Shown: piece after piece, positions 1 through 59,159 of the stretch
How the letters are laid out: each line of letters opens with the position of its first letter
How positions within the stretch are numbered: the first letter of the stretch is position 1
From: Candidatus Woesebacteria bacterium
Lineage (GTDB): Bacteria; Patescibacteriota; Microgenomatia; UBA8517
Assembly (NCBI GenBank): GCA_020060845.1
Contig: JAGUZK010000060.1
Span: 1-59,159 of the forward strand
Reading direction: 5' to 3'
Length of the DNA stretch: 59,159 nt
The notes under the pieces: generated by a model
Databases searched by the model: none
Seen by the model: the letters and a program-made list of their open reading frames with translations, nothing else
Told to the model about the DNA's origin: nothing
Position numbers and translations under genes: made by a program

Positions 1-1172
1 CACTGGGAAGAGCCTTATGGAATGCCATACCTGGCATGAATTATTTTAGGTTTCCTGCCCGCTTTGGTATATTTTTTGTATTTTCTGTTTCGATGTTGGC
101 TGGTTTGGGGATAGAAAGGTTTCTGGTTAAACTTTCATCATTTAGACTAAGGAATGGAGATGGACCTGAAAGATTTTCATTAAGCTGGCCGTTTCCTAAG
201 AAAATGACTAGAACATTACTTATTTTTTTGGTAATTGCTGATTTGTTCTTCTATAAAAACTTGTATGTGGGACATATAAAGAGACAGGAACTTGATAAAT
301 ATATTAGAGGCAACTATTCGGAATGTATTCCAAAGTTTGGTAGGGTGTATAATCGATTTTTGTATACTAGCCATGTGTATCCGTCACTTGGTTGGAGAAA
401 AAATGCGAATGTAGCTTTAAGCTATCTTAACCTTGTTCCACCCAATTGGAACATCTTGAAGGGAATTTCGTATTTTAGTGACAGAGGTTGGTTTGAAGGC
501 GGCCTGAATATCTCTAGAAGAAACTTTATAGAAAAGCAGATTCTTGGTAGAGATTTGAGCGAAGATCAAAAAATTAGACTCCTCGGATTATATGGGGTTA
601 ACTATATAATGTCTGACCAGGAGATAGAATCCAAGGAGGCGGAGAGGGTGTGTACTATAGAGTTGAAACCTCCTTTTCTATACAATATGCCGGTCTATAA
701 AATAACTAATTCTCTACCCCGGTTTTACTTGGCGCACTCGTCAAGAAAAGTCGGGAAGGACGATTTCCTCAAAGAGTTTATAGAGGGTCGGATTGACTTC
801 GGTAATGAGGTTGTAATTGAAAACGAAGATGTAAGTATTGGTCCTGGTATTGATTTTTCAAGAGGCGAAAATCATGGACTTGTTGAGGTAATCAAGTTAG
901 ATGACGAAGAAGTTGTTGTGAGAACGACCGACCCGAATCCATCTTTTCTAGTGGTAAATGATATTTACTATCCTGGCTGGGAAGCTGAGATTGACGGCAA
1001 AAGGGAGGATATATTTTTAGCTAACTATATGGTGAGGGCTGTGCCTCTCACACCAGGTGAACACTTAGTAAAGATATATTATAAACCGAAATCATTTAAG
1101 ATAGGTTTTTTTGTCTCTAGTATTTCCTGGATTGTTGTCGTGATATTGTTGGTGGTTTGTAGGTACAAATAA
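1..1172 (+). CDS. YfhO-like membrane protein, 5'-truncated by window edge
   Basis: Frame stays open upstream of the ATG at 36 (LGRALWNAIPGMNYFRFPARF); C-terminus NDIYYPGWEAEIDGK...VPLTPGEHLVKIYYKP is typical of YfhO-family proteins. Confidence 0.75.
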   Translation, partial: LGRALWNAIPGMNYFRFPARFGIFFVFSVSMLAGLGIERFLVKLSSFRLRNGDGPERFSLSWPFPKKMTRTLLIFLVIADLFFYKNLYVGHIKRQELDKYIRGNYSECIPKFGRVYNRFLYTSHVYPSLGWRKNANVALSYLNLVPPNWNILKGISYFSDRGWFEGGLNISRRNFIEKQILGRDLSEDQKIRLLGLYGVNYIMSDQEIESKEAERVCTIELKPPFLYNMPVYKITNSLPRFYLAHSSRKVGKDDFLKEFIEGRIDFGNEVVIENEDVSIGPGIDFSRGENHGLVEVIKLDDEEVVVRTTDPNPSFLVVNDIYYPGWEAEIDGKREDIFLANYMVRAVPLTPGEHLVKIYYKPKSFKIGFFVSSISWIVVVILLVVCRYK

Positions 1173-1236
1173 TATCATTCGGTTGGTCAGATCAATTAGA
1201 TTTGAATGTTTCAGGTTGAATATTTTTTGATTTCGG

Positions 1237-2067
1237 TTGAAAATAGATGGAATGATGTATTGGCAATTAGTGACCCCTCTTGTTCTTGTTTTAGGGCTAA
1301 TTGTGGGCTCGTTTTTGGGGGCGTTGACCTATCGTATCCCGCGAGGAATAAGTATATCTGACGGTCGCTCGTTTTGTCCCAGATGTAAAAAAACAATTGC
1401 ATGGTATGACAACATCCCTCTTGTCTCCTACATCATCTTGGGAGGAAGATGTAGAAACTGCAGGAGTAAAATTTCAATTCGCTATCCCCTGATTGAGTTG
1501 ACAACTTCCGTCCTTATCTTTCTTACCTACGTACAAGCTATAGCTTGCATTGGCGCTGATAAAAACATCGTATGTGAATACTTTTCGCGGTTTGGTTGGT
1601 GGTCACTCCCCTACCTCTGGATTATGATAATTCTTTTAGTGGCCATTTTTATTGTTGATCTTGAGAAAAAGATTATTCCTGATGAATTTTCCCTCTCACT
1701 TTTTGTATTGGCAGTTGTGGGAATTGTTATTGGAGGATTTGATGATTTTTATTTGAGGGTTTTATTTGGCTTTTTGGTGGCTAGTTTTTTACTGTTTCTT
1801 CATCTTCTTACAGGTGGGCGTGGTATGGGGTTGGGAGACGTCAAACTTGCCCTTTTTGCCCCCGTGGTTTTGGGTGATTGGCGTAATGTTTTTGTATGGA
1901 TTTCTGGTAGTTTCCTAGTTGGAGCAGTTGTAGGTACTGTACTTATTGCCCTTCGGAGAGGATCATTTGGGAAACCGATTGCCTTTAGTCCCTTTATGGT
2001 GATTTCGTTTTTGCTTGTTATGTTTCTGTCAGATAAGATAAGAATGATTTTACCTGTCTTCTTATGA
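1237..2067 (+). CDS. pilD: Prepilin peptidase (A24 family); TTG start, or ATG at 1252
   Basis: Two CxxC pairs (CPRCKKTI, CRNCRSKI) plus GMGLGDVKLA motif and multiple TM segments. Confidence 0.93.
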   Translation: MKIDGMMYWQLVTPLVLVLGLIVGSFLGALTYRIPRGISISDGRSFCPRCKKTIAWYDNIPLVSYIILGGRCRNCRSKISIRYPLIELTTSVLIFLTYVQAIACIGADKNIVCEYFSRFGWWSLPYLWIMIILLVAIFIVDLEKKIIPDEFSLSLFVLAVVGIVIGGFDDFYLRVLFGFLVASFLLFLHLLTGGRGMGLGDVKLALFAPVVLGDWRNVFVWISGSFLVGAVVGTVLIALRRGSFGKPIAFSPFMVISFLLVMFLSDKIRMILPVFL

Positions 2068-2681
2068 GAAAGCTTACAAAAACCGAGATAAAAGCAACCA
2101 TCCTGATTTTTGTGGTAGTACTTGTGGTCACTTTGTACAACATGGGACTTGCCCTTAGGCGCTCAAGAGATGCACAGCGGAGAGCCGATATTGGCGCGAT
2201 TTCGGATGCATTGGGACGTTTTTATACTGACCATGGTTTTTTCCCCCCATCAGATAATGGCAAGATAAAAATTTGCGAGGGTAGTAATTTTGAAGAAGTT
2301 TATAGTGATATGTCTGATGATCCAGTCTTTGATAGAAATAAGTTTTTTTCCGGCCTTAGGGGGTGTAATTGGGGGGAAGATGTGTTTGAGGATCTTTTGG
2401 GTGGTGGACAAGATTATCTTTCAACTATTCCTGCCGACCCAAGGCAAGATATGGGATTTGAGTATTTATATTTGTCAGACACTGCCTACTTCCAGCTTTT
2501 TTCTGCTCTTGAGGGAGGGAAAAATGAGGATACTTATAACTTGGGAGTGGTAGGTAGAAATTTGTTGTGCGGAAAGCATGTTTGTAGTTTCGGAAAATCC
2601 TTTTCTGATATCCCTTTGGACATTTCTATTGAGGAGTTCAGGAAAAAGCTTGAAGAGCTGAGGCGCGGTAGCCAAAATTAA
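2064..2681 (+). CDS. Pseudopilin-like protein without a recognisable class III signal
   Basis: N-terminal TM then RRSRDAQRRADIGAISDALGRFYTDHGFFPPS, as in GspG-like pseudopilins; ATGA overlap with pilD. Confidence 0.7.
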   Translation: MRKLTKTEIKATILIFVVVLVVTLYNMGLALRRSRDAQRRADIGAISDALGRFYTDHGFFPPSDNGKIKICEGSNFEEVYSDMSDDPVFDRNKFFSGLRGCNWGEDVFEDLLGGGQDYLSTIPADPRQDMGFEYLYLSDTAYFQLFSALEGGKNEDTYNLGVVGRNLLCGKHVCSFGKSFSDIPLDISIEEFRKKLEELRRGSQN

Positions 2682-2692
2682 ACTTGTAAGAC

Positions 2693-3199
2693 TTGTGGAT
2701 TTTATGTAACAATGGATATATGAGCATCTATTATAGAAGAATTGGTTGCCTAAGACTTAGGAAAGGGTTTACAATAGTTGAGCTTTTGATTGTAATTGCT
2801 ATCCTTACCGTGCTTTCATCTCTTGTTATGATTACTTTTCCGGGAGCTGGCAAAGGCGCAAGAGATTCAAGAAGAAGGCAGGAACTTGGGCAATATAGAG
2901 TGGCACTGGAAAATTATGCAAACAAAAGTGGCGGAATATATCCAGATAGACCAAGTAATGTAAAGCCAAATACTTTATGTGGTGTGGGCCAACCTCTTGG
3001 TAATGTGCCTTGCCCTCTAGATCCAAAGGATGGGGCTAGCGGGGTCTGTGTTGGAGGAACTTGCCAGTATCAATACCGTACCACTAGCGGTGGTGTTGAC
3101 TACACGCTTTGGGCAAGACTTGAAAAGCCAGTTTCCACCACAGCACCCTGTTTTGTAATACATTCAAATGGAGTAAGCGGTGAGGAAGCTTGTCCTTAA
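2693..3199 (+). CDS. Type IV pilin / pseudopilin
   Basis: KG|FTIVELLIVIAILTVLSS prepilin motif; ARDSRRRQELGQYRVALENY. Confidence 0.9.
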   Translation: MWILCNNGYMSIYYRRIGCLRLRKGFTIVELLIVIAILTVLSSLVMITFPGAGKGARDSRRRQELGQYRVALENYANKSGGIYPDRPSNVKPNTLCGVGQPLGNVPCPLDPKDGASGVCVGGTCQYQYRTTSGGVDYTLWARLEKPVSTTAPCFVIHSNGVSGEEACP

Positions 3200-3209
3200 T
3201 ACTTAGATT

Positions 3210-3698
3210 ATGATAAAAATGGGTTTTAAGAATTCTTATGCTAGGGGTGGATTTACCCTAATGGAGCTTCTTGTTACAATTGCAATTATTGGTATTTTGT
3301 CGGCAATTTCTTTATTTGCTCTTGTTGGCGCAAGGGTATCAGCAAGAGATGCAAGGAGAAAGTCTGATATGGAGAGTATAAGATCTGCTCTTGAGCTTTA
3401 TCGGTCTGATTGCAACCAGTACCCTTCGACTTTTCCATCAGTTGGCCAGCCGTTAGTATCAACAAATCCCCCCTGCCCCACTGCTAATATTAGATATTTA
3501 GAGAAAATTCCAGGGGATCCATTGGTCTCAACCTCGTACAGGTACACCCGCCTATCAAATACCCGTTATGTGCTTTGTGCAAGGCTTGAGGAGGCGCCAG
3601 TGCCGGCGTTTAGCGCAGCCGATCTAGCACTCTGTGGTGGAAGTTGTCCTAACGTTGCAGGAGGCTCTACATGTAATTATGTTGTTTTTAGCCCTTGA
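3210..3698 (+). CDS. Type IV pilin / pseudopilin (GspG-like)
   Basis: GG|FTLMELLVTIAIIGILSAIS; ARDARRKSDMESIRSALELYRSDCNQYP. Confidence 0.92.
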   Translation: MIKMGFKNSYARGGFTLMELLVTIAIIGILSAISLFALVGARVSARDARRKSDMESIRSALELYRSDCNQYPSTFPSVGQPLVSTNPPCPTANIRYLEKIPGDPLVSTSYRYTRLSNTRYVLCARLEEAPVPAFSAADLALCGGSCPNVAGGSTCNYVVFSP

Positions 3699-3713
3699 TG
3701 AGGTAAATATGAT

Positions 3714-4235
3714 ATGTCTATTATGCTGCCCCGCATTGCAAAGAATTGTCTAAAAGATGGATATACATTAATTGAGCTTCTGATAGTTATCTCCATAATT
3801 GCTTTAGTTTTTGGTGTTGGTACTGCCAGCTACCGCAACTATCAAGGTAGACAGTTGTTTGAAGCTAGTGTCAGGGAGATTTTATCTGATTTGAGGTTGG
3901 CACAGGAGTATGCTTTGGCTGGAAGAAGTGAGGGTTGTTCTCAATTTGAGGGGTATGTGTTTGAGTCGGCTCAAAACGGTTTGAATTATTCAATATATAG
4001 GCGATGCGGTGGAAATAATGTCTTGTATAAAAATAAGTCTTTGCCCTCAGGTACAACGATCCAGGTGCGTGGTAACAATAATGGTGATCGTAATTTTCGT
4101 TTTAATGCGCTGGGAAAGGGTCTTGATGTGACAACTGCGGAAGCATGTGTGACAATAACGCGCGGTTTGTATACTAAGTATGTAAAAATCGATAAGGTAA
4201 GTGGAAATATAGAGGTAACCACTAATCCTTGCTAG
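3714..4235 (+). CDS. Prepilin, GspH/FimT-like
   Basis: DG|YTLIELLIVISIIALVFGVG. Confidence 0.85.
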   Translation: MSIMLPRIAKNCLKDGYTLIELLIVISIIALVFGVGTASYRNYQGRQLFEASVREILSDLRLAQEYALAGRSEGCSQFEGYVFESAQNGLNYSIYRRCGGNNVLYKNKSLPSGTTIQVRGNNNGDRNFRFNALGKGLDVTTAEACVTITRGLYTKYVKIDKVSGNIEVTTNPC

Positions 4236-4250
4236 GGACGGTAGAATTTT

Positions 4251-4769
4251 ATGAAAATTATTCTGGAAAACTATATTAGCAAAATTAGCAAAACGTGCGA
4301 GGGTAAGATTTGTGTTTTCTGGAGCCAGAGAAAAAAAGGTAGCAAGGAGCTTCTCCTGTTAGGACAATCGCTTTTTGAGGTTCTTTTTGCGGTTGGTATT
4401 TCCGCTTTGATACTTATCTCAGTTATCAGCCTTAGCACCCAGTCCGTGAGGACAGGTGACTTCTCAAAAAATAATGCTAGCGCTACTAAGTATGCACAGG
4501 AGGCTATTGAATGGGTAAGACAACAAAGGGATATTCTTGGGTGGGACGCTATTCGTTCTAGAGTTGGTCCAGAGAGGGCATTTGGAGTTTTAGACTTAAG
4601 CGGAAGTGAAAACCCGATTCCCGGAACTATTTTTAATAGGTATCTTACTATGTCTTATTATGGAAGTGGTACCGACACAGTGCTAGTTGAAGTCAAGGTG
4701 ACATGGGCTGATGGGGCTGGGACACATGAGGTTAAGAATTCTACGAAACTTACAAATTGGCGAAGATAA
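4251..4769 (+). CDS. Prepilin, PilV-like
   Basis: G|QSLFEVLFAVGISALILIS (Glu at +5), AQEAIEWVRQQRD. Confidence 0.75.
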   Translation: MKIILENYISKISKTCEGKICVFWSQRKKGSKELLLLGQSLFEVLFAVGISALILISVISLSTQSVRTGDFSKNNASATKYAQEAIEWVRQQRDILGWDAIRSRVGPERAFGVLDLSGSENPIPGTIFNRYLTMSYYGSGTDTVLVEVKVTWADGAGTHEVKNSTKLTNWRR

Positions 4770-4791
4770 TGTTATTTTTTAGTTACTAAGA

Positions 4792-5325
4792 ATGAATAGA
4801 AGGAACAATTTTGTGCTTTATAGGGGTTTTTCCTTAATAGAGATGTTGGTGGTAGTTGGGATTTTTTCTATTCTAGCGGTTGTTGCTACCCAAGTTCTAT
4901 CTTCGAGCCTTCGTGGCTCAAGGAAAAGTGAAAATATAGGTAGGGTTCGTGAAAATGTGGAATATGCCTTAAATTATATTGAGCGCAATCTAAGGGCTGC
5001 AAAAGGTCTTGATTTTGAAATCTCGGTAAACGACTCTAGTATCTGTCCTTCGTCTGGGGATTATATGTATTTCTATAACGGAAGTGGTATGATCGATAAT
5101 TTTAGAAAGGACGGAACTAGACTTATGCATGGGAGTTATGCGATCACAAACTCTGATATTGAGATTACCAATGTTGAGTTTAAGTGTGTGCAAGGATTTG
5201 GAGGCAGTCCGGATTCGGTGAGCATAACTATCGAGGCGAAGGACGCATCAACAACAGGGGTGGCTGAATCTGCGGTTTATAGAACATCAACAACTATTTC
5301 TCTTAGGAACTACTCGCGTAACTGA
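4792..5325 (+). CDS. Prepilin, PilW/GspJ-like
   Basis: RG|FSLIEMLVVVGIFSILAVVATQVL. Confidence 0.85.
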   Translation: MNRRNNFVLYRGFSLIEMLVVVGIFSILAVVATQVLSSSLRGSRKSENIGRVRENVEYALNYIERNLRAAKGLDFEISVNDSSICPSSGDYMYFYNGSGMIDNFRKDGTRLMHGSYAITNSDIEITNVEFKCVQGFGGSPDSVSITIEAKDASTTGVAESAVYRTSTTISLRNYSRN

Positions 5326-5375
5326 TAATTGACCTGACTTTTTAGACTTGTTACACTGGGAATAGGTCTAAGGTA

Positions 5376-6314
5376 ATGAGAATGAGAGAGGTTAAATCTA
5401 ATTCTGGTCAAGCTTTGCTTTTGGTGCTTTTGACTATGGCTGTGGCAATAGTGGTGGTGCTTTCGGTCGTATCCAAATCTGTGACAGATGTTACCATCAC
5501 GTCAACAGAAGAGGAGTCTTTGAAAGCTTTTTCTGCAGCCGAGGCTGGAATTGAGGAGTCATTATTAAATGTGGTTCCACAAGCTGTATCTGGAAGTGTT
5601 GATAGTAGCGTAAATTATAATGTTGTCCTCACCCAGGAGACTGCCGGAAGCAGCTTCAATTACCCAGAGCAATTAGGCTCGGGTGATACAGGGACGATTT
5701 GGTTTGTAAGCCATGATTCAAATGGGGTCTTGACTTGTGCCTCTGGCATGATTTGTACCAGAACTAACAACATGTATTTGTATTGGGGAACATCTTCTGG
5801 ACAACAAAAGCCTGCTGTGGAGATCACCTTTTTTTATGACCCTAATAGAAGATCTTTTTTGCATAGTGGAAATTCATCTATCAACTATTCCGGTCTTCAG
5901 GCTAGAACTTTTGCCTTTGATCCAGACAGTACTCGTCTAGGACAAAATGGTTTTGCCTTAGCTGAGACTGGTAGTTACCCTGTTTCTTACGGACAAACAA
6001 CTGTCAACTATAAATACAGAATAGGGATTGTCAATTTGAACTCCAATATTAATGGTTGCGTTAATAGTAACAATAACTGCTTGGTCCTTGCAAAGGTAAG
6101 GCTTCTTTATAACGATCTTCCCGAGGGTTTTGGTGTTTCTATTCAAGGAGGTGGGGCGGGCGAGCAATTACCAGCTCAAGGTTATAAGGTATCTTCGACT
6201 GGTTCAGCCGCGGGAGGGAGTGTTACTCGTAAAGTTGAAGTGTTTCAAGGATATCCAGAACCACCCTCAATATTTGACTCCGTACTGTTTAGCTTAAGAG
6301 GACTTGAAAGATAA
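5376..6314 (+). CDS. PilX-like pilus assembly protein
   Basis: N-terminal GQALLLVLLTMAVAIVVVLSVVSKSVTDVTITSTEEESLKAFSAAEAGIEESL. Confidence 0.75.
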   Translation: MRMREVKSNSGQALLLVLLTMAVAIVVVLSVVSKSVTDVTITSTEEESLKAFSAAEAGIEESLLNVVPQAVSGSVDSSVNYNVVLTQETAGSSFNYPEQLGSGDTGTIWFVSHDSNGVLTCASGMICTRTNNMYLYWGTSSGQQKPAVEITFFYDPNRRSFLHSGNSSINYSGLQARTFAFDPDSTRLGQNGFALAETGSYPVSYGQTTVNYKYRIGIVNLNSNINGCVNSNNNCLVLAKVRLLYNDLPEGFGVSIQGGGAGEQLPAQGYKVSSTGSAAGGSVTRKVEVFQGYPEPPSIFDSVLFSLRGLER

Positions 6315-6323
6315 TTATAATTT

Positions 6324-7337
6324 ATGGCTGTTGGTATTGATATTGGATCAAAATCAATCAAGATTGTTGAGCTAGCAAGAGATGGCAAAGGCTGGAGACT
6401 GAAGTCTTCAGGGGTTGTTGGATATAGGGGGATTGCCCCAGAATATGCTAAGGATGAGAAAGATCTTGCTGTTATCTCTGAGGCTCTCAAAAAACTTTAT
6501 AAAGAAGCAAAAATTAATTCAAAGGATGTTAATATTTCCCTGCCAGAGCATTCTGTCTATACCCGAAGAATTAAGTTTCCCCCGCTTACAGATTCCGAGA
6601 TTGCGTCTGCTGTCAAATGGGAAGCTGAACAATATATACCTATTCCGCTATCGGAGTCTATTTTGCAACATCAGGTAATAGAAAGACATGATAATACTTC
6701 CCCCCCTTACGTATCGGTCTTGTTAGTTGCGGTGCTTAGGGAGATAGCTGAAAGATACGCTAAAGTGATTGAGATGGCAAAGCTTAATCTTTTAGCGGTA
6801 GAGACTGAACTAATGTCTGCTTCGAGGTCTTTAGCCACTGAGGAATTCCCGGTCATGATTGTTGACTTGGGTGCAAAATCAACCGATATTGCTATTTCCA
6901 AAAACGGTCAGCTTTATTTTACAAGATCACTTCAAACCGCAGGAGAGGCCCTCACAAGGGCTATTGTTCAAACACTTGGAATTGATGAAGTTCAGGCAGA
7001 AGAATATAAAAAAACTTACGGCATGGTTGGGTCGCAGCTTGAGGGCAAAATTAAGTCTGCACTAGAGCCGGTGGTGAGGATGGTAGCAGAAGAGATGCGA
7101 AAAGCAATGAGTTATTACCAGACCAGTGAGCAGGGAGAATCTCCTAAATCTATAATTTTAACGGGTGGCACGGCCGCTATGCCTGAGATTGCAGCTGTAT
7201 TAACGAAAATTTTAGCTGTAGAAGTAATAGTCGGAAATCCTTTTTCAAAAGTTTTTGTTGCACCTGAGGCTGTCAATGCCCTTTCTGGATATGCACCGCT
7301 TTATTCGATTGCGGTAGGCCTAGCTATGAGAGGTTAG
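6324..7337 (+). CDS. pilM: Type IV pilus assembly protein PilM
   Basis: VGIDIGSKSIKIVEL, actin-like ATPase fold motifs; followed by PilN and PilO-like ORFs. Confidence 0.93.
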   Translation: MAVGIDIGSKSIKIVELARDGKGWRLKSSGVVGYRGIAPEYAKDEKDLAVISEALKKLYKEAKINSKDVNISLPEHSVYTRRIKFPPLTDSEIASAVKWEAEQYIPIPLSESILQHQVIERHDNTSPPYVSVLLVAVLREIAERYAKVIEMAKLNLLAVETELMSASRSLATEEFPVMIVDLGAKSTDIAISKNGQLYFTRSLQTAGEALTRAIVQTLGIDEVQAEEYKKTYGMVGSQLEGKIKSALEPVVRMVAEEMRKAMSYYQTSEQGESPKSIILTGGTAAMPEIAAVLTKILAVEVIVGNPFSKVFVAPEAVNALSGYAPLYSIAVGLAMRG

Positions 7338-7348
7338 ATTTTTTATAT

Positions 7349-7879
7349 ATGCAACAAGATATTAACCTTATTCCAACCAGTTCAAGAACTACCCAGGAGA
7401 TGTCTCGGAAAACAAGCGGTATTGAGGCCGTTTTGAAAATACTTTTTGTCTTTCTTACCATCTCACTTTTGACAATTGCTGTTATCTACGGGATATTATA
7501 TTCCGGACTAAGCGAAGCAAAAAAGGAACGTGAGAAGTTAACTCAGGAACTTGTTGCTCTTAAAAAGTCGGAAGCAAGGTTGGTTGTCTTAAGGGATAGG
7601 TTGACCAAGGTCGCCTTTTTAAGAAATAAGTATGATATAAGTGGTGAGTATGCTATTTTGAATGATCTCTTGCAGAATACTACTTCCCCAACCCAGCTGG
7701 TAAAATTTTCAATGAACCCCGAGTCCGTGGAAGCAGTTATCACAACCGAGAGTTCTTTGGGGATGACTAAGCTTCTTTCTCATCTTGTAGGGTCTGGGCT
7801 TTATTCTAGAGTAGTTATGAAATCATTTGAATATAGTCCTAGCACGGCGTATAGGATGGAATTGTTACTGGGTAAATGA
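7349..7879 (+). CDS. pilN: PilN-like protein
   Basis: QQDINLIP start, one TM, coiled coil, position after pilM. Confidence 0.8.
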   Translation: MQQDINLIPTSSRTTQEMSRKTSGIEAVLKILFVFLTISLLTIAVIYGILYSGLSEAKKEREKLTQELVALKKSEARLVVLRDRLTKVAFLRNKYDISGEYAILNDLLQNTTSPTQLVKFSMNPESVEAVITTESSLGMTKLLSHLVGSGLYSRVVMKSFEYSPSTAYRMELLLGK

Positions 7880-8547
7880 AGACGAGCGTATTTGATACTA
7901 GAAAGTTGATAATGATTTTAGGCGGTTTTGTTTTGGTGGTGATTTCATTTGTTATCCTTTTAAGAAACGGTGTTGGGACAGTAATGAGGCTATATGGCGA
8001 GTTAAAGAATCAGAGACAAGAAATAACAATCCTAAAGGAAAATATTCAGCTTATAAGAAGAATTGACCTAACTGTCATGAGCAAGAGTGATCAGGTATTT
8101 GTCGCTCTGCCTGATCGGTCGCTTTTGCCTGTAGTTGTTGCCAATATGAAGAACATTAGCGCAGGTAAGCTAAATGTATCTACATTTAAAAGCGAGATTG
8201 GTCAGGCTCAAAATGATATTAATATGGCAAGTTTGGTTTATGAAGGTGATGCATCAAGCATCGAAGACATGCTAGGAGTACTTGACTCTTTGCAGGGTTA
8301 TCTTCCTCTTACTGCAGTTGAGAGCCTTGAGATGAGTAGTGGTAAAGGAAGTGGATTTCAGGTTAGTCTTAAGATTGCCACTTTCTGGTCGAAGATCCCC
8401 TCTGAACTTCCTGAGATTAACGAGCCAGTTAAAGATTTGACAGACGATGAAAACAAGCTTATGACTGATTTAGCAAGACTGAAAAGGCCAATTTCTGATG
8501 TTCTTAATCCCCTGCCTCCAACTGATCGGCAAAACCCTTTTATCTAA
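7876..8547 (+). CDS. pilO: PilO-like protein
   Basis: Single N-terminal TM plus coiled coil; overlaps pilN stop. Confidence 0.75.
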   Translation: MKTSVFDTRKLIMILGGFVLVVISFVILLRNGVGTVMRLYGELKNQRQEITILKENIQLIRRIDLTVMSKSDQVFVALPDRSLLPVVVANMKNISAGKLNVSTFKSEIGQAQNDINMASLVYEGDASSIEDMLGVLDSLQGYLPLTAVESLEMSSGKGSGFQVSLKIATFWSKIPSELPEINEPVKDLTDDENKLMTDLARLKRPISDVLNPLPPTDRQNPFI

Positions 8548-8558
8548 TTGTTCAGTCT

Positions 8559-8795
8559 TCAATTTGAAGGTGTTGATTCTACTTTGACGTTTACGAATTT
8601 ATTTTCTAGGGTAGCTTTTATTTTAAGGATATCTTGGATTGCCTTTATTGTGCTTCCCCCTTTACCAATAATCTTACCGGCTTTGTCTTGCGATACTTTG
8701 ATTATGTATTCTACCCTGTCGCCGTCTACAGTTTCTGATATCTCGTATCCGTCACCGATAATATTTTTGACTAGAAAATCAAGCAATTTGTTCAT
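8559..8795 (-). CDS. khpA: KH-domain RNA-binding protein
   Basis: IIKVSQDKAGKIIGKGGSTIKAIQDIL KH motif; downstream of rpsP. Confidence 0.92.
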   Translation of the reverse strand: MNKLLDFLVKNIIGDGYEISETVDGDRVEYIIKVSQDKAGKIIGKGGSTIKAIQDILKIKATLENKFVNVKVESTPSN

Positions 8796-9016
8796 GCTTT
8801 TTGTATCAAGGTTTTGACTTTTTTGGATAACAATGCCCCGTTTTTAATCCATGCTTCCAGCTTATCTTTATCAATTTCGATACTGTCCTTTCTTGGATAC
8901 CAATATCCGATTATATCCAACGGTTTGCCTGTCACCTTTCGCTTATCTTCAATTGCTACTACTCTAAAAAAGTGATCATTTTTCTTTCCCTGCTTGGTTA
9001 GCCTGATTTTGATCAT
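8792..9016 (-). CDS. rpsP: 30S ribosomal protein S16
   Basis: MIKIRLTKQGKKNDHFFRVVAIEDKRKVTGKPLDIIGYWYPR. Confidence 0.95.
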   Translation of the reverse strand: MIKIRLTKQGKKNDHFFRVVAIEDKRKVTGKPLDIIGYWYPRKDSIEIDKDKLEAWIKNGALLSKKVKTLIQKA

Positions 9017-9066
9017 AAGATATTTATATGCTTTAATATATCAAAAATATTCAGTTTTGTATATAT

Positions 9067-9735
9067 TTATTGTGAAAGTTTAGAAAGAGCTTTTTTGGCG
9101 GCGTCTTGTGCAGCTTCGCTTTTGTTTTTTCCTGTTCCAATTGCCTGTGCCTTGCCGTTTATGATTACTTGGATACTGAAGGTTTTATCGTGATCTGGTC
9201 CTGTTTCGCTTACCACCTCATATTTTGGTGCGGGATATCCTCTTGCCTGGACTAGTTCTTGAAGGAGGCTCTTGGCGTCCTTGAGAGGTTGAGCAAGTTT
9301 GTCATCAAGACTTGAAAGTATGAACTCTTTAATAAATTCTTCAGATTTTTCGATACCTCCATCAAGATAGATTCCTCCTATTATAGCTTCAATCGTGTCT
9401 GCAAGTATTGATTGATTTGTTCTTCCTCCAGTTTCTTCTTCTCCTTTGGATAAAAAAAGCAGGTTTCCGATACCAAGCTTTTCAGCTACACTTGCCAGGT
9501 TTGAGGTATTAACAAGATTTGCTCTTAAAGCAGTCAAGTATCCTTCTTCCTTGTCGGGAAAACGGTTGTAAAGCTCTTTTGAAATTATAAACTCCAAGAC
9601 TGCGTCACCCAAAAACTCAAGTCGCTCATTGTTTCCTCTTTGGTTGGGATGTTCATTTACCCACGAACGATGTGTAAGGGCAGTCTCTAAAATGGAGGGA
9701 TTGGTAAAAAATTTATTAATTTTGGGATTGCCCAT
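9067..9735 (-). CDS. rnc: Ribonuclease III
   Basis: NERLEFLGDAVLEFIISKELY plus C-terminal dsRBD. Confidence 0.97.
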   Translation of the reverse strand: MGNPKINKFFTNPSILETALTHRSWVNEHPNQRGNNERLEFLGDAVLEFIISKELYNRFPDKEEGYLTALRANLVNTSNLASVAEKLGIGNLLFLSKGEEETGGRTNQSILADTIEAIIGGIYLDGGIEKSEEFIKEFILSSLDDKLAQPLKDAKSLLQELVQARGYPAPKYEVVSETGPDHDKTFSIQVIINGKAQAIGTGKNKSEAAQDAAKKALSKLSQ

Positions 9736-9741
9736 AAAAAG

Positions 9742-9981
9742 TTAAATATTATCTTCAAGTTCAAGCGATTCGGTGAGATCTGCTACGCTCTCTATTTTTG
9801 AAAGATCAACTCGTTTGGTGTCGAACCCATTTTCCTCAAGTATGTGGACAAAATCAGACAAGTCGGATGGCTGCATATGCAGATCTTCAGAGAAGCTGTC
9901 ATCATTGTCGATGTCCTCCACACTAACCCCAATGAACTCCGCAAGTATTTGCTTAAACTGTAATAACTTTGTCTTTTCCAT
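9742..9981 (-). CDS. Acyl-carrier-protein-like protein lacking the DSL serine
   Basis: FIGVSVEDIDNDDSFSEDLHMQPSDLSDFVHILEENGF aligns with the ACP helix II region; position directly upstream of rnc. Confidence 0.7.
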   Translation of the reverse strand: MEKTKLLQFKQILAEFIGVSVEDIDNDDSFSEDLHMQPSDLSDFVHILEENGFDTKRVDLSKIESVADLTESLELEDNI

Positions 9982-10065
9982 AACAATAAAAAACAATCAA
10001 AAAAAAGATTAATCTATAAATTTAAGGAATGCAAGAAGCATTATCATCCAAATACAATACCCTAT

Positions 10066-10458
10066 TTAGATGTTCTCCTCATGCACTTTACCTTCTAATA
10101 TTGCTCCGAGTACACCATTGACAAAACTTGGTGTACTTTCACTGCCAAAAAGCTTTCCCAATTCCACAGCCTCGTCTATAACAACTTTTGTGGGGGTACT
10201 GGTAAATTTAAGTTCATATACCCCAAGTCTAAGTATTGCCAGGTCAATTCGGTTTAGTTTGTCAATAGGGCGCTGAGGAGCAGCTTTTGAAATCATCTCG
10301 TCTATAGTTTTGACATTCTTCAAAATAAGTTTGGTAAGCTCAGATGCATTTTCTTGATTTGTAAATCCTTGTGCAAACAATTCCTTTACAGTCTTAATGC
10401 GTTTAATATGCCTGGGGTCTTTTGCTGTTTTCATTGGGCAAATTCTAGCTCTTTTCAA
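10066..10458 (-). CDS. nusB: Transcription antitermination protein NusB (start may be ATG at 10434)
   Basis: RPIDKLNRIDLAILRLGVYELKFTSTPTKVVIDEAVELGKLFGSESTPSFVNGVLGAI. Confidence 0.95.
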   Translation of the reverse strand: MKRARICPMKTAKDPRHIKRIKTVKELFAQGFTNQENASELTKLILKNVKTIDEMISKAAPQRPIDKLNRIDLAILRLGVYELKFTSTPTKVVIDEAVELGKLFGSESTPSFVNGVLGAILEGKVHEENI

Positions 10459-10460
10459 TC

Positions 10461-10625
10461 CTAGTCACGATAGTACCCGCAGTTGGGGCACGCCGTATGG
10501 TTTTTGCGAAGCTTGCCACATTTTTTGCATTTGACAACCCCACTAATTACCCTTCTTTTTGATGGAGAGTTTCTTCTCTTTCCGCTCCTTGAGTGTGTGT
10601 GTTTCTTTTTTGGAACTGGTGCCAT
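10461..10625 (-). CDS. rpmF: 50S ribosomal protein L32 (54 aa, absent from the ORF track)
   Basis: Manual translation MAPVPKKKHTHSRSGKRRNSPSKRRVISGVVKCKKCGKLRKNHTACPNCGYYRD*. Confidence 0.96.
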   Translation of the reverse strand: MAPVPKKKHTHSRSGKRRNSPSKRRVISGVVKCKKCGKLRKNHTACPNCGYYRD

Positions 10626-10671
10626 AACTTAGCAATTTTAGTCTTAATAGGAAGAATGTGCAATACCAAGA

Positions 10672-12687
10672 TTAGTTTAGCAAAGTTATATCTCCATAGA
10701 AATATCTAAAGATTTGAGTAAACAGTTTTTTGTCTTTTGAAATTTCTTCTGAGGTGTTTTTGGCTTTTTTTATTAAGTCAAAATCACTCCAGCTAGCAGC
10801 TTTTAATTTTGAAAAGCCGCTTTGTGCGGTGCCAAAAATTTCTCCCGGGCCACGTAGTTCAAGGTCCATTTGAGCAAGTTTTGCCCCCGAATGATGTTTG
10901 CTAAGGAGGCTTAATCTTTTATGAATTTTTTCTGAGTGGCTTTGGGTGAACAAGAGGCAGTAGGATTTTTGGTTACCTCTCCCCACTCTGCCTCTTAATT
11001 GGTGTAGTTGGGCAAGCCCGAAACGCTCTGCTGCCTCAATCACTATTATTGCGGCTCTTGGAATATCCACTCCAACTTCTACCACAGCAGTAGAAACCAA
11101 GATGTCGATTTTTCCGTTTCTGAGATTGTCAATCACTCTTTCTTTTTCAGGAGTTTTTAGCCTTCCATGCAAAAGCCCAACACCAAATTCTGGAAATACT
11201 TTTCTAACATTTTCAAATTCTTTTTTTGCTGACTTTATATCTTTTAGGGATTCCTTGTCCGATTCCTCTATCAGCGGGCAAACTATGAAAACCGCAATTT
11301 TCTCATTGATTATCTTTTGTCTGATCCATTCATATGCCCCTACTCTTTTTTCCGGAGGAACGATCCAAGTTGTGGTGGGAATTCTGCCCTTTGGCATCTC
11401 GTCTAGCACTGAGAGGTCTAGGTCTCCATATAAACTCATTGCTACAGTTCTTGGGATTGGCGTTGCTGTCATAGTTAAAACATGCGGAATTTTTCCCTTT
11501 TTTCCACCCTCAACTATTAGGTGTGTCCGTTGTTCAACACCGAAGCGATGTTGCTCATCAATGACGACAAGTGCGACTTTGTCAAAGTCTAGGTTTCTAT
11601 GGAGAAGTGCATGGGTGCCAACAAAAATATCTGTTTTACCCTCGGTGGTTTTTGATATAGATCCAGAGAGAAGAGAAATTTTTATATCTTGATTTTTAAA
11701 TATGCTCTGTAGCGTGTTGTAGTGTTGGATAGCAAGTATTTGGGTTGGTGCCATAATTGCACTCTGGTATCCTAAAGTGTAAGCTGCGTAGCAGGCCGCA
11801 GCGGCAACTGCTGTTTTTCCCGATCCCACATCGCCCTCTAAAAGCCTATTCATTGGTGTTGTTTTTTGGAGGTCGCTGAAGATTTCTTTAATTGCAGTAA
11901 TCTGGCTGTTTGTTAGTTGAAAAGGAAGCATCTTTTCATATCTTGATAGGATGTCTTTTTTGATGTTTAGCTGAGCTGTGGATTTATGGGATTTCCAATT
12001 TTCTTTTCTTTTTTGGTTTGTGATGAAGAGTTTTAGCAACTCATTAAACCCCAGCCTTCTTCTTGCCAATTCTACTTTTTCAAGATCGCTGGGTTTATGG
12101 GCCGTTTGGACCGCATCCTTAAATGACATCATGCCAACTGCAAATTTTTCAGGAATAAATTCTTTTAGAAGCTCCGGATAATTGTCGATCAGGAAGCCAA
12201 TTTTTGTCCTAAACCACTTCGAGGTTATTCCCTTTGTCTCAGGATATATTGGGAAAATGAGCTTGTCACTTGAAGGTATAGAGCCTTCCCAGTGTTGAAA
12301 AAGTGGAGTAACTAGCGCCTTCTGTCTGCCAATCCATTCCACTCTTCCTGAAAAGATGTAATTGCTCCCCCTTCTTATAATCGATGAAAGGTATGGTTGG
12401 GAGAACCACACGGCCTTGATCTTGCCAAATTGGTCTGACAGCTCTGCTACAAACATTTTCTTCCCACTTTTTGAGTAGATGTGGGAAGTGTTATCTACCT
12501 GGGCTTTTATTGATACAGCTTCCCCCACTCTTGCTTGGGTTGTTGTTACTATCTTGCGGAAATCTTCATACCTAAATGGGATGTGGTATAGTAAATCCTC
12601 AATGGTAGTAATCCCCAGCTTTTCCATCTTCTTTTTTACGATACTTCCGACTCCAGAGATATCAGTTACCCGGCTGTGGAGATCCAT
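10672..12687 (-). CDS. recG: ATP-dependent DNA helicase RecG
   Basis: LLEGDVGSGKTAVAAAA, DEQHRFGVEQR, TATPIPRT, LHQLRGRVGRG. Confidence 0.97.
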   Translation of the reverse strand: MDLHSRVTDISGVGSIVKKKMEKLGITTIEDLLYHIPFRYEDFRKIVTTTQARVGEAVSIKAQVDNTSHIYSKSGKKMFVAELSDQFGKIKAVWFSQPYLSSIIRRGSNYIFSGRVEWIGRQKALVTPLFQHWEGSIPSSDKLIFPIYPETKGITSKWFRTKIGFLIDNYPELLKEFIPEKFAVGMMSFKDAVQTAHKPSDLEKVELARRRLGFNELLKLFITNQKRKENWKSHKSTAQLNIKKDILSRYEKMLPFQLTNSQITAIKEIFSDLQKTTPMNRLLEGDVGSGKTAVAAAACYAAYTLGYQSAIMAPTQILAIQHYNTLQSIFKNQDIKISLLSGSISKTTEGKTDIFVGTHALLHRNLDFDKVALVVIDEQHRFGVEQRTHLIVEGGKKGKIPHVLTMTATPIPRTVAMSLYGDLDLSVLDEMPKGRIPTTTWIVPPEKRVGAYEWIRQKIINEKIAVFIVCPLIEESDKESLKDIKSAKKEFENVRKVFPEFGVGLLHGRLKTPEKERVIDNLRNGKIDILVSTAVVEVGVDIPRAAIIVIEAAERFGLAQLHQLRGRVGRGNQKSYCLLFTQSHSEKIHKRLSLLSKHHSGAKLAQMDLELRGPGEIFGTAQSGFSKLKAASWSDFDLIKKAKNTSEEISKDKKLFTQIFRYFYGDITLLN

Positions 12688-12717
12688 ATTATACCTAAAA
12701 GGATATCACAAAGAAGC

Positions 12718-12834
12718 TTAGAAGGCGTAAAGGAAAAGCGGCAAAAAAGTTGACAGTAAAAGACCAAACGAAGCAATTATTAAAAGAAAGATGAAAAGGG
12801 CTCTTTTTTTGTCCTTAATCAATTTAATTTTCAT
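12718..12834 (-). CDS. 38-aa single-TM small protein
   Basis: Manual translation MKIKLIKDKKRALFIFLLIIASFGLLLSTFLPLFLYAF*; basic N-terminus then TM helix, between recG and tyrS. Confidence 0.4.
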   Translation of the reverse strand: MKIKLIKDKKRALFIFLLIIASFGLLLSTFLPLFLYAF

Positions 12835-12840
12835 AAGGTA

Positions 12841-13989
12841 TTAATTAACCTGCACGAATATTTTTGTGCCTATCTTTATTTTATCACCTGTTTTTGTTTG
12901 ATAGGAAGGATCTATGACCGTAATGTTATTTACATCAACTGCATGCTCAAGTATCAATCTTTTTGCTTTTGTCTTGCTTCCCGCGATTTTGGCAATTGTT
13001 GCCACAAGAGTTCCCATATTCTCAACTTTCTGCTCAAACTTTGGATTTTGCCGTTGGAATGTTTCCTCAAAATATTGCTGTGCTTTTTTGGCATCTTCTT
13101 GAGAGTGTAGCTCCATGACAATTTGGTATGCGAGATATTTCTTGGCTTCCATTGGCGAGTGCATTATTTTGCTAGACATGTCTTTTATTGTCTTCTCGTC
13201 GAAGTTGGTTGCCAAAGTTAGGTATTGATTTATGAGGGAATCATCAATAGACATTACTTTTGAATACATTTGGATTGGGTCATCATCTACCCATATGGCA
13301 TTACCTTGGGACTTACTCATCTTTTTGCCGTCTGTGCCCATAAGATAGTCGGTGACGAGTATGAATGATTCCTTGTTGCGTAGGTCTTTCTGTAATATTC
13401 TTCCCGCTTGCATATTAAATGTTTGATCGGCAGCTCCGATTTGGATATCCGTGTCCATCCAGTAGCTGTCATACCCCTGCATCACCGGGTATAGAGCTTC
13501 GTCTAAACGGACTCGTTTACCGGACTTTAGTCTCTCTTTAATTAGCTCGCGGCTAATAAAATCGCCAAGGCTGAAGTGTTGGGTTAATTTGATAATCTCT
13601 TCAAATGTAAGTTTTTTTAGCCAGCTACTGTTATAGCGGACGTTGATTTTGGTGACATCTATGATTTTTGATGCCTGACGGACATAATCTTTGAGATTTT
13701 TTCTAACTTCGTCCTTGGTAAGTATTGGTCTTTCGGAATTTTTGTCGGATGTGTCCCCTATCAGTGTGGTGAAATCTCCTATAAGAAAGGTCACATTGTG
13801 CCCAAGATCCACAAACTTTTGAAGCTTACGCAATGGGACAGTATGGCCAATATGGATTCTTGGTGCGGTTGGATCAATGCCCAGATAGGCATTAAGTTTC
13901 CTGCCGGATTTTAGCTGTTTTTTTAATTCCTCTTTAGATGGGATTATATTTACTACTCCTCTTGTTAATAATTCTTCGATAACGTCCAT
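12841..13989 (-). CDS. tyrS: Tyrosyl-tRNA synthetase
   Basis: AYLGIDPTAPRIHIGHTVPLRKL, KMSKS, C-terminal S4-like domain. Confidence 0.96.
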   Translation of the reverse strand: MDVIEELLTRGVVNIIPSKEELKKQLKSGRKLNAYLGIDPTAPRIHIGHTVPLRKLQKFVDLGHNVTFLIGDFTTLIGDTSDKNSERPILTKDEVRKNLKDYVRQASKIIDVTKINVRYNSSWLKKLTFEEIIKLTQHFSLGDFISRELIKERLKSGKRVRLDEALYPVMQGYDSYWMDTDIQIGAADQTFNMQAGRILQKDLRNKESFILVTDYLMGTDGKKMSKSQGNAIWVDDDPIQMYSKVMSIDDSLINQYLTLATNFDEKTIKDMSSKIMHSPMEAKKYLAYQIVMELHSQEDAKKAQQYFEETFQRQNPKFEQKVENMGTLVATIAKIAGSKTKAKRLILEHAVDVNNITVIDPSYQTKTGDKIKIGTKIFVQVN

Positions 13990-14085
13990 TAGGTTATTTT
14001 AGCTTAGACCCCAGCCCTTTTGCAAAAGACGATTTAATGGGGAGTTGGTTTGATTAGTTTGGATATTTTGCTAATATAAGACAAT

Positions 14086-16683
14086 ATGATTAATTGGAAA
14101 GAAAGGCGAAGGAGGATGTGGTTCTTAAAGCGAAAGCATTCAGTATCAAGCAAGACAAAGACATTTATCCTTATCTCAAGGGCTTTTTTTTGGGGAGTAA
14201 TCGCGCTTTTGATTTTCATTTTTGTTGGTATTCCTGTGTTTGCATTAACTCTGCCTTCCCCCGAGAAGGTTGTCCGCAAGGAGGGTTTCTCGACCAAGAT
14301 TTTGGACAGGAATGGTGAAGTTCTATATGATGTCTATAAAGACCAAAAGAGAACCCCCGTTGAATTGGAGGAAATATCAGATTGGGCTAAGATTGCCACA
14401 ATCTCGATTGAAGACAAGAATTTTTACGAACACCAAGGATTTGACCCAATCGGCATTCTTAGGGGCATCTTAAGGCTTTTCACAAGAGGCAGAGCTCAGG
14501 GAGGCTCTACGCTCACTCAGCAATTAGTTAAGAATGTCCTTCTTTCTTCAGAACGCTCACTGACAAGAAAGATTAGAGAGTTTATCCTTGCAATTCAGAT
14601 TGAGAGAAAATACTCAAAAGACGAGATTCTCAAAATGTATCTTAACGAAGCACCGTATGGTGGAGCAATATATGGTATTGAGGCCGCATCCGAAAGTTAT
14701 TTTGGGAAAAGTGCAAAAGACTTAAATCTTATTGAGTCAGCGATTCTTGCAGGTATTCCTCAAAGGCCTACTTATTACTCTCCCTACTCCGAGGAAAAGG
14801 CTTACAAAGATCGAACCAAACAAGTGCTCCGTAGGATGAAAGAGGATGGGAAGATAACTCCTGAACAGGAAAAACAGGCTCTAGAAGATCTAGAGAGTGT
14901 TGAGATAAGAGAAAGAGGCGCTTCTTTTCGCGCTCCACATTTTGTTTTATATGTCCAAAAGATATTGGAAGAGAGATATGGTGAGGAGTCGGTTGAGCAA
15001 GGTGGGTTAAAGGTTACTACCACCCTTGATTTAAGTATTCAAGAGGAAGCCCAAAAAATTGTTGCTGAGGAGATATCAAAAGTGGAAAAGGTTCACATAA
15101 CAAATGGGGCGGCGGTTGTCATCAACCCACAAACTGGTGAGATTCTTGCTATGGTTGGTTCAAAGGATTTTAATGCTAGTGATTATGATGGACAGGTCAA
15201 CGTGACTCTCTCCCTTCGCCAGCCTGGATCGGCCATTAAGCCATTTACATATGTTACAGCCATCAAGAAAGGATATACTGCCTCCAGCCTCTTGATGGAT
15301 GTTCCAACAAAGTTTTATGGAGGCGAAGGCCAACCCGATTATGAGCCGGTAAATTACGATGGTAAGTATAGAGGGCCGGTGCAAGTTAGATATGCTTTAG
15401 GAAATTCTATAAACATTCCAGCTGTTAAGATGCTAGCTCTAGTGGGAATCAAGGACGTATTGCAAACTGCTTATGAGATGGGTATTAGGTCCCTCGAGCC
15501 AACTCCAGAAAACCTATCGAGGCTTGGATTATCCCTAACATTAGGAGGAGGAGAGGTAAGGCTTTTGGATATTACCGATGCCTATAGTGCTTTTCTTAAT
15601 GGTGGATTTCGTGTAGACCCCGTTGCTATATTGAAGGTAGAAGACCAGAAAGGAAAGGTTCTTGAGCAGGCCAAACTGGATAAGGGAAAGAGAGTATTAA
15701 CCCCAGAGCAGGCCTACATGATGGTAGATATTCTTTCTGATAATGATGCTAGGAAAGATGTGTTTGGAACAAATTCACTTCTTAGTATACCGGGAAGACA
15801 GGTAGCAGTAAAAACAGGGACGACGAATGATAAACGTGATAATTGGACCATTGGTGGTAATATGGATGTGGTAGTTGGGGTTTGGGTTGGAAATAATGAT
15901 AATTCTCCCATGCTTCAAGTAGCATCCGGCGTGTCTGGAGCAAGTCCAATTTGGAGAAGGATACTTCTTAAGGCCCTGGAAGGAAAGCCTCCTAAGTCCT
16001 TCGAGGTTCCAGGGGGCATAGTTACCGCGGCAGTGGATTTAGTCTCGGGTTATGCAGCCCACGATGGTTTTCCATCTAGAATTGAAAAGTTTATTGACGG
16101 AACACAACCTGGCGATGACCCAGTACATGTTAAGCTTAAGGTCTGTAAAACCGATGGGAAAAAAGCAACTCCTGGGGATATAGTTAGTGGGAATTATGAA
16201 GAAAAAGAGTATTTTATTTTTAAGGAAAAGGATCCATTTGCTAAAGAAGGTGAAAATCGCTGGCAAGATGGGATAAATCTTTGGCTGGCAACTCAAGCAG
16301 ATCCCCGCTACCATCCACCAGAAGACTTTTGCGGGTCGACTAACCCCGTTAGTGTTGAATTTGTAAATCCCAAGGATCAAGACTCGAATCTTGGCAATAA
16401 TATAACCATTGAGGTTAGAGCCGACTCGGTTAACAAAATTTCAAATGTTGAGATAGAGATTGACGGGACACATGTAGCAACTCTTGTCTCAAGGCCATTT
16501 AGGCATTTGACAACATTGCCTGATGGCGTGCATACCATTAAAGCTATTGCAAAGGATGAGAAAGGAAATTCTGCCGATAGAACCATTAAGATTGGGATAA
16601 ACAGGCCCTGGGATTATGTTACCCCCACCCCATCCCCTACTATCACTCCCACCCCCACAGTCTTAATAAGTATAACTCCCTAA
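14086..16683 (+). CDS. Penicillin-binding protein 1A (bifunctional transglycosylase/transpeptidase) with Ig-like C-terminal region and Pro/Thr tail
   Basis: EDKNFYEHQGFDPIGILRG, GGSTLTQQLVKN, SAIKPFTY, KTGTTNDKRDNW. Confidence 0.96.
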   Translation: MINWKERRRRMWFLKRKHSVSSKTKTFILISRAFFWGVIALLIFIFVGIPVFALTLPSPEKVVRKEGFSTKILDRNGEVLYDVYKDQKRTPVELEEISDWAKIATISIEDKNFYEHQGFDPIGILRGILRLFTRGRAQGGSTLTQQLVKNVLLSSERSLTRKIREFILAIQIERKYSKDEILKMYLNEAPYGGAIYGIEAASESYFGKSAKDLNLIESAILAGIPQRPTYYSPYSEEKAYKDRTKQVLRRMKEDGKITPEQEKQALEDLESVEIRERGASFRAPHFVLYVQKILEERYGEESVEQGGLKVTTTLDLSIQEEAQKIVAEEISKVEKVHITNGAAVVINPQTGEILAMVGSKDFNASDYDGQVNVTLSLRQPGSAIKPFTYVTAIKKGYTASSLLMDVPTKFYGGEGQPDYEPVNYDGKYRGPVQVRYALGNSINIPAVKMLALVGIKDVLQTAYEMGIRSLEPTPENLSRLGLSLTLGGGEVRLLDITDAYSAFLNGGFRVDPVAILKVEDQKGKVLEQAKLDKGKRVLTPEQAYMMVDILSDNDARKDVFGTNSLLSIPGRQVAVKTGTTNDKRDNWTIGGNMDVVVGVWVGNNDNSPMLQVASGVSGASPIWRRILLKALEGKPPKSFEVPGGIVTAAVDLVSGYAAHDGFPSRIEKFIDGTQPGDDPVHVKLKVCKTDGKKATPGDIVSGNYEEKEYFIFKEKDPFAKEGENRWQDGINLWLATQADPRYHPPEDFCGSTNPVSVEFVNPKDQDSNLGNNITIEVRADSVNKISNVEIEIDGTHVATLVSRPFRHLTTLPDGVHTIKAIAKDEKGNSADRTIKIGINRPWDYVTPTPSPTITPTPTVLISITP

Positions 16684-16741
16684 AAAAGAGGATATAGTAA
16701 TTAGTATTTTTTTGTGTTAGAGTATCTAATATAGTTTTGAG

Positions 16742-17113
16742 ATGCCAGAGAGAGAAAGGGAAAAAGGGTACCCGCTTGAGATAGATGGTGTTTCTTACCA
16801 AATTGACCCGTCTTCGAATGATATAATTTCTTTATTAGTATACACGGCTAGAAAGGATAGCGAAGGAAGGGTTGCGGAGTTGGTAAGAAGGATTTACAGA
16901 GGCAGGCACGGAAGAAGGCTGGGAAAAGAGAATCGGAGAGCTCTTTTTGAAGAGCTCAATAAAGAACAGCGTATAGCTGATGCTCTTGCCGGTAAAATCC
17001 CAGCAGATATAAGATTCATATTTTCTGAGGTGGACGGGGAGAAAAAAATCGTTGGGATTGAGATCAAAGGTGGAGAGCATAGTTTCAAAGGAAAAAGGAT
17101 AACTCGTGGTTAA
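16742..17113 (+). CDS. Hypothetical protein, 123 aa
   Basis: Open frame with TATAGT-6 nt-ATG promoter spacing; no family recognised. Confidence 0.6.
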   Translation: MPEREREKGYPLEIDGVSYQIDPSSNDIISLLVYTARKDSEGRVAELVRRIYRGRHGRRLGKENRRALFEELNKEQRIADALAGKIPADIRFIFSEVDGEKKIVGIEIKGGEHSFKGKRITRG

Positions 17114-19083
17114 CTTTTAACTGCTGCTTGGAATTTTTCTTCGATCTCTTTCAGGACTTGTTTGCGGATCTTTTCAACCTCTTGATCACTTAAGGTTTTT
17201 TGCGGGTGCGAATAATATAGCCTTAGAGTTACGAAATTCCCAAAGGTGTCAACCAGATACACATTATTGACCATCTCTACTTCTTTGATAGTCTTTATAA
17301 TTTTGCCCAATTGTGTGTTTTCTCTGATGGTTAAAGTTATATCTTCTATTTGGGGCGGGTATTTGGGTAGAGGCTTAAATATACTGGGACTGACCAGTTT
17401 CTTGAGAGATCTGATGTCTAGTTCGAAGGCTAATAGATCCTTCTTTATTGAAAAATTTCTAAGCACTTCTGGGTGCAATTCACCAAAGATGCCAATTTCA
17501 AGATCTCCTTTCTCTATTATTCCAGCTCTGGTTGGGTGCCAAATACCACGCTTTGTTATTACTGGCTTTATTTCAATATCATTTATGTTTAGCCGATCAA
17601 GCAAAAAGTCGATAACTCCCTTAAGCTCTCGGAAATCCAAATCGCACGAGACCGCAGATAATTTATAGATTTCTTTTGCCTCATCGACGGGACCCAAGTA
17701 GATCTTGGCAAATTCAAAAAGTCTCAATTCTTGGGCATTCGTATTTGCTCTGACTGCACTAATTAATGAGGGCAAAAGACTGGTACGCATGTACTCATAT
17801 TCGAGGCTGGCAGGATTTGCGATCCGGATATGGATTTCCAAATTGAGGTTAGCTTTTATTATTGTGTCCTTCGATGTAAGCGCGGAACTGTTAATCTCAA
17901 AAAACCCCGCTGAGGAAAGCATATTTTTAAGGAGAATTTCAAATTCTCTATCATATGAATAAGGGATTTGATATTGGGTGGCATTTCCTCCTGGAAGAGT
18001 TTTACTAAAACTGTTGTATCTGTAAAGTCTTGCTATCTCTTCGTATAAATCTTCTTTAATATTGATATCGCAGCGATGGTCTGGAATTTGACATTTTATT
18101 TTTTTTCCAGAAATAGTTGTGGCAAATCCAATTCTCTTAAGCATTTTTATTAGTTCATTTGCCAAAATTTCAGTTCCTAAGAAATTGTTTAAGTCGTCTA
18201 AATCAATATTCACTTCTCTTTTTTGCTTAAGAGTTTTTGGGGGATAATTGACGAGGCAGGAGGGTTTTCCTCCTGCATATTGGCTGACCAGATCGGTTAC
18301 TCTTGTTAATACTTTGTCTACTAGGAACACGCTTGGACTTCGCTCATATATGTAGCTAGCATCAGAGGAGAGTTTTAGCGTTTGTGATGTTTTACGAATA
18401 AGGACGGGATGATACACTGGGACATGGATAAATATGTTTTTAGTAGTTTGGGAGATACCAGTATTGGCGCCCCCTTTTATTCCGCACAAATCAATTACCC
18501 GGTTTTTGTCTTTGATGATAATTGCATCCTTCGGCAGCTTATAGGAGATATTGTCTACGCTTTCGAAATCTTCACCCCCTGTCGAGAGAGTCATCTTTAG
18601 TCTTTTTGTAAGGAACTTATCATAATCAAATGCATGTGTCGGAATTCCCAATTCGAACATTACAAAGTTAGTGATATCAACAATGTTATTGATTGGTCGC
18701 AAACCAACGAGTTTGAGTCTTTCTTGCAGCCAGAGGGGGGAAGGTTCTATAGTAATATCTGATATAGTTACACCAGCGTAAGCGCTAGCTAGTTTTGGAT
18801 CGAGGGATACTTCAATAGGCAATGAGCCGTCAAGATTGGTGAGTTTTTTGCTTGATGGTAGAGCCATCTCCGAGTCTTCTAAAAAGGCTATTTCTCTTGC
18901 TATGCCAGTTATTGAAAGCCAGTCAGGGCGATTGGGTGTGACTTCGATATCTAAAACCGGCTTATTGTCCACCGTTTCGTAACTTTCACAGGTTAAGCCT
19001 ATCTCAGTTAAGTTCCACATCAACTGTTTTATTGGGGTATTAATTTTGACGTAGTCTTCCAGCCAAAGTATCGGCGCTTTCAT
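17110..19083 (-). CDS. pheT: Phenylalanyl-tRNA synthetase beta chain, short form
   Basis: LDIEVTPNRPDWLSITGIAREIA; C-terminal FDX-ACB-like domain; downstream of pheS. Confidence 0.97.
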   Translation of the reverse strand: MKAPILWLEDYVKINTPIKQLMWNLTEIGLTCESYETVDNKPVLDIEVTPNRPDWLSITGIAREIAFLEDSEMALPSSKKLTNLDGSLPIEVSLDPKLASAYAGVTISDITIEPSPLWLQERLKLVGLRPINNIVDITNFVMFELGIPTHAFDYDKFLTKRLKMTLSTGGEDFESVDNISYKLPKDAIIIKDKNRVIDLCGIKGGANTGISQTTKNIFIHVPVYHPVLIRKTSQTLKLSSDASYIYERSPSVFLVDKVLTRVTDLVSQYAGGKPSCLVNYPPKTLKQKREVNIDLDDLNNFLGTEILANELIKMLKRIGFATTISGKKIKCQIPDHRCDINIKEDLYEEIARLYRYNSFSKTLPGGNATQYQIPYSYDREFEILLKNMLSSAGFFEINSSALTSKDTIIKANLNLEIHIRIANPASLEYEYMRTSLLPSLISAVRANTNAQELRLFEFAKIYLGPVDEAKEIYKLSAVSCDLDFRELKGVIDFLLDRLNINDIEIKPVITKRGIWHPTRAGIIEKGDLEIGIFGELHPEVLRNFSIKKDLLAFELDIRSLKKLVSPSIFKPLPKYPPQIEDITLTIRENTQLGKIIKTIKEVEMVNNVYLVDTFGNFVTLRLYYSHPQKTLSDQEVEKIRKQVLKEIEEKFQAAVKS

Positions 19084-19084
19084 G

Positions 19085-20119
19085 TCAGTATTGTTTTAAG
19101 ATTCTTATGTCGGGATTGTACAGTATCCTTATGTCGTCAATTTGATACTTGAGGCAAACAGCGCGTGAGAGTCCTATGGCGAAAGCGAATCCCCGCCATT
19201 TTTCAGAATCAATCTTGCAGGCGTTGAGTACGTTGGGATGAATCATTCCGGCGGGCATAACTTCGCTCCAACCGCTCCGCTTACAAAATCCGCAGCCTTT
19301 ACCATTGCAGGCAGTACAGCTTATATAAGTATCAACCCCAGGTTCTACAAATGGAAAAAATGTTGTAGCAAATCTGATTTTTACACCTTGGCCGAATAAC
19401 TCTCTTAGAACAAAATCAATAGTCCCTAATAAATCTGTAAATCTTATATCCTCATCAACTGCAAATCCCTCAACTTGCCAGAAGTCTACACCATGGCTAG
19501 CGTCAACCTGTTCGTACCTGAAACATCTTCCCGGCACTACCACTCGAAATGGAGGTTTTGTCTTTTCCATTATTCTTCCCTGCATAGCGGATGTATGGGT
19601 CCTTGGTATTAATTCACCCGGCTTATTTTTGGTTCCTGTGGTATCAAAAAACATCGTCTGCTGGGCATCCCTTGCTGGATGGTCTTTTGGAAAATTTAAA
19701 ATTTCAAAGTTGTAATAGTCTTTTTCTATTTCTGGCCCGTCAGCAATTCTATATCCCAAGAAGCTAAATATATCAAGAATCTTAGTCAGCACCTTTGTCT
19801 GGGCGTGCAAGTTCCCAATTCGCGGGAGAATTCCTGGGATGCTTAAGTCAAACCACTCACTCCCCGAGATGGATTTGCTGGTAAACTCATTAATTCTTTG
19901 CTTGATGGCATCTTCGATTGTCTTTTTGGATTCATTTATCAAAGATCCCAGGTTTTTTCTTTCGCTGGGGTCAAGCTCTTTGATTCGGCTTAGGAGATTA
20001 TTGATTTTGCCATTTCTGCCAAGGTATTCAATGCGCAATCTTTCAAGCTCCTCTTCTGCAACTGCATCCATGATTTGCGCAAGAGCCGTGTTTTTAGTAT
20101 TTATAATTTCTTCCCGCAT
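19085..20119 (-). CDS. pheS: Phenylalanyl-tRNA synthetase alpha chain
   Basis: RTHTSAMQGR, GRCFRYEQVDASHG.DFWQVEG, GLSRAVCLKYQIDDIR. Confidence 0.97.
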   Translation of the reverse strand: MREEIINTKNTALAQIMDAVAEEELERLRIEYLGRNGKINNLLSRIKELDPSERKNLGSLINESKKTIEDAIKQRINEFTSKSISGSEWFDLSIPGILPRIGNLHAQTKVLTKILDIFSFLGYRIADGPEIEKDYYNFEILNFPKDHPARDAQQTMFFDTTGTKNKPGELIPRTHTSAMQGRIMEKTKPPFRVVVPGRCFRYEQVDASHGVDFWQVEGFAVDEDIRFTDLLGTIDFVLRELFGQGVKIRFATTFFPFVEPGVDTYISCTACNGKGCGFCKRSGWSEVMPAGMIHPNVLNACKIDSEKWRGFAFAIGLSRAVCLKYQIDDIRILYNPDIRILKQY

Positions 20120-20230
20120 TTATTTTATTATATTAGATAGTTGGCCCAGATGCATTATCTTGGAATATGCGACATTGTTTTGATATTTCCCGACAATGAT
20201 CATCATCCCTGGGCCGCGATGTTGGGCATT

Positions 20231-20310
20231 AAAAAACCCCGCTTTTGCGGGGGTTAAAACTTTTTCTTGGTCCAGCAAAGCTTTAACTCCCGCTTAGGCG
20301 AGAGTAAAGC
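20231..20310 (-). promoter_or_regulatory. Leader-peptide attenuator of pheST (alternative hairpins plus intrinsic terminator)
   Basis: Hairpin 1:2 GCTTTACTCTCGC/GCGGGAGTTAAAGC (20280-20310); 2:3 GCGGGAGTTAAA x TTTAACCCCCGC (11/12 pairs); terminator CCCCGC-AAAA-GCGGGG-TTTTTT (20231-20252). Confidence 0.8.
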
Positions 20311-20338
20311 CAAAACTGTTTACTTCATTTGTTTGCAT
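20294..20338 (-). CDS. Putative Phe leader peptide MQTNEVNSFGFTLA*
   Basis: ATG..TAA ORF with two Phe codons at the 5' edge of hairpin 1:2; stop codon in the hairpin loop. Confidence 0.65.
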   Translation of the reverse strand: MQTNEVNSFGFTLA

Positions 20339-20359
20339 GACAATTTTGTTGATTTTATA

Positions 20360-20701
20360 TTATTTAGTAGTTTTGTCAACGATTTTTTTGAAGTCTTCAG
20401 GGTATTTAACCGCTATCTCTGAGAGTATTTTTCTGTCAAGTAGAATATTTTTTTCTCTTAGATTTTTAATGAATTTTGAATACGTTTGGCCAAGCTCCCG
20501 AAGGGCTGCATTAAGGCGAATTATCCAAAGCCTCCTTAGATTTCTCTTCCTTTGTTTTCTGCCAATATATGCATATTGCCCAGCGTGAAGGATAGCTTCT
20601 TTCCCGGCTTTTATTCTGCGTCGTCTAGCCTGCCTATAACCTTTAGTTGCTTTTCTTATTTTCTTGTGCTTTTTGGTTGTGATTGATTTTACTCTTGCCA
20701 T
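20360..20701 (-). CDS. rplT: 50S ribosomal protein L20
   Basis: MARVKSITTKKHKKIRKATKGYRQARRRRIKAGKEAILHAGQYAYIGRKQRKR. Confidence 0.97.
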   Translation of the reverse strand: MARVKSITTKKHKKIRKATKGYRQARRRRIKAGKEAILHAGQYAYIGRKQRKRNLRRLWIIRLNAALRELGQTYSKFIKNLREKNILLDRKILSEIAVKYPEDFKKIVDKTTK

Positions 20702-20720
20702 CTTTTTCTCTTTATATAAT

Positions 20721-20918
20721 TTATTTAACCCCTAGTGCCTTTTTTATCTTTTTGGCATATATTTTTTTGGTCGTGATTGCTTTTGTTAGACGTCTTTTCC
20801 TTTTGGCGCTTTTTTTCTCGTTTAAGTGCCTTCTAAACCCCTGAAGGCGCATAACTTTCCCCTTTTTGGTTATACGAAATCTTTTTAATATGGATTTTCT
20901 TGTTTTTGATTTAGGCAT
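20721..20918 (-). CDS. rpmI: 50S ribosomal protein L35
   Basis: MPKSKTRKSILKRFRITKKGKVMR; synteny infC-rpmI-rplT. Confidence 0.95.
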   Translation of the reverse strand: MPKSKTRKSILKRFRITKKGKVMRLQGFRRHLNEKKSAKRKRRLTKAITTKKIYAKKIKKALGVK

Positions 20919-20967
20919 GATGGAAGCTATTATACATAAGAAAGTTAATTGTATCTAGTGGAATTCC

Positions 20968-21531
20968 CTATTTAGGGCCCTCGTCTGGGGTTTTAATTTG
21001 GCTAGATAACTTTTTTTTGGTGGGTGATATTACCATGACCAGGTTCCTTCCAAAGAACTTTGGTTGCATATCAATGACTATCCTATCACTAAATTCTGAA
21101 GCTATCTTTTGCAGTAGTTCATAGCCAAATTGTTTACTGACCAGTTGCTTAAAAGTAAAATTTACTACTAGCCTTACCTTGTTGTTGTCTTCCAGAAACT
21201 CCTTTATCCGTCCAAGCCTAACTTGATAGTCATGTTCTGCAATAAAAGGCGTAAATCTAATCTCCTTGATATCGGATGACTTGATTTTCTTCTTTTCTTT
21301 TTGCATTTTTTTCTCCTCCTCGTACTTGAACTTTCCAAGTTCCATGAGTTTGGCTACCGGTGGCTTAGCTAGGGGTGCAATTTCAATTAGATCCAGTCCT
21401 TCCTCGTGGGCTTTATTTAAAGCTTCTGATAGGCTCATTATACCAATTTGCCTGCCGTCTGGACCAATTACACGAAGCTCACGGGATTGAATTTGATTGT
21501 TTATTCTGTATGAGAAGGTTGTCTTTTTCAA
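20968..21531 (-). CDS. infC: Translation initiation factor IF-3 (TTG start)
   Basis: YRINNQIQSRELRVIGPDGRQIGIMSLSEAL; in-frame TAA upstream and no ATG available. Confidence 0.96.
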   Translation of the reverse strand: MKKTTFSYRINNQIQSRELRVIGPDGRQIGIMSLSEALNKAHEEGLDLIEIAPLAKPPVAKLMELGKFKYEEEKKMQKEKKKIKSSDIKEIRFTPFIAEHDYQVRLGRIKEFLEDNNKVRLVVNFTFKQLVSKQFGYELLQKIASEFSDRIVIDMQPKFFGRNLVMVISPTKKKLSSQIKTPDEGPK

Positions 21532-21601
21532 ATTCTTTTTAGCTTAAGCTGGTTATATTCTACAAGTAATTGCAATATGATATCAAGATAGAATTGTAAT
21601 A

Positions 21602-23365
21602 TCAAAGAGATTTTTCTTTGATCTCTTTTGTGATTTTTGCTATGAAGTTGTCAACATCCATGCTTAGCTGTTCTTGCTTTGAGCGCTGGCGGATGGTCAA
21701 CATTTTATCTTTAACCTCTCTTTCTCCAATTATTATCATATATGGCACCTTTTCTGTCTGGGCATCTCTTATCTTAGCGGATAGGGTTTCGGGTCTGTTG
21801 TCAATTTCTACTCTAATATTTTCTTTTTTTAATTCCTCTGTGATTTGGATTGAGTAGTCGAGATATTTTTCTGACAAAGGTAGGATTTTTGCATGTACTG
21901 GAGATAACCACAAAGGAAAACTTCCTCTGTATTTCTCTATTAGGAAGGCAATTGTCCTTTCCAAGCAACCTATGGCTGCTCGATGTATTACAATTGGTTG
22001 TTTTTCCTTTCCGTCTGAATCGGTATATCTTAGATCAAATCTTTTTGGCATTACGAAGTCATACTGGACAGTAAAGGCTGTTTCTTCTTTGCCGTTAACC
22101 TTTTTAATCTGTACATCTATCTTGGGTCCGTAAAAAGCGGCTTCGTTTTCTGCTTCAAAAAAAGGAGCATTTCTTGATTTGAGTACGCTTCTTAGTATGT
22201 TTTCAGCTTCGTCCCAGGCAGCATCATCTTTGTAGTATTTTTTGTTGTCAGTTCTATCCCCCAGTGACAAGCGGTAGCGAAAATCTATTCCTTTTTTAAG
22301 ACCAAGCTTTTCATTTGCATATTCAATGAGATCAAGTACTTTATTTATCTCGTCTGAAGCCCTTTCCTTTTGGATAAAAATGTGGGCGTCATTTAAGGTA
22401 AACATCCTAACTCTTACTAATCCTGAAAGTTCACCGCTTTTTTCGTAGCGATGTTGTGAAGCTATTTCTGCATATCTAATTGGTAAGTCTTTATAGCTTC
22501 TTATTTGTGACTTATAGAGCATGAAGTGGTGTGGACAGGTCATAGGCCGAAGGATTAATTCTTCTTCATCAACTTTCATCACGGGGTACATTGTATCCTT
22601 GTAGTAAGGATAGTGGCCTGAAGTTTTGTAAAGATCTGTTCTTGCAAGAGGTGGTGTGAAAACATGTTTATAGCCTCTTTTAATTTCCTCGTCTACAATA
22701 AATCTTTCTAGCTCTCTTCGAATTGTTGCACCTTTTTCAGTTAGGAGCGGCAGCCCTCTGCCAACCAGATCTGAAAAAACAAAAAGCCCCAGATCTTTTC
22801 CTATTGTTCTATGGTCTGATTGCCTTATCACCTCTTGTCTGGCTAGAAAATCATCCAATTCATTTTTGCTAAAAAATGCGGTTCCATAGATGCGCGTAAG
22901 CATTTGATTTTTTTCACTTCCCCTCCAGTATGCTCCTGCTAATGACAAAAGTTTGAAGTGCTTTATTTCATTAGAGGGATTTTTGATATGCCCTCCCCTG
23001 CAAAGGTCAATGAAATTACCGGATTTATAAAATGTAATTTTCTCTCCCGATTTTTTGATTTCTTCTATCAATTCTTTTTTATATTCATTATTGCGAAATT
23101 GCTTAATTGCTTCTTCGTAACTTACCTCAATTTTCTCAAATCTGTCCCAGGTTTTGACAATTTGCCTCATTTTTGCCTCAATCTTTGGGAAGTTATCGCT
23201 TGAGATTTTGAGGTTGTCAAAGTCGTAATAAAATCCATCCTCAATGGGAGGCCCTAAAGTTGGTTTTGCGTCCGGATATAACTCCAATACTGCAGCAGCA
23301 AGGAGATGGCTTACTGAATGCCTCAGATTATCAAGATTTTGAGTGATTGATCTTTTTGGTTTCAT
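21602..23365 (-). CDS. thrS: Threonyl-tRNA synthetase (no N-terminal TGS domain)
   Basis: HSVSHLLAAAVLELYPDAKPTLGPPIEDGFYYDF; RPMTCPHHFMLYKS; class II motifs. Confidence 0.97.
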   Translation of the reverse strand: MKPKRSITQNLDNLRHSVSHLLAAAVLELYPDAKPTLGPPIEDGFYYDFDNLKISSDNFPKIEAKMRQIVKTWDRFEKIEVSYEEAIKQFRNNEYKKELIEEIKKSGEKITFYKSGNFIDLCRGGHIKNPSNEIKHFKLLSLAGAYWRGSEKNQMLTRIYGTAFFSKNELDDFLARQEVIRQSDHRTIGKDLGLFVFSDLVGRGLPLLTEKGATIRRELERFIVDEEIKRGYKHVFTPPLARTDLYKTSGHYPYYKDTMYPVMKVDEEELILRPMTCPHHFMLYKSQIRSYKDLPIRYAEIASQHRYEKSGELSGLVRVRMFTLNDAHIFIQKERASDEINKVLDLIEYANEKLGLKKGIDFRYRLSLGDRTDNKKYYKDDAAWDEAENILRSVLKSRNAPFFEAENEAAFYGPKIDVQIKKVNGKEETAFTVQYDFVMPKRFDLRYTDSDGKEKQPIVIHRAAIGCLERTIAFLIEKYRGSFPLWLSPVHAKILPLSEKYLDYSIQITEELKKENIRVEIDNRPETLSAKIRDAQTEKVPYMIIIGEREVKDKMLTIRQRSKQEQLSMDVDNFIAKITKEIKEKSL

Positions 23366-23416
23366 ACGTTTATTATATATTTTTTGAGATGCATTTTGCC
23401 AGTTGGACAGCTAGTT

Positions 23417-23548
23417 GAGAAGACGATATTTGAAGATACCGCGGTTCCACTTCTCTTGCGCAAAGACTCGGCGGTCTTTGCACCTCCTTTTGCTTGTAAG
23501 GCAAGCAACTCCCCTTCTGCATCGGGATTGGTGAGTTCGCCTATTGCC
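23417..23548 (-). promoter_or_regulatory. T-box riboswitch upstream of thrS
   Basis: T-box domain GAGAAG-UGGAACC-GCGGUAU-cuucaa-AUAUCGU-CUUCUC (A1 and A2 helices fully paired); Stem III GCAAAGAC-cgccga-GUCUUUGC; Stem I-like hairpin with ACC (Thr) in an internal bulge; extended -10 TGCTATAAT upstream. Confidence 0.88.
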
Positions 23549-23602
23549 GCAGAAAGAATATTTTTGTATAAAGGATTATAGCAGATTAGAAGATTTGTTA
23601 GA

Positions 23603-23866
23603 ATGGCAAGAAATGAAATCTTGGGGAATGCAGTTAGGCGATTTGAAGAAAGTGGTGGAGATATACTTGCATTAAAAGGTGCAGTTAGATATTTTGGAGA
23701 GGTCTCTGGCCAGCCAGGACAACATCCGATAGTTGCCCATGCTGCAAAAGCGGCACTTCTTGAGTCAGAAATTGCATTGGAAGTTGCCAAGAATGGTCCA
23801 GGGAGTTTGGTTTTTGTTGCGTTACTGGGATTAACTGCAAGGAATGGGAAAAAGACTGTTAAATAA
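23603..23866 (+). CDS. Hypothetical protein, 87 aa
   Basis: Divergent to thrS; MARNEILGNAVRRFEESGGDILALKGAVRYFGEV. Confidence 0.5.
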   Translation: MARNEILGNAVRRFEESGGDILALKGAVRYFGEVSGQPGQHPIVAHAAKAALLESEIALEVAKNGPGSLVFVALLGLTARNGKKTVK

Positions 23867-23936
23867 CTTTTTTTCAAGCTTGTTGATTTCAACCTGATAG
23901 TGAGTTTTTCTCGGGAGCTGTCGTATAGCTATTCCT

Positions 23937-24068
23937 ATGGAGGAGGTATCGCTTGTTGAGCTTAAAAAGAGATTTGGAGAGATGGTAGGTTTTCGCGCCT
24001 CAGCTCCAATTTTCAAAGAAGGAGCTTTGCGTTCTTCGGGAATAATAGTAGAGGTAGAGAAAAGTTAG
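23937..24068 (+). CDS. Hypothetical small ORF, 43 aa
   Basis: Manual translation MEEVSLVELKKRFGEMVGFRASAPIFKEGALRSSGIIVEVEKS*. Confidence 0.35.
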   Translation: MEEVSLVELKKRFGEMVGFRASAPIFKEGALRSSGIIVEVEKS

Positions 24069-24094
24069 TAGAAGAAAAAGACAAAGCCCCCGAT

Positions 24095-24376
24095 TTGTTA
24101 AGAGTGGTCATTGCGACTTCACAGCTTTTACAATGGTGCGACCAGGAAACCAGAGCCGTTTCTGGGGGTAAAAAGGCTGTTCCCGGAAATCCCCAAGTTA
24201 GAAATGAGATTATTGAAAAGTTTAAAAAAGGGAGTGACAAGGAGGAGTTAAAAAGACTAACCCAAGAGCTTTATGTCGCCGACCCATTACTGGGCGCGCG
24301 CAAAGCGATGGAATTGCTGGAAAAATTGCATTCAAAATATCCTGAAGTTGCCCTCAAACAGAATTTGAATGAATAA
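24095..24376 (+). CDS. Hypothetical protein, 93 aa (TTG start, frame open upstream)
   Basis: Coding-like composition; possibly a shifted continuation of 23937-24068. Confidence 0.45.
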   Translation: MLRVVIATSQLLQWCDQETRAVSGGKKAVPGNPQVRNEIIEKFKKGSDKEELKRLTQELYVADPLLGARKAMELLEKLHSKYPEVALKQNLNE

Positions 24377-24760
24377 AAATTGCTCCCCACTCTCCTATCA
24401 ATACTAAGTAGTAATTAGAGCAACTTGGGGTAAATTCTTATTTAGGAGTATATTTCATGGAGGTTCTTTATATTATCCAAATAATTTAGTATCATAATCA
24501 AAGATTGCGAGCAACCCAGATATGCACACCATCAAGCCAAAACCCTCTTTCATTGCTTTCTCCCTTATTGACACATTTCTTAAATTAGACAGAACTTTTT
24601 ATCTTTTCGCTGATGAATTACTAAAGTAAAGCTATGACCAGATCATTTACTCTGCACGACTTACTGAAAGAAGAATGCCCTGCGAGAGGTTAGTTGAATA
24701 TAGTATACAGACGCTGGTATTTCAAAGGCATCCATGCGATATAGTTGAATAATAAAGAAT

Positions 24761-27352
24761 ATGATTAATCTTTACCAAAAATTAAAATTGGACGTCGCTA
24801 ACTGGAGACAACAAGACTATCCTTCTCACTATCCTGCCATTACCACTATTCTCCAGCACAACCAAAATAATTTTTTGAGAAAAGCGCAATTTGAGGCGTT
24901 AGAGACTTACTGGTATCTCAGATTGGTTAAAAACACTCCGAACATCTTTGACCTTTATCGGGATTATTTTCCAGGGAAAACCCTCTTTGAAGCCTTTGGA
25001 TTGAAACACTTAATTGAAAACCTGCCAGAAGACTTGATCACCCCGGAGTTTACTCAGGGAATCCTTAAAAAAATTGAAACAGATGACGCCTTTGTAAAGC
25101 AAAATAAATTAGAAGCACTAAGAGAGACACTCACTCTTTCCTACCCCAGCTATATTCTGGCACTCGCAATGGGAGCGGGTAAGACAATCCTGATTGCCTC
25201 TATCATTGCTACCGAGTTTGTAATGGCTTTGGAGTATCAAGATGAAGACGGCATATTTATCAAAAACGCCCTGGTATTTGCGCCTGGTAAAACTATCCTT
25301 GGAGCCTTGAAAGAAATCTCAGACACTCCTTATGACAAAATTCTCCCACCTCGTTTTTACAAATCCTTTATTACGAATGTAAAGTTTACTTACACGAGAG
25401 ATGATGAGAAAGACATTCCCGTTATACGAGGCAGCTCCTTTAATGTTATCGTTACCAACACTGAGAAAATAAGGCTTCAAAAGAACAGTATCCCCAACAA
25501 ATACTTCCTGTCTGGACAGTTGAGGCTGGGAATTGAAGAAGCAAAGGAGCTGGTGGCTAATTTAAGGCTGCAAACTATTACTTCGCTACCTCACTTAGCA
25601 GTCTTTTCAGATGAAGCCCACCACACTTATGGACAAGAAATGGCAAGCGAATTGAAACGTGTTAGACAAACCATCAACTACATCGCCGAAAAAACCAACC
25701 TTTTAGTGGTAGTTAACACCACAGGTACTCCTTACTACCAAAGGCAGTTATTGCGGGATGTTATTTACTGGTATGGGCTATCACAAGGCATCGAAGACGG
25801 CATCCTTAAAGAAGTAAGGGGTAATATTATTGCTTATTCCGATGTCTCTGATCACGACTTTATTGTCGATGTTGTAAAAGATTTCTTCCAGGAATACAAA
25901 GATGTCCGAGTTAATAATGACGAATATGCCAAGCTGGCAATCTACTTTCCCAATACAACAGATTCTGATAAAGCCAAACCAGTTGTAGAACAAACGTTAA
26001 TTTCTCTAAAGATTGACCCTTCGATAATATTGCAAGTTGACAATCGATCAACTGATGATATTAAAGATCTTTTTGACAACCGTATCAACGATCCCAAGCT
26101 GCCCTACCGAGTCTTCCTGCTTGTCAACAAAGGCACAGAAGGATGGAATTGTCCATCCTTATTTGCTACAGCCCTGGCAAGAAAACTCACTTCAAGCAAT
26201 AACTTTGTTTTGCAAGCCGCCAGCAGGTGTCTAAGACAAATCAACGGTAACACCAAGAAAGCTAAGATTTACCTCTCAAAAGACAACGTCTCTGTTCTTG
26301 ATCGGCAACTGCAAGAGACCTTTGGTGAGGGGTTGGATGATCTTAACAGGGTTTCTGCTGATACAGTAACAGTTAAAGTAACACTCAGAAAAATTGAACT
26401 TGAGCCATTGCTTATCAAAAAGCTCATCCAAAAGATAGTCCCAGAAGACGCAAAAGCGCAAGAAAATCTAAAAATCAATAAACCAGACAAAGAAACAGTC
26501 AAATCCTTTGAAAAAACCATTTACTCCATGTCCAAAGCCCAAAGAAGTGGAGTGTTGGTTGAAGTGGGAACTAAAAAGGGAGTAGTCGCAGACAGGAAAA
26601 TTGACTTATTTCAAGCAGCTGTAATTTTGGCTCATGCTTACCGCCTAGACTCGCTAAAAACTTATAAACTACTTGCCGACTTATACCCAGAAGGAGAGTT
26701 CGGAGCGCTTGAGCTAGAACTTATCCGCTCCCAAATAGAAAAACAAACTATACGCTACAAAGTGGTTAATGAAACAATCGAAGAAGCACTGGCTCTTATC
26801 AAACAAAAAGGGTTTGAGGAAGAAACTATTAATGGCAAAACCTCGTATGTAACCCACATTAGGGTTAATAAAACCTCTCTTGAGAAATATGTGCTGGGGC
26901 TGAAAGATTACAAGGCAAAGGCTGGACAACTACCGCTGTTTGGCTTTCATTATGATCCCTATAACTTTGACTCAGAAGATGAGCGGGAGTTCTTTGAGAG
27001 AATGCTTACTAAACTTGGTGAAGACCCAGATAATGTTGAGGACATTTATTACACAGGCGCAATCAATGACCCTACTAAAACGGACTTTATCTTTGAATAC
27101 AAAGACGACAAAGGAGAATGGCGCAGTTATACCCCCGACTTTCTAATTCGCAAAAAAGACGGCAAGTCCTTGATTGTAGAGGTAAAGGCGCCAAAATACA
27201 GAATTAAGGAAGCTGAAAAAGAGATGCAAGAGCTAGAGGCGATAAATCCTGATAAAATTAAATATGAACTCCTGCTCTTAGAAGAAGGAGAATCAATATT
27301 TGGTAAAGTCGCACCAGTTTTTAACTGGATTTACCAAAAACATAACTTATGA
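24761..27352 (+). CDS. Type III-like restriction enzyme, helicase-nuclease (Res) subunit
   Basis: LALAMGAGKTILIASIIATEF (Walker A), FSDEAHHTYGQ (DEAH), AASRCLRQI, C-terminal PDFLIRKKDGKSLIVEVKAPKY (PD-ExK). Confidence 0.9.
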   Translation: MINLYQKLKLDVANWRQQDYPSHYPAITTILQHNQNNFLRKAQFEALETYWYLRLVKNTPNIFDLYRDYFPGKTLFEAFGLKHLIENLPEDLITPEFTQGILKKIETDDAFVKQNKLEALRETLTLSYPSYILALAMGAGKTILIASIIATEFVMALEYQDEDGIFIKNALVFAPGKTILGALKEISDTPYDKILPPRFYKSFITNVKFTYTRDDEKDIPVIRGSSFNVIVTNTEKIRLQKNSIPNKYFLSGQLRLGIEEAKELVANLRLQTITSLPHLAVFSDEAHHTYGQEMASELKRVRQTINYIAEKTNLLVVVNTTGTPYYQRQLLRDVIYWYGLSQGIEDGILKEVRGNIIAYSDVSDHDFIVDVVKDFFQEYKDVRVNNDEYAKLAIYFPNTTDSDKAKPVVEQTLISLKIDPSIILQVDNRSTDDIKDLFDNRINDPKLPYRVFLLVNKGTEGWNCPSLFATALARKLTSSNNFVLQAASRCLRQINGNTKKAKIYLSKDNVSVLDRQLQETFGEGLDDLNRVSADTVTVKVTLRKIELEPLLIKKLIQKIVPEDAKAQENLKINKPDKETVKSFEKTIYSMSKAQRSGVLVEVGTKKGVVADRKIDLFQAAVILAHAYRLDSLKTYKLLADLYPEGEFGALELELIRSQIEKQTIRYKVVNETIEEALALIKQKGFEEETINGKTSYVTHIRVNKTSLEKYVLGLKDYKAKAGQLPLFGFHYDPYNFDSEDEREFFERMLTKLGEDPDNVEDIYYTGAINDPTKTDFIFEYKDDKGEWRSYTPDFLIRKKDGKSLIVEVKAPKYRIKEAEKEMQELEAINPDKIKYELLLLEEGESIFGKVAPVFNWIYQKHNL

Positions 27353-28011
27353 TAAAACCAGCTTTTTGTTTTCTAGATGAATCGGGAACACTTAATGTTA
27401 ATCATCCCGAAATCAGACATTTTGCCGTTGGTGCAATTCTTCATCCATGGCCGGACGAATTAATTGACCAACTACATGATGTTTTTGTTGACTTAAGCAA
27501 TACACTAAGAAAAGACCCCTCAAGATTAGAGTTTAAATTCAACGAAGTCACCAAAACTTCCTTACCGCTTTATCAGAGATGTCTTAAACTTTTGCTTCAA
27601 GATAGCCACTGGCGTTTCTTTTATATTGTAATTGATTTAGACGATAAGAAATTTGATCCACCAAAGGATTACCTAGAAGCTTGGAAATGTTATCTGCGAT
27701 GGGTCAAACATTTATTACAGAGGAATATTAAAGCAGACGAAAAAACAACATTAATAGCCGATTATCTAAAAAAGCCTAAAGCTAAAGTATACAGTATTGC
27801 TACTCTACCTGCCGTGGTGCCTCAGCTGTGGGATGTTTTGCAAGTCGAAAGTCAAGGAGTTCTTCTTGTTCAAATGGCAGATGTATTATTAGGAGGATCT
27901 TTATATCAAGGAAAAGATGTAGTAAAACTGCAACTATCTAAAGAAGTCTTAAAAATAAAACAGAATTTAGGTAAATCTCGATTCAATGAATGGAGGGTAA
28001 AATGGAGGTAG
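27349..28011 (+). CDS. DUF3800-family protein
   Basis: FCFLDESGTLNVNHPEIRHFAVGAILHP...FYIVIDLDDKKF; ATGA overlap with Res. Confidence 0.8.
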   Translation: MIKPAFCFLDESGTLNVNHPEIRHFAVGAILHPWPDELIDQLHDVFVDLSNTLRKDPSRLEFKFNEVTKTSLPLYQRCLKLLLQDSHWRFFYIVIDLDDKKFDPPKDYLEAWKCYLRWVKHLLQRNIKADEKTTLIADYLKKPKAKVYSIATLPAVVPQLWDVLQVESQGVLLVQMADVLLGGSLYQGKDVVKLQLSKEVLKIKQNLGKSRFNEWRVKWR

Positions 28012-28023
28012 TTTGTGCAGGGA

Positions 28024-28078
28024 GACGGGGTATAAACCCAGTTTATGCCCGTCCACTTAACAGTTCGATGACTGTCAA
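28024..28078. other. Structured intergenic segment with two hairpins between DUF3800 and Mod
   Basis: 10-bp hairpin GGGTATAAAC-CCA-GTTTATGCCC, extended by GAC/GTC; second hairpin ACAGT-TCGATG-ACTGT. Confidence 0.55.
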
Positions 28079-28137
28079 GCGCCTGCATGTATATTATACA
28101 ACAAAATACAAAATAATTTGTCAAGTAAAATAAAGCT

Positions 28138-29937
28138 ATGAACAACAACACCAATAAAGTCAAGGTTTCAAGCCCCAAAGGTCGTCCCTTGCTTTACTGG
28201 GTTGGTAAAAAACCGATAGAACAAGTTCAAGGCTATCCTGCTCAGCTTATTGAGGTCTTTGATCCCAAAAAGAAAGATAAATTCTTGAGAATTCCTAAAT
28301 ACAGCGAACTTGAAAAAAACTGGCACAACCTCTTATTTCATGGTGATAACAAAGAAGTTTTAGCTACACTCTTGGAACTTGGATTCAGAGGCAAAGTTGA
28401 CCTTATTTACATCGATCCTCCCTTTGCGAGCAACAAAGACTATATAAGGAAAGTTGAGCTGCGAGGGTTGAAAGATTTGGGCAGAATCGAAGAAGACAGC
28501 GAGTCGATCATCCAGCAGACGATGTATGAAGATATTTGGAAAAGGGACGAATACTTCCAGTTCATGTATGAGCGGTTGATTTTACTGAAGGAGCTATTAG
28601 CAGAAACAGGTAGTATTTATGTGCACCTTGATTATCGGATGGTTCACTATATTAAAGTTTTGATGGATGAAATCTTTGGTGAAGGAAATCTGGTAAATGA
28701 GATTGTATGGCACTATAAAGATCCTTCAGGTTCAGTTAAAAGAGAGTATTTACACAAGCATGACACCATTCTTTTTTATTGTAAAAATAAGGAGAATTAT
28801 AAATTCAATGTTGATGCAGTAAGAATTCCTTATAAGGAAGGGACAATTAAACAAGCGGAGTCGGGCACAACATCTTTTGGTAGAATTGTTAAGGTTCATC
28901 CATCAGGTAGATTACCAGAAGATGTTTGGGAAATCGCAATTATCAATTCTCAAGCACTTGAAAGAACCAATTATTCTACACAAAAGCCCGAGTATCTGTT
29001 AGAAAAGATTATCAAAGGCTCAACTGATGAAAACGATTTAATCTTAGACTGCTTTGTTGGTTCAGGAACAACCTGTGCTGTTACTCAAAAATTAGGTAGG
29101 CGCTGGATTGGTGTTGATGTTAATAAAGGGGCAATTCAGGTAACCAGCAAGAGACTCCAGCAAATTATCAAAGAGCAGCAAAAGAAGCTCATTGATGGAC
29201 ATGCCAGTAAAACTTTCGCAATTTACAAAGTTAATAACTACGATTTACAAATTCTTAAAACCGAAGCTAAGGAGCTGGTTATCCAGCAATATGGAATTAC
29301 AAAGATTAAAACCGACCCGTTCTTTGACGGCTTGCGGGACAGCGGTGAACTGGTAAAAATTATAGATTTCAATCACCCTTTAACCCTTCTTGATCTACAG
29401 CTAATCGTTGACGAGCTTAACAAGCGCCCCGATGAAGACAGAGACATTGTGGTTATCTCTCTTGGCAGGGAGACAAAGGTAGATGCCTGGGTTGAGGAAT
29501 GGAATAAAAAACAACCCTATAAAGACACCAGAACCAAAAAACGCATGCGTCAGTTTATTGTCTTCGACCTGAAAGACAAAAACTTTGTCAGTTACGAACC
29601 ATCGAAAGCAGAAGTAGAAATTAAGCGGATAGGCAAAGACAAAGTAAAGATTAAAATTACATCCTTTATCTCCCCCACGATCATTAAGCGCTTGGAGCTT
29701 GAACCAGGACTCTTGCAAAAGAAAATCCCAGATTTCAGATCAATGATCGATGTGGTGCTGGTTGATACGAATTACGACGGTGAAATATTTAAGATTGGTT
29801 TCTCGGATGTTCCCGAAAAACAGAGCGATTTAGTTAAGGGCGAATACGAACTTGAAGTAAGCGAAAAGCCAACTAAAGTGGCAGTCAAAATCATTGACAT
29901 GTTAGGAGAAGAAGTTTGGGTTACAAAAGAGGTGTAA
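28138..29937 (+). CDS. Type III-like DNA (adenine-N6) methyltransferase (Mod)
   Basis: LIYIDPPFASNKDY (DPPY-type motif IV) before CFVGSGTTCAVTQKLGRRWIGVD (motif I). Confidence 0.92.
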   Translation: MNNNTNKVKVSSPKGRPLLYWVGKKPIEQVQGYPAQLIEVFDPKKKDKFLRIPKYSELEKNWHNLLFHGDNKEVLATLLELGFRGKVDLIYIDPPFASNKDYIRKVELRGLKDLGRIEEDSESIIQQTMYEDIWKRDEYFQFMYERLILLKELLAETGSIYVHLDYRMVHYIKVLMDEIFGEGNLVNEIVWHYKDPSGSVKREYLHKHDTILFYCKNKENYKFNVDAVRIPYKEGTIKQAESGTTSFGRIVKVHPSGRLPEDVWEIAIINSQALERTNYSTQKPEYLLEKIIKGSTDENDLILDCFVGSGTTCAVTQKLGRRWIGVDVNKGAIQVTSKRLQQIIKEQQKKLIDGHASKTFAIYKVNNYDLQILKTEAKELVIQQYGITKIKTDPFFDGLRDSGELVKIIDFNHPLTLLDLQLIVDELNKRPDEDRDIVVISLGRETKVDAWVEEWNKKQPYKDTRTKKRMRQFIVFDLKDKNFVSYEPSKAEVEIKRIGKDKVKIKITSFISPTIIKRLELEPGLLQKKIPDFRSMIDVVLVDTNYDGEIFKIGFSDVPEKQSDLVKGEYELEVSEKPTKVAVKIIDMLGEEVWVTKEV

Positions 29938-30012
29938 GTATAATTAATCGTTAAAAGAGGATTATTGTTTATTTCTTTTTAAGAATTCATTCATCTGTTT
30001 TTGAAATTCTTC

Positions 30013-30324
30013 TTATTTTTTGATCCTCATTTGTCTAATTTCTTTATTTGAAGAATGAAATCTCTGCTCCTCGATTGCTTGCACCATTCCCGAAGCTAAC
30101 TGGGAGACAGTTCCGACCGTTGTTATGACATTCTTTTTATCAGTAAATGAATCGGGGTTTTGTGATATTTGTAAAAGCACATTTCTTAAACTTTCAGAAG
30201 TATTGTGTAGCATTGTTAAGATGCCATCGAGAATTTTCACCTCGCTTTTGTTCTTAAAAAATTGGTAAATATTTAAAATAGCTAGAAGGGTACCTAATAT
30301 CAAATAAATTGTATTAAGATTCAT
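30013..30324 (-). CDS. Small membrane protein, N-terminal TM plus helical region
   Basis: MNLNTIYLILGTLLAILNIYQFFKNKSEVK... Confidence 0.55.
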   Translation of the reverse strand: MNLNTIYLILGTLLAILNIYQFFKNKSEVKILDGILTMLHNTSESLRNVLLQISQNPDSFTDKKNVITTVGTVSQLASGMVQAIEEQRFHSSNKEIRQMRIKK

Positions 30325-30455
30325 AGTAAAACTCGAATAGCTTAACATAAAGGTCTTTTCTATACATTTTTAATATTTTTTATTATATCACAACTTATTA
30401 ATCCTAGCTTTACGTTAATTTTTGATAGAAGTAATTTTTTTTATTAGTTTGGAAA

Positions 30456-30496
30456 CCAAACCTGGTATGATTTAGCTTGGCAAACAAGGATTTAAG
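30456..30496. repeat. Dispersed imperfect repeat, copy A
   Basis: CCAAACCTGGTATGATTTAGCTTGGCAAACAAGGATTTAAG, compare copy C. Confidence 0.5.
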
Positions 30497-30566
30497 TTTT
30501 TTCTTTCTCACCACTTGCGATTAACTTAGTGTTTACCTATAATGTCTAAACTTCCTTGAGGTAGTT

Positions 30567-31391
30567 ATGTCTTTAGAAAGAAAGTCTGATCAAACCCCTG
30601 AGCGGCCAAATATTGAATTCTTAAATAGGTTTGCTTTAGAGAGAGTTCATCAGTATCTAAACTTACCGATAGGTAACTTTAAAATTAGAACTCCGTTTTT
30701 TTCTAATGATATAGTGGTTTGGTTTAGGGACTTAATGGAGGAAGCGGGTCTGTCCAAAGGTGAAGTGAGTAAGGTACTTGCTCTTTACAATGAAAAGAAA
30801 ATTCCTTTCGGATGGTATAGAGGTAAGGGAACTCCCGATCAAATAGCTTCTGCTGCAATTGAAATCGCAAGACTTTGGGGTTTAGATCTCTCTAATGCTC
30901 GGAATCCGGAGACTGTTGTTGAGTTTATGAAGGCAGCAGGACTAGGGGTTGATTGTTCAGGGTTTGTTTATCAGACACTGAAGTACGCCTTTGATCAATG
31001 TGGTTATGGTGCTTCTTTCATAGAATCGTTAAACTGGAACTGCCCTGACGATTTTAGAAATGAATACAGAGCTAAAGTAGAAGTTTTTACCGGTTCTGCT
31101 TCTAAAACAATATCTCCCGTCAATGTCAGACCTTTAGATATAATTACAATTAAAAGTCGAGACTCTAATAAATATTCGCACATAGCTCTAATATTAGGAG
31201 ATGAAGGGAATTTGGTGATAGCACACTCAGTAATTGGGCAAGTACCAACAGGAGTACATATTTCTGAATTTAAACTTGAGGGTTCGTTACCTAGATTTGG
31301 TTTTACACCGAACTTGACAGAGAAGTGGGAAGAATTATGTGAGAGTGGTAGGTTAGAGTTTCGGAAGTTAAACTTGCTTGACTATGATTAA
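30567..31391 (+). CDS. NlpC/P60-like cysteine peptidase, paralog 1
   Basis: GVDCSGFVYQTLKYAF and HIALILGDEGNLVIAHS catalytic-like Cys/His; TATAAT at 30541 and GAGGTAG before ATG. Confidence 0.75.
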   Translation: MSLERKSDQTPERPNIEFLNRFALERVHQYLNLPIGNFKIRTPFFSNDIVVWFRDLMEEAGLSKGEVSKVLALYNEKKIPFGWYRGKGTPDQIASAAIEIARLWGLDLSNARNPETVVEFMKAAGLGVDCSGFVYQTLKYAFDQCGYGASFIESLNWNCPDDFRNEYRAKVEVFTGSASKTISPVNVRPLDIITIKSRDSNKYSHIALILGDEGNLVIAHSVIGQVPTGVHISEFKLEGSLPRFGFTPNLTEKWEELCESGRLEFRKLNLLDYD

Positions 31392-32103
31392 AAGAGAATC
31401 TAGTTTGCCGCCAAAAACACAATCACTCTTAGAAAGTTATTTATCTCTGGAAATTGGCAAATTTAAAATTAACTGTCCCTATTGGATAAATGATATAAAA
31501 AGAGGAATCAAGGGTCCATTTTCAGGAAAAGGTACTCCAAATCAAATTAAAGCATCTATTCGCAGAAGATTAACTAAATATAATCTTAAATTGGAGAGTT
31601 TCAATAAAGATAGCCTAAAGAAGTTTCTTGAAGCAAATAGAATTGGTATCGATTGCTCGGGGTTTGTGTATCATTTGTTGAATCAATTGAATAAGGAAAA
31701 GGGAGGAAGGGAAATCTCATCAATTTATTTGAAAGATAACAAGGTGCCAGCCTGGAGAGCTTCCTGGAGGGTAAATGCTGATATGTTAACCTCTAATAAA
31801 TTCACAAAGAAAATAAGACTTTACTTTGTTCAACCAGGTGACCTTATACGTCTTCTTGGAGGAAAGCATGTAGCAATTGTTGTCAAAGTTGAAAAGAATT
31901 TTATAATTTATGCTCACTGTTCTAACTACACTAAAGTAAAAGGTTGCCATCTAGGCAAAATAATAATTAAAGATTGGTTCAAGAATTTGGAAGACCAGGT
32001 TTGGCTGGAGGAAACTGAAAATGGTGAAAGTTATAAAACTAACTCATATTTCCCCAATTTAGGCGATTCTTTAAGAAGGCCCATGTGGTTGAGTGATTTT
32101 TAA
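31384..32103 (+). CDS. NlpC/P60-like cysteine peptidase, paralog 2
   Basis: GIDCSGFVYHLLNQ, GKHVAIVVKVEKNFIIYAHCS; shares FKI..P...NDI and GKGTP.QI with paralog 1. Confidence 0.75.
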   Translation: MIKRESSLPPKTQSLLESYLSLEIGKFKINCPYWINDIKRGIKGPFSGKGTPNQIKASIRRRLTKYNLKLESFNKDSLKKFLEANRIGIDCSGFVYHLLNQLNKEKGGREISSIYLKDNKVPAWRASWRVNADMLTSNKFTKKIRLYFVQPGDLIRLLGGKHVAIVVKVEKNFIIYAHCSNYTKVKGCHLGKIIIKDWFKNLEDQVWLEETENGESYKTNSYFPNLGDSLRRPMWLSDF

Positions 32104-32121
32104 GAAAATAATCCATTAATT

Positions 32122-32139
32122 CAAACCTGGTTTGGTCTA
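32122..32139. repeat. Dispersed palindromic repeat, copy B
   Basis: CAAACCTGGTTTGGTCTA. Confidence 0.5.
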
Positions 32140-32330
32140 CAATTTGGTGCTAGATCTTGACAATTACCCAACTATATCTGACCATCATTGACCACCACTA
32201 TTGAAAATAACTTTTAATTGGATAATTAACTTCAGATTTTTTGATCCTTTGCTGTCATTGCAACTTTTTCTTAAAAGAAAGAGGGTTAAAAGAGTTCTTT
32301 GATAAGAATAGTTATTTACTTTTATTTTTG

Positions 32331-32403
32331 TGGACCGTGCCGGATTTGAACCGGCGACCTTCTGACTGCCAGCCAGACGCTCTACCAACTAAGCTAACGG
32401 CCC
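32331..32403 (-). tRNA. tRNA-Ala (GGC)
   Basis: Cloverleaf GGGCCGT..ACGGTCC, G3-U70, anticodon loop CTGGCAG. Confidence 0.95.
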
Positions 32404-32418
32404 GAATCATTAGGAGAG

Positions 32419-32492
32419 TGGACGCGCCAGGGTTCGAACCTGGGACCTTTCGCACGTCAAGCGAACGCTCTGGCCAGCTGAGCTACGCGTCC
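32419..32492 (-). tRNA. tRNA-Val (GAC)
   Basis: GGACGCG..CGCGTCC, loop TTGACGT. Confidence 0.95.
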
Positions 32493-32575
32493 CGGATTTA
32501 GATATTATATTACAAAGCTGGCACTTGTAAAATAACAACATCAAAATTAAGTGTAAAATTCTATTGAAACAAACC

Positions 32576-32998
32576 TTATTTTGCTAGTGCAATTAGGATT
32601 GCACCTATGGTCATTAATATAGAGCCAAAAGCTATTTGAAAGTTAATTTTTTCCTTTAGAATTAACCCAGCAAAGATGATTGTCAAAACAAGGCTCAGCT
32701 TATCTATTGGTGCAACTTTACTTGCCTCCCCTATCTTTAATGCATAAAAATAGAAAAGCCAGGAGAGTCCAGTTGCAACCCCAGAAAGAATTAAAAAAAT
32801 CCACGAATTTTTACTGACATTAGATAGACCCGTTTGTCCGTTTTGGAATAAAACTATCCCCCAAGTAAAAAAAAGGATAACTGTTGTTCTTATTGCGGTG
32901 GCCAAGTTGCTGTGTATGTCCTTTATTCCGATTTTGGCAAGAATCGAAGTTAACGCTGCAAATAAAGCCGATAAAAAAGCTGCAAGATACCAGCTCAT
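32576..32998 (-). CDS. EamA/DMT-family transporter, single 4-5 TM half
   Basis: LSALFAALTSILAKIGIKD..., YALKIGEASKVAPIDKLSLVLTIIFAGLILKEKI. Confidence 0.85.
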   Translation of the reverse strand: MSWYLAAFLSALFAALTSILAKIGIKDIHSNLATAIRTTVILFFTWGIVLFQNGQTGLSNVSKNSWIFLILSGVATGLSWLFYFYALKIGEASKVAPIDKLSLVLTIIFAGLILKEKINFQIAFGSILMTIGAILIALAK

Positions 32999-33045
32999 AT
33001 TTAGAGTGTAGCAGATTACCCTGGTCTTGGTAAATTAGTTTCCAT

Positions 33046-33096
33046 CCAAACCTGGTTTGGTCTAGCTTAACAAAGAAGGATATAGACCAAACCGGG
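33046..33096. repeat. Dispersed repeat copy C, extended to a 14-bp inverted repeat
   Basis: CCAAACCTGGTTTGGTCTAGCTTAACAAAGAAGGATATAGACCAAACCGGG. Confidence 0.6.
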
Positions 33097-33261
33097 AAGG
33101 AGCTCAGGAAAGAGCTAAAGGGCTCATTCCTTGGCGATATTCGGGAATGAAAGAGTGTCGATCATTCTACGTCAGACAATCACTCAAGTTTAGCCCCATA
33201 GATATACTCCGCTCTTGATATGACATATTTTTTAGCAAAAATGAAAATTATTTTCCCAGCT

Positions 33262-33287
33262 AAAAAACCTCTTCTTTTGGAAGAGGT
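33262..33287 (-). terminator. Intrinsic terminator of the BCAA leader
   Basis: CCTCTTC-CAAAA-GAAGAGG-TTTTTT on the minus strand. Confidence 0.88.
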
Positions 33288-33321
33288 CTGATGTAAATTA
33301 AATAAAAATTACCTCACCACA

Positions 33322-33378
33322 TCAGACCTCGCCCTTAAAAAGGACGAGACTAATGATAATGAGGTTTAGAGATTTCAT
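33322..33378 (-). CDS. Branched-chain amino acid leader peptide MKSLNLIIISLVLFKGEV*
   Basis: 18 codons, 9 of them Leu/Ile/Val; Leu-Val-Leu codons form arm 1 and stop codon lies in arm 2. Confidence 0.8.
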   Translation of the reverse strand: MKSLNLIIISLVLFKGEV

Positions 33379-33446
33379 GATATGAGGCATATTTTATAGG
33401 TATTAGATTTACCCTGTCAAGTATTGTTTATTGATTAGACAGAGAT

Positions 33447-34073
33447 TTATCCTGCCGACCTTGAAACAAAGTGTTCGCTTGAGAGAAGGTATTTTGCACC
33501 ATGTTTTTTGTAGTTTAATCCCCACATATTTTTCTTTGCTACTCTTTTATTTGCACTCCTCAGCCAGTTTGATGCGCTTTCAATTTTTATCTTGAACGAC
33601 TTTATGTATTCCAAAAGTTTCTTGAAAAAAGCTATATGATAGGGACCAGGTTCAGCTGGTGATTGGAAAGCTGCAATTTGAGTCTCTTTTGCGAGTTTTT
33701 TTAGTTTTTGGGTTGCAAGAATAGTTTCTTGTTGTAGCATCTTAAGCTGGACTCGTAGCTCGTTTGTCTTTCTTTCTGCAAGAATTCTTTCTTCCTCAAT
33801 GAGTGTCCTTTCGAAAAATAATTCTTTTTTAGCTTCACTTTTGCCCTGTTGTTTGGCTTGAAGAATTTCCTGTATTGATACGGATGTTCCCGGTTTAATT
33901 TCTCCCGAAGCGCCTTTGATATTAATACCAAGAAGTTGCTCTATGAAGTCACTTGTAATATTTGTAGCCTCGTCTTTAAGTTTCCCCACAGTATCTTTCC
34001 CTATGTTGTTTAAGGACTCAAGCGGGTTAGGGATTACTCCTGGTTGATTTGACTTTGTCTTTCCTTTTGCCAT
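33447..34073 (-). CDS. Hypothetical coiled-coil protein (DUF5660-like)
   Basis: Gln/Lys-rich helix; C-terminal KKHGAKYLLSSEHFVSRSAG. Confidence 0.7.
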   Translation of the reverse strand: MAKGKTKSNQPGVIPNPLESLNNIGKDTVGKLKDEATNITSDFIEQLLGINIKGASGEIKPGTSVSIQEILQAKQQGKSEAKKELFFERTLIEEERILAERKTNELRVQLKMLQQETILATQKLKKLAKETQIAAFQSPAEPGPYHIAFFKKLLEYIKSFKIKIESASNWLRSANKRVAKKNMWGLNYKKHGAKYLLSSEHFVSRSAG

Positions 34074-34165
34074 AGTGGCTTTAAAGTTTGGGCAAAATTA
34101 TACACTATCAAGGCAGATTTAGCAACCTATAACTATAGGACTCACAAGGCAATGATGTGAATGGA

Positions 34166-35032
34166 CTAAGAACCAACCAGCGAAACCAATTGATTTAAAG
34201 TTTTCCGTTTGATAAGAATAGATTCTACTAGCCTTCTTTTTTGTGGAGAATCAAATTCCTTTTGAAGACTGGGGTCTGAGTTGATGCTGATTTTTATTGC
34301 CTCATCAACCTCTTCGTTTGTGACAGAAATACCTTCTTGATGGGAGATTTTAGCAAGGATAAAGTCAAGAGTGATAGCTTGCTCTGCCTGTTTCTCGTAC
34401 TCTGATCTTATATCTTCAATTTTTTTGCCAATTGATGAAAGGTATGATTGTAGTGTGAGCCCTAGTCTGTCAACTTGTTCAAGAAGCCTCGACAAGCGGG
34501 CATCTACCTCTTCCTCTATTAACATCCTGGGAATTTTTACGTTTGAGGTTGATAAAAGAGCCGAAATCACTGCCTGCTCTTTTTGTTCGTATGTCTTGGG
34601 AGAGTCTTGATTGCTATCACCCGGCTTCCAAATCTTTGCAGTTGAGCCTTTGATAGCTGATTTATAATCTCCAAGTGGAAATTCGGGCATTTCTGCTGTA
34701 GTTGCAGTAATCTGCCAATCTTCTTGGTCATCTGCTTTTATTATATTAAATTTAGGATAGACAATCGGCTTTAAGTCTTCCTGCTCGATCGTTTTAGCAA
34801 AGTATTTTGGAAGTATTATCTGTAAAGCGTTTTCTATTAATGTTTGGTGCGGAATTTTCTCTATAACTTTTTCAATGGGGGCCATGCCCTTCCTAAAGCC
34901 TGCAATCTCAATTTCCTTGCCCAAATCCTCAGCTGCCTTTTTTTTGGCATCTTCAATCTCGGAATATGGGATTGTATAGGTTATTTGAATTGTCCCGTCA
35001 TCGCTTTTGGCTAAGGTATAGTTTTTATTCAT
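34166..35032 (-). CDS. tig: Trigger factor lacking the FKBP PPIase domain
   Basis: N-terminal ribosome-binding domain with EIAGFRKGMAPIEKVIEKIP; C-terminal helical domain; no PPIase insert. Confidence 0.88.
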   Translation of the reverse strand: MNKNYTLAKSDDGTIQITYTIPYSEIEDAKKKAAEDLGKEIEIAGFRKGMAPIEKVIEKIPHQTLIENALQIILPKYFAKTIEQEDLKPIVYPKFNIIKADDQEDWQITATTAEMPEFPLGDYKSAIKGSTAKIWKPGDSNQDSPKTYEQKEQAVISALLSTSNVKIPRMLIEEEVDARLSRLLEQVDRLGLTLQSYLSSIGKKIEDIRSEYEKQAEQAITLDFILAKISHQEGISVTNEEVDEAIKISINSDPSLQKEFDSPQKRRLVESILIKRKTLNQLVSLVGS

Positions 35033-35246
35033 CTTTAGACAGTTGATTATATCGATAAAGTACAAAGATATAAAGGGTTAAATATTTTTACACAAATTCC
35101 TTGTGAAAAGGTTAATCTCTAAAAGGATATCTGCTAGAAACATATCTTACTAGAATGGAGATTGCCCCCCCAATCATAAAAGAACACTCCTGGTGCAATC
35201 TTATGCTTATTTTGGGGCTTTTATTAAAGGAAACCCGCGGGGCATT

Positions 35247-35423
35247 TTATCCTTTATGCTGCGTCTTGAACTGGGCGGGATTAAATTTGGTTATTGGCTG
35301 GTTTTGTCTTGTGATGCTTATCTTTTGGGGGTTTCCAAAACGGCTTGAACGAAAATGATCAGGTGTCCTATAACCTGGTCCAGGAGAATTGGGGTTAGAC
35401 TTAGATTTAATAAATTTTTGCAT
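35247..35423 (-). CDS. 58-aa basic Pro/Asn-rich small protein
   Basis: Manual translation MQKFIKSKSNPNSPGPGYRTPDHFRSSRFGNPQKISITRQNQPITKFNPAQFKTQHKG*; TATAAT-7 nt-ATG. Confidence 0.65.
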   Translation of the reverse strand: MQKFIKSKSNPNSPGPGYRTPDHFRSSRFGNPQKISITRQNQPITKFNPAQFKTQHKG

Positions 35424-35477
35424 GATATATATTATACTACAGTCTAATCCCGAGATTAGAAACGTTCAGTCTCAAGG

Positions 35478-35828
35478 CTATTTTTTGGTGTCAACTACTT
35501 TATGAAGAAATGTAGAAACGAGAGCTAATACAAGAGATGATATAACTGCAGTCAAGAAGGTGTCTATTTCAAATCCCGGTACAACATAGCTTACTCCCCA
35601 AAGGAGGACAACGTTTATTAAGAAAGCAGATATTCCAACTGTTACTATACTGATAGGCAGGAACAAAACCTGAAGTATTGGCCTAATGTAGGTGTTTACT
35701 ACTCCTATGACAACTGCCGTAACAATAGTTGCCCAGATATCACTAAATTCAAATCCTGGTACTAGGTAGGAGACCACTAGAAGTGCAAAAATATTTATGA
35801 TTATCTTCATCAAAAACTTAGAGTTCAT
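35478..35828 (-). CDS. Phage holin-family / YvlD-like 4-TM membrane protein
   Basis: SYLVPGFEFSDIWATIVTAVVIGVVNTYIRPILQVLFLPISIVTVGISAFLINVVLLW. Confidence 0.85.
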   Translation of the reverse strand: MNSKFLMKIIINIFALLVVSYLVPGFEFSDIWATIVTAVVIGVVNTYIRPILQVLFLPISIVTVGISAFLINVVLLWGVSYVVPGFEIDTFLTAVISSLVLALVSTFLHKVVDTKK

Positions 35829-35872
35829 AGTTTATTCTTTACCAAAAAAAAGCCCATGTCAACAGCCTTTTA

Positions 35873-36883
35873 TCATTTTAGCTTTTTTTCAAAAAATCTA
35901 AATGTTCTTTCAGCAACAACGTTCCAATTTTTGCTTAGGTTATGGTCATCGCCTTCATAGATATAATATTCGGGTTTAGCTGAATAAGCTCTGAGTGTGG
36001 CAACAAATTTGTCATTCCAGGAAACAGGCACAGATTGGTCGGCCGCCCCCTGGTGGACTTGGATTGGCGCATTAATCCGGTCTGGGTAGGTGGCAAATGA
36101 AAATTTGTTTGCGTCGTGATGTTCTTCTAGTTTTGCTAGATTTTGACGGATTAATTTTCCCCCATCTGGGGATTCGTCAGTGTAATATAAGACATTGTAG
36201 GGAAATGGTTTTGTTACAGGTGCCCATAGTACTGTTGGGTAATCTAGCTTTTGGGCAACTATCCAGCCTAACGCGATTTGTCCTCCATTTGAGTGTCCCC
36301 AGATGAATACATTTTTTCCGTCCCACTGGGATATCTGAGAAAGTGATTTGCCAAGCGCGATGACTGTAGAGTAGGTTTGAAATCTAGTCTCAAATATGTT
36401 TTCTGATTCTTTATCTGACCCTCCATATCCTAAAAAGTCTGGTGCAATAGTTATAAATCCTCTTGACGCAAGATATTCAGCCATTTTTCTTGTCCCTACA
36501 CCGGTAGAATATATCTTTTGGTCAACATAGCCTCTTATCATCACCACTATTGGAGCAGGGGTAACATTTGGAATATTTATAAGGCCTGTTGTCATCTTTG
36601 TAGTATTTGAGCCTGGGCGTGGTTTAAATTCTAGCCTAAAAAGGTATGATTTGAAGTTTTCACCGTCTGATAATTTTTCCCCTACTCTAAATACCCCTTC
36701 ATGTATCTTATCGGAAATGAATTCTAAATAATAAGGGCTAAAATCGATGGAATTCTCTTCCTTTTCTTTTACAGAAGTATCTTTTTCTTTGATGTTGGTC
36801 TGGGGCATTTTATTTCCCAGAATAAATCCAATAACAAATGACAGAAGGATTATAAATGTTGTTGCCATAGATTTGACTCTCAT
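35873..36883 (-). CDS. S9-like alpha/beta hydrolase (prolyl oligopeptidase fold)
   Basis: IWGHSNGGQIALG nucleophile elbow, HQGAADQSVP, GDDHNL; N-terminal TM. Confidence 0.88.
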   Translation of the reverse strand: MRVKSMATTFIILLSFVIGFILGNKMPQTNIKEKDTSVKEKEENSIDFSPYYLEFISDKIHEGVFRVGEKLSDGENFKSYLFRLEFKPRPGSNTTKMTTGLINIPNVTPAPIVVMIRGYVDQKIYSTGVGTRKMAEYLASRGFITIAPDFLGYGGSDKESENIFETRFQTYSTVIALGKSLSQISQWDGKNVFIWGHSNGGQIALGWIVAQKLDYPTVLWAPVTKPFPYNVLYYTDESPDGGKLIRQNLAKLEEHHDANKFSFATYPDRINAPIQVHQGAADQSVPVSWNDKFVATLRAYSAKPEYYIYEGDDHNLSKNWNVVAERTFRFFEKKLK

Positions 36884-36922
36884 GCTTGTTATATAATAAT
36901 ACAGTATACGTGCCCAAGTTAT

Positions 36923-37453
36923 ATGGCACAAACTGACCAAGGATCAGGTCTTTTAAGGCCGAGGGTAGCTTCGGTGGGGTTCTTGGTTAATGATGTTAGC
37001 GACGTTGCTCAGAAGAAGAGCGACCTTGACCTCATGATTGAGAAGTCAAGTAAGGTTATCTTCAAAACTACTTCTGTCTACCCTTTTGATTTTTTTCCTA
37101 GTGTGATTACAATTTGCCCAGATAAGGTGACAGTCACCCAGAGGCAGTTTTTTCTGAGGCAGGAGTATCCTTTGTTGATTGAAAGTATTACGGGGGCAAG
37201 AATAGGACTTGGGATTTTTTTTGCCACACTTTATGTAGATACTTTTGGGGTCAAAGATCCACCTGGTCCTATTAATTTCCTAAGGAAAAACGATGCACGT
37301 TTGGCGAGAAGGTATATTTTGGCTTTAATTGAATGTAAAAAATCCAATGTTGATCTAGCTAAATATTCAATTGATGAGCTAAAGGAAAAGCTCTTGATGA
37401 TTGGCAGGGTTCATGAAGGCGATGTTCCAGACGATTTGAGATTAGGAAGCTAA
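36923..37453 (+). CDS. Hypothetical protein, 176 aa
   Basis: KSSKVIFKTTSVYPFDFFPSVITICPDKVTVTQRQFF; divergent from S9 hydrolase. Confidence 0.65.
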   Translation: MAQTDQGSGLLRPRVASVGFLVNDVSDVAQKKSDLDLMIEKSSKVIFKTTSVYPFDFFPSVITICPDKVTVTQRQFFLRQEYPLLIESITGARIGLGIFFATLYVDTFGVKDPPGPINFLRKNDARLARRYILALIECKKSNVDLAKYSIDELKEKLLMIGRVHEGDVPDDLRLGS

Positions 37454-38842
37454 GTACTGGTATATAGTGTAAATACTAAAAAGTCCATAAAAAACAAATG
37501 CGCAAATTATGACCATAGTCCGCACAAGCCCTGTTTTTAACTTGGCAGGTAAAAGTGAACGGTTTGTGATGAGTACCATAGCACTGTAAACAAACATTGA
37601 TAAAGCATTTAGTACAGCCCCGGTTGTCACGAGTTTGAGTGGTTCCGAGAATCCACTTAAGAAAATGAAAATTCCAGCAAGTATCTGTAACCAGACAAAG
37701 AAAAAGAAGTATCTAGGCAGGTTGTTGATTTTGAATTTTGACTGGGAATAGACTACCAGGTTTTCTGACATTATTCTTGAAGTTGACCCAAGAACTGAGA
37801 ATTGTGTTCCAAAAAGCATAATTCCGATCATTAGAAGAAATATGGTAGAAAAAAACGGAGATATGTTGTTCTTTAGAAACAGAGCTTGAAGAAGGACAAA
37901 GTTTATTCCTCTCTCAATATTTTGTGTCCCATAAACTGTGGAGTATGAAAAAAGGGATAGCATAAGAATTGTCAAAGCGCCTGTTATCCAAAAGACTATG
38001 CCGTGTTCAATATTTATTCTTTTCCACCACAGATTGAAGCTAAGAATGTTTTTGGGGGTTTGATCAAACTTAAACCCTTCGAGGTCAGAATACTTCGCCT
38101 TTTTGTTTAAGATGTTTGTTAGTTTCGAGCTGTAGAAACCCATTCCGTAGCCCTTTTCTTTGGCATATAATGATTGGGCAAGGTTAAGTGTTCCTCCAGC
38201 ACCTGCGTAAGCAAGCGCTCCCAGGAATGTGGCAATTGGTATGTCTTTTGGAAGAAACTTGTACCCCTCTCCTACTCCGATAATTCCCTTAAAGAGTGCT
38301 TGCCAGCCGTCGGATTTTGTAAAATATAAGGTTAAAAAAAATATGAAAGGCACTCCTATCAGAATAATAGCTTTCTGTATTTGCTCTTGTGTCTTGTAAA
38401 CAATATTGCCGCTTGATAGAAGAACACCAATAATTATAAGGATGGCAACCCCCATATATCTTGAGTATGAGAGGCCAAGAGACGCGGCAATAACTGTTGC
38501 AGATGATGCTGCTATACCAGGCCATATCCATGGGATAAAGGTGCAGGTGATAAACCATACAGGAGAGAATTTTCCAAACTTTCTTGCTAGCCCTACAAAA
38601 ATACTTTCACCTGTTGCGATGGTATAGCGCTCTATTTCCATGTTTAGAAAAAATTGAAAAGTGATTCCAAGAACTGCTGCCCATATTATCCCGAGTCCGT
38701 AGTTTGCTGATAAGTACGGCCAGAGGATTATCTCTCCGCTTCCCAAACCCAGACCCAGAAGGATAAAGCTTGGACCTATTAAGTCCTTGAGCTTAGGAGG
38801 TGCTGGAAGTTTTCGCCTTTCTAGTGGTTCTAGTTCATCCAT
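37442..38842 (-). CDS. Nramp-related divalent-metal transporter-like membrane protein
   Basis: GPSFILLGLGLGSGEIILWPYLSANYGLGIIWAAVLGITFQFFLNMEIERYTIATGES. Confidence 0.8.
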   Translation of the reverse strand: MDELEPLERRKLPAPPKLKDLIGPSFILLGLGLGSGEIILWPYLSANYGLGIIWAAVLGITFQFFLNMEIERYTIATGESIFVGLARKFGKFSPVWFITCTFIPWIWPGIAASSATVIAASLGLSYSRYMGVAILIIIGVLLSSGNIVYKTQEQIQKAIILIGVPFIFFLTLYFTKSDGWQALFKGIIGVGEGYKFLPKDIPIATFLGALAYAGAGGTLNLAQSLYAKEKGYGMGFYSSKLTNILNKKAKYSDLEGFKFDQTPKNILSFNLWWKRINIEHGIVFWITGALTILMLSLFSYSTVYGTQNIERGINFVLLQALFLKNNISPFFSTIFLLMIGIMLFGTQFSVLGSTSRIMSENLVVYSQSKFKINNLPRYFFFFVWLQILAGIFIFLSGFSEPLKLVTTGAVLNALSMFVYSAMVLITNRSLLPAKLKTGLVRTMVIICAFVFYGLFSIYTIYQYLAS

Positions 38843-38962
38843 TTTGCATTCTCTTTATATTTTAGTGGATTTTGTAGTGTCTTTTGAAGGGCTGATTTTG
38901 CCATATTGACTTCGGGTTTTATACGGGTGTATAAAGAGAATGAAGATAATAATGATGCCAAG

Positions 38963-39220
38963 ATGGTAAATAAAATTTCTACTCCCGTATCTGTTTTGAT
39001 GGCTTATGATAGTAAGACGGGGCGTGTTTACCCCAGATGCTTAACTTGGAAAAATCGAGTTTATCCTGTGTCAAAGGTTGGATTTCATCACTCTTATTAC
39101 GAAGGGCGTACTCTTTATCATGTCTTTAGCGTTGCCAGCAAGACCTTGTTTTTTAGATTGATTTTGAATACTGAGAATTTACATTGGATATTGGATGAGA
39201 CTTTTGATAATAGTCTATAG
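38963..39220 (+). CDS. DUF6504-like small protein preceding dinB
   Basis: SKTGRVYPRCLTWKNRVYPVSKVGFHHSYYEGRTLYHVFSVAS. Confidence 0.6.
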   Translation: MVNKISTPVSVLMAYDSKTGRVYPRCLTWKNRVYPVSKVGFHHSYYEGRTLYHVFSVASKTLFFRLILNTENLHWILDETFDNSL

Positions 39221-39261
39221 GTGATGTGGATTGGGAGGAATCTTATGCGTTTTAGATTGTT

Positions 39262-40515
39262 ATGAAGAATTTACTTGGTTTTAACCCTGAACCCCCAAAA
39301 ATAATGCATATTGATCTTAATTCTTGTTTCGCTTCAATTGAGCAACAGGCTAATCCTCTGCTTCGTGGAAAGCCAGTTGCAGTCGCAGCGTATGTTACCC
39401 CCAACGGCTGTATTTTAGCCGCATCAATTGAAGCTAAAAAATATGGAGTCAAGACAGGCATACGCGTCAAGGATGGCAAAAAACTTTGCCCAGGTCTAAT
39501 TGTCTTGTCCCCTGATCCTTGGAAGTATAGAAATGTACATTTAAGGCTAAAAAATCTTTTGCATAGTTACACGACAAAAGCTTATCCAATGAGCATTGAC
39601 GAGTTTGTTTTGGATTTGGAAGGGTATCCAGTGCTCAAAGAAGGTAACATTCACAAGGTGGCGATTGAGATAAAAGCAAGGATAAGGGAGGAGATTGGAG
39701 AATGGCTTAGGGTCTCAGTTGGGATTGCCCCTAACCGTTTTTTGGCAAAATTAGCCTCTAATTTGCAAAAGCCGGACGGCTTGGTTGAGATTAGTAAGAA
39801 TAATTTTCTGGAAATTTATTCAAGGCTCGATCTAGTAGATTTGCCTTATATTAAATTAAGAAATGCCGCAAGGCTTAATATGGTGGGAATTTACAGTGTT
39901 ATTGATTTTTACAAAGCCCCTGTATGGAAATTAAGAGCTGCCTTTGAATCAATAAATGGTTATTACTGGCATTTGCGTTTACATGGATACGAGATTGACG
40001 ACATTGTTTTTGCTAGGCGGAGTTTTGGAAATTCATATGCTTTGCCTAGACCCCTTTGTCTTCCAAGTGAGCTCTCTCCGATCTTAGCTAAACTGGTTGC
40101 AAAGACTGGTATGCGGCTAAGAAGCGCAGGCTACAAAGCAAGGGGTGTCCATCTTGCGATATCCTTTAGAGATGGAAGCTTTTGGCATAAGGGTGTTTCT
40201 TTCGATTACGAATTTTTTGATTCACGAGAAATTTTCAGAAGATCATTTGATCTTCTTTTGGATTGTCCTGTCAGAAAGGCAGTTAGGGAAATTGCTGTGT
40301 CTGTATTTAATTTGGTTAGGTTAGATAGTCTTCAGCTTAGTCTTTTTGAGAATAGCGAAAAAAGAAAAAAGATTATTGAGGCTATGGATAGGATAAATTT
40401 GCGCTGGGGGAATTTTGTAGTCGGACCGGTAAGAATGTTTTCTGCAAAGGATGCTGTGGCTGATAGAATTGCTTTTGGTGGAGTCAAGGAATTGGAGGAG
40501 TTTACTACTGCCTAG
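39262..40515 (+). CDS. dinB: Y-family DNA polymerase IV
   Basis: MHIDLNSCFASIEQQANPLLRGKPVAVAA, YPMSIDEFVLDLEG. Confidence 0.94.
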   Translation: MKNLLGFNPEPPKIMHIDLNSCFASIEQQANPLLRGKPVAVAAYVTPNGCILAASIEAKKYGVKTGIRVKDGKKLCPGLIVLSPDPWKYRNVHLRLKNLLHSYTTKAYPMSIDEFVLDLEGYPVLKEGNIHKVAIEIKARIREEIGEWLRVSVGIAPNRFLAKLASNLQKPDGLVEISKNNFLEIYSRLDLVDLPYIKLRNAARLNMVGIYSVIDFYKAPVWKLRAAFESINGYYWHLRLHGYEIDDIVFARRSFGNSYALPRPLCLPSELSPILAKLVAKTGMRLRSAGYKARGVHLAISFRDGSFWHKGVSFDYEFFDSREIFRRSFDLLLDCPVRKAVREIAVSVFNLVRLDSLQLSLFENSEKRKKIIEAMDRINLRWGNFVVGPVRMFSAKDAVADRIAFGGVKELEEFTTA

Positions 40516-41006
40516 AGCTTAAGTATGACCGTGCTACCGGTTGTTATATTGTACTTTTCAGATAAACCTGCCATTACCTCAAGGACATAATCTACCTCTG
40601 AGGTTGGATAGTATAGCTTGAGTCTTGCATCAGGAGTTCCGGGAGAGGGGGGTTGAACACTTTTTTCAACACCTATAACTTTGTTGTCAGATATCCAAAT
40701 TATGTCAATTGGGATGACCATGTCTTTCATCCAGAAATTGGGCTTGGTTTTTGGGCTGAATTCAAAAAGCATTCCCTCGTCCTCGGTAAGATATCTCGTT
40801 CCCGAGAGCCCTTTTGCTTTCTCGTCGGGAGTACGGGCAATTTTGACTTTTATTGTTTTCCCTTCAATTGTTACAGAGGGAGATAGTTTATTATCATTTT
40901 TGGGCGATTGTTCAGGGTATTGGGGACTGCTTTTAGATAAAACTGAATACAGAATGAAAGCTATGATAATTAGTATGATTGCACCAGTCAGCTTGATAAC
41001 TTTCAT
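40512..41006 (-). CDS. DUF192 protein, membrane-anchored
   Basis: ARTPDEKAKGLSGTRYLTEDEGMLFEF...PNFWMKDMVIPIDIIWI. Confidence 0.92.
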   Translation of the reverse strand: MKVIKLTGAIILIIIAFILYSVLSKSSPQYPEQSPKNDNKLSPSVTIEGKTIKVKIARTPDEKAKGLSGTRYLTEDEGMLFEFSPKTKPNFWMKDMVIPIDIIWISDNKVIGVEKSVQPPSPGTPDARLKLYYPTSEVDYVLEVMAGLSEKYNITTGSTVILKL

Positions 41007-41012
41007 TTGAGG

Positions 41013-41276
41013 CTAAAGTGAGGTCTGCAATTCACTCTCAATGTTTTGTAGCTCACTGTCAAGGTTATTAAAATCTGTACTTTTGAGATCCTTTTCTATT
41101 GATTCTATTTCTGTGTCTTGAGATTGGTTTTTGATTTTGGTTATCTCAGGATTTGAGGGCGGAGTCTCATAGCGTCTAGAGGAAAGAAAATTAAATGAAA
41201 AAATTATTACAGCCACCGCAATCCCAAGTAGTATGATTACGAAATATTTTCCGGTAAGACTTGTTTTTTTTGCCAT
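41013..41276 (-). CDS. Hypothetical single-TM protein
   Basis: N-terminal TM, acidic tail. Confidence 0.55.
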   Translation of the reverse strand: MAKKTSLTGKYFVIILLGIAVAVIIFSFNFLSSRRYETPPSNPEITKIKNQSQDTEIESIEKDLKSTDFNNLDSELQNIESELQTSL

Positions 41277-41283
41277 ATTTTAC

Positions 41284-41946
41284 TTAGCTTGATTGTGTTG
41301 GTGTGACAGTTGGCATCTGAGTTGGGGATGGTTTGTTTTGCCCCACTCTTAATCCTTTTATATTGCCAATGACTTTAACAAGAATTTTATGAATCTCAAC
41401 TAACTTCTTTTTAATATCAAGAAGGGCATCTTTAATGATCTGAAAAGATCCTTTTGGATCTGTGGAGTTGAGAGTTTCATCAATAGTATTGTCAACTGCA
41501 GTGATATCTGCTTTTGCTTCTTCAAGAAGGCTTTTGGCTCTTGCGACCTCAGACTTTGCATAGGTCAGGTTTACATTTTCTTCAGATTCTATTTCTGTGA
41601 TCCTTCTCTCAATCCTTGAAATGAGGATATTTAATCTCTCTATCATAGCAAGGTATTTTTCTTTAATATGATCATAGAATCGTCTTATATTTTCTTTTCT
41701 TGTCTCAGAAAGTCTTGCCTGTCGAGTAGCCATAATTTGGTTTCTTATTTGAGCCTTTTCCAGCATTTGTTCTTGTCTCTGAAGCAGCAGTTTTTGTTTT
41801 TCTAGAATCCTTTGTTCCATCTTGATTCGTTTTCTTTCAAGTACTTCAGGAGGTATTTCTGCATTTGTGTTTCCTGCAATTATGATTCTCGGCGATAAGA
41901 CAAATATAGTAAGGAGTGAAGATACAAATAAAACGACCTTTCGCAT
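41284..41946 (-). CDS. Secreted coiled-coil hypothetical protein
   Basis: Signal peptide then Gln/Arg/Glu-rich coiled coil and Pro/Thr tail. Confidence 0.65.
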   Translation of the reverse strand: MRKVVLFVSSLLTIFVLSPRIIIAGNTNAEIPPEVLERKRIKMEQRILEKQKLLLQRQEQMLEKAQIRNQIMATRQARLSETRKENIRRFYDHIKEKYLAMIERLNILISRIERRITEIESEENVNLTYAKSEVARAKSLLEEAKADITAVDNTIDETLNSTDPKGSFQIIKDALLDIKKKLVEIHKILVKVIGNIKGLRVGQNKPSPTQMPTVTPTQSS

Positions 41947-42115
41947 TACTTCATTATTGCAACTCAAAAAAAATATGTCAAGCAGAAGATACCTTAATCT
42001 TTATTTTGAAGTTTTGAGGGTCTAGAGTTTATTGTACCTCAATTTTGGGGAACTTCAGAAGTCATTTGGCAAATTTTAAGAAGAAAAACGCATGCAGATT
42101 AGTGTTTGGAGGTGG

Positions 42116-42198
42116 TGCCCCGGAGAGGATTTGAACCTCTACGTCTTTTGGACACACGCTCCTAAAGCGTGCCTGTCTGCCAATTTCAGCACCGGGGC
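42116..42198 (-). tRNA. tRNA-Leu (TAG)
   Basis: Class II tRNA; anticodon stem CACGC-TTTAGGA-GCGTG. Confidence 0.95.
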
Positions 42199-42224
42199 GT
42201 TGCTTAGTATTATAGCAGATTATG

Positions 42225-42755
42225 CTAGAGGCTGAATTCAACTCCTGTAGGATCAATCCTATTTATGAAAAAGCTAACTTTATATGGCCATTGTGGATTT
42301 GGAGGGCAATATACCCTGCCGATTTCCCAGATGCTTTTTAGGTTTTTATCGTAATATTTTTCCCTCAAGTTCTTTGACATTGACTCAATCGAGTCTTCCC
42401 AAGATTTGAACTTGTAGTTTCCCCCATTCCATCCGTATGCATTAAATGATCCTTGTGGAATTCTCTTTCCAAAAGTTGATTCAACTCCAGATATTGCGGG
42501 TAGCAGCCTCCAGTCAATTTCGTATAGATCAGCATAATATATAAAGTGTGAAGCATATTTGCTCAAAGGGGATTTGTATTTTGATAAAAAGCTCTCAAGT
42601 TTTGCAATTCGATGATCCTCAAGATTTGTATTAAATGTTTGGATTTTAGCTGAGTTTTGCACAAAAAGCTCCTGTGCCGAGACTACTGAGGCACAGTTAA
42701 AAAACATTGTCAAAGTGATAAATAATATATTTAAATTTCTGAGTGTTTTTCCCAT
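42225..42755 (-). CDS. Secreted glucosaminidase/lysozyme-like cell-wall hydrolase
   Basis: YEIDWRLLPAISGVESTFGKRIPQGSFNAYGWNGG; signal peptide; paralog at 43707-44312. Confidence 0.8.
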   Translation of the reverse strand: MGKTLRNLNILFITLTMFFNCASVVSAQELFVQNSAKIQTFNTNLEDHRIAKLESFLSKYKSPLSKYASHFIYYADLYEIDWRLLPAISGVESTFGKRIPQGSFNAYGWNGGNYKFKSWEDSIESMSKNLREKYYDKNLKSIWEIGRVYCPPNPQWPYKVSFFINRIDPTGVEFSL

Positions 42756-42759
42756 ATCT

Positions 42760-42860
42760 CAAAAAAAAGGAGGTATCTTTTTTGAAGATACCTCCAGGTA
42801 TGAAATTCCAACGCTTGCACAAGGAAAACTTGGTTTGCCTTGGAACGTGGCTGTAGTATA
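42760..42860 (-). promoter_or_regulatory. Terminator-linked structured leader upstream of the cell-wall hydrolase gene
   Basis: TTGACA-18 nt-TATACT (TGC-extended), leader with UUCCAA/UUGGAA helix, then GGAGGTATCTT-CAAAA-AAGATACCTCC-TTTTTTTT ending about 14 nt before ATG. Confidence 0.7.
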
Positions 42861-42942
42861 GCATAATACTATCGGATTTGTCAAGAGATTGGCTCCACTA
42901 TGAAAAAGGCTGAAGAAGTGGGAATTTATTCAGAATATAGTG

Positions 42943-43698
42943 TTAGTCTTTTTTCTGTGCAAGTACGAAAATGGATGGTCCTATATTAAATACAGATAAG
43001 TGATTCTGGAAGAATTTTTCAATTTTCAAAAGAAGATCTATAGTGACATACCTTTTTAGGAAAGGTATTCTTATGTTTGAGACAGATATGCGATCAATTA
43101 TTATAAATCCCATTTCCTCAAGCTTTGCTTTTATATAGTCGGGATGATAATTTATAAAGGGAAGCGTCTTTTTTTTGATGTTTTTTTTGCTTCTTATGTC
43201 CCTTGAAAAAATATCTATGGGATAGGTCAAATTTCCTCTTATGAACTGATTGATGACCGCCTTTAGGTGCTTCTTATTAGCAAATTCGACGATCAAAAAT
43301 CCGCCTGGTTTTAGAGTCTTATAGATAGATGTCAGAGCTTTATCGAGGTCTTTGATGTGGTGCAGTACTCTAACTAGAATGACAAGATCGATTGACTCTT
43401 TTTTGATTTTTTTATCAATTTTTTCGATGCGAGATTGTATAAAACGAATTTTTTTGGATTTGTATTTTTCTCTTGCAAGTTTTAATAGTCTAGCTGAAGA
43501 GTCGGATAATATTATTTTATCAGCCCTGTAGAAGTATGTTGGTACGAGTCTTCCGTAACCAGCGCCATATTCAGCAATGACTTTTATCTTTTTTATTTTT
43601 CTTAGTAATGAGTTAAGTGCAATGAGTTCTGATTTGTGTTCATAATCTCTGCCTATCCAGTATGAGGGATAGTCGTATGTATCGTAGTGGGCTGACAT
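42943..43698 (-). CDS. Class I SAM-dependent methyltransferase
   Basis: VIAEYGAGYGRLVPTY, DLVILVRVLHHIKDLDKALTSIYKTLKPGG. Confidence 0.88.
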   Translation of the reverse strand: MSAHYDTYDYPSYWIGRDYEHKSELIALNSLLRKIKKIKVIAEYGAGYGRLVPTYFYRADKIILSDSSARLLKLAREKYKSKKIRFIQSRIEKIDKKIKKESIDLVILVRVLHHIKDLDKALTSIYKTLKPGGFLIVEFANKKHLKAVINQFIRGNLTYPIDIFSRDIRSKKNIKKKTLPFINYHPDYIKAKLEEMGFIIIDRISVSNIRIPFLKRYVTIDLLLKIEKFFQNHLSVFNIGPSIFVLAQKKD

Positions 43699-43706
43699 AA
43701 TGCCAA

Positions 43707-44312
43707 TTACTTGAGCTTATCAATGTAGGCTTTTACATCGTCAGCCCAAGTTGTAGAATCAGGATGGGCGTAACGTGACATAATTTGTTCTGGAGTTACT
43801 AATCCCTTGTCAATATAGTTTTCTTTAAGTCCTTTGCTTACAGCATCAATTGCTTCTTCGAAGCTACTAAACCTAAGGGTGCCCTTGCTGTGTATTCCCC
43901 ATCCCCAGCAATTGTAGCTTTCCTCAGGGATTGCCCGGCAGGCGCCGGATTCTTTGGCAGCTATTGCAGGAATAAGCCTCCAGTCAATACCATAATTATC
44001 AGATGTCTGAACAATGTAACCTGCGAGGTTTGCAATAGGAGAGTTAAGGTTTGATAGGAATTTTTCTACTATAGCCTTTCTCGCGTCAGAGGAAACTATT
44101 GATGTTGTGATGAATGGGGCTTCTTGGGGGATGGAAGCGTAGACCATTGCTGATGGTCTTTTTTGATTGATGTTTTCCCCAAAATCATTATTTTTGATAA
44201 GAGACAGAGAGATTATGCTGAAAAGGAGAGTAAGTGGGGCTAATGTAAAAAAGACTATGACAAAAGTTATCTTTCGCCAAAAGCTAAATGGCATCTTGTA
44301 TTCCTCATCCAT
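43707..44312 (-). CDS. Glucosaminidase/lysozyme-like cell-wall hydrolase, paralog
   Basis: YGIDWRLIPAIAAKESGACRAIPEESYNCWGWG. Confidence 0.8.
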   Translation of the reverse strand: MDEEYKMPFSFWRKITFVIVFFTLAPLTLLFSIISLSLIKNNDFGENINQKRPSAMVYASIPQEAPFITTSIVSSDARKAIVEKFLSNLNSPIANLAGYIVQTSDNYGIDWRLIPAIAAKESGACRAIPEESYNCWGWGIHSKGTLRFSSFEEAIDAVSKGLKENYIDKGLVTPEQIMSRYAHPDSTTWADDVKAYIDKLK

Positions 44313-44491
44313 GAATTCCAGATAACATTATAGCAGATATACCAAAACAATCTAACTTTTTTTGGATCTAGTGAATTAATCAAATGAAAAAGAAGTATTA
44401 GTAACCAAAGATCAGTATCCGTGCGTCTAATCTTGAGTAATATCTAAATATATTGTATAATTTATCCCATATTTTTGGTATTTTTGGGAGT

Positions 44492-45298
44492 ATGAATAGA
44501 GAACAATTTGATAGGCGCATGTTTCTTAAGCTAATGGGTCTGAGTGGACTCGCATCAGTTGTAGCCTTGGGAGGCTGCGATTTCAAAGATAATGATCTGG
44601 ACCTCGAAATTTCAAACTTGAGCAATTATGCCTACGAGAATTTTGGGATAGAGCTTAAGTGTGGTTCGTATCAGCAAGATTTTGAGAAGCAACAAGGAAT
44701 ATATTATGAGGGGGTTCCCAAGCAAAATTGTTTAGGGTTTATGGAACATGTGTTATCGTTGCTTCGCTTGTACCCCAGCAATTTATATCCTGTATCCGAT
44801 CCAAAAAGGAATAATTTATCTGTAATTTTAGTGGAAGATCTTTGGAGTAGGGCAACCCGTGCTGATGGAATTTATATTTCTTATTTTGGCAGACCAATTA
44901 TATATTTGTCCTCTATGAAGGAAGATGCGTTGCATCACGAGTTAGCTCATTATTTTGTGAGTACTTTGGATGTTGATGGCGCCCTGTGGAATAAATTCTT
45001 GGAACTATATGGACCTCTGGGGTACGGTAGCTATGGAGATAATCTAAACGATTGTAAGCGTCCTCCTTTAGGCTTTTTTACCTGCCATGGGGTAACCAGC
45101 CCCTGGGAAGATGCTGCAGATACGTTGGCAGCCATAATGTCTGGTGAGATTACCATCGATGAAAAGAAGTTGCAGAAAATGGAAGTTATGGAAAGACAAC
45201 TGGGAATTTGGTCTAATGGCAAAATGAATGATATTTTTTTCAGGCAGTTGAGAGAGAGTACTGACCACACAAGTTTTAATCCTTGGGGATATCCTTAG
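44492..45298 (+). CDS. Tat-type lipoprotein zincin (HExxH metalloprotease-like)
   Basis: RRMFLKLMG then lipobox-like ALGGC; HHELAHYF and WEDAADTLAAIMSG. Confidence 0.7.
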   Translation: MNREQFDRRMFLKLMGLSGLASVVALGGCDFKDNDLDLEISNLSNYAYENFGIELKCGSYQQDFEKQQGIYYEGVPKQNCLGFMEHVLSLLRLYPSNLYPVSDPKRNNLSVILVEDLWSRATRADGIYISYFGRPIIYLSSMKEDALHHELAHYFVSTLDVDGALWNKFLELYGPLGYGSYGDNLNDCKRPPLGFFTCHGVTSPWEDAADTLAAIMSGEITIDEKKLQKMEVMERQLGIWSNGKMNDIFFRQLRESTDHTSFNPWGYP

Positions 45299-45904
45299 TA
45301 ACGTACAATATATGTCTAAATGAATTAATATGTGTAACTTTTAGAGTGATGACAGTATATTGCATTCTTTTCCACTTTATTGAACTTCGGTAACCTAGAC
45401 GTGCATCCTCTGTCAATTTTTATTGGAACCCCACAAACAAGTAGGGTATTCCAGAAAGGATTGTCTTTTGAGATGTTACACTGGGACGTTAGAAGATAAT
45501 CTTAATGGTGATTCAGATTGTCTCGGAATGGGACTTGCTGACAACATTCTATGTTAGTTAGATTATACCGGACCTTCAGGCGATTTGACGTCCATGTTCC
45601 TGCCTATGTGTATGTTTCATAGATTCCACTGGAGGGGGGTATGGGTTACCGTCGAGGTGGTGAGATCTAGTTCTTCATGAAGACAAGATTTGAACTGGTT
45701 TGACCATTTTTGACAAAAGAAAAGCGCCATTGGGATTAATTGAGATTGAAAGTAAGTTGAGGTAAGTGGGTTATGCTCACAGCTGTAGTTATACATAGTA
45801 TAACTACAGATACCTTCAATATACAAATCTTTCTCGCCCTTTGGCGCTTGTCTCTCTTGCTTGTGGCAATAGTCTTTGTTGCCTCTTGTAGGTCTAATTA
45901 CTTC

Positions 45905-46180
45905 TTAGTTGTGAAATACTGCTTTTCCTGCCCCAAATGCAAGACCTGCAAGAAAGAATGTGGCGATGATGAACCAAAAGATAGTGTTTGCTTCCTGATA
46001 CGTTATTGTTTGCTTAAAGATCACCTCCCATGCGCTGTGTATTGTCACTACGCATGATGCCCATACAATGAAAGGGGCAACCACTAACAATACAACTAAC
46101 AATACAACAAGAACGATGGAAAGCAAGCACTTGATGATGATCCGGTACTTATCAAGAAAAAACTTAATCCTTTCGAACAT
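45905..46180 (-). CDS. Small two-TM membrane protein
   Basis: Strong SD CAGGAGGTAAAAATG; MFERIKFFLDKYRIIIKCLLSIVLVVLLVVLLVVAPFIVWAS. Confidence 0.65.
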   Translation of the reverse strand: MFERIKFFLDKYRIIIKCLLSIVLVVLLVVLLVVAPFIVWASCVVTIHSAWEVIFKQTITYQEANTIFWFIIATFFLAGLAFGAGKAVFHN

Positions 46181-46219
46181 TTTTACCTCCTGTATCCTTA
46201 TAGAAAATGTTTGGCTGCT

Positions 46220-46276
46220 CGAATGAGTAGCACCTCAAGCACGAGGCTAACTCATGCTAAAAATGCTACCCACTCG
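46220..46276 (-). promoter_or_regulatory. Long hairpin in the 5' leader of the small membrane protein
   Basis: 13-bp helix CGAGTGGGTAGCA/TGCTACTCATTCG enclosing CCTC-gtgctt-GAGG. Confidence 0.6.
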
Positions 46277-46603
46277 AAACTCAGGAAGGTATCAACTTCG
46301 GACTATCGCAACTTGTAAATGTGCAAGAGAGTTGAAAATGGTAATAAGACAGAAAAAGCGCAGCAAATCGCGCTCTTCCATCTACTTACTCAGAGAAAAT
46401 TATACCTGAAAATAACTCAAAAGTCAAATATTATAGGTCTCTCAGGAAAATTGGCTCACCCTGAAATTAAGCTGAAAAGAGTTAGAAGCCGGTTGGATTT
46501 ACAAGATTAACTTTGAGTACCTTGGCGATCTCCACATCACATAGACAATGAGGTGATACTTGCCCAGTCCCAGATGACTTATATAGGTTAGATGACCTGA
46601 ATG

Positions 46604-46675
46604 TGATCCCGGAAGGATTCGAACCTTCGACCAATCGCTTAAGAGGCGACTGCTCTACCACTGAGCTACGGGACC
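46604..46675 (-). tRNA. tRNA-Lys (CTT)
   Basis: Cloverleaf; loop CTCTTAA. Confidence 0.93.
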
Positions 46676-46734
46676 TCTGTCAATTTAATGCTATTTTATC
46701 ATCTTTGGCTACTTTCTTTAAGATATATGGCTTT

Positions 46735-47988
46735 TTAACTGGGCTTTTTTTGGAAGTATACAAGTCCTGTGTGTCCTGGTGGGACTGATTGGGGATATAT
46801 TAATTTAAATAGAACGCCGTTTTTGGATCTTGTTGACCTTTCCCTGATCCAGATAGACTGACCTGTGTTTTTGGCAAATGCGTAACCAAATTTTCCTTCA
46901 TTTGTTTTGAAGATTGGTGGAAGAAGAATTGCAGTCAGAGATAAATCGGTGATAATAGATGGCTCTCCTTTGACTTTTTTGAGGTTTTGGATGTCAAAGT
47001 AGAAAAAATAAAAGCTTCCTGAAGGATCCTTCCACGAGAATTTCGAAAAGGGCTCTCCTTGATAATTGATAATAAAAGGGGTGATTGCCACTATATTTTT
47101 TTCTGTCCAAACCTCTTGAAATGCAATTGTAAGTCTTTTCCCCACTTCTTGAGGGGAAATAAGAATATGTCTTAATTCTTTCTTGTTTTGGTTATGTGCC
47201 CATCCAGTCTCTGTTATGAAGACCGGGAGTTCCTTCTTAAGCCCCAGTGATTTTAACGTTTCTATTTCGTGGACATAGGACTTGATAGAGACACTGTCCT
47301 TATCAAAAACAGATCCCGAAAATTCTGGGTTTGGATAAGAATGGGAATTCCAGCCATCAATAATATCAAGAATTTCTGGATTTTTTTTGACCATTCTCTT
47401 TATAAATTCTGTTGGGTTAAGGTGGAGATGGTTTGTTGGAGCTGAAGCATCTAGTGCTGCTGGGAGGATAAAAAAATCCTTGTTTTTTTCTTTAAGTGCT
47501 TTTGCAAACGCAAGTAAGTAGTCGGAATATTCCTCAGGATTTACTTCCCCACCCCACTCAATAGCGTGGTTTGGCTCATTGCCGATAACAACATAGCGAT
47601 TTTCAACAACCCAATTTAGGTTATTCAAGAAATCAACCCAGCCGGGAATTTCATTGAAATTACCCTTTTCCCAGCCTCCGTCTTTTTCCGCAGTAGCAAT
47701 TCGCAAAATTGGTATCAAGTGGAGCATGCGCATTTTGTCAAAAATTTTTTGCCAGCGGTTGTGATCTCTTTCTCCTTTCTGTATGACTATTGTTACGTAT
47801 CCCCAGTCGCCCCCGTTGCTATTAACGAGATTTGCTGCATCCTCTAGATCGGATTCGTCGTGGATATGTATCCCGTAAATGTTATTCGGGGTTGAGAGCG
47901 GATCTCGGGTAGCATATATATTTTTGGGTAAAACAAATTGGAATATAACTAGGATAGGAAACAATAAAGTAATCAGGCGCTTTAACAT
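46735..47988 (-). CDS. Glycoside-hydrolase-like (TIM barrel) secreted protein
   Basis: Signal peptide; YVVIGNEPNHAIEWGG, PVFITETGWAHNQ (cellulase-superfamily-like). Confidence 0.7.
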   Translation of the reverse strand: MLKRLITLLFPILVIFQFVLPKNIYATRDPLSTPNNIYGIHIHDESDLEDAANLVNSNGGDWGYVTIVIQKGERDHNRWQKIFDKMRMLHLIPILRIATAEKDGGWEKGNFNEIPGWVDFLNNLNWVVENRYVVIGNEPNHAIEWGGEVNPEEYSDYLLAFAKALKEKNKDFFILPAALDASAPTNHLHLNPTEFIKRMVKKNPEILDIIDGWNSHSYPNPEFSGSVFDKDSVSIKSYVHEIETLKSLGLKKELPVFITETGWAHNQNKKELRHILISPQEVGKRLTIAFQEVWTEKNIVAITPFIINYQGEPFSKFSWKDPSGSFYFFYFDIQNLKKVKGEPSIITDLSLTAILLPPIFKTNEGKFGYAFAKNTGQSIWIRERSTRSKNGVLFKLIYPQSVPPGHTGLVYFQKKPS

Positions 47989-48062
47989 CTTATATAGTGG
48001 CAAGGGCAAATGCTTTGATGGTTGTAAATTTGTTATTTATACTTATGGTATTTGCAAAGATG

Positions 48063-48135
48063 TGACCCTGGGAGGAGTTGAACCTCCAACCTTTCCCTTA
48101 GAAGGGGACTGCTCTATCCATTGAGCTACAGGGCC
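48063..48135 (-). tRNA. tRNA-Arg (TCT)
   Basis: Cloverleaf; loop CTTCTAA. Confidence 0.92.
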
Positions 48136-48172
48136 GAGCCTTATGAGGCGCTGGTAGTCTATGGACAAGCTT

Positions 48173-48198
48173 TGCTTCTCCATTGAGCTTGCCGGGCC
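48173..48198 (-). pseudogene. 5'-half tRNA-Arg duplication
   Basis: GGCCCGGCAAGCTCAATGGAGAAGCA resembles the adjacent tRNA-Arg 5' half GGCCCTGTAGCTCAATGGATAGAGCA. Confidence 0.55.
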
Positions 48199-48256
48199 TT
48201 AAGTATATTGTATTTTAGCAAAATATTGGTTATTTTGGTATAAATAATTGTTTTAC

Positions 48257-49318
48257 ATGGCAAACGGAAGGGCAGTAAGTCAATTTACTAACAATTATGA
48301 ATTACCCAAGAAGGTTGGAATAATTTATTCGGATGTTAGGCGTGAATATTTTCCTACAGAGGAGCAATACATAACCGAAAAGGACGCAAAACGTGATGCA
48401 TCTTTAGTTGTCCCCTATTTGGAGAAAATGAATATCCAGGTGGTACTGTATCCTGGAAATGCAGATCTTTCTGATAGGTTAAGAAAAGATAAACCCGATA
48501 TGGTCATCAATTTGGTCGATTCTGTTCGAGGTAACGAGAGCTTGGCGTCATCAATTCCCGGTGTCTTGGAATTACTGGAAATTCCCTACACTGGAGGTGA
48601 TATTTTGGGCTTGTCACTTACTTATAATAAATTTTTGGTTAAAAAAATTCTTCAGCAAAATGGTGTTCCGGTTCCGCACTATCAGCTTTTTAACTCCCCG
48701 AGTGATTATCTTGATCCTACTCTCCGCTTTCCTCTCATATCTAAATTAAATGAAATACATGGGGGTGTTGAGATAAGTAGGGATGCTGTTTCTGAAAATG
48801 AGAGGCACCTTCGAGAAAGGCTTAGGTTTCTAATTTCTACATATAAGCAGCCGGTCTTGGTTGAGGAATTTATTGTAGGAAGAGAGATTACATGCATGCT
48901 TTTGGAGGGATTAAATAAGAAAGTCTATCTAGCTGAAAAGATTTTTACAAGGCGCGGTGATAAGTATATTTTCTCGACTTTTGAGGACCAATGGATTAGC
49001 AAGACAGGAGAGGCCTTTTTTTACCAGAAGTATGATGATCCATTGCTCAAGGAGTATGTCAAAAAGGCATTCGATGTTACAAAAATGTATGACTATGGAA
49101 AGTTTGATGTCAGGCTTGACCAGTCAGGGAGATACTTCTTCATTGACAGCAATTGTAATCCTGCATTTGGACCAAAAGAAGCCGATGTTGCGATTTCAAA
49201 TATATTAGATATGTACGGGGTTAATTTTACAGAAATACTAAAACGGCTTCTTCTAAATACTATTCGTGACGCGCAGGGAAGAGAAAGGCTTCCTAGTACG
49301 CCGGATGAAGCTACTTAA
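48257..49318 (+). CDS. ATP-grasp, D-Ala-D-Ala ligase-like protein
   Basis: IPYTGGDILGLSLTYNKFLVKKIL, FDVRLDQSGRYFFIDSNCNP. Confidence 0.85.
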   Translation: MANGRAVSQFTNNYELPKKVGIIYSDVRREYFPTEEQYITEKDAKRDASLVVPYLEKMNIQVVLYPGNADLSDRLRKDKPDMVINLVDSVRGNESLASSIPGVLELLEIPYTGGDILGLSLTYNKFLVKKILQQNGVPVPHYQLFNSPSDYLDPTLRFPLISKLNEIHGGVEISRDAVSENERHLRERLRFLISTYKQPVLVEEFIVGREITCMLLEGLNKKVYLAEKIFTRRGDKYIFSTFEDQWISKTGEAFFYQKYDDPLLKEYVKKAFDVTKMYDYGKFDVRLDQSGRYFFIDSNCNPAFGPKEADVAISNILDMYGVNFTEILKRLLLNTIRDAQGRERLPSTPDEAT

Positions 49319-49349
49319 TTTTTGGATATTTTGCTATAATTGTTTAATT

Positions 49350-49422
49350 GCCGAGATAGCCAAGGTGGTCACGGCGGGCGCCTGAAGAGCGTCAGATGCG
49401 GGTTCGACTCCTGCTCTCGGCA
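49350..49422 (+). tRNA. tRNA-Phe (GAA)
   Basis: GCCGAGA..TCTCGGC; GGCGC-CTGAAGA-GCGTC. Confidence 0.92.
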
Positions 49423-49431
49423 CATGATGAT

Positions 49432-49507
49432 GCGGGAATAGCTCAGTTGGTAGAGCGTCTCGTTGCCAACGAGAAGGTCGCGGGTTCGAATCCCGTTTCC
49501 CGCTCCA
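49432..49507 (+). tRNA. tRNA-Gly (GCC), CCA encoded
   Basis: GCGGGAA..TTCCCGC-T-CCA; TCTCG-TTGCCAA-CGAGA. Confidence 0.96.
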
Positions 49508-49515
49508 GTTTCTAT

Positions 49516-50349
49516 TCAGTCTCTTAACACATAAATTTCCTGTCCGTAATTACTGATTGATACCATTTCACCCTCCCCCCGCAACACTCGTTCAAAAGGA
49601 TAGCAGTATTTGCAACCCCCCTTCGGGCAGTTAAAATGATCTAGTTTCCTAGCTAATACAATTCTTTGGGCAATCTTTGATATTTTTTCTTCGGCTTCAG
49701 CCTTTATTGGAAGTGGCTTTTGTTTAGGAAAAGGATCACGATCTAGGTACCAGTAGCTTAATTTCGAGATGGGTCTTTTTTGTAAATTTAGTGCGAGTAG
49801 GTAATATATTGGGAGCTGCAGTGAGTCCTCCCCCTCTTCAAGTTTACCGGTCTTAAAATCAATAAGATGGACAGAATTCGAGCTTTCAATGTATTCAATC
49901 CAATCGATTTTACCGCATAAGATTATGTTCTCCTCCTCAGAAAACCAAAAGTAAGGTAACCCATCATCTGATTTTAGTCTTATTGCCTTATTGATGATTG
50001 GTCCCGGGTTTTCTTCGATGTTTTTTAGCATTAATATGCCCCTTTGCTTATATTCTTCTTCAGTTTGCTTATCAAAAAAGCCTCCCAGCTTTCCTTCTAC
50101 TTTTTTCCATGCTTCCTCAAAGAGGGTTGAAAGTGGTTTTTTTAGCCTCTGGTCAACAGGAAGATCGGATAGGGATTCAATCACTTCGTGTGTCGCTTGG
50201 CCTAGAGCAAGTGATGGTGTCATGATGGTGAATTTACGACCGGTTTTTGGACTTTTGTAGATGTTGCGAAGATAATATAAACGAGGACATTTGAGGTAGT
50301 CAGATATTGAGCTATGAGAAAGCCAAACCGCTTTGTATTTATCTTTCAT
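49516..50349 (-). CDS. RecB-like PD-(D/E)XK nuclease with C-terminal Cys motif
   Basis: SISDYLKCPRLYY, VHLIDFKTGK, LQLPIYYLLA, CPKGGCKYCYPFE. Confidence 0.88.
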   Translation of the reverse strand: MKDKYKAVWLSHSSISDYLKCPRLYYLRNIYKSPKTGRKFTIMTPSLALGQATHEVIESLSDLPVDQRLKKPLSTLFEEAWKKVEGKLGGFFDKQTEEEYKQRGILMLKNIEENPGPIINKAIRLKSDDGLPYFWFSEEENIILCGKIDWIEYIESSNSVHLIDFKTGKLEEGEDSLQLPIYYLLALNLQKRPISKLSYWYLDRDPFPKQKPLPIKAEAEEKISKIAQRIVLARKLDHFNCPKGGCKYCYPFERVLRGEGEMVSISNYGQEIYVLRD

Positions 50350-50352
50350 CTG

Positions 50353-50426
50353 TGGACGCGCCAGGGTTCGAACCTGGGACCTTTCGGATGTAAACCGAAC
50401 GCTCTGGCCAGCTGAGCTACGCGTCC
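50353..50426 (-). tRNA. tRNA-Val (TAC)
   Basis: TTCGG-TTTACAT-CCGAA. Confidence 0.95.
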
Positions 50427-50427
50427 G

Positions 50428-50509
50428 TGCGCGGGACAGGACTTGAACCTGCAAGGATTACTCCACAGCCTCCTCAAGACTGCGCGTCTACCAATTTCGC
50501 CACCCGCGC
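50428..50509 (-). tRNA. tRNA-Leu (GAG)
   Basis: CAGTC-TTGAGGA-GGCTG; class II variable arm. Confidence 0.93.
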
Positions 50510-50534
50510 TTGGAATACCTTAAAGTTGGCCGTG

Positions 50535-50621
50535 TGCCGAAGGCGGGACTTGAACCCGCACGCTCGTTTTATGAGCACACGCTCCTGAAGCGTGCCTGTC
50601 TGCCAATTTCAGCACTTCGGC
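50535..50621 (-). tRNA. tRNA-Leu (CAG)
   Basis: CACGC-TTCAGGA-GCGTG. Confidence 0.94.
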
Positions 50622-50651
50622 CTAGAAGGTATTATATCAAATAAGCATAAT

Positions 50652-51722
50652 CTAAATAAACTTAATTTGCATACCTTCTTGGACTTTTGTTGTGAGTGAT
50701 ACCTCTTGGCCTGCAAACTTTGCACCGCTACCCCAAATCCTAGCTTTGGTAACGCTTTCAGCAAAATTCTCGCCAATCATATGTGCTACCTCGTCTAAGG
50801 TGAAACCGCGTTTGACAACTAATGGGCTAGCATTGTTGGGTCGATCGTCTTTTCCTATAAGATAGACACGGATAAAATCAAGGCTTTGCCAAATCTTTTC
50901 TTTTAACTCACCAATTCCATTCCCCTCCTTTGCGCTAATAAGAAGTAAATCATCGTCTGAAGTCACATTTGCAAATTCATCTGACTTGTTCAGTACACTT
51001 ATGCTTTTAATATAAACTCGGTTTGGAGATAAAGCATCAATCAATGAATCAATACTGACATTCTCATCAAGACTTATTTCAGCATTTTTCACACCCATCT
51101 CCAAAGCAATTCTTTTAATAGATTCAATTGGGAGATTTTGCTTAATGTTTGTTTTTATTTGAACTCCTCCCGAGGTATGTTTTACAATCCTTATTTTTGG
51201 AGGAGTTTTATTTAGTCTAATTCCATTTCTCTCAAGGGATACTTTTAATCTCTGGATAGTCTGTGGCCTTTTAATATCGCTGATAAGTATAATAAGATCT
51301 GACCCTCTTGCAACTGAAAGCACTTCTTTACCCCTACCTTTACCTTCCTCTGCACCCTCGATGAGTCCAGGAACATCAAGAATTTGAATTTTTGCATCTT
51401 TGTAATACATCATCCCAGGAATGACCGAGACCGTAGTAAAAGCATATGGAGCAACCTTACTTTGTGCATTAGTAAGCCTATTGAGCAATGTCGATTTCCC
51501 AACAGATGGAGGCCCAATCAAAACTGCCGTTGCGTCCCCCTGCTTTTTGACTGCATACCCCACTCCTCCACCCGATTTTTTACTTGCATGCTCAAGTAAC
51601 TTGTCCCTAAGCCTAGCAAGGCGTGCTCGAAGAAGACCAATGTGGTGTTCAGTGCCTTTATGATAGGGTGTTTCTCTGATTTCTTTCTCAATTGACGCGA
51701 TCTGATCTTCAATTTCTGTCAT
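50652..51722 (-). CDS. DRG/Obg-superfamily GTPase with C-terminal TGS domain
   Basis: LIGPPSVGKSTLLNRLTNAQSKVAPYAFTTVSVIPGMMYYKDAKIQILDVPGLIEGAEEGKGRGKEVLSVARGSDLI. Confidence 0.88.
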   Translation of the reverse strand: MTEIEDQIASIEKEIRETPYHKGTEHHIGLLRARLARLRDKLLEHASKKSGGGVGYAVKKQGDATAVLIGPPSVGKSTLLNRLTNAQSKVAPYAFTTVSVIPGMMYYKDAKIQILDVPGLIEGAEEGKGRGKEVLSVARGSDLIILISDIKRPQTIQRLKVSLERNGIRLNKTPPKIRIVKHTSGGVQIKTNIKQNLPIESIKRIALEMGVKNAEISLDENVSIDSLIDALSPNRVYIKSISVLNKSDEFANVTSDDDLLLISAKEGNGIGELKEKIWQSLDFIRVYLIGKDDRPNNASPLVVKRGFTLDEVAHMIGENFAESVTKARIWGSGAKFAGQEVSLTTKVQEGMQIKFI

Positions 51723-51785
51723 AACTTCAAATTATATCTTAATTTGGGTATAATCTGAATTATATAGGGAAGATATCTCTATCTA

Positions 51786-51858
51786 GCACCCGTAGTTCAA
51801 TGGATAGAACGCTGGTCTTCGGAACCAGATGTTGAGGGTTCGACTCCCCCCGGGTGCA
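51786..51858 (+). tRNA. tRNA-Arg (TCG)
   Basis: CTGGT-CTTCGGA-ACCAG. Confidence 0.95.
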
Positions 51859-52241
51859 CAAATTTAATTTTGCATTTTTGCTAAAACATGAATATTGTTC
51901 CAAGAAAAGTTGATAATTTGTTCTAATGTAATTAAAAAGGAAAAAGCGGAGATTGGAGGAAGTAGAGAAGGTATGAAAATAATTTTGACATACAAGACAG
52001 AAGATCACAACAATATTTTTAAGGCATGAGACGAATTTCGTAAAAATAACCGTAACAAATGTCCTTTACAGTCGTTCTGTAGGAAAAGGATTTTTATGAC
52101 TGGAAATGTGGCGGGCAGTCTGCGGGCAGCCTCTTGAAAAATAACAACTACACTTCTTCATTGATTTGCTAAATATCAAGTTTAATAAAAATTATTGGGT
52201 AAAATTGTAAACTCTGTTTATCATGGCTATTATTATATTTA

Positions 52242-54800
52242 ATGGAGAAAAGTGTTTGGTTGCATGACTCAGACTTCAATAAATTGACTGCAAGACCTGG
52301 AATCAACCCCACAGGATTAAGTAGTAAGGAGGCATATTCAAGGCTCAAAACATATGGAGAAAATGAGCTTCGTGCTAAAAATAGGCTTCAAGTCTTCATT
52401 GGATTATTTATCAAACAATTTAGTAATTTACTTATTTTAGTATTGATTTTTGCCTCAGTTTTATCTTTTTTGCTTGGTCAGAACGTAGACGCTTTGGTAA
52501 TTTTGTTTTTAGTAATTATAAGTGGTGTTTTTGGCTTCATGCAAGAATATAAGGCTGAAAACTCAATTGAAAAAATTAGAAAATATTTAAGTAACCGTTG
52601 TAGAGTCCTAAGAGATGGAAGCTGGATAGAGCTAAATAGCCAGTTTTTGGTCCCCGGTGATATTGTCCAACTAAGATCTGGAGATAGGGTGTCAGCTGAT
52701 ATTAGGCTTTTTGAGGCACAAGGATTAACTGTCAATGAATCAATTATTACAGGCGAGTCACTCCCTGTTGAAAAGGGCAAGTCTCATTCTAGCAATCTTC
52801 AAGATCAATCCTCACAAAGGAATGTGGTTTATGCCGGTTCAACAATATTTTCAGGGTCTGGTAAAGGTGTAGTTGTTGCAACTGGAAGCCGGACATTTTT
52901 TGGAAGAAGTCAGGAGAAATTTGTGAGAGATGTTTCAGAAAGTGATTTTGAGAAGCAAATAAAGGTATTTGGTGGCTTTATTTTTAAGGTGATTGCTATT
53001 ATGACGCTAGCTATTTTTTTGATGAATTCGATATTGGGAAAGAACGTTTTTGGTTCTTTTTTGTTTGCCATTGCCTTGGCTATTGGGGTTACTCCCGAGA
53101 TGCTTCCTGCGATAATTACTGTCTCTCTTTCTCGCGGTGCACTTAAGATGTCTGAAAAGAAGGTCATAGTTAAACGGCTATCAGCAGTTGAAAATCTTGG
53201 TAATATGGACACGCTTTGTATGGATAAAACTGGTACCTTGACCGAAGGCAGGTTTTCTTTGATTGGACTAGTTGACATCCAAGGGAAAGTATCCCACAGG
53301 AAGCTGTTGAAAGAGGCCTTGATCTGTACTACCCGCTTTGCAATAGGATCTGATCAATTAACATATGATCCTCATGATAGTGCAATTTGGGTCTACGCCA
53401 AAGGAAAGTCTAAGAAAATACTATCTGATGTGAAATTTATAAACGAAAATACGTTTGATTATCAAAGAAGACGTATGAGTGTTTGCTATAAGGAGGACGG
53501 CAAACACTTTTTAGTTACTAAAGGATCTGTTCAATCAATTCTTAGTTGTTGTTCGAGAGTCAACTTGGGCAAAAGAAGCACGAAGATGACAAAAAGTTAC
53601 ATCAACAAAATTGTAGATATAAGTGATAGATATGATCTGGAGGGTTATCGCGTATTGGGATTAGCAAAGAAACGCCTCTTAAAAGCTAATTCTTCAAAAG
53701 AGGACGAAAGCAAAATGGAATTCTTGGGATTTTTACTTTTTAAGGACCCTGTTAAAGAGTCTGCAAGAGAGATTATTAATAGGTTTGAGTCTTTAGGTGT
53801 TGGATTAAAGATAATAAGCGGTGACAGCTTGGCTATATGTACAAGCGTTGCAAGGCAGGTTGGTCTTGATTTTTCTGAAGATGAGGTGATAACAGGAGAA
53901 GAACTTTCAAGACTCGATGAAAGTAACTTTAGCGCCGCTTGTAGGGAGAAAAAGGTATTTGCAAGGGTTTTTCCTGAGCAAAAGTATGCTATTGTTAGGT
54001 CTTTAAATTACGAAGGTCATATTGTTGGCTTTTTAGGAGATGGAATCAATGACGTTGGGGCCCTAAAAGAAGCTGATGTTGGCATTTCTGTAGATAGTGG
54101 AAGCGATATTACAAAAGATGTGAGTGATATTGTGCTTTTGCAAAAAGACCTTAATGTACTGTCTGTTGGAATTGAAATGGGAAGGAAAACATTTGCAAAT
54201 ATAATGAAATATATCTTAAATACAATCTCAGCGAATTATGGGAACATGTTCACTGTTGCAGTCTCATCACTTTTCATCAGGTTTATTCCACTTCTTCCGA
54301 GCCAAATACTTCTTAACAATTTTGTAAGTGATATTCCCCTTTTTGCAGTGGCAACCGATAATGTTGATAGTGATATGCTCAAAAAACCGAGGGGATGGAA
54401 TATTAATTATATTATGAAATTTATGATTTCGTATGGCTTTGTCAGTTCATTTTTTGATTTAATGCTTATAGTACCAATGATCTTTTTTTTGAATACTCCG
54501 CCTCAAGTTTTTAGAACAGCTTGGTTTGTTGAGTCATCTATCTCTGAGATACTTGTTACGTTTGTCATTAGAACTAGGCTCCCTTTCTACAAAAGTAGGC
54601 CTTCAAGCTTTCTGGTCGCACTAAGCATGGCATCGATCATTTTTGTGATATTTATGCCATTTTTAGGCTGGCGATTATTTCAGTTTGAGTCTTTGTCCTC
54701 TATTATATGGCTTTTGATCTTTGGAGATCTTGTGCTCTATTTTCTTATAACGGAGTTTGCCAAAAGAAAATTTTTTTCAGAAATGGAAAAGATTAATTAG
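52242..54800 (+). CDS. mgtA: Magnesium-translocating P-type ATPase (MgtA-like)
   Basis: MDKTGTLTEGRFSL, ITGESLPVEKG, GDGINDVGALKEADVGISV, NFVSDIPLFAVATDNVD. Confidence 0.9.
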   Translation: MEKSVWLHDSDFNKLTARPGINPTGLSSKEAYSRLKTYGENELRAKNRLQVFIGLFIKQFSNLLILVLIFASVLSFLLGQNVDALVILFLVIISGVFGFMQEYKAENSIEKIRKYLSNRCRVLRDGSWIELNSQFLVPGDIVQLRSGDRVSADIRLFEAQGLTVNESIITGESLPVEKGKSHSSNLQDQSSQRNVVYAGSTIFSGSGKGVVVATGSRTFFGRSQEKFVRDVSESDFEKQIKVFGGFIFKVIAIMTLAIFLMNSILGKNVFGSFLFAIALAIGVTPEMLPAIITVSLSRGALKMSEKKVIVKRLSAVENLGNMDTLCMDKTGTLTEGRFSLIGLVDIQGKVSHRKLLKEALICTTRFAIGSDQLTYDPHDSAIWVYAKGKSKKILSDVKFINENTFDYQRRRMSVCYKEDGKHFLVTKGSVQSILSCCSRVNLGKRSTKMTKSYINKIVDISDRYDLEGYRVLGLAKKRLLKANSSKEDESKMEFLGFLLFKDPVKESAREIINRFESLGVGLKIISGDSLAICTSVARQVGLDFSEDEVITGEELSRLDESNFSAACREKKVFARVFPEQKYAIVRSLNYEGHIVGFLGDGINDVGALKEADVGISVDSGSDITKDVSDIVLLQKDLNVLSVGIEMGRKTFANIMKYILNTISANYGNMFTVAVSSLFIRFIPLLPSQILLNNFVSDIPLFAVATDNVDSDMLKKPRGWNINYIMKFMISYGFVSSFFDLMLIVPMIFFLNTPPQVFRTAWFVESSISEILVTFVIRTRLPFYKSRPSSFLVALSMASIIFVIFMPFLGWRLFQFESLSSIIWLLIFGDLVLYFLITEFAKRKFFSEMEKIN

Positions 54801-54825
54801 AATTTGGTGCTAGATAAGAGAGAAA

Positions 54826-55428
54826 TTATCTAGAAAAGTTTGGTAGTCTGTAGGTGTCTTCGAAATAGACTGGCAATGTCAAATCTGCACCTGGCACTGT
54901 CACTTGAGACCCACGACTGAGTTGGGTGGGAGAGGTAAAAGTATAAACACGGTTGGCACTGGATACAACAACTTGTCTTAATTCCGCTAGCCTTCCTGGC
55001 AAATTATCTTTTGACCAATACGCCTCAAAAGGGTTGGGACTTCTCGAGCGTTGATTTTCATATAAAATCTGCATAGCAACAAACTGTAGTGATGTTTTGC
55101 ATATGCTTATTCCGCGTAAACTGACTATATTCGAAAATTTAATCTCCCATCCAGAAGTGTAATACGGCTGATTGTCGACAAGTTGAACCTCAAATCTAAC
55201 ATACCACATTCCATCTGACTCTTTTTCAATTTGGCCTTGATAGATGCGACAGCCATTATATTCAGGAAAAGAAGGATAGAGATTGGAGTTGTCTTCACAA
55301 GCGCCTTTTATAAGTCTTAATGTTTCTTCTCTGACAGATTGAAAGATGGGGTCTAATGGTTGGCCTTCTGAAAAGTTGCTTTTTCGATAATCAGAATCTA
55401 TTCTCCTAATTAATTCTTTGACTCTCAT
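54826..55428 (-). CDS. Hypothetical protein, 200 aa
   Basis: ORF whose ATG lies 7 nt after the 3' end of tRNA-Gly(TCC). Confidence 0.6.
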   Translation of the reverse strand: MRVKELIRRIDSDYRKSNFSEGQPLDPIFQSVREETLRLIKGACEDNSNLYPSFPEYNGCRIYQGQIEKESDGMWYVRFEVQLVDNQPYYTSGWEIKFSNIVSLRGISICKTSLQFVAMQILYENQRSRSPNPFEAYWSKDNLPGRLAELRQVVVSSANRVYTFTSPTQLSRGSQVTVPGADLTLPVYFEDTYRLPNFSR

Positions 55429-55435
55429 GTTCAGG

Positions 55436-55506
55436 AGCGGGATACGGGAGTCGAACCCGTCTTTGCTCCTTGGAAGGGAGCTGTTGAACCGCTCAACTAA
55501 TCCCGC
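55436..55506 (-). tRNA. tRNA-Gly (TCC)
   Basis: GCTCC-CTTCCAA-GGAGC. Confidence 0.94.
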
Positions 55507-55594
55507 TTAATTACACTTAAATATTATATTTTTTTTAACTTTGTTATTCAATAATTGAATGTTTTGGGTTCCTTTTCTTGTTTTGTGGTAAAAT

Positions 55595-56299
55595 TTGGTT
55601 GTGAAAAACAACATTTATTTTATTTCCTTTGGTAAAGGAAAAACGGCTTTGATTTTTCTTCATGGCTGGCAGCAAAATGGAAAATCATTTTTGAGTCTTG
55701 TTCCTTATCTTTATAAAAGTTACAAAATTTATCTGCTTGATATGCCAGGTTTTGGGAAATCGCCATTTAACCCCGATTTGAAAAACTCTTATGATTATGC
55801 GGATCTAATTTATTTTTGGATCAAGAGAAAAAGGATTTCAAAACTTGTCTTGGTAGGCCATTCTTTTGGTGGAAAGGTGGCAAGTTTAGTAGCTAGCCGT
55901 TATCCAAGTTTGTTGAAGAGTTTAATACTCGTTTCATCTTCCGGAATACTGCATCCTCGATTTTATTATCCATTTCTGCCTTTGCTAAAGAGGGTTCCTT
56001 TTTTTTGTGGGTTTAGAGATTTATTGCTAAGCCGAGACTACAAAGAAGCGGGGGTAATACTTCCTGTTTTTAAGAATATAGTGAAGGAGGATCTAAGAGA
56101 TGATTTTGCTAAAATAAAAACTCCTACTTTGATATTGTGGGGAGAAGACGATAAAGAATTACCAGTTCAAGATGCCTATGTTATTAATAGTCTTATTAAA
56201 GGTTCTTGCATTAAAATAATAAAAGGCGCAGGCCACTTTCCTTTTGTTGACAATCCTAAAAGGATAGCTTCTCTTATAGATAATTTTATAAAGAAATGA
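55595..56299 (+). CDS. Alpha/beta hydrolase (start TTG 55595 or GTG 55601)
   Basis: LIFLHGWQQNGKSF, LVGHSFGGKVA, GAGHFPFVDNP. Confidence 0.9.
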   Translation: MVVKNNIYFISFGKGKTALIFLHGWQQNGKSFLSLVPYLYKSYKIYLLDMPGFGKSPFNPDLKNSYDYADLIYFWIKRKRISKLVLVGHSFGGKVASLVASRYPSLLKSLILVSSSGILHPRFYYPFLPLLKRVPFFCGFRDLLLSRDYKEAGVILPVFKNIVKEDLRDDFAKIKTPTLILWGEDDKELPVQDAYVINSLIKGSCIKIIKGAGHFPFVDNPKRIASLIDNFIKK

Positions 56300-57459
56300 T
56301 GATAAATTTGAGAAAATTACTTTATCTTTTACAGCTTGAAGAGTATCAAACAGAAAGGTATTACAAATGGCTTGAAAAAAACAAAATTGACTCTCTTGAG
56401 GAAATAAAGAAAAAATTGGTTTTTACTCCTAGGATTATTTTAACTTTCCCCATCTCTTTTCTACTTCTGCCATTTTTAGGTCAAGAAAAGGCTGTTGGCA
56501 CATCAAATAAGATTATAGGTATTACTTTCAGGTTATTGGAAGAAATTATTGTATCTTTAGCAAAAATAAAGTTATCTTTTCACCCGAAACTTAAAAGGAT
56601 AGTTATCGCAGGTAGTTATGGTAAGACTACATTTAAAGAAAAGCTAGCCTTTGTTCTTGAAAAAAAATACAATATTCTTAAAACGCCGGGAAATATTAAT
56701 ACAAGGGTAGGAATAGCCTCCTTGATTCTTAAGAATTTGAGCAAAAAACACCAAGTTCTTATTCTGGAAGCTGGAGCCTATAAAAAAGGAGAAATCAGAA
56801 AAATCTGCGAGCTTGTTAGGCCTGATTATGGTGTTATAACCATATTTGGCTGGATGCACCTTGAGAGGTTTGGAAGCTTGAAAAATATAAAAGAAGCTAA
56901 ATCGGAGTTAATTCCTTTTATTTCGGATAAGAACAATCTTTTTGTTCCAAAGTTATCCCATAGTTTTATAGATTTTGATAAGACGATAGAAAAAATAGGC
57001 TCATCTATGAAAATTAGTCTGAAAGATATAAGAGAAAGATTAGGAAATTTTCCAGGTGTTGCCCATAGAGTTGAGGAAAAGAAAGAAAACAAAAATATTT
57101 TGGTAATTGATGATTCTTATAATTCAAATCCTCTTGGTTTTAAGAGAGCTGTTGACAAGCTCAAAGGTTACAAAGGGCAGAAAATATTGATAACGCCGGG
57201 CATGATAGAGCTTGGAAAAGAGCAGTACAGATTGAACTTTGAGGCAGCACAATATGCTGCTAATTTTGTAGACATATTTGTGATTGTTGGGGATACAAAT
57301 AAGAAGGCTTTGTGGAGAGGAGCAAATTCAGCTAAAAATAAAGATCTAAAAATTTTGTTTGCAGACAGTAAAAGCAACATTCAGGATTGGCTTATGCCGC
57401 ATATTAGACCACCAGCAGTTATTTTAATTGAAAACGAGTTGCCGGATCACTATTTTTAA
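56296..57459 (+). CDS. MurF-like Mur ligase with hydrophobic N-terminal region
   Basis: IAGSYGKTTFKEKLAFVLE, TPGNINTRVGIAS, LEAGAYKKGEI, VIDDSYNSNPLGFKRAVDKL. Confidence 0.85.
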   Translation: MMINLRKLLYLLQLEEYQTERYYKWLEKNKIDSLEEIKKKLVFTPRIILTFPISFLLLPFLGQEKAVGTSNKIIGITFRLLEEIIVSLAKIKLSFHPKLKRIVIAGSYGKTTFKEKLAFVLEKKYNILKTPGNINTRVGIASLILKNLSKKHQVLILEAGAYKKGEIRKICELVRPDYGVITIFGWMHLERFGSLKNIKEAKSELIPFISDKNNLFVPKLSHSFIDFDKTIEKIGSSMKISLKDIRERLGNFPGVAHRVEEKKENKNILVIDDSYNSNPLGFKRAVDKLKGYKGQKILITPGMIELGKEQYRLNFEAAQYAANFVDIFVIVGDTNKKALWRGANSAKNKDLKILFADSKSNIQDWLMPHIRPPAVILIENELPDHYF

Positions 57460-58577
57460 AGCTTTGTTTTCTCGAGAATCTTGCTTCTGAATGAAAAAGA
57501 TACTGACGCGTTCTCTTTCTTCCTTTCAAGCGCAATGGATACCATTTCGTCTAGCATTTTCTTTGGTTCAACACCACTTGCTTGCCACAGATAAAAGGCC
57601 AGAGATCCAGGTATTGTATTTATTTCATTTATATAGAATTTTTTTGTTTTTGGCTGATAAAGAAAATCAATTCTTGCCATTCCAAAGGCACCAATCTCTC
57701 TGAATGCTATTTTAGCGGCCTCCTGAATTTTTTTGGAAATATTGTCTGGGATAGGAGCAGGTACTATTCTTGAAAGTCCGGCCATTCCTTTTGTCTTTCC
57801 CCCTTTCAAATACTTTTCTTGAAAAGATAAGAATTCATCCTCAATAATAGGCTGTTCGCAAACAGAAGTCTTTAATTCATAGCCTCCCATAACCGCACAG
57901 TTGATATCAACTGATTGCTCAATACCTTGCTCGAGTAGAATTTTATGGTCGAATTTAGAAGCTTTTTTAATAGCTTTTTCCAATTCGTTTCTGTTTTTTA
58001 CTTTAGTTATACCTACGCTTGAACCACAGTTTGCTGGCTTTACAAATATTGGATATTTTAATTTCTTCTCAATCGTTTTTATTGTCTTTTTTTTGTTTTC
58101 TTCAAATTCATTGTCCCAGAACCAAACAAAGGGGCATGCAGGTAGATCTATTTCAGCAAACAATTCTTTTGATAAAACTTTATCCATGCCCAAGACGCTT
58201 CCTGATACTCCGCAACCGGTGTAAGGAATATCATAGAAGTCAAGCAGTCCCTGGATTTTACCGTCTTCTCCAAATGCACCATGCATTATCAGTAAAGCTA
58301 CATCTATTTTTATTATTCTCCTTAAAAGTTTTCCTGCTTTTATACCGCCTTTAACAAACTCAATTTTGTTATCATTTTTAATAGTTTTTTCAATAAAAGT
58401 GCTTAAATCTTTTTTTCTAGGCCACTTGCAAAGGAGGGGGTTATTGTCATGATCAAGGTAAATAAGGTACGGCTTATATTTTTTCTTATCTATCCAGTCA
58501 AGAGCTTGGACGGCTGAGATTATTGAAACTTCATGCTCAGCTGACCTTGCCCCAAATATTACAGCAAGGTTAATCAT
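57456..58577 (-). CDS. ddl: D-alanine--D-alanine ligase
   Basis: VIFGARSAEHEVSIISA, MHGAFGEDGKIQGLLDFYDIPYTGCGVSGSVLGMDK, INEINTIPGS. Confidence 0.95.
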   Translation of the reverse strand: MINLAVIFGARSAEHEVSIISAVQALDWIDKKKYKPYLIYLDHDNNPLLCKWPRKKDLSTFIEKTIKNDNKIEFVKGGIKAGKLLRRIIKIDVALLIMHGAFGEDGKIQGLLDFYDIPYTGCGVSGSVLGMDKVLSKELFAEIDLPACPFVWFWDNEFEENKKKTIKTIEKKLKYPIFVKPANCGSSVGITKVKNRNELEKAIKKASKFDHKILLEQGIEQSVDINCAVMGGYELKTSVCEQPIIEDEFLSFQEKYLKGGKTKGMAGLSRIVPAPIPDNISKKIQEAAKIAFREIGAFGMARIDFLYQPKTKKFYINEINTIPGSLAFYLWQASGVEPKKMLDEMVSIALERKKENASVSFSFRSKILEKTKL

Positions 58578-58582
58578 ACTTT

Positions 58583-58765
58583 TTAAGCCAGCAGACACTG
58601 GTTGTGTGTAAAGAAATTGTTCTCAGCAACGATATCATTAGTGATTAGGCTAATGTAAGGGCTTTCTGTTAGAAGCAACTTTACCCTCTCTGCGCTTATT
58701 AACTTAATATTAATTTTAATTGCCGGATAGTAATTTCTAGGACAATCTTCACCGGGATTATCCAT
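58583..58765 (-). CDS. Small hypothetical ORF upstream of ddl
   Basis: TAGAAT-6 nt-ATG; 60 codons, no recognised family. Confidence 0.4.
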   Translation of the reverse strand: MDNPGEDCPRNYYPAIKINIKLISAERVKLLLTESPYISLITNDIVAENNFFTHNQCLLA

Positions 58766-58828
58766 AAAATTATTCTATCACAAGTGTGCAATTTTTTGCC
58801 TGTTGGGTGATTCTATAACCTTCTCGTG

Positions 58829-58901
58829 TCGGAGTGCCCGGGATCGAACCGGGGACCTCGCGGTCCCAAACCGCGCGCTCTACCAGCTGAGCCACACTCC
58901 G
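58829..58901 (-). tRNA. tRNA-Pro (TGG)
   Basis: CGCGG-TTTGGGA-CCGCG. Confidence 0.95.
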
Positions 58902-58935
58902 ATAATTAAATATGTGAGGCTGATTTAGTTTTTAG

Positions 58936-59021
58936 TGCCGGGGGTGGGAGTCGAACCCACACTTCACAGTTTGTGAAACAGGATTTTAAGTCCTGCGCGT
59001 CTACCATTCCGCCACCTCGGC
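58936..59021 (-). tRNA. tRNA-Leu (TAA)
   Basis: CAGGA-CTTAAAA-TCCTG; class II variable arm. Confidence 0.94.
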
Positions 59022-59080
59022 AATAGCTTATATTTTACTAAAAAAGACAAGATAATTACAGTATAGAGATATTAAGAAGC

Positions 59081-59159
59081 CTAGCTGGATTTTCTTTTTC
59101 CAATTGTTACGACTATATCATAAATAGACTTAGACTCAAGGGGTTTTTCAGATAGGGTA
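59081..59159 (-). CDS. 3' end of a truncated CDS (..TLSEKPLESKSIYDIVVTIGKRKSS*)
   Basis: Open frame running off the window edge. Confidence 0.35.
   Translation of the reverse strand, partial: TLSEKPLESKSIYDIVVTIGKRKSS

Follow-up and report, generated by a model that had tools for sequence, protein, structure and literature searches.

Leader-peptide attenuation of the ilv/leu type is established in Proteobacteria, and the pheST attenuator of E. coli has a Phe-rich leader ahead of phenylalanyl-tRNA synthetase. Woesebacteria are a Microgenomates part of Patescibacteria/CPR. Outside Proteobacteria, candidate attenuators were predicted in Actinobacteria before trp, trpS, leuS and ilvB (PMC1262725); for Patescibacteria, a 2024 perspective described the regulation of cell cycle and life-stage differentiation as virtually unknown (PMC11665869), and no report on attenuation or leader peptides in CPR, Patescibacteria or Woesebacteria was found in the open-access literature. 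Here we describe a leader element in a stretch of 59,159 nucleotides (hereafter the window) from a Candidatus Woesebacteria genome of 855 kb (60 contigs, 94% complete), the PheS encoded there sharing 74% identity with its counterpart in the nearest named relative, Candidatus Woesebacteria bacterium GW2011_GWB1_38_8b. We consider it likely that this element is a ribosome-mediated attenuator that senses the charging of branched-chain tRNA, for one or more of Leu, Ile and Val, and that belongs to a lineage-wide set and is now orphaned or secondarily linked to a neighboring EamA gene.

All parts of the element lie on the minus strand. The leader promoter, scoring 11/12 in the promoter scan, has the -35 box TTGACA (33415-33420), which is combined either with TATAAA (33393-33398, 16-nt spacer) or with TAAAAT (33391-33396, 18-nt spacer) as a -10 box, whose end is separated by 12 nt from the ATG of the leader ORF MKSLNLIIISLVLFKGEV* (33322-33378). 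This ORF has 18 codons, nine of them for Leu, Ile or Val, and its UGA (33322-33324) falls inside arm 2. Folding assigns the 5′ side of a long 1:2 pause hairpin to arm 1 (33340-33364) and its 3′ side, for which covariation is also seen, to arm 2 (33312-33336). The segment GAGGTCTGATGT of arm 2 (33319-33330) forms 12 perfect pairs with arm 3, ACATCAGACCTC (33283-33294), giving a 2:3 antiterminator that is recognized by sequence, fold and covariation and overlaps the 5′ stem of the 3:4 intrinsic terminator CCTCTTC-CAAAA-GAAGAGG + T6 (33262-33286, within a terminator region of 33262-33289; fold -12.7 kcal/mol). Folding energy of the whole leader is -46.1 kcal/mol against -24.3 +/- 3.1 in dinucleotide shuffles (z -7.0; 0/200 shuffles), and the 1:2 region, the 2:3 hairpin and the terminator folded separately give z of -8.2, -4.8 and -3.9. 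The promoter, ORF and three helices marked on this strand by the initial annotation are all in place, as are its nine branched-chain codons and the stop within arm 2; the 2:3 stem and the terminator are as it described them, but the 1:2 stem proved much longer, extending over ~33312-33364. The element occurs in a single copy in its own genome and has no match in the plasmid collection searched. At the gathering score, Rfam models detected only the tRNA family in the window, with no match to a leader family (e.g., Leu_leader) or to the T-box riboswitch.

Relatives were surveyed for the same architecture. DNA search of 142 of them yielded a single clear homologue, in G015, which shares 75% identity across 103 nt; its leader is similar (MNYRVIIMVSVLLFKGGGLT*), its architecture is identical, and another gene lies downstream. 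The weak matches besides it were mainly short AT-rich or terminator pieces and were set aside. The first covariance model, built from the window and G015 sequences and encoding 1:2 plus 3:4, was run on 374 genomes of the class and found further leaders, and 16 matches were used for the second model (R2), which encodes 1:2 and 3:4 and leaves out 2:3. R2 has matches in 29/38 close relatives (E <= 0.1) and in 261/374 class genomes (E <= 0.02); being a generic model of hairpin plus terminator, it also picks up chance sequences among the weak matches, and therefore 88 matches were read one by one. Those located inside genes (L068, L075, L083) or devoid of 2:3 pairing (e.g., L147, L156, L166) were treated as chance or doubtful.

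Although helix 2:3 forms no part of R2, complementarity of arms 2 and 3 reached the level of <=5/100 shuffles in 63/81 matches and of <=1/100 in 44/81, the test being partly dependent on the search, since the models carry G-rich and C-rich signatures, although the shuffles preserve composition. Among the closest relatives, an alignment of the window with G015, G016 and G042 has 93.8% of the 2:3 cells paired, as compared to 33-50% if one arm is slid by 1-3 columns; double compensatory changes occur at 4/12 pairs, and the covariation score was reached by 3/500 shuffles. Judging from these sequence comparisons, the 2:3 antiterminator and the 3:4 terminator, which exclude each other, are both conserved. 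The covariance search that the initial annotation had proposed bore out the recurrence of 2:3 pairing and of branched-chain codons in relatives, but not the association with EamA. Its interpretation of the locus as an attenuator gains support from the leader ORF, 2:3 covariation, the terminator and the branched-chain codons common to the homologues.

Another common property concerns the beginning of the transcript. Among the 72 matches with ATG at the model start, 56 have a -10 box (>=5/6) ending 5-18 nt before this codon, with 8% expected under the null, and the box itself lies largely outside the modelled region. An SD-like motif was found in 1/72 family members, and the leader in the window has no Shine-Dalgarno sequence either. 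Transcription typically starts 6-8 nt after the -10 box, and this spacing, together with the close ATG, implies leader mRNAs with almost no 5′ UTR. The leader mRNA of the window is therefore probably almost leaderless, and those across the family apparently look leaderless as well.

The sense of the leader codons becomes readable when downstream genes are compared across the class. Branched-chain leaders of the same type as that in the window precede ileS (MKIFSLIQIVNLIIEA, G044) and the ilvE-ileS pair (MKSISLIQIVNLIVNGA, G026); leuA is preceded by MNKRILLLNLVLLLKE and MCKFTLLNLNELLLLGEAF, leuS by MKFLFSLLDLNLLLLEK, pheS by MKEAFIFTNFFFRIN, MRIMSFTSFFFKT and MILTIFSTNFFFRV, and thrS by MIRFLQTCCTTTILLREVT. 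Trp-containing leaders stand before trpS (MDMTNTYQQIKFSWWRHSK) and trpE (MKNKFTKSIWQSWHTLKQEDLL) at loci L160 (G064) and L187 (G358), and leaders with SSSS runs before serBA (L191 in G307, L200 in G249), where the gene behind the leader encodes a SerB-SerA fusion and a serC-like gene comes next. For 21 gene-leader pairs, taken from matches having a clear amino-acid gene at the first or near-first place and retaining lysS and metG leaders despite their poor fit, cognate residues make up on average 0.238 of the leader as compared to 0.092 +/- 0.021 after permutation (0/200,000). The pairs were compiled by eye, which may have introduced bias, and the test was also run with 19 pairs. NCBIfam supplied the names of most genes; lysS, two of pheS and the second member of the ilvE-ileS pair were assigned from sequence alone. 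Since half of the leader in the window sits in arm 1, part of its codon conservation may mirror pairing. A model-independent check revealed a Phe-rich leader with terminator at 7/30 pheS loci of the class and an Ile-rich leader at about 2/30 ileS loci, and so these attenuators are common but patchy. Small ORFs (~60-100 aa, some with CxxC) often lie immediately behind the attenuator, between it and the amino-acid gene (L267 before pheS; L098, G012; L100, G055; L103, G023).

The window itself contains a second attenuator of this kind, located before pheST on the minus strand (20231-20379) and recognized by covariance match, fold and sequence as a set of promoter, leader, hairpin and terminator. 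Its leader ORF, MQTNEVNSFGFTLA* (20294-20338, minus strand), has Phe codons, and the counterpart read from the sequence of Woesebacteria GWB1_38_8b (L267) is MSLNNTVKFFNFNLA*. One further candidate, with a His-containing leader MRHQKHMLNLIHLI, was observed in the same genome (L148, G000:C35:7539-7646). Apart from synthetase and biosynthetic genes, branched-chain leaders in the same family of genomes precede genes for a GCS2-like protein, M20/M19 peptidases, a PLP decarboxylase, a methyltransferase and large Pfam-less proteins, which may point to amino-acid- or peptide-derived metabolism. Several such operons (L091, L092, L095, L106, L154) resemble pathways for peptide-like metabolites. Separately, M20 peptidase genes at L081, L085, L089, L177 and L193 have related leaders (MSKYRLTTIKHRSFWGMD and variants) with His/Arg, Phe-Trp and few branched-chain codons.

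As the initial annotation had noted, the next gene on the strand encodes a 140-aa EamA-family half-size transporter (32576-32998, minus strand; PF00892, E 2e-23), the ATG of which, at 32998, is placed 263 nt past the T-run; no branched-chain operon lies downstream of the attenuator in the window. On the other side the element is flanked by a DUF5660 gene (33447-34073, minus strand) adjoined by the trigger factor gene tig (34166-35065), both assigned by domain match; looking for DUF5660 in named genomes gave no confirmed locus. The order tig-DUF5660-attenuator recurs in G012, G055, G023 (with a degenerate leader) and G035, and in G015 and G021 it is found with an M20 peptidase gene inserted. 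The genes after the attenuator in these syntenic relatives are often M20 peptidases, otherwise small ORFs or uncharacterised proteins. Neither M20 peptidase nor KARI (IlvC) has a match in the 94%-complete genome carrying the window, all 14 of the 14 control genomes being positive; the lack of KARI is consistent with the suggestion of the initial annotation that the host scavenges amino acids. A 19-codon ORF (33167-33226, minus strand) occupies the position where the regulated gene of relatives starts and may be a remnant; no homologue of it was found, and a search between the terminator and EamA for what is left of a lost target gave nothing convincing. The same interval contains a perfect 11-bp inverted repeat without a T-run, GGTTTGGTCTA/TAGACCAAACC (33054-33093).

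Coupling of branched-chain shortage to transport via readthrough across the 263-nt spacer, the target role that the initial annotation had given to EamA, appears unlikely to us. It would agree with the position of EamA as the next gene on the strand, with no second clear terminator found in between and with the intact state of the element; moreover, the usual target family, M20 peptidase, is missing from the genome, so that recruitment of a new partner would be possible. However, the eight EamA orthologues of relatives (60-76% identity; L032-L039) have neither attenuator nor terminator upstream (0/8), the slot after the attenuator is occupied variably in syntenic genomes, and most of the family members that were read have no more than about 20 nt between the terminator and the start of the regulated ORF. 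Moreover, EamA seems to possess a promoter of its own: TTTACC-18-TACACT (33005-33034, minus strand) ends 6 nt before its ATG, at the place where the orthologues have their -10 boxes. In 7/9 EamA genes, that of the window being included in the count, a -10 box of >=5/6 lies 2-8 nt upstream of ATG, as compared to 10.7% expected by chance, the box of the window scoring 4/6. EamA is thus probably not the ancestral or dedicated target, and the original downstream gene, in relatives often M20 peptidase or another amino-acid/peptide gene, appears to be gone here. With that gene apparently gone, the attenuator would be orphaned or merely secondarily linked to EamA; an orphan would be expected to decay, and the intactness of the element hints at a current target.

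Two other readings dispense with sensing of branched-chain amino acids. An ordinary terminator or stable small RNA, uncoupled from the ribosome and with an ORF present by chance, would need only the 1:2 hairpin and the terminator, which suffice for a stable short RNA, and would suit an element that looks orphaned; we hold it to be very improbable in view of the 2:3 covariation, the fraction of Leu/Ile/Val residues (0.46 in the leader frame, 0.31 and 0.13 in the remaining two) and the cognate leaders throughout the class. A leader of the erm/bmr/mef type sensing drugs or translation stress, where any stalled ribosome would free the antiterminator before a transporter gene, is brought to mind by the neighboring transporter and by known leader-peptide attenuators ahead of drug exporters, yet it seems hardly probable at all, as the class leaders fit their downstream genes in amino-acid specificity and the close homologues are not located ahead of transporters. 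Under the favored reading, attenuation by branched-chain tRNA charging, transcription from the promoter at 33391-33420 would yield a nearly leaderless RNA with the leader ORF as its first codons. With ample charged tRNA the ribosome would reach the UGA in arm 2, allowing the 3:4 terminator to form and the RNA to end near 33262, whereas under shortage it would stall at the Leu/Ile/Val codons (about codons 6-12) and occupy arm 1, so that arm 2 would pair with arm 3 and readthrough would follow; EamA would be transcribed from its own apparent promoter.

On a wider scale, the leaders collected here make it rather probable that a class-wide, previously unreported network of leaderless attenuators, covering at least six amino acids (Leu, Ile, Phe, Trp, Ser, Thr), serves as a main amino-acid sensor acting on genes for tRNA synthetases, biosynthesis and peptidases and on uncharacterised operons. 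A conserved sensor readable by its codons would directly indicate the amino acid to which a given operon responds, even where the function of that operon is unknown, and the attenuator could provide the few culturable Patescibacteria with a ready-made amino-acid-responsive switch.

Compared with known systems, the Phe codons and pheST target of the attenuator at 20231-20379, repeated in several relatives, are those of the E. coli pheST attenuator, but the sequence is unrelated, the start is apparently leaderless and a small ORF sometimes precedes pheS (L267). The Actinobacterial candidates also lie outside Proteobacteria and have leaders specific for an amino acid ahead of synthetase and biosynthesis genes, but they belong to another phylum, and their leuA elements are LEU pseudoknots and not 1:2/2:3/3:4 attenuators (PMC1262725). 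With the Proteobacterial ilvGMEDA, ilvBN and leuABCD leaders the element of the window shares branched-chain codons in a short ORF, the stop in arm 2, the 1:2/2:3/3:4 arrangement and the U-tract, but it is found outside Proteobacteria, lacks a downstream branched-chain operon, a match to Rfam leaders and a Shine-Dalgarno sequence, and has its ATG 12 nt after the -10 box. The apparently leaderless start is the feature of this family that departs most from the Proteobacterial scheme, and beginning leader-peptide translation at the extreme 5′ end of RNA, if true, would represent a new mode of ribosome-polymerase coupling extending textbook attenuation.
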